The position numbers were made by a program, and so were the translations under genes. From contig NC_037094.1 in NCBI RefSeq assembly GCF_002994745.2, positions 22,297,001 to 22,361,000 of the forward strand: a stretch of 64,000 nt of DNA, read 5' to 3'. The notes under the pieces were generated by a model. It saw only the letters and a program-made list of their open reading frames with translations, had not been told where the DNA came from and did no database searches. Positions 1-64,000 of this stretch are shown here, one piece after another (the stretch's first letter is position 1; every line of letters begins with the position of its first letter). Origin of the DNA: Rosa chinensis (lineage: Eukaryota; Streptophyta; Magnoliopsida; Rosales; Rosaceae).

Positions 1-10
1 TAGAAGTGTT

Positions 11-235
11 TTTTTTTTTTTTGAAGGGGAAGACGTCAATAGAACCACACACGCACTCTCATGCAGTGTATCCCTGCTTTGTCAGACTAATCACTGCACC
101 GTAGACGCACGAACCCTCGTGTTAACAAACAAAGGTCCCTCAAATCTGCTAGCCACGGGATGGAGCTGGGAATCGATTGCTAGACCTGGGGGTTTCACAC
201 TAGGCCGCTCGACCAGCACACAACACTACGTGGTT
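11..235 (-). mobile_element. tRNA-derived SINE with poly(A) tail
   Basis: Read on the minus strand, this 225-bp insert starts near 235 and ends in a run of 12 A (T at 11-22). Near its 5' end is an A-box-like stretch (GGTCGAGCGGCCTAG, about 204-218). A B-box-like stretch (ATCGATTCCC, about 168-177) follows, the layout of a pol III promoter in tRNA-derived SINEs. It is flanked by the direct repeat TAGAAGTGTT at 1-10 and 236-245, a target-site duplication. The left copy is the first ten bases of the window, so it could be longer. SINEs encode no protein and are mobilised by LINE enzymes. The SINE family was not identified. Confidence 0.65.
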
Positions 236-254
236 TAGAAGTGTTAATTGTATG

Positions 255-358
255 TTGTTGTTGTTGTTTTTTTTTTTTTAAATAAAAAAATGGGGTTTGG
301 AACCCAGTCAAGCTGGGAGGCTCATCCCTACGCCCATATTATTAATATTAATATTAAT
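255..358 (-). mobile_element. Short truncated retroposon (SINE-like) with 21-bp target duplication
   Basis: About 104 bp lie between two perfect 21-bp direct copies at 234-254 and 359-379. On the minus strand the insert has an AT-rich start, a segment with GGGTTCCAAACCCC (B-box-like), and an A-rich tail ending in repeated AAC. Long target duplication plus A-rich tail indicates target-primed retroposition. The adjacent SINE (11-235) lies at the left copy of this duplication, so this insert came first. Confidence 0.5.
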
Positions 359-390
359 TTTAGAAGTGTTAATTGTATGTATATCATATT

Positions 391-1001
391 GCAGAAAGAG
401 TTTTTCTATTGGAACCTCCAAATTTACTCACTTGACCTCTATGCTTTTTACACCTCCTATCAAATTTTCAAATACTAAATTTACTCATTAAACCTCATTA
501 AAGTTCCTCAAATAACCTCACTCATATAATTAATTTACAAACAAACTAAGATCTTTATAATAAAAAAAACTTAGTCATTTCAATGATTTAATTACTCTAT
601 AAATCTTAATTACATCTCCATTCCTTAATCAGATAACATATATCTCTTATCCAATAAAAAAAAAATCAAACACAAGGTATTGAGTTTTAAAAATTAAAAA
701 AAATAAAATAACATGAACTATTATGTGATTTTTTTTATTTACTTTTTCTTTTTCAGCTGTTAAAAAAAAACAAGATTAATCATTTTTTCTTAATGTTTCT
801 CTATTTTCTGTACCTCTTGATTAATTATTTAAATATTTTTTATTTATTTTTATTTGCTAGCTCTTTTTTTTTCTTCATCTTTTTACAAATGTAATAGATA
901 GATTTAGATTTAGGGCATAATACAATTTATTTTGTTCTCCGTGACCAATATGCGTTCAATATGCATATCATACATTTTTATCTTAATCATAGTTTTATTT
1001 C

Positions 1002-1041
<40 letters not shown>

Positions 1042-1279
1042 TGCTTTAATGAGTACATAGTGAAATTGGAAAATGAAAATAGATTGGAAAAATAATAAAG
1101 AATGCAATCTAATATTATTGAATTGAAAAGTCTAGAGAAAATAAATATAACCATTTTTTTTGTTTAATTATTGTCCTTAATAGTCATTTTATAGTAGGTT
1201 ATATATGTCATTTAATAATTCATAACAGAGTGAGGTCAAGTGAGCAGATTTGGAGGTCCCAATAGAAACTCTCTTGCAG
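391..1279. mobile_element. MITE-like element with ~50-bp imperfect terminal inverted repeats
   Basis: The segment at about 391-443 matches the reverse complement of about 1227-1278 over roughly 50 bp, with a handful of mismatches. Shared cores are CCTCCAAAT and TCACTTGACCTC. The interior is very AT-rich, has no credible coding frame, and includes an (AT)n run. A clear target duplication was not found, so the exact ends and the superfamily are open. Confidence 0.5.
1005..1038. repeat. (AT)17 microsatellite
   Basis: An uninterrupted AT dinucleotide run inside the MITE-like element; likely length-polymorphic. Confidence 0.9.
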
Positions 1280-3134
1280 AAATTTCTCGATTGGAACTAT
1301 ATTGCCAAAATCTCTATAAACTTCAACTAGGGTGGTAAGGGGAGAAAATTAAGCGACAAGATTGTAGAAAAATATTGTCTTCAGGTAGATATAAGACAAA
1401 GAATTAGTCATAAACATCAAAGTTCGTTTGACCTGACCCAATCTCATCCCTTTAAAGGCTTCCCAACAAGTTTAATGATGTAGGGTCATTGGGGTCAATG
1501 ACTGAAACCGAAAGAAAAATATATAGGAAGAAGTCAAGCACTGCAGTTTGATGCTAATAATACAGATCGAGTCTTCACGACCCCAACAAGCTCAACCACC
1601 CCAATATTATATACAACAATGAAGAAGAAGCTAGAATCATAGCAATTATAATAGTCATAATGCTCCCAAATCAGCACTTAATTAGGAACTGAAGTAGTAG
1701 AGGAGGTTTTTACCAATTCCAAGGAGTTTGCCAAGTCATTTTTCCCTTTCAGTTTTAACAAATCGGAGATAAGAACAAGAACAACACAATTCATGCACAT
1801 CCAAGATTATCAGTTTGCAAAAACAGATAGCAGGGCATGGTCATAATGGGGCCACCAGAAATATTTATATCTAGATTCTAGCTATGTTTTTTTATAAATT
1901 ACTGGTATTTTTTGTATCTTGGCTAAACTCTTTGTTTGATACTGTTAGTCTGTGATCACCAACCTGGCCATTAAATTCTATGACCGCATGTTTTTGTTTT
2001 CAAGTTAGTGATTCTGAAATGACCGAGTTTTACGGGGTATTTCGAAATAAAAGAAGGGAACTAAGCGAAACATTGAACAATTCATAGTGAATAGTGATTG
2101 AACCAGTCACATATAGTTTGTATCTTAGCTGTGCTGATGAAGAAGATACTCTTAATCTCTTATAAATCTCCGTACCGTCTCTTACCCCAGAAACATGTAC
2201 AGACCAAAACACAGCATATATAGATATACAAATATACAGGTCCATATACTCGAGGACAAAATTGTGTTGTCCTAACTCAAGATTTTCTTCAGAAATCGCT
2301 GTCTTGAATCAGTTTGATACTTAAATTCTGGACTGCAGGGTTGTGTGTGTATGTACTATTAGAGAATATAGGATATAATTGTGGATTGAGAATTCTAAGC
2401 CCTACCTAACAAGTAACAACAAAGACGGAGCCAGGAACAAGTCCTTGCGCGGCTACTTGCTAGCGAGGTTTTAGTTATTGTAGTGTGTATAGACTAGCTT
2501 CGCCGGTCTCGAGCAATGTATAAGATACTTTGCCTCTCGAGTCTGACCAACTAGGTCGGTTTTGTGTTGGATAGTTCGAACTTGTACGCGGTTACTCTTG
2601 CGTATGATATTTCTAAGGGAGATCTCTAACGTTATAACCCCAAAAAGGGTGAGGTCGTGACCGTGGAATAATATTAATGTTATCAAAGTTATGAATGATC
2701 GATCTTGTAAACTTTTGTGTGAAAAATAAAAGAATTGTGTTATTGCTAATTCATAATCGCACACTTTTCCACATCTAAACGTATGCAAGGCCGATGACAG
2801 CGATTTAAAATCTTTGATCTTTCAAAGTTTAAAGCTCTTCGTTTGCTCTGCTTTTTGGGCAATTTTGTTTTAGACTTCCAAAAGAAAATCCACGGATCTT
2901 CCTAAGGTCGAGGGTTGATTACGGACCTTCTAAGGGTAAATTGGTTTGGATAATAACTAGCACATATTGGTGTTGCAACTTTTCAAAACATAGAATGTTT
3001 CATACTATCAAGTTTTAGGTAATGGATGAGTACTAATTCTAGTTGTATAGTGTTTCTTAAATTGTATGGTCTGGAGGAGCTGCAAATTTAAACAGGCATA
3101 TCTTTTGAAGCAATGGTCAAACACAGAGATTAGG
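1280..3134. other. Intergenic DNA, no gene seen
   Basis: AT-rich sequence on both strands. The open frames at 2030-2245 and 2471-2788 (minus) show no recognisable domain and no exon structure. I see no RNA gene or complete mobile element here, although 2400-2820 is slightly less AT-rich and may be an old unrecognised insertion. Confidence 0.5.
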
Positions 3135-3336
3135 TGTTAGAGAGATTCTCTCAATCACCAAATGAAGTTAGAAATGTCTGAATTGATTTGATCAGATCTT
3201 GTGCATCTTGTAATTATATAGAAATTGATTCTCAATGATTGATTGAATTACAAGCTACAGTATATATAGTAGAAGAAAGGTTGCATATATACTATAATTA
3301 CAGATAATTACAAGATAGACAAAATCAATTTCTACA
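3135..3336. mobile_element. Solo LTR (202 bp) with 5-bp target duplication
   Basis: The segment begins TGTTAGAG and ends TTTCTACA, the TG...CA termini of an LTR. It is flanked by TTAGG at 3130-3134 and TTAGG at 3337-3341. A TATA-like stretch (GTATATATAG, about 3261-3270) lies inside. No internal retrotransposon domain follows. This is what unequal recombination between two LTRs leaves behind. Short length and 5-bp duplication suit a Copia-type element; the orientation was not determined. Confidence 0.75.
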
Positions 3337-4281
3337 TTAGGTGTTGCGCAAAGAGCGAATTTGGAGTACAGGAATGAAGGATAACGATTTGCATGTACAC
3401 ATGAATGTCATTTGCTATAACACGTACAGTTTGAAAAGTTGGTAATGAAGCCTCTATGTGATTAAACTGCAGTTGGTTAGGAATTACAGTTTAGAACCAT
3501 GCCATACAGTTTTATAAGAATGCAGCAATTGTCCTGTCTGAAAACATGCAATTTGATTTATTCAAAAAAAAAAAAAACATGCAATTTGATTTCTATTCAT
3601 GTGTGCTTAAGCTAATGGTCCTGTTTCAGTACCATCGACCATTTCTTGCTTAAGGGAGTGCAGCAACATATAAATATATATGTGGTGTAAGATAGGAATA
3701 GCTTGATATGTTTTATAAATAGTCTCCTAATTCCTAAATATTGGAGGAAAATTGCAGCATAAAATCAGAGAGCCTTCTTTGTCATGAAAGATGGAGATGT
3801 AGAGTACCCAACGAACAGAATAAGGTTACTTGTAGCACTAAAGTAAGCAACAGAAAGCCTGTCCCATTCTAATTCTGATACTGCAGACTCACTCTTGAGC
3901 TTTCGATGAAGACTATATACAACCGAAAATAACTTTACATCAGAAAGGCAGTTTATGGCTCGGACATACAAGTTGATTTTGAGTGATCATGCGCATGTTG
4001 AATAAATATCTTCTACAATGTCCTCTCTGCTAAATATAGCTGAAAAAGCACCTTTCATTACACGCAGCAGTTTTCATTAGTAATACATATGGATTCAAAC
4101 CTCGATGCACAATGAATAGCCCAAAGAACTTGCAATGCATCATCCGATAAACATAGATTTCAGCGCCAAAGGAGTCACAATGCTTCCTGATTTTCAATCA
4201 TTGAAACCTCTTCCCTTCTATATATATGCACTTGCTATTTAGCTGTGCCAAACTGTTGCTTAGTAAAAATGTAGCTACTAT
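3337..4281. other. Intergenic DNA left of the nested retrotransposons
   Basis: No gene seen; the open frame at 3765-3971 (minus) has no recognisable similarity. A 16-17-bp direct repeat (ACATGCAATTTGATTT) at about 3544 and 3579 flanks little more than an A-run, resembling a tail-only retroposition scar. Confidence 0.5.
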
Positions 4282-4722
4282 TGTAAGAATTTACTCCTTT
4301 AATTGTGGATCATATGAAATAATTGGTGCTTATGGTGTATATTCCATATATGATTTGATAGACTAATTGATGGATCCTAATTGATCAATAAGAGGGCATT
4401 TCCTATATCTATTTCCATGATAGATGGAAATCACTTAAGTCATTGATGGAAATTGGTCCTCTCTCACCCGATATAACCAGTGCACAATTCCATCTTATGT
4501 ACACACATAAAGTACTCAAAACACGTATGAGAGTATGAGGTGCAAGGGTTGAGAGAGAAACCATTTCCTTTGGATTGACGACTTCGCCGAACCGCTGCGT
4601 CTTGGTAAACTACATATTGCTCCAATGGAACAAGGTATGTAGTTTATGTTTTCCGCCTTACGATTAATGTTGTGAGATCATGTAAGTTCTAGATCTTGGT
4701 TTTATGTATTTAAAATCTTACA
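4282..4722 (+). repeat. 5' LTR of element A
   Basis: Begins TGTAAGAATT and ends AATCTTACA; same 441-bp length as the 3' copy with about 12 substitutions seen by eye and no indels. It would hold the promoter for the element's transcript. Confidence 0.93.
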
Positions 4723-4724
4723 TG

Positions 4725-4737
4725 TGGTATTAGAGCT
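4725..4737 (+). promoter_or_regulatory. Primer-binding site of element A (initiator tRNA-Met type)
   Basis: TGGTATTAGAGCT starts two bases after the 5' LTR. It matches the plant initiator-Met primer site TGGTATCAGAGC with one change, as in many Copia elements. Confidence 0.8.
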
Positions 4738-5141
4738 CAGTAATAGAGCTTTCATGATTCTCCTTTAATGGAATATATATTGTTTTGTTGTTGATATATT
4801 TCTTGCGCATTTACATATGCATATGAATTTTAATTATAACAAAATATATTTATATGAACGTTTCGCTAGTTATATGATTAATCTAGTTTGGCCATATGTT
4901 GTTCATCTGTAGCTGTTTGTTTTTTTTATCAGACTTGCATCTTATGTATTATGATATATGATTATGAATATGGTACTGTAAGCACAAATGAAATAATGGC
5001 ATAACACTAGTAGTTTGGTTTTGCTAGTTTTATGAATGTCAATTTGATTGTTTATTTCATCTAACTTTTGAATTCATAGTATGGCGGTTTGTTAGTCACC
5101 AAAGTGGTCAAACCAGTAAGGTCTCATGAATATCAAATTAG
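4738..5141 (+). other. Leader of element A, left of the B insertion
   Basis: AT-rich non-coding leader between primer-binding site and gag. It resumes at 21139 after element B; the ATTAG at 5137-5141 is the left copy of B's target duplication. Confidence 0.8.
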
Positions 5142-5321
5142 TATTGTAAATGATAATGACTATTCATGCAATAGGTATTGCTTAATGTACGCGATTGACA
5201 TACTTGTAATGTGCGATTGATTAGTATAACTATTATGTATTGCCTTTTGTATACATGATGTAACCCTATATAAACCTCATGGTGAGATGAATACAATACA
5301 ATTATCCAATTCTCTACAACA
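5142..5321 (+). repeat. 5' LTR of element B (180 bp)
   Basis: Ends TCTCTACAACA, as does the 3' LTR. It contains one copy of a 24-bp motif that is present three times in the 3' LTR, which accounts for the 48-bp length difference. A TATA-like CTATATAAAC occurs at about 5268-5277. The following ATTATCAGCACGA resembles Copia primer sites, but I could not assign the tRNA. Confidence 0.9.
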
Positions 5322-6078
5322 CATTATCAGCACGATACACTAACCCAAGCCCTAGCCAGAAAAAAAAAACCCTAACACCTGAAATTTCTTTCACCAAAAA
5401 CTGCCGCAAGCTCCTAGCCCTTGCTAGCCATACCGTGCGCTGATCCTACAGCCCTTGAGCACCCATGTGCCAACTACTGCCCTGCAGCATCGTCACACGC
5501 CTGCTGCCCTTACAGCACAACAGCACGCTCATTCATGTGCAGATCAGCCTGTTTACACCCCCCGAAACGTCTTGATCCGGACCTCAGATCAAAATCCTTC
5601 CTTCATCAAAGTTTTCGTCTCTGCCTGTTCTATCTGACCTCCAAATATCAGCCCTATTGGAGTCGTTTCAAGATATGTACACCATTCGAAGTGGGAGCTG
5701 TTCAGAAGAGAATCTGCTCTGAATTTGAACAAGTTTTAAAGATTAAAGTTCCTGCTTTCTTGTCTTTTAAATTCCTTTATTTTCTGTAGGATTTTCAATA
5801 TACTAACATGGGTTCGATTATTTAATAAAGCGGAATTGTGGGGATTCACGCTTAACGAACTAAGAGAGTTCGTATGAACTAAGAGTGTTCATAATGCTCG
5901 GACTAAGAGCGTCCGTAAGCATCAAATTGTGACCATATTAAAACATTATTGTTTGGTCTAATCCAAAAGAGATTCTTGGAAATTGTTTTCTTGGTAGCAT
6001 AGCTTGGAAATTTTATTATTTTAGTTTTCGTGGAAGATTAACTCCGAAACTAATATATCTTCTCTTATTATTTTCAGG

Positions 6079-7204
6079 ATGTCGAATGAACCTAGACTCG
6101 ACTTTCCCATGCTTGACTCAACAGGCTCGGATTACCACAGTTGGGTAACCAATGTTGAGAACCACCTCACTTCAAAGGAAATATTACCCATAATCCAGGC
6201 ACCTAACCCGGATCGTGTGTTCTTGCGAACACTTATAAATTAAGCATGCTCAAGTAGTTATCTTGATGCGACGCCATATGGACAAGGCACTCAGATTGGA
6301 GTATATGTCGATCAAGGATGCAAGAGAGCTATGGGTAGTGCTAGAAGAGCGCTTTGGCAATGTCCAAGATTCCCTCCTCCCTGACTTGAAGGTTCAATGG
6401 AACAATCTGCGCTTTGCTGATTTCAAGTCTGTTGCTAAATATAATTCAGAAGCTCTTCGCCTACAGTCCATGTTGAGGTTTTGTAGACAATCTGTCACAG
6501 AGCAAGAGCTAATTGAGAAAACTCTCTCCACCTTCCCCGTTTCAGCCATTGTGGTATCAAAGCAATACCGCACTGAAGTCAATGCTGGACGGATCATGAG
6601 ATTTCATCAGCTTATCAATCTCATATATGTAGCTGAGAAACATGATAACATGCTCGTGAGGAATTATAATTCAAGACCCATTGGAACTAAAAGCGTTCAT
6701 GAGGCGTATTATAATGCACCCAAAAGAGGACGCAAGGAGCGGAACCCTAAGAATAAGGGATATGAGGGACGTATGAGTCCATATAACCGCCCTAACAAGG
6801 AAGGAAACCGCAGGTTTGGTGCGGATATACGTGGTGGCAATGCCACACATGGGAGAGGTGGTCGTGGTATCCCTGGTCGTGGTGGTGGCGCCATGGCTCG
6901 TGGTGGAGGCGCCATGGCTCGTGGTGGTGGCACCAACCCTCCTAGGGAACGCCCACAACGTGCACCTCAATTAAAGGGAGGCAACCACAATGACATGTGT
7001 CATCGATGTGGATCAAGTGAGCATTGGTTCAAGCAATGCAAGGCAAGAGAGCAACTAGCTTCAAGATACAGGGCATACAAGGACCTGAGGGAGCAAGAAG
7101 TGTACCTTGCAGAAGAAGAAGAAAATGGTGGAGACGTCCATCTCACCATAGAGGACTTCAAAGCTGACGATGAAGTGCACAAGGATGCCGCAGACTTTGA
7201 TTAG
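6079..7204 (+). pseudogene. Element B gag (nucleocapsid), broken
   Basis: An ATG at 6079 starts the Gag N-terminus (MSNEPRLDFP...), open to a stop at about 6241-6243. A frame shift is then needed to continue in the frame read from 6263 to 7204. The downstream part has a basic Gly/Arg-rich stretch (about 6830-6960) and a CX2CX4HX4C zinc knuckle (CHRCGSSEHWFKQC, about 6997-7038) typical of retroelement nucleocapsid. TTTTCAG immediately before the ATG looks like a splice acceptor, so the leader may contain an intron. The frameshift makes it a relic. Confidence 0.85.
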
Positions 7205-7568
7205 ATTAGTCCTTTTATTTTCCAAGAATTTTTGTAATGGCAATATGCCTTAGTCAATAAATGACAATTGTATTAAACTCTATCTTATGTGATGCACCCA
7301 ATGAAATATGATGTCTAGGAAAATCATTGAGATTAATGGTACTTAAGAGAGTCTCGCTCCACCAACATCTCTCTCTACTTTCCTGGTTATATTTGATTGG
7401 AGTTACCAAACTGATAGAGTGACTACAATGTGTCTTAGTTTGATTTTATTTTGGATTAGACTTTTTGGGACCTTTGATGTAATCATTGTCTATCTTTATT
7501 AATAAAGTATCGTATTATTATTCGATGTCATGGACATATTTTAATTCCGAATTTTATTATTTTTAAGT
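7205..7568 (+). other. Spacer between gag and pol of element B
   Basis: AT-rich, no coding frame. Gag and Pol are thus separated in this element, rather than joined in one long frame as in most Copia elements. Confidence 0.5.
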
Positions 7569-9316
7569 ATGTTTCCTGGAGAGTTGGAATGCTTTGTTGA
7601 TAGTGGCACCACACATACTATATTGCAACATAGGCAACTATTTCTATGGATGACGCCTAGTCGATCTTCTGTGACTACAATGGCTGGACCATCACAATTG
7701 ATTCATGGTCGAGGACCAGCTCAATTTATGTTGCCAAATGGCACAAGTATTAATGTCACCGAAACTCTATATGCTCCTATGGCTAGAAGGACCCTATTGA
7801 GTTTTAAAGATATAAGAGCCAATGGTTTTCATGTGGAAACACATTGTGAGAATGGACAAAAGTTCCTTTGCATCACCTCTAATGATTACGAACATAAAAG
7901 AGTATTAGAGAAACTTATGTGTCGATCTAGTGGGTTGTATGCAACCACTATTCGAATGATTGAATCCAACCATGTCATGAGAGATGACTTATGGGATTCT
8001 GACACATATAGGATTTGGCATGACCGTTTGGGACACACAGGTCGTGATATGATAATCAGTATATTAAAGACTTCACACGGACATCCATTTTTCAAAACGA
8101 AAAGAAGTCAGAACCAAAATTCGATCCAAGGTAGGGCTGGGGCCGCCTACCCCCTCCTGCCCAAAAGTGGTATTGACGCCACCAATACCTCCTTGGTTCA
8201 TTTTTCTACTTCTAAAGTCAATTTTGACTTCGTGTCTCAACCAGATATTGCCCTGGTTGCTTCTAAAGCCCATCTTTCGTTTTGCAAAGCCTGCTTTTTA
8301 GCAAAATTAGGATCGAGACCATCCTATGCAAAGGACACTAAAGAAAATATTCCATTCTTACAAAGAATCCAAGGTGATATTTGTGGACCTATTCAACCAA
8401 CTTGCAGACCATTTAGATATTTTATGGTGTTGGTTGATGCATCGACACGATGGTCACATGTCATGCTATTGTCCACAAAAAATGCTGCATTTGCTAAACT
8501 CCTAGCACAAATCATTAAATTAAGGGCTCACCACCCTGATCATCCCATTAAGTCAATTCGTCTTGACAATGCTTGAGAGTTTACATCAAAAACATTTGAT
8601 GACTATTGCATGTCCATTGGGATTGAGGTTGAACACCTTGTTCCTCATGTTCACACCCAAAATGGTCTCGTAGAAGCTGCCATTAAAAGGCTTCAAATGG
8701 TCGCTAGAGCATTGGTTATGCGCACCAATCTCCCTGTTTCTGCTTGGGGCTATGAAATATTGCATGCAGCTGTGCTCATTTGTCTGAGGTCTACTGCCAC
8801 TCAACCATTTTCTGCGTCCCAGATGGTTACTGGATATGAGCCTGATGCCTCACACTTACGCATATTTGGGTGTACAGTTTATGTGCCCATTGCGCCGCCA
8901 CAGCGCACCAAAATGGGTCCTCAAAGATGATTAGACATTTATGTTGGATATGACTCTCCAACCATTATCCGCTACTTAGAACACTTGACAGGCGATCTAT
9001 TTACCGCTAGATTTGTGGATTGTCACTTTGATGAGACAGTCTTCCGGTCGTTAGGAGGAGATAGGAGCAATAATGTTCAACAGAAATTGCCGTGGTCTGT
9101 CCCTACTTTGTCTCATCTTGATCACCGAACCGCACAGTCAGAAATTGAAGTGCAGAGAATTCTCGATCTTCAGAACGTAGCAGACTCTATGTCTGATGTG
9201 TCTTCTGATATCGCTAAAGTGACAAGATCACATAATTCTGCTGCAAACGTGTCTACAAGGATTGATGTCCCTAAAAATCATAGACATGGGGCCACCCCTA
9301 GGGGTATTGGGCATGG
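7569..9316 (+). pseudogene. Element B pol, first half: protease and integrase
   Basis: The frame 7569-8576 begins with an aspartic protease motif (CFVDSGTTHTIL). It continues through the GAG-pre-integrase segment (IWHDRLGH) into the zinc-binding CKAC motif and the integrase core (GDICGPIQ, then VDAST). A TGA at 8574-8576 follows RLDNA. The core and C-terminal part resume in frames 8610-8930 and 8985-9316. Protease cleaves Gag-Pol and integrase inserts the cDNA. The stops and shifts, plus element C at 9317, break it. Confidence 0.85.
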
Positions 9317-11739
9317 TGTAATGCCCCGTACCTATTAATTACTTTTTACCGTGGTTGACCGAGGAGTGACTTTTTCTTTAGTCCGGTAAATTAGGAAATT
9401 TATTTGAGATTGTCGTAGAATACGCAAAATCGAGTTCGTGGACACGTAGTTTGTTTAAATTGGATTTATATCGGAAAAGTTATGACCAAAAATAGAAATT
9501 TCTATTTTTGGCATGACTTTTGTTTGTGAGTTTCTTTTAGTAGAAAGCAAGAAATAAAACAGATGGAAGAGAGAGAAAGGGAAAGAATCAGAAAAAAATT
9601 AAAAGGAAAGAGAGAGAGCACGGGTAGAACCCGAGTCACCCCCTCCCATTTTCTTTTTCTTCTTCCGTCGCTGCTCTTCCCTTCTCCGGCGAATTCGTCG
9701 CCGTCCGGCCACCCCAAGACGCATCGTTGGGCACGGCGTGATCCTCTCTTCCTTCTCCTTCTAGCTATGTAAGTTTTTCACCATGGGTATCATTAGTTTT
9801 TGAGTTTTGAAGAGAATTTGCAGAAAAGGGGAAAACCGGAGTTTAGCTCCCATCTCGGTTTTCCGGCGATTTCCGGTCGAATTTCTTTGGGTTTTGGTTG
9901 TTGGTGAGTTGCTAAATGAGTTCCTAACCTTGTTGCAGCTTGTTTTGGGCTGTGGAGGAAGAATTGAAGGTGTTTGGGGACGTGAACAGTAGCGTGAACA
10001 GTTCCATCCGAGTTCTTGAGTTTGGGTTTGGAATTTCCAGCTTTTTCTGCTTGTTTTGGATGTGATTGCAGGTATAGAATTGTTGGGGGTGTTGTGGAGA
10101 TAATTTTGAGCTAAATAGGTTGACTGGAATTGGATTCCACCTTTGATGTTTTGTGTTAAACTTGAGGATTGTTTGGTTTGAGTTTTTTTTTGGAATTTTG
10201 GTGTAGTTATTGTTATTTTGGATAGTATGGATTATAAATTTTATGGGTGAATCTCTTGATAATTTACTATCAATGTTATTGTGAAATTGTTCTATTTTGT
10301 GGAGGAGTTTGGAATGGAGATTGTGTTTTGGAAAAGAAAATTTAGAGAGGAGTTAAATTTTAGAGATGGAATTGTGAGTGGAAATGGGGAAAATTAAGAT
10401 TGAATGTGGAAATGTTTGGAAAGGATTTTTATGGTAATTGGTGGTATTTTTGTGATGAAGGAAGTGAGATTAAATTGATTTAGTTATCGAACGGTCCTTG
10501 TGAAGGTTTAGATTAAGTGAAGTCATTGAATGGTTAAGGAATCGATTGAGTGGTTATGAGTTAGAGGGCATTGAGATTGTAAGGAATTATAGAATTTAAT
10601 TCCGAATAGAAGTGTGGAATTTTATAATAATTTGTGATTAATAGACGCTTATTCCGAGGGGAATGGGTTGTTTTGAGAGTATTTCATTGTATGGTCAATT
10701 ATATCCTATTCTATTGTGACAGGACGTACTGAGCCCTCGAGCGAGGAGGACACAGACAGGCAGCAGGGTTAGCTGCGGGATTTACTTGTGAGTGGACCTT
10801 TATTTTTATTTAAATAATTCATGCAGCATGGTATTAAATTTTGAAATGTGATTTTATGGAAAGAAAAGGATTAAAAAGGAAACAGTTGACAAGGAGGCCA
10901 GTTCGGCGCATGCGTATCTTACCTAGTTGGCAGTCCCTTCTAGGTAATAGTCTGGTCGGCAGTCCCGTCCAGACTACAGCTCGGTTGGCAGTCCCATCCG
11001 ATGCGTCATCTGGTTGGCAGTCCCTTCCAGATGACTTGATGTAGTTAGTCGGCAGTCCCGTCTACTACCTGTGGCTAGTTGGCAGTCCCAACTAATCACC
11101 GCCTCCTACTCCGGTTGGCAGTCCCTTCCGATGCGTCATCAGGTGGCAGTCCCTCCCCGATGGCATGAGATGCCTAGGAAGCAGTCCTTCCTAGTCATCA
11201 AATGAGTTTCATGGAAAAGGATTTGAGTTGGAACTTCATAGGATTTGGCTGCATGATGGTTTTGTTAAAAAGAGAAATGGGGAAGCATACCATAAATTGT
11301 TTTGACTCTCAATTCAGTTTTGTCCACTCACTCTAATGGATTTTATATGTTTTCCCCTGGGCCCTTCGTTTTCAAATGCCCAGATTTCAGATTTGCAGAG
11401 ATTGCGTCCAGGCTCAAGAACTTGAGAATCAGCGCTTCCGTTTTTGTCCGTAGGTTATTACTTAACCTACCTTGTATGATATCGGCTTAGTTTAGTGTTG
11501 CTCTGATAAACCTTTTCTTTGAAGTTTGATGGATGTAATATATGTGCATGGATTGTTAATTTGATATAGTAGGTTGAGTAGAAGTTGTAGTTAAAATTAT
11601 GTCCAGGTTTGTGAAATTTTGGGTAGCCCATTTTTAGGGGAGATTCTGTGGCCGAATTTTTCGGTAGGATTTCGCTTAAAGTGGGCCCCGCAGGCTCGTA
11701 TCCAGGTAATAGGGGTGATTCCTGGGTCGGGTCCTGTCA
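9317..11739 (+). repeat. 5' LTR of element C (2423 bp)
   Basis: TGTAATGCCC... to ...GTCCTGTCA. It contains the hairpin array (10919-11197). Open frames inside it on both strands are chance frames. Compared with the 3' LTR it has GTG extra near 11650, one T fewer near 9657, and A/G changes near 11426 and 11643. Confidence 0.95.
10919..11197 (+). repeat. Tandem array of nine hairpins with invariant apical loop (5' LTR of C)
   Basis: Nine units of roughly 26-32 bp are each an inverted repeat around GGCAGTCCC (the ninth has GCAGTCC). Perfect stems: unit 1 TTACCTAG/CTAGGTAA (10919-10947), unit 2 TAGTCTGG/CCAGACTA (10948-10976), unit 4 GTCATCTGG/CCAGATGAC (11005-11035). Units 5, 6, 8 and 9 pair with one bulge or one mismatch each, unit 6 also with a G-T pair. 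Units 3 and 7 keep only 3-4 bp. Stem sequences differ while pairing is kept. The apex can be drawn as a GG/CC-closed loop CAGTC. Function unknown. Confidence 0.85.
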
Positions 11740-11741
11740 GT

Positions 11742-11753
11742 TGGTATCAGAGC
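11742..11753 (+). promoter_or_regulatory. Primer-binding site of element C (initiator tRNA-Met)
   Basis: TGGTATCAGAGC, the standard plant initiator-Met primer site, two bases after the 5' LTR. Confidence 0.93.
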
Positions 11754-11939
11754 ACTAGGTTATTAGATTCTGTGGCCGATATCTTCTTATAGTTGTCTTA
11801 CATGCTTGATAGTATTCAGTACCTCCCGAGTGATGGCCCGACTGCAGCGGTTCCCCATCATATACTCTTCGGTGCTGACGTACCAATCAAGTATGTAAGA
11901 TAGTTGTTGTTGGTATAAATATCTTGGTGTAACTCAGTT

Positions 11940-14900
11940 ATGGGAATTTCAGGTGGAATGAGACCCGGACGCAGATCTCGTGCTGGCAGGAACCATTCAC
12001 CCGCTAGTGAGGGTGATGATGAGCATGTTCCTCGTGGGTTGTTACGGACCGTGGAGCGGTTGTTTGAGCGTTTTGCAGCGGCACTCCCCAATCCTAGGAC
12101 TGACTATACTGTGGAGCGTGCCAGACGCCATGGGGCGTATACTTTCTCTAGTGCTCCTACGGAGTCCGTAGCAGGAGACTGGATTACCCGCATGGAGAGA
12201 GTATTTGAGTCCTTGGGCTGTCCAGCTGCTAGGAGGGTTCCTTTGGCTATTGACCTCCTAGACGGGGATGCATGGCTTTGGTGGCAGGGTACCAGGAATA
12301 TGGGTTATGACCCAACTACCATGACTTGGGAAGAGTTCAAAACGGAGTTCTCAAATCGGTACTATAATCAGGCATCCCAGCACCGTCTCCGATTTGAGTT
12401 CATGCAGTTGAAGCAGACTGAGGAGATGACTGTGTTACAGTATGAGGAGCGTTTCATTGCTTTGTCTCGGTTTGCCCCTGAGTTGGTGGCGACAGAAAAG
12501 TTGAAGGTTGATCAGTTTATCAATGGCCTTCTACCTGTATATCGGGATTGGTTGGCGCCTCATGATTATCCGACTTTTAAGTTAGCTGTGGAGGCTGCTA
12601 TGAGGTGTGAGGCTAGATATCTGGACGGTTCCCGACCTTTGGAGATTGGCGGTCCCAGTCAGGGGCCATCTAAGAGAATTGCCTCTAGTTCGGGTTCTGC
12701 ATCGTCATCAGGCAGTAGACCGAGCAGTTCAGATTCTAGCTCTCGTCAGCGTTTCAGGGGACGCTTCAGGAGGCCTGGGCAGACCGGTAGGAGACAGTCC
12801 AGGGGTGGCACTGCTAGTTCCAGTGGAGGCTTTGGTAGACAGGCGATTCCGAGAGACTATCCCCAGTGTGCTACTTGTGGTAGACACCATGCAGGCCCGT
12901 GTCAGGCAGGCGTGGGGACTTGTTACCAGTGTGGCCAGTGGGGTCACTACAGGAGGGAATGCCCTCAGTTGACCCAGGGAGTCTTCACTACTACTAGTCA
13001 GAGTATGGGTCAGACCTCTGTGGGTGCTACTAGTTCAGGCTCTCATGGCAGTTTATCAGGCAGGAGCAGCACTCAGTCGGGTCGTGGACAGAGAGGGCGT
13101 CCAGTGACCCAGGCCCGTCTTCATGCTATGACCCAGCAGGAGGGTCGCACTGCACCGAACGTCATTATGGGTATGTTAGTTGTTTTTGGTCAACCAGCTT
13201 TCATTTTAATTGATCCTGGAGCCTCTCACTCCTTTATGTCTAAGAGGTTTTCTTTCTTTGCTAATGTGCCCCCATCTCTCCTACTCGGAGAGTGGCATGT
13301 TGTTCTACCATCGGGGGAAAGACATAGAATTGAGTGGGTACATCGTTTTTGTGGTGTGTTTGTAGAAGGAGTTTGTTTAGAGGCGGACTTGATTCCATTT
13401 GAGTTAGTGGAGTTTGATGTAATCCTCGGGATGGATTTCCTACGGATGCATCATGCCTTGGTGGATTGCTTTTGTAGTACTGTATTATTTCGGAGTCCGG
13501 GTAAGCCAGTTGTCACCTTTTATGGTGAACGGGAGGTTCTCCCATCTTGCATAATCTCAGCTTTAACTGCTAAGAAGATGTTGAGTAAGGGTTGCCAAGC
13601 TTATTTGGCACATGTGGTGAATTCAAATGCCGAAGTTATGGATCTTAGCCAAATTCCTGTTGTTGGTGACTATCCAGATGTATTTCCAGAAGAATTGCCT
13701 GGATTGCCCCCGGTGCGAGAGATAGACTTTACCATTGATTTACTTCCAGGTACAACACCCATCTCTCAAGCACCTTATAGAATGGCACCGGCGGAATTGA
13801 AAGAGTTGTATGTACAGTTGCAGGAGTTAACGGATAAGGGATTTATACGACCTAGTGTATCTCCCTGGGGTGCACCTGTGTTGTTTGTGAAGAAGAAAGA
13901 CGGTACTTTGAGGCTTTGTATTGATTACCGGAAACTAAACAGGGTGACTATAAGGAATAAATATCCCTTGCCCCGCATTGATGATTTGTTTGACCAGTTG
14001 AAGGGTGTCAGATTTGTTTGGTCTGAAAATTGTGAGCGGAGCTTCCAAGAACTTAAGAGTCGGCTGACTAGTGCTCCAATTCTATCCTTGCCTGATGATA
14101 GTGGGGAGTATGTAATTTACAGCGATGCCTCTAGACAAGGCTTGGGTTGTGTTTTAATGCAGCATGGTAATGTGATTGCTTATGCTTCTAGACAGTTGAA
14201 GCCACATGAGTTGAATTATCCCACACATGACTTAGAATTGGCAGCTATTGTACTTGCTCTTAAGCTATGGAGGCATTATCTGTATGGAGCCAGATGTCAG
14301 ATTTTCACTGACCATAAGAGCCTCAAGTATGTGTTTACACAACCGAATCTAAATTTAAGACAACGAAGATGGATGGAATTGATTGAAGATTATGATTGTA
14401 CCATTGAGTATCACCCCGGTAAAGCGAATGTGGTGGCGGATGCACTTAGTAGGAATCCATCCGTGACCTTGTCATAATTAAGGGCCACTCGAGTACCCCT
14501 ATTGTCAGAGTTGAGGTCTACGGGGGTTGAGTTATCGGTTGATGAGGTTGGTACTCTGGTGGCTAGTTTTCATGTCAGACCAGCATTTATTGATAAAATA
14601 CGGGAAGCCCAGCCTCTTGATCCAAGAATTGAAGGGATTAAAGAAGGTGTTCGTGGTGGTTGGCAACTTGAGTTTTCTATTCGAAGAGATGGGACATTGA
14701 TGTTTGGGAAGAGACTTTGTGTTCCTAACGTTGAAGCACTTAAACGAGAAATACTTGATGAAGCTCATAACTCCGCGTATGCCCTGCATCCTGGTGGTAC
14801 AAAAATGTATCGGACTCTCAAGGAGTACTATTGGTGGCCAAACATGAAAAGAGAAATTGCAGCTTTTGTGAGCAAATGCCTTGTGTGCCAGCAAGTGAAA

Positions 14901-16012
14901 GCGGAAAGGCAAAAACCGTCGGGGTTGTTGCAACCTTTGCCAATCCCAGAATGGAAATGGGAACATCTCACCATGGATTTTATTTACAAGTTACCTCGTA
15001 CGCAGGATGGTAATGATGGTATTTGGGTGATTGTAGATCGACTCACCAAATCAGCTCATTTTCTGGCGGTTAAGGAAACCTTTAGTTTGGATAAACTGGC
15101 AAAGTTGTATGTGGACGAAATTGTAAAGCTTCATGGTGTCCCTGAGTCCATTGTTTCTGATCGTGATGCTCGATTCACATCAAAGTTTTGGAGGAAAGTT
15201 CACAAATTTATGGGAACAAAATTACAATTTAGCACTGCTTTCCATCCTCAAACTGATGGACAATCTGAGCGGACTATACAAACTTTGGAAGACATGTTGA
15301 GGGCTTGTTCTCTACAATTTAAAGGAAGTTGGGATAAGCACTTGGCTTTGATGGAGTTTGCATATAACAACAGTTACCATTCGAGTATTGGTATGGCTCC
15401 CTACGAAGCTTTGTATGGGAAACAGTGTAGGACCCCTTGTGTTGGGATGAAGTGGGAGAAAGACAACTTATTGGTCCAGAGATCGTTGAAATCACAACAA
15501 ATAAAGTCAAAGTGATCAGAGAGAAACTCAAGACGGCTCAAAGCAGACAGAAGAGCTACGCAGATAAACACAGGAAGCATCTTGAATTTCAAGTTGGTGA
15601 TTGGGTATTTCTGAAGTTATCTCCTTGGAAGGGTGTGGTAAGGTTTGGTAAACGAGGAAAACTAAGTCCAAGGTATATTGGTCCCTATGAGATTGTGGAA
15701 CGAATTGGTCTGGTTGCTTACCGCTTGGCTTTACCTCCACAACTATCTCAAGTACATGATGTATTCCACGTCTCCATGCTTCGCAAGTACATCACTGATC
15801 CTTCACATGTGTTACCAGCTCAACCCATTACACTTACAGAAGATCTAACATATGAAGAAGAACCAGTACAGATCCTTGATCGTCGTGAGCAAGTACTCCG
15901 AAGTAAGATTATACCTTTGGTTAAGGTATTATGGAGGAACCACCTGTTTGAAGAAGCTACTTGGGAACCAGAGGATCAAATGAGGCAACAGTATCCACAT
16001 CTTTTTTCTTGA
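11940..16012 (+). pseudogene. Element C gag-pol with deleted reverse-transcriptase core
   Basis: Frame 11940-14477 starts with Gag, then zinc knuckle [14 protein letters not shown] (about 12921-12962) and aspartic protease. The protease motif reads DPGAS where DSGA/T is usual. Reverse transcriptase opens normally ([20 protein letters not shown]). After LFDQLKG it jumps near 14010-14020 to the RNase H-proximal segment ([14 protein letters not shown]), so the palm with the YVDD site is missing. RNase H follows. A TAA at 14475-14477 precedes integrase, which is in the same frame (14502 on) with HHCC and D,D,E regions. A 1-nt shift near 15430 moves the integrase C-terminus and chromodomain-like tail into the frame 15437-16012. 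Confidence 0.93.
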
Positions 16013-16054
16013 CAGGTATAATTTCGAGGACGAAATTTTATAAGGAGGGGAGAT

Positions 16055-18475
16055 TGTAATGCCCCGTACCTATTAATTACTTTTTACCGTGGTTGACCGA
16101 GGAGTGACTTTTTCTTTAGTCCGGTAAATTAGGAAATTTATTTGAGATTGTCGTAGAATACGCAAAATCGAGTTCGTGGACACGTAGTTTGTTTAAATTG
16201 GATTTATATCGGAAAAGTTATGACCAAAAATAGAAATTTCTATTTTTGGCATGACTTTTGTTTGTGAGTTTCTTTTAGTAGAAAGCAAGAAATAAAACAG
16301 ATGGAAGAGAGAGAAAGGGAAAGAATCAGAAAAAAATTAAAAGGAAAGAGAGAGAGCACGGGTAGAACCCGAGTCACCCCCTCCCATTTTCTTTTTTCTT
16401 CTTCCGTCGCTGCTCTTCCCTTCTCCGGCGAATTCGTCGCCGTCCGGCCACCCCAAGACGCATCGTTGGGCACGGCGTGATCCTCTCTTCCTTCTCCTTC
16501 TAGCTATGTAAGTTTTTCACCATGGGTATCATTAGTTTTTGAGTTTTGAAGAGAATTTGCAGAAAAGGGGAAAACCGGAGTTTAGCTCCCATCTCGGTTT
16601 TCCGGCGATTTCCGGTCGAATTTCTTTGGGTTTTGGTTGTTGGTGAGTTGCTAAATGAGTTCCTAACCTTGTTGCAGCTTGTTTTGGGCTGTGGAGGAAG
16701 AATTGAAGGTGTTTGGGGACGTGAACAGTAGCGTGAACAGTTCCATCCGAGTTCTTGAGTTTGGGTTTGGAATTTCCAGCTTTTTCTGCTTGTTTTGGAT
16801 GTGATTGCAGGTATAGAATTGTTGGGGGTGTTGTGGAGATAATTTTGAGCTAAATAGGTTGACTGGAATTGGATTCCACCTTTGATGTTTTGTGTTAAAC
16901 TTGAGGATTGTTTGGTTTGAGTTTTTTTTTGGAATTTTGGTGTAGTTATTGTTATTTTGGATAGTATGGATTATAAATTTTATGGGTGAATCTCTTGATA
17001 ATTTACTATCAATGTTATTGTGAAATTGTTCTATTTTGTGGAGGAGTTTGGAATGGAGATTGTGTTTTGGAAAAGAAAATTTAGAGAGGAGTTAAATTTT
17101 AGAGATGGAATTGTGAGTGGAAATGGGGAAAATTAAGATTGAATGTGGAAATGTTTGGAAAGGATTTTTATGGTAATTGGTGGTATTTTTGTGATGAAGG
17201 AAGTGAGATTAAATTGATTTAGTTATCGAACGGTCCTTGTGAAGGTTTAGATTAAGTGAAGTCATTGAATGGTTAAGGAATCGATTGAGTGGTTATGAGT
17301 TAGAGGGCATTGAGATTGTAAGGAATTATAGAATTTAATTCCGAATAGAAGTGTGGAATTTTATAATAATTTGTGATTAATAGACGCTTATTCCGAGGGG
17401 AATGGGTTGTTTTGAGAGTATTTCATTGTATGGTCAATTATATCCTATTCTATTGTGACAGGACGTACTGAGCCCTCGAGCGAGGAGGACACAGACAGGC
17501 AGCAGGGTTAGCTGCGGGATTTACTTGTGAGTGGACCTTTATTTTTATTTAAATAATTCATGCAGCATGGTATTAAATTTTGAAATGTGATTTTATGGAA
17601 AGAAAAGGATTAAAAAGGAAACAGTTGACAAGGAGGCCAGTTCGGCGCATGCGTATCTTACCTAGTTGGCAGTCCCTTCTAGGTAATAGTCTGGTCGGCA
17701 GTCCCGTCCAGACTACAGCTCGGTTGGCAGTCCCATCCGATGCGTCATCTGGTTGGCAGTCCCTTCCAGATGACTTGATGTAGTTAGTCGGCAGTCCCGT
17801 CTACTACCTGTGGCTAGTTGGCAGTCCCAACTAATCACCGCCTCCTACTCCGGTTGGCAGTCCCTTCCGATGCGTCATCAGGTGGCAGTCCCTCCCCGAT
17901 GGCATGAGATGCCTAGGAAGCAGTCCTTCCTAGTCATCAAATGAGTTTCATGGAAAAGGATTTGAGTTGGAACTTCATAGGATTTGGCTGCATGATGGTT
18001 TTGTTAAAAAGAGAAATGGGGAAGCATACCATAAATTGTTTTGACTCTCAATTCAGTTTTGTCCACTCACTCTAATGGATTTTATATGTTTTCCCCTGGG
18101 CCCTTCGTTTTCAAATGCCCAGATTTCAGATTTGCAGAGATTGCGTCCAGGCTCAAGAACTTGGGAATCAGCGCTTCCGTTTTTGTCCGTAGGTTATTAC
18201 TTAACCTACCTTGTATGATATCGGCTTAGTTTAGTGTTGCTCTGATAAACCTTTTCTTTGAAGTTTGATGGATGTAATATATGTGCATGGATTGTTAATT
18301 TGATATAGTAGGTTGAGTAGAAGTTGTAGTTAAAATTATGTCCAGGTTTGTGAAATTTTGGGTAGCCCATTTTTAGGGGAGGTTCTGCCGAATTTTTCGG
18401 TAGGATTTCGCTTAAAGTGGGCCCCGCAGGCTCGTATCCAGGTAATAGGGGTGATTCCTGGGTCGGGTCCTGTCA
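16055..18475 (+). repeat. 3' LTR of element C (2421 bp)
   Basis: Near-identical copy of 9317-11739, ending ...GTCCTGTCA directly before the right CATGG target duplication. Confidence 0.95.
17658..17936 (+). repeat. Tandem hairpin array, copy in the 3' LTR of C
   Basis: The same nine units as at 10919-11197, offset by 6739 bp and identical as far as I compared them. Confidence 0.85.
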
Positions 18476-20465
18476 CATGGTGCCGCCACCACTAATAATG
18501 ATGGCAATGTGGCTCAGGCAGGGCTCCCAGCAAGGAAACGCGGGAGGCCCAAAGGTTCGATGGATTCTCGCCCGAGAAAGAAAGCAAGTTTGGCACAGAA
18601 AGATCCATTAATCATCTACATAAATAACCCGTCTCATAAAGATATTCCGGATTATGGTTATGTCCAAGAGACATCATTGGGGGCGCTCCAATGTTAGAAC
18701 CAATTCCAGGGAATAGGGAGATCTCCATGAATTACACTAGTGTACATGAGACGTTGAATCGAGATTCTATTATCCTTGATGATGTGTTTGCATATTGTAT
18801 TGCTCAAGGAACTATAGAACACGATGATATCGAACCTTGCTCCGTTGAAGAATGTCAACGAAAAGCAGACTGGCCTAAATGGAAAGATGCTATCCAGGTT
18901 GAATTGGATTCACTAACAAAGAGACAGGTATTTGGGCTTATAACGCTGACACCCCCAAGTATAAAGCATGTTGGCCATAAATGGGTTTTTGTTAGAAAGC
19001 GTAATGAGAAAAATGAGGTTGTTAGATACAAAGCTCGCTTTGTGGCACAAGGTTTCTCACAACGTCCTGGAATCGACTGTGAGGAGACATATTCTCCCGT
19101 AATGGACGTTATAATGTTCCGCTACCTTGTCAGTTTGGTAGTTTCTGAAAAACTTGAAATGCTGCTTATGGATGTGGTTACAACATATATCTCTATGGGG
19201 ATCTAGATTCAGAGATATATATGAAGGTTCCAGATGAACTTCAATTACCCAAGTCAAGTGGCTCTAAACCACGGTGCGCGTTTTCAATAAGATTGAGACG
19301 TTCACTATATGGATTGAAACAATCCGGACGGATGTGATATAACCGTCTAAGTGACTACTTGATTGGGAAGGGATATGTCAACAATGAAATATGCCCATGT
19401 GTGTTTATAAAGAGGACAAGTTCCGGATTTGCAATTGTAGCAGTTTATGTCGATGACATGAACCTAATTGGAACTCTAGATGAGTTAAAGGAAACTGCTA
19501 AGTACTTGAAATCCGAATTTGAGATGAAAGATCTTGGGAAAACACGGTTTTGCCTCAGACTAGAACTCGAGCACCGTAGTGATGGGATTATGATCCATCA
19601 GTCAGCATATAGTCAAAAATTATTAAGGCGCTTTAATGAAGATAAAGCAAAGCCTGTGAGTACTCCCATGACTGGTCGTAGTTTTGAGCCTGAAAAAGAT
19701 CCGTTTAGTCCAAGGGATGAGGACGAAGACTTGTTTGAGGCTGAAGTGCCCTATCTAAGTGCAATAGGAGCATTATTGTACTTAGCTCAATGCACAAGAC
19801 CGGACATCTCATTCGCAGTGAACTTGTTAGCTCGACACAGTTCTGCGCCAACACGCCACCATTGGATTGGCATAAAGACAATCTTTCGATACTTGAGAGG
19901 TACGATTGATATAGGCTTGTTCTATCCCTACAGAGAGAAAAGAAATAACGGAAGTGTGGGATCAGACTCCACAAGGCAAAACGCCACCTTCCGTGCTCCT
20001 CCTCCCTTCTATCAAAATGACAACGATGTCTTGATGGGTTTTGCTGATGTAGGGTATCTCTCTAACCCTCACAAAGGTCTCTCCCAAACGGGTTATGTCT
20101 TTACCATGGGAAGCACTGCGATATCTTAGAGGTCTACAAAGCAGACCCTTGTTGCTACTTCCTCAAATCATGGAGAGATTATCGCTCTACATGAAGCCAT
20201 ACGAGAATGCATATGGCTAAGGTTTGTAGTTAGACACATTCGATGAACTTGTGGTTTGAAGTCTACCATAGATGAACCTACATGCATTTATGAAGATAAT
20301 GTAGTTTGTATTGAGCAAATGAAGTTAGGTTTCATCAAGGGCGACAACACCAAGCATATATCGCCTAAGTTCTTTTACAAACAGCAACAACAAACACTTC
20401 TAAATATTGAAGTGAATCAAATTCATGCAGAGGATAATGTAGCGGACTTTTTTACCAAGTCGTGA
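18476..20465 (+). pseudogene. Element B pol, second half: reverse transcriptase and RNase H
   Basis: Coding similarity resumes right after the right copy of C's target duplication, in phase with the left part. The basic linker (GRPKGSMDSRPRKK, about 18547-18588) leads into reverse transcriptase (HKWVFVRKRNEKNEVVRYKA, about 18974-19033). The catalytic motif is AVYVDD (about 19440-19457). RNase H follows (GFADVGYLSNP, about 20037-20069) through the KHI and ADFFTK ends near 20460. A shift near 19200 and in-frame stops near 19336, 20130 and 20245 disrupt it. Confidence 0.88.
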
Positions 20466-20604
20466 CCTAAATCCACCTTCGAGAAACATGTGAAGAGCAT
20501 CGGATTAAGAAAGTTATCCGAACTCCCATAATTGTAGAAATCAGGGGGAGACATTGACATCAGGGGGAGGAATGATGTCTACATATTCAATCTCGAAGAG
20601 TGAA

Positions 20605-20856
20605 GGACGTGTTGTGCTCTTTTTTCCCTTTGACCAGGGTTATTTTTGTCCCACAGGGTTTTTGTTACTTGGCAAGGTTTTTAGTGAGGCAACGATCAAA
20701 GCGTCATCACAGAGTTTGAGTGGCATAAGGGGGAGTGTGGAAGGATGTCGACTACTCCACATTCACGCGCGTTGTGCTCTTTTTCTCCTTCGACCAAGGT
20801 TGTTTTTTCCCACAGGGTTTTTATTACTTGGCAAGGTTTTTGACGAGGCAACTTAG
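20605..20856 (+). repeat. Imperfect ~85-bp direct duplication upstream of the 3' LTR of B
   Basis: Two related segments (about 20610-20694 and 20769-20853) each carry TTGTGCTCTTTTT, CCCACAGGGTTTTT, TTACTTGGCAAGG and GAGGCAAC. Comparable blocks are common between RNase H and the polypurine tract of plant Copia elements; their role is unknown. Confidence 0.75.
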
Positions 20857-20905
20857 AAGTGCATAGCAGAGGCAACACTATTGACATGGAATATCCAAGG
20901 GGGAG

Positions 20906-21133
20906 TGTTGTAAATGATAATGACTATTCATGCAATAGGTATTGCTTAATGTATGCAATTGACAGACTCGTAATGTATGTGATTGACAGACTTGTAATGT
21001 ATGCGATTGACAGACTCGTACTGTGCGATTGATTAGTATAGCTATTATGTATTGCCTTTTGTATGCATGATGTAACCCTATATAAACCTCATGGTGAGAT
21101 GAATACAATACAATTATCCAATTCTCTACAACA
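20906..21133 (+). repeat. 3' LTR of element B (228 bp)
   Basis: TGTTGTAAAT... to ...CTCTACAACA. It contains three consecutive variants of a 24-bp unit (about 20946-21019, core ATTGACAGACT) where the 5' LTR has one. Confidence 0.92.
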
Positions 21134-21540
21134 ATTAGATGATTATCAATTTCTTATGATATTGATGCATATGAAATGAAAAATTGCCATGTAAAGTTTT
21201 AAGGTTTACTCATAAGCATATTGATTTTCATTATTCATAAGAATTTAAGAATCACCCAAAGGTAGATTAACCATTCATATGATTAATGAATAGAATGGAG
21301 TTTTTGATATATATCCTGTTAGATTAGTTTTGGAGATCCAAAGATTACTAGGTTGTCTGATTGGGAATATACTCATTGCTCAAATGACGATAAATGCATC
21401 ATTTTAGTTAAATATATGCATGATTACTACCCAAAGGAGTATTATGTTGATATACTTACTGTTTATACGTGTTTAGTGACTCAAAGAATTAATGTTGTGA
21501 GCCCTTGTATTATTGTGTTGCAGCTCATGTTTCGCTTCAT

Positions 21541-22372
21541 TCGCATGCTTCGTCTATTCCAGTGCTCAATGGACTGAATTTCTCAGAATGGTGTGAATAA
21601 ATTCAGTTTCACTTAGGTGTTCTGGATCTGGATTCGGCACTCCAAACAGAGAAACGTGCTGCTCTAACTAATTAAAACACTGATGATGAAGAAAAGGCTT
21701 TCCATAAGGCTTGGGAAAAGTCGAATAGACTGAGCATTATGCTGATGCGAATGACTATAGCAAACAACATAAAGACTTCACTTCCAAAAGCTGAAATTGC
21801 TAAGGAATTCTTGAAGAACATTGAGGATTGTTTCAAGAGTGCTGACAAGTCTCTTGCAGGGACATTAATGGCTGAACTTACCACCAAGAAATTTGATGGT
21901 AGGAGAAGCATGCATGAGCATGTTCTTGAAATGACTAATCTGGTAGCAAAGTTGAAAGTCTTGGGAATGAATGTGGATGAGTTCTTTCTTGTTCAATTTA
22001 TTTTGAACTCCTTGCCTCCTCAGTATGAAGCATTTCAGATTAACTATAACACTATTAAGGATAAGTGGAATGTTAATGAATTGTCCAGTATGCTTGTTCA
22101 AGAGGAAGGAAGGCTTAAGCAACAAGAAAAAATTCCATTTATCTTGTAGGTCAGGGAGCTAAAAGAAAATTTGGAAGAAAACCTGGAAAGGGTGCTAAGA
22201 AATGACCACCAAAGAACAATGGACCTGCTGATGCTGCTCAGGCTCCTAATAAGGGACTGAAGGACAAATGTCATTTCTGTAGAAAGGATGGACATTATCA
22301 GTATGATTGCCCAAAACGTAAGGCATGGTTCGAAAAGAAAGGTAAGCCTCTGGCTTATGTATTGTTCGAATC
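21541..22372 (+). pseudogene. Element A gag, broken
   Basis: The N-terminal part (about 21556-21672) is interrupted by stops. The open block 21739-22149 encodes the typical Copia UBN2/Gag middle region (LMAELTTKKFDG, LNSLPPQYEAF). After a stop and shift near 22147 the basic linker leads to a CX2CX4HX4C knuckle, CHFCRKDGHYQYDC (22269-22310). Confidence 0.85.
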
Positions 22373-22389
22373 AAATTTAGTTGAAGTTC

Positions 22390-25300
22390 CTTATAATACT
22401 TGGTGGGCTGACGCAGGTGCTACTGTTCATGTTTCTAATTCGATGCAGGGATTCCTTACAATCCAAAGCCTAAATCCAAATGAAAATTTTATCTATATGG
22501 GAATCGGGTGAGAACACCAGTTGAAGCCATTGGAACTTTTCGTTTGATTTTAGATACCGGCCATTATTTAGATTTGTTTCAAAATCTTTATGTTCCACTT
22601 GTTCTCGGAATTTAAAGTTCTGTTTCCAAACTTTATCTTGATGGTTTTACTTTCAATATTGATAATAAAAGTTTGAGTTTGTTTAAGAATAAATCTTTTG
22701 TTGGTTATGGTATTTTAATTGATGGGTTGTATAAAATTAAGCTTGATGGTCTTTTTGCTGAAACACTTTTAACCCTGCATCCTAAGGTTGGAACTAAACG
22801 TAGCTTGATAGATGAATCTTCCTCTTTCTTGTGGCAAAAAAGGCTGGGTCATATATCCAGAGAAAGAATCGAGAGATTGGTAAAGAATGAGGTTCTTCCA
22901 AACCTAGATTTTACTGATTTGGGTGTTTGTGTGGATTGCATAAAGGGAAAGCAAACCAAACACACAAAGAAAGGTGCCACAAGAAGTTCTCAGCTTCTTG
23001 AAATTATTCACACAGACATTTGTGGACCTTTTGATGTTCCATCTTTTAGTGGAGAAAAATATTTTATCACCTTTATAGATGATTTTTTACGTTATGGTTA
23101 TATCTATCTATTGAATGAAAAGTCTCAATTTGTAAATGCCCTTAAGGTATTCATCACTAAAGTTGAGAGACAGTTAGATAGAAAAGTGAAAATTGTAAGA
23201 TAAGATAGAGATGGTGAATTCTATGGAAGGTATGATGAGTCAGGACAACATCCTGGTCCTTTTGCTAAGTTCCTTGAAAAGCTTGGCATTTGTGCTTAAT
23301 ACACTATGCCAGGAATGCTAGAGCAGAATGGTGTTGTTGAAAGGCGTAATCATACTCTTATGGATATGGTTAGAATTATGTTCAGTAATTCAACATTACC
23401 TATATCATTGTGGATGCATGCTTTAAGAACCGCTGTATACTTACTAAATAGAGTTCCTAGTAAGGCAGTTCCAAAGACTCATTTTGAACTGTGGATGGGA
23501 AGGAAACCTAGTTTAAGGCACCTACATGTTTGGGGATGCCCTGCAGAAGTTAAGCTCTATAATCCACAAGAAAAGAAATTAGACTTTAAAACGAAAAGTG
23601 GTTACTTCATTGGTTACCCAGAAAAGTCTAAAGGATATAGGTTTTATTGTCCTGACCATAGTACAAGAATTGTTGAAGCCGGAAATGCTAGATTCATTGA
23701 AAATGGTGAAATTAGTAGGAGTAAAAAGAGGGAAGTGATTATTCAAGAAGTTAGGGTGCAATTTTCTGCACCGATGTCTTCTCAAAGAGGTGTTGTTCCT
23801 CTAGTTGTTGTACAACCGAACGACAATGAACAACAACTGAATAATCAAGAAATGAATGATCATGGAATAAATGATCAAGAAATGAACGATCAGGAAGTAG
23901 TGAATGATCAAGAAATGAATGACCAAAACCCACATAATGAAATCATTGACAATAAACTTGTAGCACAAGAACCACAAGAAATAGGAGTAAGACGGTCTCA
24001 AAGAAATAGAAGACCTGCTATTTCGAATGATTATGCGGTATACTTGCAAGAATCTAAATTTGACACTGGGTCAAGTAAGGATCCGGTTTCTTATTCACAA
24101 GCCATTCAGTGTGAGAATTCTGAGAAATGGATTGATGCTATGAATGATGAACTAAAATCAATGGACCAAAACAAAGTTTGGGAACTCGTTGAGTTGCTTG
24201 AAGGATGTAAAAGAGTTTGGTGTAAATGGGTTTTCAAAACCAAACGCGACTCTAATGGCAACATAGAACGATATAAAGCCAGACTTGTAGCCAAAGGTTT
24301 CACTCAGAAAGAAGGCATTGATTACAAAGAAACCTTCTCTCCTATTTCTAAGAAGGACTCTCTCAGAATTAATATGGCACTTGTAGCTCATTTTGATTTA
24401 GAGTTACATCAAATGGATGTGAAAACGGCTTTTCTAAATGGGAACTTAGAGGAGGAAGTCTATATAAATCAATCTGAAGGCTTCTCATCAGAAGGAAAGG
24501 AACACATGGTCTGTAAATTAAAGAAATCGATATATGGACTTAAACAAGCTTCCCGACAATGGTATCTCAAGTTTAATGATATTGTTGTCTCTTTCGGTTT
24601 TAAGGAAAACATTGTTGATTGATGTATATACCTGAAGGTCAGTGGGAGTAAGTTTATATTTCTGATTTTATATGTTGATGATATTTTGCTTGCTAGTAGT
24701 GATCTTGGTTTGTTACATGAAACCAAGAATTTTCTCTCTAAGAAATTTGAAATGAAAGATATGGGTGAGGCATCCTATATGATTGGAATTGAAATATTTC
24801 GAGATAGATCACATGGACTGTTGGGGTTATCTCAGAAAGCATATATTGAGAGAGTTCTAGAGAGATTTGGAATGGAAAAATGTTCACCAAGCATTGCTCC
24901 AATTCAGAAAGGGGACAAGTTTAGCCTTAAGCAATACCCACAAAATAAATTGGAGCGGAAGGGCATGGAAAGAATTCCTTATGCATCCGTTGTAGGAGGT
25001 TTGGTTTATGCACAAACTTGTACAAGACCAGACATCAGTTTTGCAGTTGGGATGTTAGGAAGATACCAAAGCAATCTAGGAATGGATCATTGGAAAGCTG
25101 CAAAGAAGGTGATGAGGTATCTACAAGGAATAAAGGATTATATGCTCACATATAGGAGATCTGATAACCTTGAGGTAGTTGGTTATTCAGACTCTGATCT
25201 AGGTGGTTGTCTTGATACTGGAAAATCAACTTCTGGTTACTTGTTCCTACTAGCTGGAGGGGCAGTTTCATGGAGAAGTGCAAAGCAAAATTGTATCACT

Positions 25301-25651
25301 ACATCTACCATGCAAGCTGAGTTTGTGGCAGTCTTTGAGGCGACTACTCATGCATTGTGGTTGCGGAATTTTATCTCAGGGCTTAGTGTTATCGACAGTA
25401 TTGCTAGGCTGCTGAGAATTCATTGTGACAACACCGCAGCTGTTTTCTTCTCCAAAAATTATAGGTATTCTCAAGGTGCTAAACGAATTGATCTAGAATA
25501 CCTTGCCATGAAGGAGGATGTTCAGAAACAAAGAGTGTCTATTGTTAACATAGGAACAAAACTCATGATTGCAGACCCACTTACAAAAGGATTAGGACCA
25601 AAGGCATTCATTGAGCATGCTGAAAGAATGGGTCTTTGTCATAACCCATGA
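22390..25651 (+). pseudogene. Element A pol: protease, integrase, reverse transcriptase, RNase H, broken
   Basis: The protease site reads WWADAGATVHVS (about 22401-22436), with DAG where DSG is needed. The block 22673-23203 has the GAG-pre-integrase segment and integrase start (TDICGPFD). The block 23306-24622 has the integrase C-terminus and the reverse-transcriptase N-terminal half. The block 24686-25651 holds the rest with RNase H (SDSDLGGC, ADPLTKGL). The catalytic LYVDD lies at about 24668-24682, in the gap between the last two blocks. Interruptions lie near 22616, 23203, 23300 and 24620. Sequence style is that of Tork-like Copia elements (inference). Confidence 0.88.
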
Positions 25652-26054
25652 CTGTTTCAAAAATTTGGTCTGTAGAATGATTGTTCTATTTCGCTACACT
25701 CTGAGCTATATAATGAATATGTTTCTGATTAATAAATTTCCTATTTTCCATTGAATGTACATGTATGAGTCTGGATGAATGACAACAGGAACGTCTCTAT
25801 ATGTTAGAGATATGATGGTTGGACCATTAAGAGACCTCTGACTTATTGGCTACTGTTTGTAGTTTACTAAGGATATAGTACATGGAAGGGATTATTTCAA
25901 TTTGATGTATGACCGCCATGACTTACTTTAGTAGGGTGCTTGCAATGGTGTGTATGATGATCATATGAAAGAATGCATTCAATCGATTGTATTGCGCGCC
26001 TAATGTTCGTCTATTAAACCACCAATTTTCTATCACATGATCCAAGTGGGAGAA

Positions 26055-26495
26055 TGTAAGAATTTACTCCTTTAATTGCGGATCATATGAAATAATTGGT
26101 GCTTATGGTGTATATTCCATATATGATTTGATAGACTAATTGATGGATCCTAATTGATCAATCAGAGTGAATTTCCTATATCTATTTCCATGATGGATGG
26201 AAATCACTTAAGTCATTGATGGAAATTGGTCCTCTCTCACCCGATATAACCAGTGTACAATTCCATCTTATGTACACACATAAAGTACTCAAAACACGTA
26301 TGAGAGTTTGAGGTGCAAGGGCTGATAGAGAAACTATTTCCTTTGGATTGACGACTTCGCCGAACCGCTGCGTCTTGGTAAACTACATATTGCTCCAATG
26401 GAACAAGGTATGTAGTTTATCTTTTCCGCCTTACGATTAATGTTGTGAGATCATGTAAGTTCTAGATCTTGATTTTATGTATTTAAAATCTTACA
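26055..26495 (+). repeat. 3' LTR of element A
   Basis: 441 bp, TGTAAGAATT to AATCTTACA, same length as the 5' copy. Followed by GATTT, which does not match ACTAT left of the 5' LTR. Confidence 0.93.
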
Positions 26496-27204
26496 GATTT
26501 ACGATATATGCTGCAATTGTAAGCCATTGCATCTTATTAGCTTGTGATTATAAGAGGTTGTTCTTACACAGGTAATGATCAACTACTATTCTGATCTTCT
26601 GCTCCTGGAAGCAGTACTCGTATGTTCACCATGCCCATGCTTCTTGAAGCTACAGCAACACTTTCCCTTAAACACATAACGTATTGCTAGACATCTGAAC
26701 GCCTGTAATCACAAATTCTCTGGTTCGATCAGCGCACTTCTTTCTTTTTATGCATACTTGGCGCTAAAGTCAAGATATTTATTTAGTCATTTGCCTCGAT
26801 CGATCTTATGAACACAATTAATCCTTCTAACATCAGGATTACAGTCTTACACAAAGTCCTAAATGGACTCACTTTCTACATGCAACAGTTCCTTACAGAA
26901 GTTGGATTTCACGCTATACAATTTTCATCAATCCGAAAAATTCACCAGTTTAATGAGAATATATATATCATGCAAATTACCTAGCACCATTACCATCTCC
27001 ATCACTGAGATCCTTAACCAAGCTTGTACTTGTAAGAGCTTACATAGCCTCAATGTATTGGGATTTCGGATATTTATTCATGGAGAAAATACGATATGTA
27101 AGTAGAAATTATTAAATATAGAATCAGTATGACACCTGCTTGCAAGTGTTACGTACCTTCTGTGAGTTCCCCGGAAGAGGAATTATTAGGTTACAACCCT
27201 TAAT

Positions 27205-27242
27205 TAATAATCAAGTAATTATACCTAATTACTTGATTATTA
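27205..27242. repeat. Perfect 17-bp inverted repeat with 4-nt loop
   Basis: TAATAATCAAGTAATTA, loop TACC, then its exact reverse complement. It could form a cruciform or RNA hairpin. No T-run or gene end makes it a terminator; it may be a remnant of a fold-back element. Confidence 0.8.
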
Positions 27243-29151
27243 GCAACCGTAGTAACCGTAACTGAATTTTAAAAAGACCTAAAACATCGGCCTATATTCG
27301 TTCAACCATTAATAGAACTCAAAGTAATGGGGGAAGCATAAAATGACCCTCACATAAGTAGATCGAGTATTGTGTTCGATTTACCAACATTTGCATGTTT
27401 TTGTAAGAATTCTATGTATGTTTTTTGTGCATGTACAATTAAAAAGAATAATAACTCATTCACAATAAAGTATAAATTATCAAATCTTTTGCGGTAATTA
27501 TAACTGTAGTAATAGCTAGCTAGTAAGAAAAATGATTGCATCATTTACCACACACTTTTACGGCGATGAAATGGATCTTACGTTTGCATGATGAATTGTA
27601 TTCGAAGTGGACAAGTGGTAATGCAAATGAAGGAATCAAATATCAACAAAGTTTTTCTAAAGTTTTTCTAAGTTAAACAAATGCAAGTTGAAACCAAAAT
27701 AATAGCTGCAGGCTGCCGCATAACCACAATTATTATGAACAAGCCAAAACGTGCTTCTATTCCAATATTCAAAGGTTATTAACAAATATCTTTCTTCACT
27801 GTTCACACAATGCCCCGACATGATATGAATCTGATGATTCTGATCGATCTACAACCCAAACCAATCTAATGTTGCGTGCATGATAATGTTTTCTTATATA
27901 TATCGATCAATCTCGATCTTGTTCCTTTCTTTAATCACTTGATTAACTTTTAACTCTGACTCACTCATCAACTTGCAATATATATCATATTAATCCAGAT
28001 TCTAACCCAATCTTTTCGATGTTTGTAATGGGTTTCTTATTATATGCCGTAAATGCTGACAATATTTTGTTTTGAAAAATCAATCCAATTTTCTTTTTCA
28101 CAATGCAAATCCTTACACGACTCGATTGCTAGCTCATTAGGGTCTAGTGTCTGTCATTCATGGTGGTTTTTAATTAGAGTAGAGAGTCTGATTAGCTTTC
28201 TAAACTGGGAAAGTCATTGATGACGATCATGTGGCAATGGTCTGAAGGAAGAACTTGGTCTTTGGAGTTTTAATTGTTCAATTTAATTAGGGCATATATG
28301 GTTAGACAAAAGCCTGTAAGGTTGAAGCTGCACATTGATTCAGTCTATTATATGTGTATACCATCCAATCATCAAATTCAAACTCAGAATGTGGAAAATT
28401 AATTATTCAATGTATAAAATTACCAACTTAGTTGAAGTTTGCAGCTATGGATATATGTTTTTCATTAAATATAATTAGTTTCATAAAGTATTTGAAACTC
28501 ATTAGATTTGAATTCAATTCAACGACTAAATCCACAGATCTACTAATACTTTTTATCAACCCAAATTTATAATATAAAAAGTTCAGTTCATAAAGAATAA
28601 GATAATGAGTAAGCACACAGTGCACGTATGATCCGTTAATTATTAAAATATAGTACGTAGAAAGTCAGAGTAAGACATATGCCAACCATAAGCTATGTTC
28701 TCTAGTATATTTTTCCCTTCACAAACGCCATTCTTTACAAAGCTTCTTGAGTTCATGAAAGCAAGTTTACAGAATAACAAAATAGGCACCTTGCTATCGA
28801 AGAAAAAATTTGCTATAAATAATACCCTTCTTAGGCGCACAACTCTTTTATAGAACAATAACACATGCTCTACAGGAACACAGAAGAAAATGTATTTGGA
28901 AGGAATTGAAGAACCTCCATCATAGGATGAGCGATTCAGAGCACTGACGTGTACTTACATCAATAAGATGGACGGCTGGATAACATCAAATGCATTTTTT
29001 GGTTATTAAAAAAATCATTAACTACAAATATCAAGGGCTGAAATCACTTAATAGGTGATGTGTCACTTTGTATTGTCAGTGTATAGAAGAATTTTCTCTC
29101 TAATAGTAAGTAATTAATTAATGAAGGTAGCAATACATCCTCCCTAACAAC

Positions 29152-29460
29152 TCAAATTGTAACGAATGATTTAGTTACGTGCAGCTTAGTCGATATGTCA
29201 GGCCCGAAAAAAATATAGATAGAGCCTGCCAACAACAACCAGAAAACATTGACATTGTCACCGGTTTGGCCATTGCCCCAGTGTAGTACCGAGATCAGGA
29301 GGTCGGCCTCAGCAACCTTCCATTTGGACAATAAATCTAGATCAGCAAAATCCACAAACCATATCTTGGCTCCTTGCGTAGAATATACATAAAACACCAT
29401 ATTAAATCCATGCAAAGGACCTGGCTTTCTCGAGCTGCCACAATCCACAAAACGCAACAT
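29152..29460 (-). other. Unrecognised 102-codon open frame
   Basis: The frame opens at 29460 and reads through a region less AT-rich than its surroundings. The predicted protein is Trp- and Leu-rich in its second half and has no motif I know. No promoter, intron or neighbour supports it. It may be a degraded mobile-element fragment or chance. Confidence 0.15.
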
Positions 29461-30418
29461 CCGAGCAAAAGATCATCTCCTATTCCCAACACATCCAAAA
29501 ACAAACCAAAGCAAACTATCTCCGACTACTCAATCTGCAACAAAGCACAAAACGTCAAACAAACCATGAGAGAACCTTCAACGAAACGCAGCTAAAATTC
29601 TTTGGGCTAAACCGACATAAAACTCTGCCACTATTAGATATTGAGGACCGAAATCCTAAAACTACTTAACCATATGGTCCAATAGTAAGGTCTAAACACT
29701 GTTTAGCCAAAATTCCTTTTCTTCTTTTCCGTTTTTAGACGTTATTATCCTAGACCGTACACAATCTATACTTTTGTTAGCCGACCAACACTAAGCACAG
29801 GTGCAAATCGTGGTTGGCCCTAACGTTAATGATGGCATTAAACAACTACACTCCTATACATTTATGATGCGGCCCCATCACGCTTGCAAGTGGCAATGAG
29901 AACCAACCGTGCAGCCTCCTAATTCCATCACGTGTTTGAAAATCGATTTCTAAACTAATTAATTTTCCTGGTCGCTGTTAGGCTTGTTGTGGATGCAATG
30001 AATCCCTTAACAAATAATTATTCTGGTTTTTGTCCTCTAGTGAATGAAAAGAATATTCACGGGCACACACTGGCACGTGCGGCCGGTTTTCGCCCACTTG
30101 CTATTTTTGGAAAACCCGGGGGAGCGTTACTGTTCTTCTGGTCAGAGTCTCTCCTGCGACCGCTACGATCATTGGTCAAGGATTCAACGTCAGTTGTTGA
30201 CGATTCGACGTTTTTGGTATCGGACGGATAAGATCATTAATGAGAGCTTATCAGCGGACGAGAAAAGTATGACCTTAGGTTAAGGTTTTACTTTTGACCG
30301 AGAAAGGTAAAGAAATTAATTTGTTTCTACCAAAAAGAGAAGGCAGAATAAAACTCACTTCTTCTCTTTGTTTCTTTCTAATAATGAGGCTGACATTCGT
30401 TTGAACACCCGATAGAAA

Positions 30419-31042
30419 AACCACCACAATTACTTTCTTTAGAGAGCTTCTAAGCTGCGGGCTTCTAAAATATGTTTCTCTATTCTTTCAACTGAAGAGT
30501 TCCCACTTGTTTATTTTTTTAAAGGTTTTTTTTATTTTTTAAATTGAAATCATTAGAAGAAAAAAAAGATTGAAAGTATGAAAAGAGAAAATTTGGAGTG
30601 TACAATCATATCAAAGTTTGAAATTTATGGAAATTTCAACATAGATTTAAAATGTCAATTTGAAAAACCCTAAACCCTATATGCTTCTATCGGTCAATAT
30701 TAGTACTTGAAAACTTCTACCACCACAAATACTTTTTTCAGCGGGCTTCTAAGCTGCGAGATTCCAAAGTATGTTTTCTATTCTTTCAGCTTAGGAGTTT
30801 ACACTTGTTTATTTTTTTAAAGGATTTTTTTTTGTAAATTGAAATCATTAGAAGAAGAAGAGTATTGAAAATATGAAAAGAGAAAATTTGGAGTGTACAA
30901 TCCCACATCTATCTATATCAAAGTTTGAAATTTTAGTTTTGGTTAAAATTTTGATATTTTGAATTTATGGAAATTTCAACATAGATTTAAAATGTCAATT
31001 GAAACCCTGAATCCTATCAGTCAATATTAATACCTGAAAACT
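30419..31042. repeat. Two-copy tandem duplication, ~300 bp per unit
   Basis: About 30419-30713 and 30718-31042 share, in order, GCTTCTAAGCTGCG, the block around CACTTGTTTATTTTTTTAAAG, ATTGAAATCATTAGAAGAA, AAATTTGGAGTGTACAATC, GGAAATTTCAACATAGA and a closing GTCAATATTA. Copy 2 has an extra stretch near 30911-30960. No coding content. Confidence 0.85.
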
Positions 31043-32012
31043 AATTTTGAATATATTTTTGCTAGTACTCATTGGTAAGGTCAAATTGCGGAAGTTTCAA
31101 TAATTTATTTTATACACATAATGTTAAAAACAGATATCTACGCAATAAAGAATTTCATGTGAAGACCCACAACCATCATCGGCTAATTACGAGAAGTCCG
31201 ATAATCCTATCCCAATAGTCCAATACCACACACCGATTTTAATCCACAGACAAGATCCAACACCTTACAAAACCAAATAAGCCTCATTATGACTCACAAA
31301 GGATGAGCACAGAGGATCAATGAGCAAGTGGCTCTGGCTCTGCCTCCCAATGAAGGTATACGTACAACTTGACCCAAAAGAAAATATAAAAAGGTCCCCA
31401 ACTAACAACATGAAAGCTATATTAGTGCGTTGCAGCAGATTGGATCGACTCCAACAATTCTTGGATAATCACATCTTTAACAAGAAAAAAAAATTAAAAA
31501 GAAACAAAAGTGACTCACTTTCCTTGAAGGGATGTTAAAGTGTCAAGTGCGTGAGAGAGAGGAGGTGGGGGTCTCCATCCCCATTTCATTTTTCAATTTT
31601 TTGGAGTTAACTGACTTTGGAGCCTTGTCCATGTTGGCAATACTCGTGTCCAGGACCGATGTATCTGTATATTCCAAAAAGAGACATGTCGTTTTCGGCT
31701 CGTTTTTCTTCACCTTCGTTTCTTGCAAGTTACTCACCAGAGAGAGACTTGGGTTTTCATAACTATTCTTTTTCCAACCATTGACTCATTGACAATGACT
31801 TGGGGGTGGCACTTGGCAGCAAGCTTCTGTACACATTTTAACGAGCAATCGATCGAGTCTTAAGGCCATTGGTTTAGGAAATTCTCCCCATGGGAAATGT
31901 GGTTATGAAATAATGTATTATTAAGATCTAAATTCATGAAGAGTTTTTAATGAGAATGACTAAAATTTATTTTATTGTGAGGCTTACTTTTTAATCACAT
32001 TTTTGTAAATCA
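31043..32012. other. Intergenic DNA, no gene seen
   Basis: Short open frames at 31320-31538 and 31532-31762 (plus) overlap each other in different frames and have no recognisable similarity; I do not call them genes. Confidence 0.45.
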
Positions 32013-32148
32013 ATTATTAGATATTTAGATATTCATATATAGATCATTTATGTAATTTTTCAACCAAATTATTTAGATATTTAGATATTTATATATAGAT
32101 CATTTATGTAATTTATGATATTTAGATATTCATATATAGATCATTTAG
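32013..32148. repeat. Three-copy AT-rich tandem repeat (~45-55 bp)
   Basis: Copies at about 32013-32058, 32069-32114 and 32115-32148 share TTTAGATATT and ATATATAGATCATTTA. Confidence 0.8.
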
Positions 32149-32854
32149 ATATCCATTGATTTGATCTAGTTCAATACCTTAATGATTAACAATTTATAAG
32201 AAAATTTTGAGAAGTAATTTACTCATGCATACATAAAGATTTAAAGGTTGATTTGCCGTAATGTAATAAAAAAGTGAGTCTCCCAATAGTTGATTAGAAA
32301 GTCCTCATTTTAGTGGTTCAGAAAAATCTCCCTAACTACATTATGAATTGTGTTAGTTCTGAATAAATATTGGGCCATATATGGAGCCTTGTGAATAAGT
32401 GTGTTGTGCTCGTACTAGCACATACGGCCAAGACCTAGACGTGGCTCACGGTGAAAATGTTTATATGATTGTACATACATACCTTTTGTATTTAATCAAA
32501 ATTTTACATTTTTGTTATTCAGGCTTAAGAACGTCTTGGATATTTAATGTTTGCACTCATACTGTGCTTGACTGATATTTTGCTCGTATTGTATCGTCCC
32601 ATTTCAAATGTGTCATGTTAAGTGGTGAGCGGGTTTCACACATACGTATCTAACATGTTGATAATCTCCTGCTTTAGTCATTAGAGAGAGATCCAGACAT
32701 GAAGTTCCAACATAATGCTTTGGCACAAGTGTGTGGTTTCATTCCTTGTAACTCAATGACTCTTTAAATATTTTAATCTAAACTACCAACCGTCAATACG
32801 GTCTCTAAACTAATTATGCATCAATTTGAAACCTCAAGCTTCACTAACATAATA

Positions 32855-33041
32855 GGATTCAAATTTGCTCACCACTACTCAATATAAAACTGTCATGTGT
32901 TATAAAACATAATTATAGTTAATTATGATGTTTTATTAAACAAATAAATTTTAAGTATTAAATTAATTATACATGACATGACAAGTTTTAATTGGGTGGT
33001 AATATCACCACAAAATAAAAATGGTGAGCAAATTTGAATCC
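32855..33041. mobile_element. 187-bp MITE with 9-bp target duplication (MULE type)
   Basis: A perfect 20-bp terminal inverted repeat (GGATTCAAATTTGCTCACCA, 32855-32874; complement at 33022-33041) is flanked by AACATAATA at 32846-32854 and 33042-33050. A 9-bp target duplication is characteristic of Mutator-like elements. The interior is non-coding, so it depends on an unlinked transposase. Confidence 0.82.
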
Positions 33042-33059
33042 AACATAATACGTGAATCA

Positions 33060-33145
33060 AAGATTAGATTTTGGGACCACTCGCAAAACTATTTGATTGC
33101 ATCATAAGATAAAGATTAGATCTCGGGACCACTCGCAAAACTAAT
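33060..33145. repeat. Short direct repeat, two copies
   Basis: Two ~33-bp copies (about 33060-33092 and 33113-33145) share AAAGATTAGAT and GGGACCACTCGCAAAACTA. Confidence 0.75.
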
Positions 33146-33549
33146 TGACGAAAATGCTAGTTTAGTAGATAAACCAATAACAGGAAATAAAGAGACAATT
33201 AAAGACCATTACTGACAGTATCAACAAGTCAACAACACTATCTCGGGGACACGGTGTACCGTAGAACAGTATTTTTAGAGAATCAAGACTCTAGTCTAAA
33301 ATATCTCAAGACTAGTCGATGAATTTTATTCCATCAAAGAGACAAAATTTGTTGTAAACGCTATTCCAAACGTGCATCATTCACAAAACATTGAGGGGAC
33401 TCCTTTGCAATTTTCTCGTTTATCATTCGGAAAAAATGAAAGGAAGAAAAAGAAACCCAGAGAGATGAAAGGGGGGATTTTCACACTACAATGCCGACAA
33501 ACATGTCCAGATCGACAAACGGCTACAGAGTTTTGCATCTGTAAGAAGC

Positions 33550-33795
33550 TGACGTCACGCCTCCCTCACACGTCAATTAATCACGTGATTAATAACAAAT
33601 TTGTGGCCCCCACCTCACACACAATTTGCACACTCGCGAGAACTTTCACAGAAGCACCAGCCCACGCATCCAAAACCAAAAAGTCTATTATAATAAAAAT
33701 ATAGTCCACATACAAAATTAAACAATTTTGGAAAAATAAAGAAAAGTTAAAAGACTCCCTGTTTTTAAATGCATGAACCTACTCCCCTATATAAA
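33550..33795 (+). promoter_or_regulatory. Putative promoter of the ERF gene
   Basis: The TATA box TATATAAA lies at 33788-33795, about 143 bp before the ATG. Upstream are a perfect TGACGTCA (33550-33557, as-1/CRE-like bZIP site) and a G-box CACGTG (33582-33587) inside the 18-bp palindrome ATTAATCACGTGATTAAT (33576-33593). A CT-rich tract (about 33845-33880) sits in the expected 5' UTR. G-box and TGACG sites are established bZIP targets; a stress or hormone role here is inference. Confidence 0.55.
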
Positions 33796-33937
33796 CCTTT
33801 TCCTCCCCCTTTCCACAAAAGAAATCCAAAACCAAAACAACCAAGTCTTCTTCTTCTTCTCTCTCTTTATCTCTCTCTGAGCTTCAAACACAGTCTTCTA
33901 CAAAGCTCCGATTCGAAAACCCTAAATAGTTGCAAAA

Positions 33938-34860
33938 ATGTATGGACAGAGTGGTTCTGATGCGGATTTTACCCTGCTCGACTCGATTCGGCGACACTTG
34001 CTCGGCGGCGAGAATAACAATCATAATCCGGTGACGAATTCCGGCGCCGGGCCGATTTTCTCGCGGAGCTCCAGCTTCAGCAGCTTGTACTCGTGCTTGA
34101 CGGACAACTGGGGGGAGCTGCCGTTGAAGGAGAACGACTCCGAGGACATGGTGCTCTACGGTGTTCTAAGAGACGCCGTCAGCGTCGGCTGGGTCCCGTC
34201 TCTCGGGTCCGGGTGCGGGTCGGCCGACGGTTGCGGTTTTGAGTTTGCGGTGAAGTCGGAGCCATGCTCGTTCGATTTCGAGGTGAAGTTGGAGCCGGAG
34301 GACGCTTCGGCGGCGCCGGTGAGTAGCGCGCCGGAGACGAATTCGGCCGTGGTGGCGGTGACTCAGCAGTCGGCTCAGGCCAAGCCGGCGGTGGTGGTGG
34401 CGCCGAAGGGGAAGCATTACAGGGGAGTGAGGCAGCGGCCGTGGGGAAGTTCGCCGCGGAAATCCGTGATCCGGCGAAAAACGGCGCCAGAGTTTGGCTC
34501 GGGACTTTCGAGACGGCGGAGGACGCGGCGTTGGCTTATGATAGAGCCGCTTACAGAATGCGCGGCTCGAGAGCGCTATTGAATTTCCCGCTCCGGGTTA
34601 ATTCGGGCGAGCCCGACCCCGTTAGGGTGACGTCGAAGCGATCGTCACCCGAACCGGCCTCGTCTTCGGAGAGCGGGTCTCCGAAGAGGAGGAAGAAGGC
34701 GGCGGCGGCAGTGGCAACGGCAACGGCAACGGCGGTTCAAGCCGGGCTGGAAATGGGGAGTGGGATTGGGATTGGGATTGGGATTGGGATTGGGCAGCAA
34801 CAAGTGGGAGGGCAAGTGGGGGTCTCGTGTACACGTGGCGAGCAGTTATTGGTGGTTTGA
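33938..34860 (+). CDS. AP2/ERF group IX transcription factor (AtERF1/AtERF2-like), frameshifted in the AP2 domain
   Basis: ERFs of this group bind GCC boxes in the nucleus and activate ethylene/jasmonate and defence genes. The ATG at 33938 begins [20 protein letters not shown]. The group IX acidic motif [12 protein letters not shown] lies near residues 62-73. The AP2 domain starts [12 protein letters not shown] (about 159-170) and continues [20 protein letters not shown], but in another frame. The run GGGG at 34443-34446 has one G fewer than the family requires, so translation as given leaves the domain and stops at 34582. Reading frame 1 from 34447 to the TGA at 34858-34860 supplies the rest of AP2, a KRRKK nuclear signal and a Gly-Ile repeat. 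The full frame would be about 307 aa, single exon. The missing G may be a base-calling error or a real null allele. Confidence 0.88.
34762..34794 (+). repeat. (GGGATT)n hexamer repeat coding Gly-Ile, G-quadruplex candidate
   Basis: Six GGG tracts separated by ATT, in frame with the ERF C-terminus and giving an alternating Gly-Ile stretch. Four such tracts with 3-nt loops meet the usual G-quadruplex pattern. The copy number is likely variable. Confidence 0.85.
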
Positions 34861-35646
34861 TGGTGAGTGTGTGAGCTGGGAAGCAGTGCTTGCAATTGTA
34901 AATTATATGCAGAGATTATAAAAAATGTAGGATTTCAGCTTTTTACTTTTCAGTTTCTTAGAAGCAAATTTTTTTAATTTGCAAAACGCAACAAGAAAAA
35001 GAAAAAAAAATAAGAGGGATTGGTTGAGATTTAAGAGTAAGTACAAATTTTGTTATCGTTTGATGAACTATTTTGAGAATTGAGATGCAATATTGTCCAA
35101 AAATCATGTTGAGCCCTGGACATTTTGTTTTATGAATTTGAGTAGTAAATGTTAGGCTAGAGTGTGAAATGAAACGAGAGACTAAGAGATCGATATCGAT
35201 ATTGAAGATAAAAGTCATGTTTTTTATATTATATTGTACATTTGTAATCTTCTGCAACTTCCCTTCCAATTGTTTGACTATCTTCTTAATGAAAGTTTAT
35301 CTTCTATAGGGATGGATTAAGTAGTATTACTTGCAAGAAAAGCGAGAGATGGCAATCTAATGGTGCGCTTCAAGTCGTGTCATAAAGGTGTTAATTAGCC
35401 AATTAAAACCGACCTCTTCTTAATCAAGTCAAGAAGCTTCTTCGATTGCAACATATTTGTATACTCGAATTTATTAACGGTAAACCATTGTTGATGAGCT
35501 GTGATATGTTAGTTATATGGTCTAATTACTATCGTACAAATAGCGAATCATTATAAAAGAGTTAAGTATATGAAATCGATGAGCTGTGGTATATTAGTTA
35601 TATGGTCTAATTAATATTGTACAAATAATGAATTCAAATTTCTGGA
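34861..35646. other. 3' flank of the ERF gene with a short tandem duplication
   Basis: No gene. Two ~60-bp copies (about 35489-35549 and 35576-35636) share GATGAGCTGTG, TTAGTTATATGGTCTAATTA and TACAAATA. Parts of 34980-35450 resemble 39880-40680 on the far side of the LINE, for example GACTATCTTCTTA/AACTATCTTCTTA and CTCTTCTTAATCA. This suggests an old segmental duplication. Confidence 0.55.
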
Positions 35647-35859
35647 TTTTTTTTTTGAGTTGAATGAGGTTAAAACTTTATTGGAAATTGAGCACAAACT
35701 CAAGGTACATGCTTTTCAGCATCAATTACAGTATGAATAAAAGAAGGAACAGAAAGGAAAAAGAAGTTCTGATCTTGTGCAGAAGCATAGGCTGCCAATG
35801 CATGCGCAGCCTTGTTTGCCTCCCTTCTGACATGAACAATTCTTGAACTGACCATAAGT

Positions 35860-37236
35860 GCTAAATCTCACCTATATCCTCATAGAGCCTCCCAAGGAAT
35901 GAGGTATTTGGATTTCTAACTTGAGTCAACTGTTGCTGCAAAACTAGGCAATCTGTCTCGAAAATAACATGCTGTAAAGCTTGTTCTAGTGCAAATGTTA
36001 CAGCTTCCCACATGCCAATAGCTCGACATGTTCAACAGATTGAACACAGTCTATTACCTTCCCAACTGCACTTACAAAATTACCATTGGCATCCCTAACT
36101 AGGAATCCAATAGCTGCTCCGCCATTCCCACCATTATATGCACCATCAAAATTCAATTTTACCCAACCTTGAGGAGGTGCTTTCCATTTCAATTGTCTTC
36201 TCAAATTCTGAACTCGCTGTAACTTTGAGTTATGAAAGATGAAATTACTAAGTCTGCTAGAAGACATGAGGGCTATATCACAGGCTGAAGTGATTTTGTT
36301 TTCCCACACTCTAACATTCCGTTCTTTCCAGATTCCCCAAATCAAAAATAAAAGCTGAGCAAAGGCAGTCTTTGATAGTTTCTCAGAGCAAAACGTCAAC
36401 CAACTCAAGGTATCCAAATCATCAGAATCAGTCCCTAGACAACAACCATTGATGCTAACATTGGTACTAAACACATCCCTTATAAAAGTACAATTACGAC
36501 ACATATGAATAACTGTCTCTGCATTAGCATTGCACATAACGCAAATCTGAGACTCCAACTTCACATGTCTAGAAGCTAATCTGTCCCTAGTAGGCAAAAT
36601 ATTATGACAAATTTTCCATGCAGTAACCTTAGCAAAACTAGGCATCTTATCATTCCAAAATTTTTTCCAGGCTCGCTGATTAGCCACAACAAAAGGAGGA
36701 AGAGTAGAAGCATTTTTTGAGAAGGTAGAACGATAAGCTGATTTGACAGTGAACATACCTTTTCTCGCAAACTGCCATGTTAACCTGTCTTTTGGTTGTC
36801 TAGAGCTCAGAGGAATAGCAAGTATTGCTTCTGCATCTTCAGGAGTAAAAATGGAACGCACCTTGTTCTCATTTCAATTACTTGGAGGAGTAATCAATTC
36901 ATCCATATTCACATTATGTTGACTCACTAAAGCACCAAGAGGCTTATGAGTAGGTAACTTGGGTATCCAGGCATCGTTCCACACAGAGACATTACGTCCA
37001 TTACCCACATGCCAAAAAGCCCCAGTCTTGATAAAATCCCTTGTAGCAAAGATACTACGCCAAGAATAGGAAGGTGAAGTATGCGCAGTCGCATTCCAAA
37101 AATCACCCTCAGGATAATAACGCGCCTTATATAATTGTGCCACCAAGGACACCGGATTAGATGCCATCCTCCATGCTTGCTTAGCAAGCATAGACATATT
37201 AAATTCAGACAAGCTTCTGAAACCCAATCCTCCCAC
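35860..37236 (-). pseudogene. LINE C-terminus: zf-RVT and RNase H
   Basis: Block 36874-37236 (GGLGFRSLSEFNMSMLAKQAWR) follows the reverse transcriptase. Block 35998-36861 has the zinc-binding zf-RVT region (ICVMCNANAETVIHMCRNC). It then enters RNase H (GWVKLNFDGAYNGGNGGAAIG). A shift near 36005 moves the remainder (WEAVTFALEQA, FETDC) to another frame down to about 35860. RNase H at this position is typical of plant L1 elements. Confidence 0.88.
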
Positions 37237-37269
37237 TTCTTTGGCATGACATAAATCATCCCACTTTTT

Positions 37270-38526
37270 CTAGTGAATTTTACGCTTATCTGTGGTACTA
37301 CCCCACCAGAATCTTGCACACATCTGTTCTAAATCCTCACAAAAATTCTTTGTAAGTTGGAAGATACTCATAGCATGGTTAGGAAGAGCCTGAGCCACAA
37401 CTCGAATTAAGATATCCTTTCCAGCACCACTAAGAAATTTGCCTTGCCAAAGCTTCAACTTCTTACCAAGCCTCTCCTTAATATACTTGAATGTAGCAGT
37501 CTTCTTGCGTCCCACATAAGTGGGCAAACCAAGATACCTTTCATGTGAATCCACTGTCTCCATGCCAAGCAAATGAGCCATAGAATTTTGATTAGTTTCA
37601 CTAACAATCTTACTAAAGACAACTGAGCTTTTTTGAAAATTTACCACTTGACCAGAAGCTCTTCCATACACTTCAATCACCTCCTTAATTTGAAAGCAAG
37701 CCTCAGGAGTAGCTTGAGCATAAAGCATGATGTCATCTGCAAATAAGAGATGGTTCACATATGGGGCATTTTGACAGATTGCAATACCTGGTAGCAAACC
37801 CAACTCTTGTTTTTATTGTAGCAAGGTCGAGAAACCCTCCGCCCCAAGTAGAAATAAATAAGGGGAGAGGGGATCTCCCTGTCTCAACCCTCGAGAATGG
37901 ATCACATAACCTTGAGGCTTACCACGTACCAGAAAAGAGTATCTCACAAAGGTGACACATTGCATAACAACTTCAATCCAAACCGGAGCAAAACCAAAAC
38001 GCAACAACACTTCGCGTAAGAAAGTCCATTCCATTCGATCATAAGCCTTGCTGAGATCTAATTTTAGAGCCATATATCCATTCTGACCTTGCCTTTTATT
38101 ATGAACAAAATGGGCCACTTCATTTGCTACTAAGATATTATCAGTAATTAATCTCCCTGGCACGAAAGCACTTTGGAAAGGAGAAATAAGAACAGGCAAA
38201 AAAACCTTCAATCTGTTGGTAATTACCTTCAAACATAACTTGTAGATCACGTTACATAAAGCAATAGGTCTCAAATCCCCCATCGACTCTGGATTTTGCA
38301 CTTTAGGAATTAAACAGATGTGCGTGAAATTTATTTGTTTCAACAAAGATCCAGTATGCAAAAAATTTTGAACAGTTGTAGTAACATCTTTACTAATAGC
38401 TTCCCAGTAATGTTGAAAAAACAAAGGTGGCATATCGTCTGGCCCTGGGGATTTAGTAGGATACATTTGGACCAATGCACACCGCACTTCTTCCTCTGTA
38501 TACTGCGCGCACAGACTCTGATTCAT
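37270..38526 (-). pseudogene. LINE reverse transcriptase
   Basis: Block 37813-38526 carries fingers and palm motifs ([48 protein letters not shown]). Block 37270-37803 carries the catalytic FADD (HLLFADDIMLYAQ). One stop between 37804 and 37812 separates them in the same frame. Confidence 0.92.
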
Positions 38527-39096
38527 CTCCTCAGTGACACAGGGCTAGATAGCAGCCAAAGTAAATTCCACTGCCTCACTATCCAGAGAAGAGGCTGTGA
38601 ACATTTTTGAAAAATAAGATGTAACTACCCTCTCCATACCATCATCATCATCCTTCCAATTTCCTTCAGCATCAAACAAACCCAAAAGAGAATTTTTCCT
38701 CTTTCTGTTAGCTACCTTCCTGTGAAAGAAACCACTATTTATGTCTCCTTCCTAGAGCCAAGTTACCTTCGCTCTTTGCTTCCAAAAAGCCTCTTCTTGG
38801 GATAACAGATCCTGTAATGAAGTCATTAGAATTTTCTTCTCTTCATGAAGTTCGACAGTTAACTGTTCACCCATCGAAAACTCCAATCTGCCCGGTACGT
38901 CAACCATTTGCTGCTACCGAAATTTAAATGTTTGCTGCTGCCATGTTTCCAGAGCTCGACGTGTACATATGATCTTTCTGGTCAACGCATACATTGGAAC
39001 CCCTTCAAAATCAGTTTGCCACTTGTCTAGCACCAACGGATCACACTCCTCATGCTGCAGCCAAAAAGATTCAAATTTGAATCTATGTCTGCATGG

Positions 39097-39597
39097 TCAT
39101 TGAGGTAGTGGAACGCTTTTAGCCTGAAGTAAGATCGGTGTATGATCTGAGTCACTTGGGGCAAGGATCTTGACCCTTGAATAACCAAAAACATCGCTCC
39201 AACTTGCAGTTGCAACTGCCCTATCAAGTCTGAGTTGAGTCTCAGAATTCCACCAAGTCATTTGTGCCCCCCGGAACCCTAAAACAAACAACTCATTATA
39301 CCCTAAAGCCTGCCTGAACACACGCATCTGCCGCTCATGACGAATTGGACCACCAATTTTCTCACCATTGTTCAATATCTCATTGAAGTCCCCGATGATA
39401 ACCCAAGGAAGGGAATCAAGATCACATAAGTCTCTAATTAGTTGCCAAGATAAGTCACGTTCACTATTATTGGATGATAGGTACGTAATGCACAAAAGCA
39501 AAAACTCTTTACAAAACAAATTTGCCTGTGAAGATGTCATTTCTCGTTTTAAACAAAGATAAGCATGAAATAAGTGTGCTACCTTACACTTCCTCAT
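39097..39597 (-). pseudogene. LINE apurinic endonuclease domain, N-terminally incomplete
   Basis: The EEP-family motifs PWVIIGDFNEIL and SDHTPILLQ are visible; the N-terminal strands with the first catalytic residues are absent. The stretch 38527-39096 between this and the reverse transcriptase contains stops in the same frame. Confidence 0.85.
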
Positions 39598-42194
39598 TTT
39601 AAACGAAGATAATGGTGAAAGGCATTTGCCTCACAATGACTTTCACCATTAGATGATTTCAACTGTTAAAGAAGAGTGTATTTAAATAAAAAAAATAAAA
39701 AAATAAAAACTGTTAAGATACACTCTTTGTATGGACCGTAAAACTGTTAAAATACACTCTTGTATGGACAGTAAAACAGTTAATATTTCAATTAGCAACT
39801 TACCCTTACCTAGACCTATCGTATAATTTAATTAGATAATTCAAACTGTACAGATCATAATATTTAGAAGCAGATTTTGGTGGTTGTTACCTATAAGATT
39901 TGGGTATTGTGCATACAAAATTGGTTAATGTTCGATGAACTAAGTTTTTGAGAACGGAGAATTTTGGGATGCAATGTTGGCATCATTTGCAACCTAAAAG
40001 AACAAATTGTTGCTTACACCAACACTATGCCAAGCTGTGAGATTAGGTTTTCATTATATTTTCAGAACGAGTAATGTTAAGTAAACTATGTTTTTGAGTA
40101 CCATCTGCATTTCACTTCATATGATAGCTGATGTAATATAAAATTAAACCTATTAGAATATTTCATTATATGAACAATGATTTGACAATGTCACAACAGC
40201 TATCACATAAAGTGAGATAAAAAAAAGTGATTCACCTAATATTATTCTTTCAGAACTCATATGGAATATTGTTGAAATTCTTTGGAATTGAAAAGAACAA
40301 ATTTTTGCCTACACTAAAAGTCTAAAACCCACATTAAGATATGAAGTTAGACTTGTATTATTAATCGAAACGGAAGAATTTTATGGGGAATTTGACATTT
40401 TTTTGAATTTGAGTAGCAACTGGTCCGACTAGATTTCCCGTAAACCATAAACTTTGAACACCAAATTTGGACAAGTACAAGTTGAAATGTGATATAATAG
40501 ACGCCGAACTCCGTTGCCTTTGCAATTAGTCTAACTATCTTCTTAGTCAATACTAATCTTCTGTAGAAATAAATAGAAAAGTAAACTTGCTAAGAATGAG
40601 AGAGATGACAATGATTTTTAACCGATCTCTTCTTAATCAGTCAAGAATCTTGTTGAACATAAACATTTGACCCCTGCATGCGATAGAGTGCTTCTTAATT
40701 AAGGTTACGAGTGTTCTCTCCTCACACAATTTAGTTATGAAATCAAGTATCTAATTACACTCGTCTTAGTTATGAAATCGAGTATCTAACATAAACTGAG
40801 ATATAAACATCAAAGGTTATCTTACGAAATCTCATTTTAAACATTATTATAAATTTGTAGGTATTAAAAGTACCAAGACAAACATGAAACGATTTGGCTT
40901 TACAATCATTTTCACCATTACATTTTCACAACTGTTAAGACACTAAATTTCAATCAGTAGCAAGATAACCCACTATTATTATTTAGTCTATTCGCATAAG
41001 TTTTAATTCATACATGAGTGATCTAATAATCACAAAATTCGGAAAACTATGAAACTTCGGAACCTATCAGTTAGTTCTAGCTATGTGTGAACTTGAAGAA
41101 TTGTTTTTTGGGGTCAAAACTCTCAACTTTGACCTCGATCCCAATAGAATGTAGAGTGTTAAACTCTACTGAGAAGTTGAGAATGGTATAACTCGTCTGA
41201 ATATTATGAGCTAATCAACTAGTTGGTCACATTCACACGTACAATTTAAGTCACGGATTCCATTCGTCCTCTTGTAGTAAAATTGACATTTTCAACCTGC
41301 AAGTTGTCCTGGTCACCAGTCATGATAAGCATCTTCAGTCAATTTCCACATGTTATAAGACTTTAGGCATATACACTGAACTAGATCGATATATAGATGA
41401 CAAGGAATTTTTTTCTTTCTTTCAGTGAAATGTAATCAAATGTAGAAATAGTTAAAGGCAGTATAAAATCCATTCCAAGTAGCAAAGGTTAGCTAAAAAA
41501 ACAAACACAGTAGAAAGTAAAAACCTAGGATAATCAAGAAGTTAAAAGAATACCAACCCTATACCAGTCCTGGTGCGTAGTTCAGTCCCTATCGCAACAA
41601 GGAACAAGACAAACAAAGGAGACGGTAACAAAGAAAGAAACCAACTCGAAACATTCTTGCGATACTTAGTGGTGGAATTTACTCAATATTTTCAACTAGC
41701 TAGCTAGCTACTAGGCCGAAAGGCAAAACCGTAAGGGAGAAAATACTCCAAAGAAGTAGTCATTTCTTGAAAGAGAGTGTTTTTTTGAAGGAAGGGTGTT
41801 GATTGTATTCTATGTGAAATACGTATTTTTTTTATATTATAAATTATCAGAATTGTAGCTAATTTTCATTATTGTATTACAATAGTTTATATCTAGTGTT
41901 TTAACTTTAATAACTATGCCTAAGGTTAACATTGATGTCAAAAACTCTAGTCGATCTATAAACTAAGGTGCAACGCTCATATAATTGAAGTGAATTCTTG
42001 GAAGATAAAATTGGTATGGTAATGTGTGACTTGAACTATTGATCTGTCTTTGAATATATACATCTTGATTTGTAATTTTTAAATTTACAATAAAATGTAC
42101 TTTATTAGTCAGACTCAGCGATCAGAGCGTGAAACTTTTCTTAAAAAAACCCAAGCATAAAACCTATTATCTGTAATCCTATATATATATATAG
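39598..42194. other. Intergenic DNA with small repeats, no gene
   Basis: A two-copy ~41-bp tandem repeat (about 39708-39787, ACTGTTAARATACACTCT) and an inverted repeat TAATGGTGAAAG/CTTTCACCATTA (about 39610-39653) are present. Sequence at 39880-40680 resembles the ERF 3' flank. Nothing coding is recognisable. Confidence 0.5.
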
Positions 42195-42597
42195 AGGGCT
42201 TCCACTAAGGGATCCCTTTTTTTGGTCTTTTATAGGGATAGGCATTAGACCAACTTTTAGATCATATTTTCACATCTTAACCGTTCAGTTTTTAGGTCCT
42301 AATGTATGGATCACTTTTGCAAATTTTCAGCCAAATTGGTGATCGTTAAGGCATCCAAAACTGCAATTTACACGAACGGACCGAATCTGTCGAACCGGAA
42401 CCGTTCGTGTTTATAATGGTAAATTGCAGTTTTGGATGCCTTAACGATCATCAAATTGGCTGAAAATTTGCAGAAGTGATCTATACATTATGACCTAAAA
42501 ACTGAACGGTTAAGATGTGAAAATATGATCGAAAAGTTGGTATAATGCCTATCGTTATAAAAGACCAAAAAAATGGATCCCTCACTAGAAGGGCCCT
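42195..42597. mobile_element. ~400-bp fold-back MITE with ~190-bp inverted arms
   Basis: Nearly the whole element is one inverted repeat: about 42195-42385 pairs with about 42410-42597. Shared blocks include GGATCC, TTTTTTTGGTCTTTTATA, CATCTTAACCGTTCAGTTTT, CCAAATTGGTGATCGTTAAG and CAAAACTGCAATTTAC. It sits in an (AT)n stretch, so the target duplication cannot be defined. It is non-coding. A transcript would form a long near-perfect duplex. Confidence 0.85.
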
Positions 42598-43215
42598 GTA
42601 TATATATTATCTCAAGAGAAAAATGCACCATCAGTGCCTCAACTCTTGTGCACCGGCTAAGTTGATACCCAGACTTTCAGTGCTACTAATGTGATACTTG
42701 AACTCATATTTCGCTATCGATGAGGTACTTCAGTCAGATTTCATTGACGGCTCCGTTAGACGTGTGATGTGGCAAGCATGTGGGCCCCCAAAATGCAATG
42801 AATTGACCCCTAGATTTTTTTTTTTTTTTTACAATTTTCTCTCTCCTCCTCCTCTTCTTCTTCTTCCTTTGTTCTTGTTGCTGCGATCTCAATCTTCCCA
42901 GAAAGCTTTACGTTTTTTTTTTTAGTTCAAGAATCAACTTTCATTAGTCCATAACAGAATTATAGTATATATAATGTTTACATCAACCCCAAGACTGATT
43001 ACATGGGTTTTAGAGGAAGAATAGCCTGGAAAAAGTCTGATGCACACATAAAACATTACAATCATTTTAAATCAACCGTAATGCAATGGTACATAACTAA
43101 TTGGGGATAAAAATTGAATCAATCAAGTTCCCCTTTCCAGGGCACATTTGAGGGTACAAGCTTTCGCTGCACCAACTGGACTGGACATATTCGTGGGAAT
43201 TGAAACATCTTTTGA

Positions 43216-43515
43216 TCATTGAGGAAGAACTGGAGGAGCAATTGTGTGGGTGTTGTATAATTTGCAGTGGTTGCATTTCTGACCAATAATGTGGAAGTAA
43301 ACTTCGGTTGTGTCATTGCAGTCATTGCACAGGATCCAAACCTTGTTATTCCGGTAATCCTCTGGCATAACAGTGGCTTCAATCTCTTCATCTATTTTCT
43401 TCTAGGTTCTAGACATGTCAATCACTGACTTGGAGCATATTGGACAACAATATTTGTCCCGCTTTATCATTTCGTTGTAACATTCACAATGCATTGTGTG
43501 CCCACATCTCCTTCT
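43216..43515 (-). pseudogene. Captured fragment of a MIEL1/CHYR-type RING E3 ubiquitin ligase gene
   Basis: Minus-strand translation gives the second half of a RING-H2 finger ([17 protein letters not shown], then CCPIC). It continues as KSVIDMSRT, a stop where the family has Trp (TAG at about 43407), [17 protein letters not shown], then the zinc ribbon ([23 protein letters not shown]) and the family's C-terminal end APPVLPQ-stop (stop 43216-43218). The first RING cysteines and the CHY zinc-finger domain are absent. The capture is apparently continuous in this part. Whether it is transcribed is unknown. Confidence 0.85.
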
Positions 43516-43559
43516 GTAATGCTTGCAACAGTAACCCATCTTCCCAAAACTGGGATGTT

Positions 43560-44130
43560 CGTTGTGGCCTCTCTGTCAACTTTGATCCAACCCTTCACTC
43601 TCTCGCCCAGCAGTTCTGCACAGCACAACTCAACATCAACACCACCATCTGTATCATCAACATTGCCATCAAAACACCGCATTCCAACCTCACCAATAGT
43701 TTGGCCTATGAATGAAGAGAGAAGTGAGATTCCGGAAATCATGAGAAACGCAATACCCACCATTGAAAATGCTTGGACTGCTTGAGCTACGCTCTAAGCT
43801 TTGGAACACCATTTTTCCCGATGAGTTCATTCTTGGGCTGCTCGAGCTCCGTCCCACCCTCGCCCCTTGATCCACCACCGCTCTCTGCTCGATTTCCTGA
43901 ATCTTGACTGCCGTTTTGGCCCGCGCAGTCTTGCGGTGGAGGGAGAACATTGGGTTCAGGTTCGGATTCGGGTTCGGGTTTGGTTTTATGGTCATTGTGC
44001 TCGTGCCCTGAGGACGAGGATGAGAGCAAGAGGCGCGAGGAGATGTAGATGGAAACGCCATACCCATAGAAATTGCAATTGGAAACCCTAGGTTTATTTG
44101 CTTGTTTCTTGATTTTGGGGGCAGGCTGAA
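43560..44130 (-). other. Further MULE interior of unknown origin
   Basis: Several overlapping minus-strand frames of 98-166 codons (for example 43467-43763 with a hydrophobic N-terminus, and 43787-44287) show composition like coding DNA (Ser/Pro/Glu-rich), but none is a family I recognise. It may be a second captured gene piece. Confidence 0.35.
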
Positions 44131-44435
44131 TTTTCTTTCTGGGAAGTTTGAGATCGCAGCAACAAGAACAAAGGAAGAAGAAGAAGAAGAAGAAGAAGAG
44201 GAGGAGAGAGGAAACTGTAAAAAAAAAATCTATGGTCATTTTAGTCATTTCATGGTATTTTTGGGGCCCACGTGTTTGCCACGTCACACGTCTAACGGAG
44301 CCGTTAGCGAAATCTGATGGAAGTACCTCATCGATAACGAAATATGAGTTCAGGTATCACATTGGTAGCATTGAGAGTCTGGGTATCAATTTAGCCGGTG
44401 CACAAGAATTGAGGCACTGATGGTGCATTTTTCTC

Positions 44436-46062
44436 TTATCTCAATCATTATTTGAATTTCAACTACAACTCGAATCTCGACGAGAAAGAAAGAAAATCAG
44501 TCAAACAATAAATACAAATTGACGTTGAAGGAGAATGATCCATGTTCAAAGTTCAAAGATGCTTAGCTTTAGCAACTAGGAGGAGCTAAGCCTAGAGCTA
44601 AGCAGTCGCAGAGAGACAAAGCAGCAGCAAGAAGAAGAAGACGACGAAGTGGCATGGGTCACGTCAACCTTATACAAAAGCACGTGTGGAGAGCAAAGCA
44701 TGGAGACAATAGTGCGGTCATGCAAGCAACAATTTCTACTTCATTCTTTGGACTTTCAAAATTTGGACCTTGACTACTGTTCAATTTTGACCTATCTACA
44801 ATTTTCAAAGTTATAGACATGCAGGTTGATAGGAATAGGAGCGGATAGATCTGCATGCCGAAGACTCTTCTAAACTAGTAGTAATCAATGCTGGAATAGG
44901 AGCGGATAGATCTGCATGCCGAAGACTCTTCTAAACTAGTAGTAATCAATGCTGGAATAGGAGACTAGTAATCAATGCCTCTTCATCTTCTTCATCGTCG
45001 TCTTCTTTCTTCCAGTCCTTCACATACCTCCAAATCTACTCGCATGGTTTAATGGTTTGGTTTGTAGCGAAATCCATGTTCATATTTTGTCCCTTTATAG
45101 CTTCTTCTAGTTTAATTAGAGATATGTCTGGGGCTCCAGCAACATCAAATCTGTTTAGAAATGGCTTCCGAAAGGCCTAAAAAGCGTTTTACAAAATTTT
45201 AAGGGCTACTAAAACTCCCCAAAAAACAATCAAGGGGTCTTGTTTGCTCATCTACAAAGTTCCCCAGGCACTTGACGTCCAAAATTTAATGTCTAAGATT
45301 CACCCACATCCAAATGTTGGAGACGATACGATGACGACTATAGAAGCATGACCATCTGGGATGTATAGGGTATAGCCATCTCGGCCAAAACCACAACATT
45401 TTGTACATAGTCGTGCAAACCACTGATTTTCTAGTGTGAAATACAAATCAAGAGTACATCAGTGCACTTGTATTCTACTTTTGGGGATGTTTAACCCTAC
45501 ATCAGCCCTTCATGACGGATTGTATATTTCACATGTGAAATTCACTGCAATCCCCACCTGTTCTTAGCAATTCCAACAACAGAAGATGACTACAGTAAAA
45601 AAAAAAAGATGTTTTGGATGACCCTCATAAATTCTGAAAAAAAAAAATTGGCACCCCTGTTTCACACTCTCACAACAACCCCCCCCCCCCCCTCCCCGCG
45701 AATGAGCAATCAGTAGTTTTCCGACAGACATGTCCACGGAGGAGGTTGTGGTTTGTAAAAAAGGGGTACCAATTTTACTCCCCATTTGAAAAACCAATTA
45801 TCACAACTCAGCAAGGTACCAAGTCAAGACGCATTAGTTATAGTATATAAAATTTATAGATACACGGGATGCTTTGCAATGCTATACCATCATCCTACCA
45901 TGTACTATGCATTGTGCTAAAAGAAAACTTCACCTCCTCTCCAATGGTTCAATTGAAACATTAACAAAATCATACTCGAGAGATTTATCATATGATTGCA
46001 ATTTGCCATGAAAAATAAAATCTGACAGCCATCCAAAAGATATTGAAGGATTCCTTGCAGTT
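44436..46062. other. Intergenic DNA between the Pack-MULE and CSN7
   Basis: No gene. A 61-bp perfect tandem duplication occurs at 44832-44892 and 44893-44953 (unit starting GGAATAGGAGCGG), with a third partial copy from 44954. A C14 run lies at 45679-45692. The right end is expected to include the CSN7 3' UTR. Confidence 0.6.
44832..44953. repeat. 61-bp perfect tandem duplication
   Basis: Two apparently identical copies followed by a truncated third; identity implies a recent event. Confidence 0.9.
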
Positions 46063-49000
46063 TCAATATCTTGGCGACCTTCTCCTGCAAGAACAAACTT
46101 AAATGAGACAACGGGAATGATGAATTACATAAATGTACTATATGCCAGTCTAGACCAAATAGAGGAACAATATTGTCAATCTGCAAGCAACACACGAGCC
46201 TTCAGGGAATCAGAAGTTGAATAATCCATTATGTGGTTCTTCCATATAGTGCAGATGCACTAATAGACCAAAATCATGTAATACAGGCACAAACCATAGA
46301 TGATATTGCTCTATTGTCATTCAGACCACTAGGCGATACCATACACTCCCGCCTGAGTGGGTCATTAATAGAAAACATACATGCCTCAATTGCCATTAAT
46401 TACTTCAGTCCAATAGTCCATGTTCCGGAGGTTCAGGGAAGAAAAGTTTCACAGGTGGTGGTTCATCACAATTAGTATATAGGTTGTCTTGGTATTAACT
46501 TGATTGCCAACATAGAAAAAAGAAGGGGTGAAGATTTAATTAAACACAGAGATTTGAATTATACCTCTTCATTCGGGTTCGATCTTCTTCATAGTCCATT
46601 AATCCAGCTGGTTCACCAAACATAAAGTCTTCAACACGATATTCACGAGGCAACTGTTAACATGTAAGTGAAACAACTTAACAATATCAGTATCACAAGC
46701 GAGATAATTATCCCCTTATCTCTCTCATGATCAGTTTTCTGGGTGAAATTACTATAGCCTTTCAACTATATTTGGAACCAGAAGTGGAATAAGCAAAAGG
46801 CTAGCCTAGAAGTTCTTTTTTTGAGTGATGTAAACATTTTTTTTTTTTTTATAGTTTTAATTTATGAGAAACATAACTTTAACTACACAAAAATAGACCA
46901 AGTATCCACTAATCAAACATAAAGAAATTGCCAAACAACTGAGGACATCAAGTAACCAATACAAGAACAACACATCAAAAGGACATATCCAATGATCTAA
47001 ACTCCAGCAGCCGGCCAAGGGCGAATATCTGACAAAAAAGGAACACTCCCTACACTCTGAATATAAAGACCCTAAATGTGCGGGAACTCCCTAAGCATTT
47101 GAAATAAATCTTTTATGTCTAGTTAACAAATCTTTTGAAACAGATGTAAATAGTAAAACTGAAAAGTACAATCTGCGAATGTATGATAAAGTTCAATTGC
47201 TTCCCCCTTTATCTTGTAAAAGTGTGTAGTTTGGCAAGTTCAAGCTGTCTGATTTTGATAAACTAGATTCAACTTACCCTGTTGTGACTAAGAGACTTCT
47301 TCACTTCTTCTACTCTGTCCTTGACTTCCTTTTGGTGTGTTGCATTCAACTCACACTTCTTATCTGCCCATTTGATCTTCTCCTCAATTGTGAGAAGTAC
47401 ATTGTCGGTAGTGGCTAACCTGATTATTGCAAGTAATTACTGTAAGAAATCATCTACCCTCAAAATTTCTTAGCAAAATGATAAAGAAGATGTAAATTAC
47501 AAAAAATAAAGGACACTGTCTTTAAAATCATACGTTTTGTAAGCAGTTAGAATCAAGAAAAGGCACCATTTGGAATAGAAAAAGCCCAACAACCCAAGTT
47601 TCATCAATACATAAGCATTGAGAGAGAGAGAGAGAGAGAGATGCAGGACAGTTTTTTGGAAGATTGAATCTAAGACATAGGACTAATGACTAAATAGGAT
47701 ACAAACCAATCCGTTAAGGTCTCTATTATATTCCCAAGCTGTCCAGGTTTCAGATCCCTCCCAGCTGCAAACTGAACCTGCAAATAAAATGATTGTCAAG
47801 ATTATGGATTTGGGTTGAAAACATGTGACCAGGAAATTATAATGAAAGGGAAAATATAATCAAGCAACATATTCAACCTCAACAGATCTTTTCAAATGAT
47901 CCAACTTCCCTTTGATTATGCCCTATAAATAAAACACAAATATTAGGATTGTCAGTTTAGGATCATCTTAAATTTAGATTATACAAGCTCTAGCAAATAT
48001 CAACTCTTTTATTTACTGGTTCTAAGAAAATCACCTCGTAGATACCAAATATTATATAAGAAACTGAATAAGGGGCACATACCATATACATGCATTCATT
48101 GATAAGAAAGTCTTCAAGTTCACGTACATTTGAAAGATCAAGTTGCTCAAGGAGTTGATCATAGGATAGAACCTGGCAAAGAGAGAGAAATTAAAAACTA
48201 AAGGTCCACAAATCCAGTTTTATATCTCATGATACATCAATTATCGTCGACAGTTTAGGAAAAAAAATATAGAGGTAGATACCACACTACAAGTGAAAGA
48301 GTTGGAATATGAAAGATGATGGCTCAGATCCTATGATCTGTTTGAGAATATTGATAACCCAACAAATTTCTTGATTGGATGCTCAAGAGGGACATAGAGC
48401 AGACCCATTTGACGCATTTTATTAAAAACAAAGTCCAAATAGTGAGGAAGACTAGCTACAAGCATGATGGACAAAATGTTCACCACAATCGGTCTTTACA
48501 ATTGACAAAGGTACCATTCCATTAAACGACAAGAATTAAATTTAAAGAGACATCCTTTTAAATAGCTTCAACAAAAATTACCCTTCAGAAGCTAAAACCA
48601 TCTTAAAATGAATGCACATTCTCCACCTTATGTTTAAAAAAGAGATAACCGTCCACCAGAGTAGCAATTCACAGTCCCTGGGTCACACCCACACTACTTT
48701 AAATAAATGCCTTGAGTTTTGAAGAAAAATTGATTTTAATTTAACTCAATTCCAAATATTATCAGAAGCATTGGCAACAACTTATTTTAGCCGAAAAAAA
48801 AAGAGTTACTTCTATACCCAAATCAACCCAAAAAACAAGTGGGGAAATAGGACCATATTATAAATGCTTTTCCTTCTCTTCATTAAGACGACTCTTGGTC
48901 ACAGGTTACCATACTTCCCATAATTTTCTTTCTGTCCTCTTTGCACATAAAGTAAAACTCCCAGAAAACCCTGAGGATTTTTTATTTTCCACACAAGGGG

Positions 49001-51402
49001 CTAGTACAAGGGTTAGGGTTACCCTAAGGCCTCCTCCTTTGGATGCCACAGGTGTTCATTTATATTTGTCTCTAGTTGCTTTTCATACTAAAGAGAGACA
49101 TACATTGGCATTGGGGACTCACAACTTCCACTCATTTGTGTAGCACACATAAAAATAAACTTGACAGGAGGCAGTAGCTCCAATTTGAGCTACCCTTATC
49201 CTTTTTCTCTTTCGATTTCTCTTTTCCGGACTCTCAATCTTTCACTTATCTTTTCTAACTAAAAAATTTAAAAATTCAATTAGAACGAAAACTGCAACAC
49301 AGGCTTTTTGCCACCACAGTCTAAACCAAATCCATATAGGGCAGCCCGCCAGTCCCTACAAATTCTGGATATAGCAAAATCACAGGGCCTTTTCGGCTGC
49401 TTTATGTGTGAAATAATTTGATCATGCAAAACCACATACTGACATGTATTTCAGATTGCAACTATGAAAAGAGAAGTTCAATGATATTAGGGTACAATAA
49501 AATAGTACTTGGTCTTAAAATAAGGTATACCTTGTTCGCCTCAGCTAGAGACAGCACAGTAAGTTGCTTCAGCTTGTTGATTTGATCTGGGACTAGTGGT
49601 GGAAGAAGGCTAGCATTACCTGCGGTTCATTATTTCAGTAAAAGTCCTGAACAGATATATGCACAGCGAGGAAGTGAAATTGCAAAGTGCCACAGACAAC
49701 ATCATTATCCAATGAACTATCCACTAAACATGACAGATATGCATACCAAAGAGATCCTCATATAGTTAAATAGTCTAATGGTGGCGGTAAGAGAAATAGA
49801 CCTGACAGTGTCACACTAATAGATTTGGAACAGTCCACTCAATTAACAATTTAAGCTGCCTTACGGAAAACAAGTATGCAAATGAAAGTTAAACTGTTCA
49901 ATTGCTGCTGATGTAGAAAAGAAAGAAGTCCGGAAGATTCATAGTAATATTGTCAACATGGTGTTTCGGAACTAGTAACATATAGAAAATAGCTATATAT
50001 GCAGCTCTTGTTTGCAAATATAGGTATAACAAGAGGACCAGCAGATCTGTAAAAGATCATGATGATAACAACCTAGGAAACAGCAGAACCTCTAACTTAT
50101 GAAGAAAAAGCATGATAGTACCCGAAAATTGAAGAATGAATAAAGAACAACGAACAATGAACAAAACGGAATAACTTCCTCATCCAGATGGTGGAGGAGA
50201 GCTTGGAAGAATAGTTGCTTACTTTTATAATCGCTCCATGTACCATGAGCAAAGAGGCGAAGCATATCAATGTATACAGCATATTCGGTTCCTTGAAGCT
50301 GCATTCAAATTAATTTATTAGAATAGCACCAGCCCAGCACGGTCAAAAATCTAATATTGTCATGTAAGCACAAATAGAAGAAAAAGATAAGGAAACAGTG
50401 ATTCCTTAGTCAAGTCAAGAATCATCCAATGGAATTTAATTGAGTTAACTAAAACAGAAAATGAAATGGGGCGCCGCTTTGCCCCTCTTTTCCCCTTTTG
50501 CAGTTCAAGACTTCACATAAACAAACATTTAATAACTAGCCCAAAAAAGAAAACAATTAAAGTTCGATTACATACTTAACAATCTTTATAATTGACGAAC
50601 AACGGGTAGCTACACTAGGATAGATAAACTCAGCTTATCAAAGTTAGTTTCCACAAAATTGCAGTTGTGACGTGGTATTTACTAAAAAGTTATCTGCTTT
50701 GCACTCTTTTTAGGGTATCCGTACTTCGTCAAACTCACATTATAAAAACCTGATCAATAATCAACAGTATCATTCAGTGCATAAAACAAACGAAACGGCT
50801 GGCAAAGCGAAAGAAAAAACCTCTAAAGGCCCATAGATATAACGAAACTCATAACAAATTTGATATTCAAAACCACTTTTTGAATCATACACTAGGTAAT
50901 CAAACCCAAATTGACAACATACCCACCAAGTACATTAAACCAAAACACAATCTTGACACGAAAACTAGCACAATTCCAAAGCTTCTAAATTGCATCATAG
51001 GCTAACCAGGAACTCAAATTGTATCAGGCATAAACCCAACAAACACTACAATTAGCAAAAATAAAGCGACAACAGAAAATGTAAAAAATTCCCAGATACT
51101 AGAGAGCACAGAATCCACAGCAATTAAGCAAAAAGCATGAATCTTTCACAAACCCAAAACTGCACCAGGCAAAAGAATCACATATACACCAAAACCCACC
51201 AAGAAAATCAACCTGGAAATTCAGGAATGCGGGTAAAACTGACCTGGAGGACATTGGGGACGGCCAGAATCTCAGAGAAAGCGAAGAGGGAATTGTGAGA
51301 GGTGAGTTGGACGATGAGGCTGACGAGAGAAGAGCCTTGGAGAGTAGAGGCTTGCTTCACAAAGTGATCGATCAGCTGGGCTTGTTTCTGCTCTATCTCC
51401 AT
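46063..51402 (-). CDS. CSN7: COP9 signalosome subunit 7 (CSN7/FUS5)
   Basis: CSN7 is a PCI-domain subunit of the nuclear COP9 signalosome, which removes NEDD8 from cullin-RING ligases and represses photomorphogenesis in the dark. Nine coding exons on the minus strand, all with GT-AG introns: 51244-51402, 50223-50298, 49531-49619, 48083-48172, 47878-47922, 47707-47777, 47278-47419, 46565-46653, 46063-46084. They join in phase to 260 aa, the length I recall for Arabidopsis CSN7. The start MEIEQKQAQLIDHFVKQAST matches the family. LRLFAHGTWSDYK, LKQLTVLSLAEANK, LSNVRELEDFLINECMY and VQFAAGRDLKPGQLGN are hallmark PCI-region segments. The tail has a predicted coiled region (KEVKDRVEEVKKSL), FGEPAGLMDYEED and a basic KRRRSPRY end. 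An upstream TTG-led extension (51403-51414) lacks ATG. The gene looks intact. Confidence 0.95.
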
Positions 51403-51537
51403 TGAGGAAGACAAAAAAAAAAAAGCAAAAAAAAAACAACAACAGGGTTTTGGGAGAAAGAATCAAACAGATTCAGAGTAAGAAAAAGAGACCAACTTGA
51501 AGGGTTTTAGGCGGAGAGAATTTTGGGTGGTGCTGCT

Positions 51538-51547
51538 ATTATATATG
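51538..51547 (-). promoter_or_regulatory. Putative TATA box of CSN7
   Basis: CATATATAAT on the minus strand, about 140 bp upstream of the ATG; the only TATA-like site I see at a plausible distance. Confidence 0.4.
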
Positions 51548-52930
51548 TTCGTATTTCAATTCTGGCCTGTGTAGGGTTCTTGTTTCTTTTGTTCGCTGAC
51601 GTCAGCCGGGTTTGGGTTTTGGGTTCGGGTGGGGAATGATTATTATGGACGTTTTAAAGTTGACATTGGAAGTTGCAAATGTGAGATTGTATTCGATCAC
51701 CTCCTGCTTCTAGTGGTTTTGGTGGGCAGATTAGAAACTTTGAAGAAGAAAAAAATCCGCACTTTGATCCATTTTTGAGATCTAAATTTATGATTTTTTA
51801 CGATGTTAGTTTTAGTTATAACTGATTTTAAAAATTAGTAATTTATATGTCACTTTATAAAAAAAAAATTGAATCTTTATTTCAAATAAAATAAAATTGA
51901 ATCTTACTATCTTAGTACATGGAAAAGATGGAGACAATTTCACAAAAAAAAAAAGGGGGGAGGTGGGGATGAATAGAAGGTTAAAATCTAAACGTAACTG
52001 TTTTTTATTTTTATTTTTTTTGTTACAAAAACGAGTCAAACATAACAGTTTTTCTTATAACCATTAAAAACCAATAAAGTATTACTTAAATACAGACCCA
52101 AAATAAATGAGTTTGGAAAAGTCGGGGGTTAATTCTGAAGCCTTAATACAGTAAATTTCTACTTTAATTAGCTCAAGAGCAACAATGACAGATACATCGA
52201 CCACAGTCTTGTTCACCAAAGAGATAGTTTTATGAGATTCTGTGGTACAAGTAGATCTCAGTTATATGTATAAATTAAAAATTAAAAATTATAACAACTT
52301 AAAAAAGCAACACACACAAAGGGTTACTCAAATCCTAACCTCATTCCTTGGATGTCCTATGAAAATTAGAATAACTTGTTGCTAAGCTCTGATGTTGCCC
52401 GGATCGTACAAATGTGGAAAACTATTCCAGTGTGATCACTTGAAAACTCTTTACCTTGAGCGGTTATTGTGATATACTGCCCTCAAATAGGTCTCCCAAC
52501 ATACAAATTGCAGTTTTCAAGTATCATCTTAGCATTACCAAAGATAAATAGATATGTATTGAAAAACAAAAAAAGATATGTATTGACATTTTAACTAAAC
52601 ATGTACTCATGTATGTAATCTTTTGTGTTTGGATTTGCCTTGCCTCTAACAAAGCTGTATTTTTTGTAAAGCTCTTGCAAGTCAAAAATCTCCTTGATTG
52701 ATCATCTTATGAAGTGAGGTCTTTCCTTCTCCTTTCTAGGAATACATCTCTTTCTTTTTGTCTTCTCGAGGAAACAGTATTGTTAATAAAAGTGCTTGGA
52801 TGAAAAATAAAAACAAGTAGAAGATTAAAGTAACACTGTTATACTTACATAAACATCTGGACATTCTTTTGTTTTTCATCAATTTCCTCTTCTTTAGCTT
52901 CTACTTCTTTCCTATTTTGACTTAATGTCT
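51548..52930. other. Intergenic DNA upstream of CSN7
   Basis: AT-rich with homopolymer runs; no gene or complete repeat recognised. Confidence 0.5.
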
Positions 52931-53191
52931 TTATGATTTCTCTATTGCTTGTAAGGTTCCAATATTGGTACTAGGTGGCGAGGTTGCCAGTTTGGCAATT
53001 GAATCTGCCTTTGTATTTTGTGCTCCCGGTATCAGGTCGATCTTGTAGGAGGCGAGACATTGTTTGAGCAAGATTGTGGTAAGAGATTGGTAGTGTGACA
53101 AGTGAGGTTCCTTTGCTTGAAAACCGCCACCAACCTGGTTCACAACGAGTTGCAAATCACTGAAGATGTGCAAATTTTTTACGCCTAGCAA
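52931..53191 (-). pseudogene. Ty3/Gypsy RNase H relic
   Basis: The minus-strand frame reads LGVKNLHIFSDLQLVVNQV, then a YQSLTTILL block and LIPGAQNTKADSIAKLATS. These are hallmarks of the archaeal-type RNase H of plant Tat/Ogre-like Gypsy elements (D in FSDLQ, D in ADSIA). No LTRs or adjoining domains were found, so it is an isolated fragment. Confidence 0.75.
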
Positions 53192-53206
53192 ATACTTTAG
53201 GCGACA

Positions 53207-54640
53207 ACAATGAGGCGTGTTGTTTAATTAATAGCCTTTCCAAAAAGATCATTAAGGATTATAATAATCTATTTTGCTTATCTTTATGCTAACCTAGATA
53301 AGCACTACAAAAGGCCTTGGAACAAATGGAAGGTAAATCTAAGGCAAAAACAAAAATCTTAGTTCAAACTAAATGTTCGGATGAATTACAATGACAAAGA
53401 ACGGATGAGTTTCAAGAGGAAAATATTAATCCTCTTAATTGTAATCCAATTTCACGGTTTTCACCAACATATGTCCCGATCTTCACTCTTGAGTGAATTC
53501 ATTTAGGAGAATTATTGAAATTGAGTGATGTGTTAATTTTGCAGAGCTGCAAGAGTAAATGCGCTATTTGTTGGGGGAGACCAGCTCTTCACCAAGGACG
53601 CTGAGGATGGAGCGAGCCTCACCCTGCGCGGTGTGCCCGGTGTGGAGGTCACTGGTCAAGTGGAGGCTGACTTGGAGTCGGCCTGGAAGAGGATCAAGGA
53701 GGGAAAGAAGAAAGATGCAATAACGCTTCTGATTGTTGACTTGGACAGCCTCTTCTACCGGAGTCGTGACAAGACTGAGATTAAAAACGATCGTCAAAAC
53801 CAAATGAAATTGCTCACATAAAAAGTCTAGAAAAACAAAAAAAGCTTAGTTCAAACTAAATGTTCGGATGAATTACAATGACAAAGAACGAATGAGTTTC
53901 AAGAAGAAAACAATTAGTCCTCTTAATTGTTTGTATTGCTTTTCCACAACTCCTTTTTCACAGTTAAGGAGGTTTTCATTTTGTCTGACGCTAAAAAGTG
54001 AAAATTCATAAACAGAAGAGAATGATGTAAAGCCCGGCCGACCCCCCAAAATGGTATTCTTGAAATTCTGAAAGAAACAGTTTCTCATCGTATGAAGCTT
54101 GTGTTGAGAAATTTGGCTGCTTTTCAACAATGCTATTACTATAGCAATGATATATCTTATTATATTGAGCTCATAGATTGTTTTGTCAATACTCCAAAAT
54201 ATAGAGTTGCTCGTTGAGTCGGGAATTGCTTCAAATACTTTAGGCGACAACAATGAGGCGTGTTGTTTGATTAATAGCCTTTCCAAATGGATTGTTAAGG
54301 ATTATAATAACTTCTATTTTGTTTCTCTTTATGCTAACCTAGAGAAGCACTGCAAAAGGTCTTGGAACAAATGGAAGGCAAAAACAAAAAATCTTAGTTC
54401 AAACTAAATGTTCAGATGAACTACAATGACGAAAACAGATGAGTTTCAAGAGGAAAACATTAATCCTCTTAATTGTAATCCAATTTCACGGTTTTCACCA
54501 ACATACTTCTATAAGAATGATCATCAAAATCAATCGAAATTGCTCATATAGAAAGTCTAAAAACAAAAAGCAAAAAATCTTTGTTCAAACTAAATTTTCG
54601 GATGAATTACAATGACAAAGAACGGATGAGTTTCAAGAGG
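53207..54640 (+). repeat. Local repeat cluster: ~260-bp direct duplication plus two partial copies
   Basis: About 53207-53471 and 54248-54505 are direct copies that share CAACAATGAGGCGTGTTGTTT, CTTTATGCTAACCTAGA and GTAATCCAATTTCACGG. The right-hand part alone recurs at about 53845-53935 and 54576-54640, with TTCAAACTAAATKTTCGGAT and GAATGAGTTTCAAGA variants. Their origin is not recognised; a non-autonomous element or an old gene-fragment duplication is possible. Confidence 0.75.
53545..53821 (+). pseudogene. GC-rich exon-like fragment, family not recognised
   Basis: A splice-acceptor-like TTTTGCAG (53537-53544) precedes a frame open to the TAA at 53819-53821. The predicted peptide includes VNALFVGGDQLFTKDAEDG, VPGVEVTGQVEADLESAWKR and KKDAITLLIVDLDSLFYRSR. 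GC content is much higher than in the flanking AT-rich repeats, and codon choice looks like that of a real gene. It breaks off into A-rich sequence after about 53790. Probably a captured or duplicated exon; function unknown. Confidence 0.4.
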
Positions 54641-55737
54641 ATGTTTGATTGGTATCCACTCATCTATTGTGCTACATTAAAAAAAATAAAAATAAAAATA
54701 AAAACTTCAGTGTATCAAAAGGTCTTAAGTGTTGTGGATTTATTTTGCCTTAAGCCCCCGAATTCTCAAGGCTAACCATGTGTCAATTCGATAATCACAC
54801 AATAGATTTCAACAATTGAAACCGTTGATTTTTTAGATTCACTTTTGATAAATGGCTCCACAAACTTTCAGTCATGTTGGTAACTGTTTGGTCATCCAAT
54901 ATAATTAAATGGTTAAGTGGAAATAGGTAACATTCTAGACAAATACAGTACGTCAAATATAACTAAAATCGTAGAAATAATTCTGACATGATCCTCCAAC
55001 ACGAATTAATTTCTGAGCCTAAAAAGTTTTTGAGGAAAGGTGTGATCTCGATTAAAAAAAAATTATAGAAATAAATAATGAAATAGTTAAATGGTTTCCA
55101 ATATAAAATGAACTTTTGCATCAATCTTAATAGTGAGTGAGTGACCTATAAAGTGGGTGCGGTAGGCGTTGATCCCCATGCTTTATATTTTAAGTAGGAA
55201 TGTCCTTAAAAGTTAATGGAGAAAGCTTGTAAATGGGACATGGATTTCTTCGACTATTCTCACAAAGATCGAGGCAGCTGAGGGAAATAAGACAAGTTGT
55301 TGTTGCATAGACTGAAGTTCGGCCTCCACTGATCACACATCATATTTGCAACTCTTGCCTCTATCAACCTATTAAGTGCAGTCATTTTTGTAATAGAACA
55401 ACGTTCTTTCTCTTCTCTTCTATTTCAATGACTCCAAAACCTGTTATAATCTTTTAGCAGAAGTGGGTCCCCATTAAGTGCTGCTATTGATAATGCAGCA
55501 GTTGTAACCATGCCAGCTCCAAAAGATATTTAATTTCAGACAAAGATAACGAAGGAAAAGAGTGGCATACATAGGTGTCAACAACCAAACGCTTCCCAAT
55601 TTTTACACTTCCATGCAACACCTTGCTGAAGATAACCATGAAACATGTGAGATGCCCTCCATCCTCACGTGCGCCTTAGTCTTATCACCCCAACAAGCTC
55701 ATCAAACCAGAAGAACAACCAAGTTTCTTAATTGATA
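54641..55737. other. Intergenic DNA, no gene seen
   Basis: AT-rich; no recognisable coding, RNA or repeat feature. Confidence 0.5.
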
Positions 55738-56156
55738 ATGGCTCAAAACCCTGAAACCTGAAACGCAACAAAACCTCCCTTACCAAGTGGCTAAGGCTTC
55801 CACTGCATTAACCTTTGGTGGGTCTCTCTCAGTCCTCTCGGGGGCTAACTCTCACTGCAGCCATCATTGGCTTGACACCACTGACACCACTGCTGGTGAT
55901 CTTCAGCCCGGTTTTGGTTGCAGCTGCTGTTGTGATGGTTCTGCTGCCTACCGGCCTTTTCTCGTAAGGAGGGCTTCGGGCTATGGCAGCGTTTGTGTTT
56001 TACTGGCTGCACAGTTACTTGGCAGGAAAACACCCAGTTTGTGCTGACATGCTTGATCAGGTGGCTACAAAGTTGGCGAGTGGGGCTACAGGCATCAAGC
56101 ACCGAGCAACGCAGTCCGGTCAGCACCTCCTAAATGATTCACAACTTGACGCTTAA
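55738..56156 (+). pseudogene. Oleosin pseudogene
   Basis: Oleosins coat seed oil bodies through a long hydrophobic hairpin with a proline knot. Here ATG 55738 is followed by a stop within eight codons. The frame QVAKASTALTFGGSLSVLSG (about 55777-55836) then needs a 1-nt shift at the G run near 55838-55842. It continues as LTLTAAIIGLTPLTPLLVIF and SPVLVAAAVVMVLLPTGLFS, where the hairpin's knot keeps one Pro (SPVLV) and loses another (family PVLVPA). A TAA ends it near 55968. The amphipathic C-terminal part (YWLHSYLAGK, DMLDQVATK) remains readable to the TAA at 56154-56156. Three disruptions make it non-functional. Confidence 0.85.
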
Positions 56157-56374
56157 GGTTCTCCATCGATGACCTCTATACCACTCTGAGATGACAAAAT
56201 AATCTAATGTACTAGGTACCACCACAACCATGTAATAGCAAACTAATTTCCAATCTATGCACTCATTGTTTATCATTGCAATACACACATCTGCAATGCC
56301 TCATACCAAACCAATTCATTTCCCACCAGCGCCTAGTCAGGGGGTTGATCTGGAATAACTTGCTTAGGATGGCA

Positions 56375-57150
56375 TTAAAACCCACGGGTATGCTGCTGGT
56401 AAAAATTTGTTAACGGGTAATACCCATAGTTTATGGGTATGGGTATGAGTATGGATAATTATAAAATACCCGTATAAAAATGGATATTTAGATATGGGTA
56501 TGGGTAATTACAATTTTATATGGATATTTGGGTAAAATTTGAGAGGATGGTCCTAAGGGCGATCCGTGAGGATCTGACCGTTGGATCTTCATGTAATTTT
56601 GAGAGGATGATTTTCAGGGTGATCCGTGAGGATCCGACCGTTGGATTATCGTATACTTGTGAAAAGAGAATTCAAAAGGCGATCCGTGAGGATCCGACCG
56701 TTGGATCATCGTATAATTGTGAAAAAACTATTCAAAAGGCGATCTGTGAGGACGGTTCATTTACGAACCGAATTTTATTATTGTACATTTAATCACCAAG
56801 TTGTGAAAATTGTTTTACGGAAATAAATATTTGTTTTAAACGTATTGCTTCCTCGTGACTAAACTAACAATTTCTTTCTTAAACACCGTCTCAAGTATTT
56901 GAATTACTCAATTGATTATTTGAAAATATCCCTAGATGGGGAATGGGGGAGCTTAAATAGTGAGTATTTTACAAAAAAAAAAAAAAACCTTGTCCATATT
57001 AAAAACGGGTAAATGGGTGGGTATGGGTTTACCCGTTTAGAAATAGGTCGGGTATTTACCCATACCAGCAAATTATTTGATGAGTATTACCCACAAATTA
57101 TTATTTGACAGATATTACCCAATGGATATGAATGCCAACTCCAGGCTTGC
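56375..57150. repeat. Repeat-rich region with GGGTAT motifs and a 60-bp tandem array; possible non-autonomous transposon
   Basis: Both ends carry short GGGTA/TACCC motifs in opposite orientation, with TGGCATT at about 56380 and AATGCCA at about 57131. This is compatible with a TIR element, but I found no convincing target duplication. The 60-bp array 56541-56755 lies inside. Confidence 0.45.
56541..56755 (+). repeat. Exact 60-bp period tandem repeat (3.6 copies)
   Basis: Units start at 56541, 56601, 56661 and 56721 and share GGCGATCCGTGAGGAT and CCGACCGTTGGAT, which includes GGATCCGACCG. Because 60 is a multiple of three, frame 56520-56792 stays open with a 20-residue period (AIREDPTVGSS-like). 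This is a by-product, not evidence of a protein. Confidence 0.9.
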
Positions 57151-57707
57151 TAGAGGCCTGAAATTGTTCTTGTCTGCATAACTAGAAAAGAAATCTTAAA
57201 GTAATGAAGAATGGGGGTCACCTCGGGACTGTCATATAGGGAATTGTATCGACGTCCTTATTGTGCTGGATGTAACGCAGAAATTTATCAAAACAATTCT
57301 CTGGGTTGTCAGGTCTTGCTTTTGGTTTGGTGAAAGTAGTAAACATCATGTAGCTGATAAACAGCATATGCAGTAGTTGAGATGCACTTCATGCCGTCTC
57401 CACATGAGCATAATTGCTTTTGCATTGGTTACAAAATTCCAACCCATCCATCAAACACAAACATTGCTTTCGAACAGGAAAAATTTAACATAGCATTCAG
57501 TTTAGCAACATATGGGGTTACTCCATCCATATATACTCCCAACTCATCAATGCCATACGAGTATGGTTACAGTGATTCAGGATTGTTTACCATGGACTAA
57601 ATCCAGGCAGCTTATGCTAAAAGACGAAGCTAGCAAACGTTAACTGGGGAAAGGATAGTTCAGTATGAAAATGCCTACATTGAAATTTCAACCATTTTTG
57701 AGGGAAC

Positions 57708-60700
57708 TTAAGAAAATCCCCCAGATTTCTTCGAAATGGCAATGACGTTGAAGTTGAGAGACTCGGGATTTTTCTGGATCATGCCCTGTATGACTTTAGC
57801 TGCATCCTGTTATTCATAAAAGGTTTATATGGTTATAAAATATTCAGATGGGTCGATGACAAAGTGTGTCGAGGAAAACACACTAAATGAAGAGGTGAAA
57901 ACTGTGCATAAAGACTTGGAAACAATAATTTAGGATATATGAATTCAAGAAATGCTGTGTCTAAGAAAACTCCCCAAGATGCAAGCATTATCAAGTTAGA
58001 TTGCTTGATTGAATTTTCCACAACACATGGATATGAAAGCAGGGGAACAGAAAATATGCTCCTCCTAGCAGATTTGACACTCCAAGACAAAGGCCAATTC
58101 TCAGCACCATTAACTCTAACTGACCCTGCCATAAAGAGCTACCGCCTGTGGCTTCAGACTGGCAGCACTATTGACTCAAACATTTCTTCTAGACTTGCAC
58201 TCATAATCAAAGCATAATCTCCCTAAACTTTAGCATAATTGATTTGTTTTGTTTTCAAATTAAGTAGATATATGGTACAATGAATCCAAGGAAAGAGGAG
58301 GATAAACCGGATAACAGATTAAACTAGACTTAAAATTAGAAACGATCTAACTGTTCAATTCTGTAGCTTCATTTTGAAACAATTGGACCTTAACTTTTTC
58401 ATCTATCTTCTTCTTGCTCTTTCCTTGATCTTTATATAGGTTTTGCCATTTTGGTTTTATTCCTCTTATTTTTAAATCAAAGTGCGCGATGACTTTTCTT
58501 ATACCTGTAATAGAGTGGTTGGTGAAGACGGGCCGTGAGAGATCGGACCTGACTTCCTCCCATCAAGCTCATATAGTTCCCCTACATGTCACAATACTTC
58601 TTTTTTCAAGATGGACAAAAAAAAAAAAAAAAAAAATAGAGAAAGAGAGAGAGAGATCTGTACCGTCCACACATGCATAGCTGATAAAGTGAGTGTCAAC
58701 CTCATCTGTAGCCTGAAAGGAAAATAGGTGCATGGCATGAGGAGCAGAAGCCACCTATACCCAACAAAAAAGAAAGAAAGAAAAAGAGAGAGAGAGAAAT
58801 AGATTGCTACTTAAAATATATAACCTCTGTGTCACCAGCAGTAGCTGCTACTGAATGAGCAACTTCCATTTCATTGTCATTTTCAAGGAATGCTGCACGC
58901 TACATAGCAGGACAAATAGATTATATAGGTATCACAAATGGATGATAATGTTAGGCAAGAACAATATCACTACGGCTATATATCAACCAGTCAAACTGAA
59001 AGGACTGAAAAGATGATAGGGAGAGTATAGAACCTCCAATGGATCCATGCTTGCAGTACTTTTGAAAAATCTATCCAAGAATGACCCGTCAACTGGAACA
59101 AGACAAAAATGCAGAAAAAAAGACAAATCAACTACTGTCATGAAATCTAAAGGAAATGGAGCAACAATCCAGAAAAAGATTAAAACACTGATTTGGCTCT
59201 GCCAGGGAAACATATTCTCAATAAACAGACATACTTCAGAAAAATATAGCGGTTAATCAAGGCAACAGTACCGGTGTCTAGAACTGCCTAGTTTCAGGAC
59301 ATTGTTGGTGTCTGGTCCTGCCTCTTTTTCCTCCCCAAGTGTTATTCTAGGCAAAAATTAGTATCTACAACTACCTAGGTTCTGGACATTGTTGGTATCT
59401 AGAACTGCCTCTTTTTCCTCCCCAAGTGCTATTCTAGGCAAAAATTAGTATCTACAACTACCTAGGTTCTGGGCAGTGTTGGTATATAGAGCTGCCTAGT
59501 TTCAGGAAAGGGCGTAATGAACTAGCTACTGCTCAGCTAGAAAGCTTCCACTTTGGACCATTGGCCCAAACATAATAAGCCCTATTTGGGTCTAAATTGA
59601 AATGTCCATGCTAGTACAAGTACTAGTACTAGCTATATACTAACACTAACACTAATATAATAAAAAAATTGGGTAACATAATCCTATCATTGAGTCTTGA
59701 GAATCTTAATGTTCCTTGGGCTATTTCTAGGATCGAACGGTCTGTTTTCCCTTAATATCACCTGTACCTTCTCCTTTCTTGTCGTTCTACAGTCTTTCTC
59801 TCAATTTGTTCTCTAAAAGTACAATATTCCTAAATCTCTATCATACCATGCACACCAGAGTCATAGCAACACCCACAATAAATTGTTATCAGAGCAAAAT
59901 TCCTCTCCATTGTTGTACTTCAAATGCGTGGTTACAAATGCTGAACATTCATCTAAAGTTTAAGCTTTGTTTCAACTCAAGATAATGAAGGCAATAAGAA
60001 GACACTCATTGAGTTAGTTTTCAAAAGCGCACACAAGAAAGTATGCTTAGACCAAATGTGAATAGAAATGGGGAATGCTGATTCATCATCTTCAGCCCCC
60101 ATGAAGGAGGAACCAAGATTATTTAAAGGATTAAAAGGTGTGAAATTGGAATTTCCTGATTTCTATGGGGATAGCAACCCTGGTGTCTTCCTCAATTTCA
60201 AGTGCAGGAATCCAAAAGAAGTTAACATTTCCAAGGCAGACGGACACTCAAAAAAATATGAGAAACCTTACAATCTATTATTCACTACAGTGATCAAATT
60301 ACTTGTGTGCAATGAATACACTCCAATGATGGACAATACATATCTACCATGCATAATTATAATAGGAACTCATCAATAACAAGAAAATTCTGAAACACTC
60401 ACCAAGTTTGATCTCTGAAGTGATGTTTCCAACAGCATGCAGAAGTCCAATAGTTCCACAAGCATTGCCCACGGTTTGTTTCATAAAATAAACATTATCT
60501 TTGGTTTCCTACAACAAGAATTGTATGAAAAAGAAAATCATATAACTCCAAAACCAAACACTGTACTTTGCTATCACAAATTAGTAACTCATGAGAAACA
60601 CTGGAAATGTCAAAGTACACAAAAAGTATGCAAGAAAAACCACCTGGATATGTGTGTGTGCGGGCATCAAATTAAATTTCCTCGCACTTACCTGTTTTTC

Positions 60701-61902
60701 ATTTAACTGCATCATTCTCTCTTCTTCAGTCTGAAAAGAATTCAAACTTTCCTCAAATCAGGAGACAAGTATACTTTCAAAATGTGTAACAAAACAAAGG
60801 ACTGAAAAGAGCTTAACTTGAATAATGATAGCCATCCACAAAGTTAAGAATTGAAAATATAAAAAGAAAAACCGGAGGAAGTTACAAAACCTTGGGGGTT
60901 AAAGGATAAAGAAACAGCACAGCAAGTACAGGCTTTGGAACCATTTCTAAGAGTTCTCCATCCAAACCGTAAACGTCATAGCATTCTGCCTCATCCTCTT
61001 GAAGACCCAATCCCCAAAGGAACTGCGATTAGAAAATAAAAGAAACATATATTAAAAGTTCCCTTCTGAAATTCAATTTGGTTATTATGTCTATCAAAAA
61101 TTGCACACTGTGATGCACACTTCTTGATAGAAAGTGGTTGTTTTCTTGAAGATGCAATCTTTGAAAAATCACCAATCTAATTTACAAAAAAGCATACTAA
61201 AGTTATGATAAAGAAGAGTATAGTAACGAAAATAATGAACTCATATTAGCCAAAGTGGAAGAGAGAAGGAAACAGCAGAGAGATTCGACACAGTGCTCAC
61301 GGAACCTCGGTACTGCATCATCACTTTCTCAAGAATCCGATCATTTAACAATTAAGCGACTGTACTCAATTTCTGGAACTAAAACTCTATCCTAATAGGC
61401 CGAACACTTTCTCCCTTCACTTCATAGCTCATACAAATCAATATCATCCACTAAACTTACATAAACCATCTGATTTAAGTTTCTGTCATAGAAAAATGTC
61501 AAGTATTAGTTCAATTCCAAAGGTCAGAGCTAAAGCTTTCCTATCATCTCTGTTGCCATCTATTCAAGTTCAAATTCCTACTCAACAAGCCTTTTAACTA
61601 ATCCGAATCACCGAAACTATTTCAGCACAAACTCGAACAGAATTCATCTAATCCAAAAGAAACAGAACACTCAAATTTCTACATCAAATTCAAACAAAAC
61701 CCTAGCTATTCGTTTTTGGGTATACAAAAGTTTCAATCTTTTTCAGGATTTCTGCAGAAACAAACAAACAAACAATCATAGCATATAATCAAGAGAATAG
61801 GAGATAATCAGGGATTGATTTCAATACCTGGTTCATAACATCGGGATTAGCTTCAAGAGGAAGCCATCTCTTAGCGGCCTGGGTTCTGTAGGGAGAAGCC
61901 AT
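57708..61902 (-). CDS. UCH3: Ubiquitin C-terminal hydrolase 3 (UCH family, UCHL3-like)
   Basis: A cysteine protease (peptidase C12) that releases ubiquitin from small C-terminal adducts and precursors, mainly cytosolic. Nine coding exons with GT-AG introns: 61828-61902, 60891-61022, 60692-60730, 60403-60508, 59034-59092, 58825-58899, 58664-58712, 58505-58581, 57708-57806. They join in phase to 236 aa. The start [20 protein letters not shown] fits the plant family. Catalytic residues are visible: oxyanion Gln93 and Cys99 in [12 protein letters not shown], His170 in VDTHFISY, Asp185 in [11 protein letters not shown]. The crossover-loop region is exon 6. The end is [19 protein letters not shown]. 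Intron 4 (59093-60402) is long and repeat-laden. No disruption was seen, so it is likely functional. Confidence 0.95.
59272..59506. repeat. 87-bp tandem repeat in UCH3 intron 4
   Basis: Two full units at 59299-59385 and 59386-59472, differing at a few bases (shared CTGCCTCTTTTTCCTCCCCA, AAAAATTAGTATCTACAACT). Partial units lie on both sides. Confidence 0.88.
59880..60379 (+). mobile_element. Possible LTR-retrotransposon fragment (primer site plus gag-like) in UCH3 intron 4
   Basis: TTGTTATCAGAGC (about 59883-59895) resembles an initiator-Met primer site with one mismatch. About 170 bp downstream an open frame from 60068 contains [20 protein letters not shown]. This resembles the start of plant Gypsy Gag (pattern I-PxFxGxxxPxxFLxW), then loses similarity. 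It lies antisense to UCH3. LTR limits were not found; tentative. Confidence 0.4.
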
Positions 61903-61990
61903 CTCAGGGATTTGATATTGTTCTGCTGCCTTTTCCTTTTCGTGTGTTGAGGGAATTCTGAGACTTCTTTTGTTGCTGTGGACTGTGGTT

Positions 61991-62002
61991 TATATATATA
62001 TA
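61991..62002 (-). promoter_or_regulatory. Putative TATA region of UCH3
   Basis: TATATATATATA about 90-100 bp upstream of the UCH3 ATG on the minus strand. Confidence 0.45.
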
Positions 62003-62038
62003 GGTTTTGGGTAGTGGGCATCTACTTTCAACTAGTGC

Positions 62039-62077
62039 GAGTGACGCTGTTTCAAGGCCCATAGCTAAGCGTCACTC
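62039..62077. repeat. 10-bp inverted repeat
   Basis: GAGTGACGCT and AGCGTCACTC separated by 19 nt, just upstream of the UCH3 promoter; may be a small fold-back scar or regulatory dyad. Confidence 0.6.
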
Positions 62078-62199
62078 ACATCTTTTTCCTTCATCTATTT
62101 TCTTTTTCTTGGGAAAATTACAGAAATGTATTTATCATTATCTTTCATGTAGTTATCCAACTCTTATAGTTTGAGGACAATACAAAGCTATAGTTTTCT

Positions 62200-62780
62200 T
62201 CCATCTGGTGGGTATTTCATCACTAAAGAACATGTCTACTATATTCCGATGGCTCTATAGGGACATCTCGTCTCGAATAACGTTCATTTTTTTACTAATA
62301 ACTACATTAATTCAATTCGGTAGCCATGCAATTACATCAACAACCTCGGTAGGAAGAAAGACTTCACAGGCTCGATGGTACCAAACTTCCAACCAAGCCG
62401 GTTGTACCGACCATAACTTAATCCGGTCATGGACTCTCAACCGAGGGCTCATATCGGCCACGCATCTGACATGTTGACAGGTACTTTCTTCCACAAATGC
62501 ATGTGTGCTAGCCTTGCCTGTGTTATATCTGAACCGATGAAGGGAATATTCCCCATGACATGCCCTATCCAAGGACTCCACATCAAGTAAAGGGTATTTG
62601 CGGCCTCCAAGCAAACTCCTATATATACCGCATTCTTTTACCATTTGGGTAAGTCAAGCTTCTCTCACTGTATCCGCTTTTACGTTCTCATCACTTCGTG
62701 ATTAACTTGAGCGTCAAACAGTTATTAGTCGGTACACACCGACCCTCTTTTGACCATTTTTATCTATCTTGAAGATACTA
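62200..62780 (+). repeat. Probable degraded Gypsy-type LTR fragment
   Basis: A TATA-like CTATATATACC (about 62620-62630) is followed by TACCATTTGGGTAAGTCAAG, CTCTCACTG, TTTACGTTCTCA and AACTTGAGCGTC with GGTACACACC. This order recalls LTRs of plant Tat/Ogre-like elements. Open frames on either strand here are not convincing genes. Ends and target duplication were not identified. Confidence 0.35.
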
Positions 62781-63843
62781 AAGTGGATCCAATCGAACTT
62801 CTATAGATCTCACCGAGAATCCCATAAACAAAGTCTATAATACTCATGTCCACTGATTTTGTTTAGGTAGAAGGTTCTAAGTTCAACTCAAATGTTTTAG
62901 TTGTAATTTATTCAATTCTTTAAACTCTTAACGATTTACCGCCAAAAAAAAGAAAAAAGAAAAAGAGGGTCCATAATTCTTCTCTTGGGAGTGTTATGGT
63001 GTTATTTGGTCATTTTTCAATGGATAGCATCTTTGATTTGTGGAGTCCCCAAGACGCTTCTACATAACTAAGAAGTCTTGATAACCTATTAACACTGGAA
63101 AACTGGACTTGGGCTCCATTTGGTTCGTGAGTAAGAGGCAACTTTGATGATTTATAGCTGCCACTTGGGCTTAATTGTTTTACCCGTCCATTGCATTCTC
63201 TTGAATCTTGATCCTGTTAAAGATGTTCTTGCTTCAATCTCTTTCATGTTTGCAAGTAGCTAAAGAAATTGTTCCCCTTTCAAAAAAAAGAAGAAGAAAT
63301 TGTTCTTGTTCTAGACAGATGGACTCATTTTTAATTAGATGTATCATCATCATCTTTGTAAATACAAATGATCACATAATAAACAGAAGAAGAATGCTAT
63401 CTAGCCTCTGAAAATATGATTCTTACGTTGTTTTACATTCTCGGTCCAATTTCAATCCGAGTCACTTTGCTTCAAAGAAGAAGATTCAGTTGCCAAGAGC
63501 GCAAGAACTCTAGGCTCACCCTTTCATGAGATATGAGATATATACATGAAAGGATAGGATAGAGGCGTCAGGTGGTCGCCACTGGAAGAAGGTGAAAGGA
63601 AAATTGACGAGAAAACCTTGGAACTAGTTTGATCTGATTTCTTGGGGCGAGATTTGTATGGTTTTGTTAGAGAAATTTTGGTAATCCGTTTTTATCGTGG
63701 ACTTAAACTAAGCCCGTGTTTCTGTAATCCTTCTTTTGTTTGGTTTTAGAAATCCTTCTACGAACAAGTCTCTTTGTCCAAATCCTCTATAGAATAGGAA
63801 ACCTTTCCAGTCCCCATTTAGGCTAAAGCAAGCAGTCAAGCAC
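62781..63843. other. Intergenic DNA upstream of the right-edge gene
   Basis: AT-rich, no coding feature recognised. Confidence 0.45.
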
Positions 63844-63852
63844 TATATATAT
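63844..63852 (+). promoter_or_regulatory. TATA box of the right-edge gene
   Basis: TATATATAT, about 130 bp before the ATG at 63983, with a C/T-rich probable 5' UTR (about 63940-63975) between. Confidence 0.5.
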
Positions 63853-63982
63853 GTGCAACTGGCCACAATATTTGTCATTCAGATCTTCAGTACCTAGCAC
63901 ATCTCTTTCGGTTCATACTCGACTTCAGATTCCTTGCACACTCCTGTTCTCTTTTTCTCTCAACTAGTTTCGTTGTTTCATC

Positions 63983-64000
63983 ATGGCCTTGAGAAACACC
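63983..64000 (+). CDS. 5' end of a gene cut by the window edge
   Basis: ATG GCC TTG AGA AAC ACC encodes MALRNT and runs off the window. The support is the TATA box and pyrimidine-rich leader upstream and a good ATG context (TCATCATGGCC). Six residues do not identify the protein. Confidence 0.5.

Follow-up and report, generated by a model that had tools for sequence, protein, structure and literature searches.

An array of covarying hairpins around a near-invariant CAGTC loop in the long terminal repeats of a young Ty3 chromovirus from Rosa

Results and Discussion

The long terminal repeats (LTRs) of a young Ty3 chromovirus in Rosa chinensis carry an array of nine inverted repeats whose arms covary around a nearly constant CAGTC loop. 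The array was found in the window, by which we mean the whole 64,000-nucleotide stretch of DNA that was analysed. Arrays of this kind are present in two LTR lineages, and their phylogeny conflicts with that of the LTRs in which they lie. The array has the appearance of a functional structural signal and not of a leftover repeat. The reading that we favour, and regard as quite possible though still tentative, is that of a modular cis-acting LTR element of Ty3 chromoviruses, most likely consisting of repeated weak protein-binding sites in the element RNA.

The host element

The array is hosted by a Ty3 chromovirus with 2.4-kb LTRs from which the reverse transcriptase (RT) is mostly absent. The element has the following parts.

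9312-9316 and 18476-18480: target-site duplication CATGG on both sides of the chromovirus
9317-11739, plus strand: 5' LTR (TG...CA), 99.75% identical to 16055-18475 over 2424 columns
11742-11753, plus strand: primer-binding-site-like TGGTATCAGAGC, directly 3' of the 5' LTR, presumably matching a tRNA-Met primer
11919-14477, plus strand: frame with gag (zinc knuckle), protease and RNase H in the Pfam scan, without an RVT domain match
14478-16012, plus strand: two frames with integrase and a weak match to a chromodomain (Pfam scan)
16055-18475, plus strand: 3' LTR, 99.75% identical to the 5' LTR, with a purine-rich tract adjoining its upstream side

The set of protein domains, together with the near-identical LTRs and the target-site duplication, places the element among the Ty3/gypsy chromoviruses, and it probably belongs to the Tekay/Del clade. 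Clear Pfam matches were obtained for RNase H, RVP_2, Retrotrans_gag, Integrase_H2C2 and an SH3-like domain. The matches to rve (24.2 bits, Pfam cut-off 32.6) and Chromo (21.7, cut-off 25.1) are both sub-threshold, and the Gag zinc knuckle scores 21.1, barely over Pfam's 20.8. A reverse transcriptase domain match was not found between the LTRs in the Pfam scan, and by reading the sequence we placed the junction of this gap in 11919-16012 at about 13998-14040, despite the 99.75% LTR identity. The RT-deficient copy is recent and was probably moved by the enzyme of another element. It is nested within a Copia element (Copia frames at 7545-8576 and 18640-20129 in the Pfam scan), and among proteins its C-terminal piece is most similar to one from Rosa chinensis, at 93% identity. 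Near the LTR start lies a perfect 26-nt inverted repeat, CCAAAAATAGAAATTTCTATTTTTGG, at 9486-9511 (LTR positions 170-195).

Layout of the array

For the pairing percentages given below we used 27 arrays, selected from 145 examined sequences for the standard nine-unit spacing and for distinct letters.

10919-11199, plus strand: nine-unit hairpin array of the 5' LTR, inverted repeats around GGCAGTCCC
10919-10947, plus strand: unit 1, stem TTACCTAG/CTAGGTAA, 98.1% of cells paired in the 27 arrays
10948-10976, plus strand: unit 2, stem TAGTCTGG/CCAGACTA, 97.2% paired
10981-11001, plus strand: unit 3, weak, inner 4 bp only, 84.1% paired
11005-11035, plus strand: unit 4, stem GTCATCTGG/CCAGATGAC, 93.8% paired
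11039-11070, plus strand: unit 5, one bulged base in the window copy, 97.5% paired
11071-11099, plus strand: unit 6, stem GTGGCTAG/CTAATCAC containing a mismatch and a wobble pair, 88.0% paired
11112-11130, plus strand: unit 7, weak, inner 3 bp, 96.3% paired for those three pairs
11135-11164, plus strand: unit 8, impaired in the window copy; a T-A pair has become G-C in 4 of the 27 arrays
11170-11198, plus strand: unit 9, core AGCAGTCCT, compensatory change at two pairs, 91.3% paired
17658-17938, plus strand: array copy in the 3' LTR

As originally predicted from the letters alone, nine cores are present at this position, eight of them exactly GGCAGTCCC and the last one AGCAGTCCT, at a core spacing of 28-36 nt, and the 279 nt of the predicted 3' LTR copy (17658-17936) were verified to be identical to the 5' copy. 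The predicted end at 11197 had to be moved, since the array extends to about 11199. In a typical unit, a stem of 8-9 bp leads through a pyrimidine-rich internal loop and a GG/CC clamp to the CAGTC pentaloop. Seven good and two weak stems had been counted; units 3 and 7 are indeed weak, with 3-4 bp beyond the core, but unit 8 is impaired as well. At the position of unit 3, the array designated L126 has a full 8-bp stem of another sequence. Arrays range from 7 to 13 units with recurrent spacing patterns, reflecting blocks of units that were gained and lost. Because the unit number changes in recurrent multi-unit steps, units evidently do duplicate. Five Rfam matches were obtained for positions 9000-19000 of the window at E<=1, all of which score below the gathering threshold and lie outside both array copies. 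A repeat scan of the window also reported tandem repeats at 56532-56752, 59277-59497 and 44832-44963, with units of 60, 87 and 61 bp.

The array exceeds chance expectation and is abundant in the genome

The window contains 23 matches to GGCAGTCCC with at most one mismatch (the 3' LTR copy included) where 5.3 are expected, a number reached in none of 100 shuffles. When arms were swapped among the nine units, the summed hairpin energy was equal or better in 2 of 100,000 permutations and the ungapped pair count equal or higher in 18 of 100,000. Folding of the array, which the original prediction had proposed as a check, gave a structure more stable than 100 of 100 shuffles on either strand (z = -5.5 for the plus and -7.4 for the minus strand). 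Genome-wide, 706 exact matches to a pattern of the unit-1 core and right arm were found versus one for the reversed control, and 4,743 adjacent exact core pairs versus two for the reversed pattern. At about eight pairs per array, the latter number corresponds to several hundred arrays, two per intact element. In viral contigs, 60 stretches with two cores represented other kinds of repeats, none of which was judged array-like; the unit-1 and block B patterns (for block B see below) had no matches there, and an integrase search there yielded no confirmed relative.

Stem arms covary, with many tolerated mismatches

Among 165 distinct stems from 29 arrays, 870 of 1320 cells are Watson-Crick pairs compared to a mean of 572 in arm permutations (sd 18, maximum 634, n = 2000), in a count that pools unit types and related copies and uses 266 of 275 units. 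In orthologous columns of the 27 nine-unit arrays, 94.3% of the cells pair, compared to 93.6% in shuffles and 29-53% in slid structures. Changes on both sides of a pair were observed in 20 cells versus 6.8 in shuffles (0 of 500 as high) and 2-4 in slid structures, and they affect 8 pairs versus 4.3 in shuffles (9 of 500 as high). The count of further pair types is ordinary, with 249 of 500 shuffles as high, and the covariation term of RNAalifold is small (-0.51 of -57.2 kcal/mol). A larger set of 84 arrays was obtained from 139 loci by removing arrays contained in another and by restricting the cores to eight specified loop sequences. In this set, doubly changed cells are Watson-Crick in 25 of 32 cases, originating from 11 of 16 distinct double events, where a crude independence estimate that ignores kinship gives 2.9 cells. 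Two units provide examples: unit 9 has ATGACTAG/CTAGTCAT in 40 of 64 cases and ATGATTAG/CTAATCAT in 5 of 64, and unit 6 has GTGGTTAG/CTAACCAC in 4 of 105 and ATGGTTAG/CTAACCAT in 3 of 105.

Many stem arms nevertheless contain uncompensated mismatches that are apparently tolerated alongside the compensatory changes. A single A.C mismatch is the sole fault in 38 of 87 copies of unit 4, of which 19 are perfect; unit 6 is usually mismatched at one position, and units 3 and 7 most often have short stems. The claimed compensatory change around a fixed loop is thus borne out by the arm permutation, the orthologous arrays and the double events within unit types, but with many mismatches left uncompensated; the same holds when such change is taken as the hallmark of an RNA packaging or dimerisation signal. 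The proposal that the array is not a simple repeat expansion is likewise right in that the covariation exceeds what plain expansion would give, although the units do duplicate in multi-unit steps.

The loop is the least changing part of the array

The CAGTC loop changes less than any other part of the array. Since the filter for eight loops in the 84-array set hides some loop changes, we added counts in which units were placed by spacing or found by a search blind to the loop. For the former, the next unit was taken as the best core match 26-39 nt further on and the first unit was omitted, which leans slightly towards good cores; of the 661 units so placed, 634 have at most two mismatches to the nine-letter core. 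All 24 units with at least four core mismatches come from two arrays, L142, which has an insertion, and L121, where the stepping went wrong, and five of them are within the 642 units in which the A and the T of CAGTC are each changed in 0.3%. Stem sites change at 4.3% (A/T) and 5.6% (G/C), in a count that omits sites whose commonest base is below 70% and in which the loop rates are narrowed by the loop filter. Between the window array and that of L126, the most diverged of the 27, differences occur at 0 of 45 positions in the loops, 6 of 36 in the clamps, 28 of 131 in the stems, 13 of 37 in the spacers and 17 of 32 in the internal loops. The loop-blind search with the unit-1 stem gave 771 places, and among the 50 of these that were listed 45 have CAGTC and five CAGAC. 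The loop, which had been called invariant, is therefore better described as nearly so.

The two positions that flank the core on each side are mostly pyrimidine mismatches. At the base beside the core, 266 units have T.T in 131 cases, C.C in 45, C.T in 29, T-A in 27, C-G in 18, T.C in 7, A-T in 7 and others in 2. Arrays differ in whether T.T or C.C predominates here. The co-change originally noted at this position is real in the window copy, but a minority pattern over the 266 units.

A conserved island with complementary flanking blocks

We compared 20 LTR copies, all of them chosen as array carriers. In the 12 most diverged of these, matching positions amount to 79% in the array and 66% in an upstream block A, as opposed to 13% in the remaining LTR. 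A second block, B, lies downstream of the array.

10788-10797, plus strand: block A, GTGAGTGGAC, a conserved sequence similar to a 5' splice site that may form the upstream strand of a stem around the array
11322-11331, plus strand: block B, GTCCACTCAC, reverse-complementary to block A at every position, inside a conserved 70-nt stretch

By direct alignment, block A was recovered in 19 of 20 LTRs (score >=50) and block B in 18 of 20 (score >=87), these being raw scores; in the chained alignment of the 12 diverged LTRs block B is aligned at 42% of positions, with 36% matches. The 139 examined loci are partly redundant. Both blocks were found in 76 of them, block A alone in 8, block B alone in 51 (many of these stretches being short upstream) and neither in 4. 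In 61 of these 76 loci the blocks are complementary at all ten positions, whereas shuffled blocks gave a 10-nt complement in 3 of 3000 cases. Of the 15 non-exact loci, three retain a G.T pair, L126 shows a compensated change (C-G to T-A) besides a mismatch, and the remainder have broken pairs or chance hits, at least four (L169, L173, L176 and L179) resembling chance hits to block A. This 10-nt complementarity could close the array into a single domain: the enclosing A-B stem has a predicted probability of 0.94 in the window, and among the 11 loci folded, the window included, the probability exceeds 0.75 in six and is below 0.4 in five. A twelfth locus considered for this folding, L136, is without the blocks.

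Genome-wide, block B occurs at 999 places with at most three mismatches versus none in the control. On C1 below 11.2 Mb, array units adjoin it at all eight listed places. Six further places, with no listed unit-1 match nearby or beyond that listing, comprise four full arrays, one partial array and one without an array, where the site is filled by another sequence.

Right after block B, at 11357-11383, there is a possible second hairpin (CTGGGC/GCCCAG) that is recognisable in many diverged LTRs. Upstream of block A, at 10735-10776, small hairpin-like repeats are found (CCTCGAGCGAGG; GCAGC..GCTGC); the equivalent region of the second LTR lineage described below has a different sequence that is likewise self-complementary. 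These upstream repeats suggest that the structured region may exceed the array.

Arrays and LTRs have conflicting phylogenies

A tree of the LTR tail (18 rows) shows two lineages, I and II, with a split support of 100/100. In a tree of the 3' part of the array (21 rows), C.C arrays are separated from T.T arrays with a support of 99/99, and each kind is present in both lineages. L119, L131 and L136 are outside the LTR-tail tree; LTR alignments assign L119 and L136 to lineage I and L131 to lineage II. Monophyly of lineage I was rejected for the array (AU test, p = 7e-6; 8 versus 12 rows, the long row L131 having been removed), and for the LTR tail holding the C.C carriers together was rejected (p = 1e-34; 6 versus 12 rows), the C.C group having been defined after the arrays were inspected. 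The conflict implies that arrays were exchanged between the lineages as modules, or converted in parallel or in concert. One conceivable route of exchange is template switching when two RNAs are packaged together. The conserved island among the 12 strongly diverged LTRs is thus partly explained by array exchange, which makes it weaker evidence for purifying selection. If true, the exchange of modules across LTR lineages would tell how such signals spread.

What the array may do

Compensatory change agrees with the original prediction that selection acts on structure, probably that of RNA, but the strand-specific data do not add to this. Single-side events comprise 44 distinct G.T and 36 distinct A.C changes (p = 0.43; 165 and 119 cells, respectively), and the minus strand is the more stable one in 24 of 27 arrays, by a mean of 6.4 kcal/mol. 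Selection on sense RNA would predict an excess of G.T over A.C; as there is no clear excess and the minus strand is more stable, we infer rather than observe that the array is transcribed in the sense direction and acts as RNA, and so also its ligand and the process served. The array position may be in U3, in which case the array would be missing from the 5' leader.

Under the interpretation that we favour, about nine small hairpins, possibly gathered into one domain by the enclosing 10-bp A-B stem, would present a shared loop that is read by one protein, either the element's own Gag through its zinc knuckle or a host factor. Such loop reading would favour packaging, dimerisation or export of the element RNA. 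Arm pairing, both-side changes, the constancy of the loop, the island, the complementarity of blocks A and B and the Gag zinc knuckle argue for it, while the missing sense-strand signature, the uncompensated mismatches, the small RNAalifold term, the A-B stem probabilities below 0.4 in 5 of 11 loci, the possible U3 position, the share of array exchange in the island and the choice of the 20 LTRs as array carriers argue against it. We are more doubtful of an extended version, according to which the array represents an undescribed class of RNA elements of plant LTR retrotransposons, with multivalent covarying hairpins, a near-invariant CAGUC loop and a closed domain, serving as a packaging or dimerisation signal that is swapped between lineages via recombination of co-packaged RNAs.

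The main competing explanation, which we consider rather unlikely yet serious, is a DNA-level cis-regulatory array (enhancer or silencer) resembling that of Sireviruses, in which a DNA-binding protein reads the core, possibly on extruded cruciforms. The lack of an RNA-strand bias in both measures above would fit, as would the preservation of a non-palindromic core in sequence. The palindromic motifs of Sireviruses provide an analogy (PMC2829016): elements carry at least eight and up to 32 copies, and 117 of 127 LTR copies lie in the upper LTR half, drawn upstream of the TATA box. However, a core-reading protein has no need of the outer arms, which covary nonetheless, and Sirevirus arms are largely constant within an element whereas the rose arms vary by unit around a constant loop. 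Covariation without strand bias would also result from mutational upkeep without any function, where template switching during reverse transcription or replication would remake one arm on the model of the other and units would multiply by unequal exchange. The shifts of array length in recurrent multi-unit steps and the exchange or concerted conversion of arrays between LTR lineages are in line with this idea. We nevertheless judge it improbable, as it accounts neither for the constraint being strongest on the loop nor for the retention of the array in both diverged lineages. Moreover, the inverted repeat at LTR positions 170-195 kept all aligned pairs in only 2 of 19 other alignable copies, a control that is biased because this repeat was selected as perfect in the window.

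Block A starts with GTGAGT and is complementary to block B, and both blocks are present in both LTR lineages. This raised the idea of an intron or splice-controlled leader, in which block A would be the 5' splice site, block B would contain the branch point together with the 3' splice site, and splicing would be regulated by the array and the A-B pairing. Genomic copies with joined flanks numbered zero for lineage I and zero for lineage II in searches with exact patterns only, which makes this idea less likely, and we think it has little chance of being correct. Even less credible to us is a host-silencing substrate, whose structured transcripts would feed small-RNA production as for maize Sirevirus palindromes: stems of 8-9 bp with an internal loop are short for a Dicer substrate, and a feature purely costly to the element should be lost. 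It would have a parallel in the small-RNA excess reported over Sirevirus palindrome clusters (Bousios 2016, cited in PMC10760457).

Occurring at hundreds of places, with a loop that hardly varies and stems that nature has varied many times, the array is a directly testable candidate signal. To our knowledge, hardly any packaging or dimerisation signals have been described for plant LTR retrotransposons. The accessible text of a 2025 review (PMC12786077) has no occurrence of 'stem-loop', 'secondary structure' or 'dimeri', and the best-ranked matches in the open-access literature do not describe an array like this one for Ty3 elements.

Comparison with known systems

The rose element resembles the Tekay/Del elements among the plant Ty3 chromoviruses (clade names according to PMC6317226) in its chromodomain match after the integrase and its long LTRs. 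The hairpin array that it carries is absent from the accessible text of that survey. With the RM boxes of Sireviruses, the array shares many clustered dyad-symmetric units in plant LTRs and a possible cis function; those boxes are described in PMC2829016 as a Sirevirus-specific feature of Ty1/copia elements, with one motif, largely constant arms and mostly a CGG-CCG core. In contrast, the rose array has a Ty3 host, and its arms vary and covary while the loop is constant. The Ty3 domains and the arms that differ between units set the array apart from the RM boxes. Retroviral packaging and dimerisation leaders, and the hairpin-array packaging signals of RNA viruses, combine several hairpins that have a common loop motif and free stem sequences. 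The rose array, known here from sequence alone, resembles them in its shared-loop hairpins and in belonging to an element that encodes a Gag zinc knuckle.
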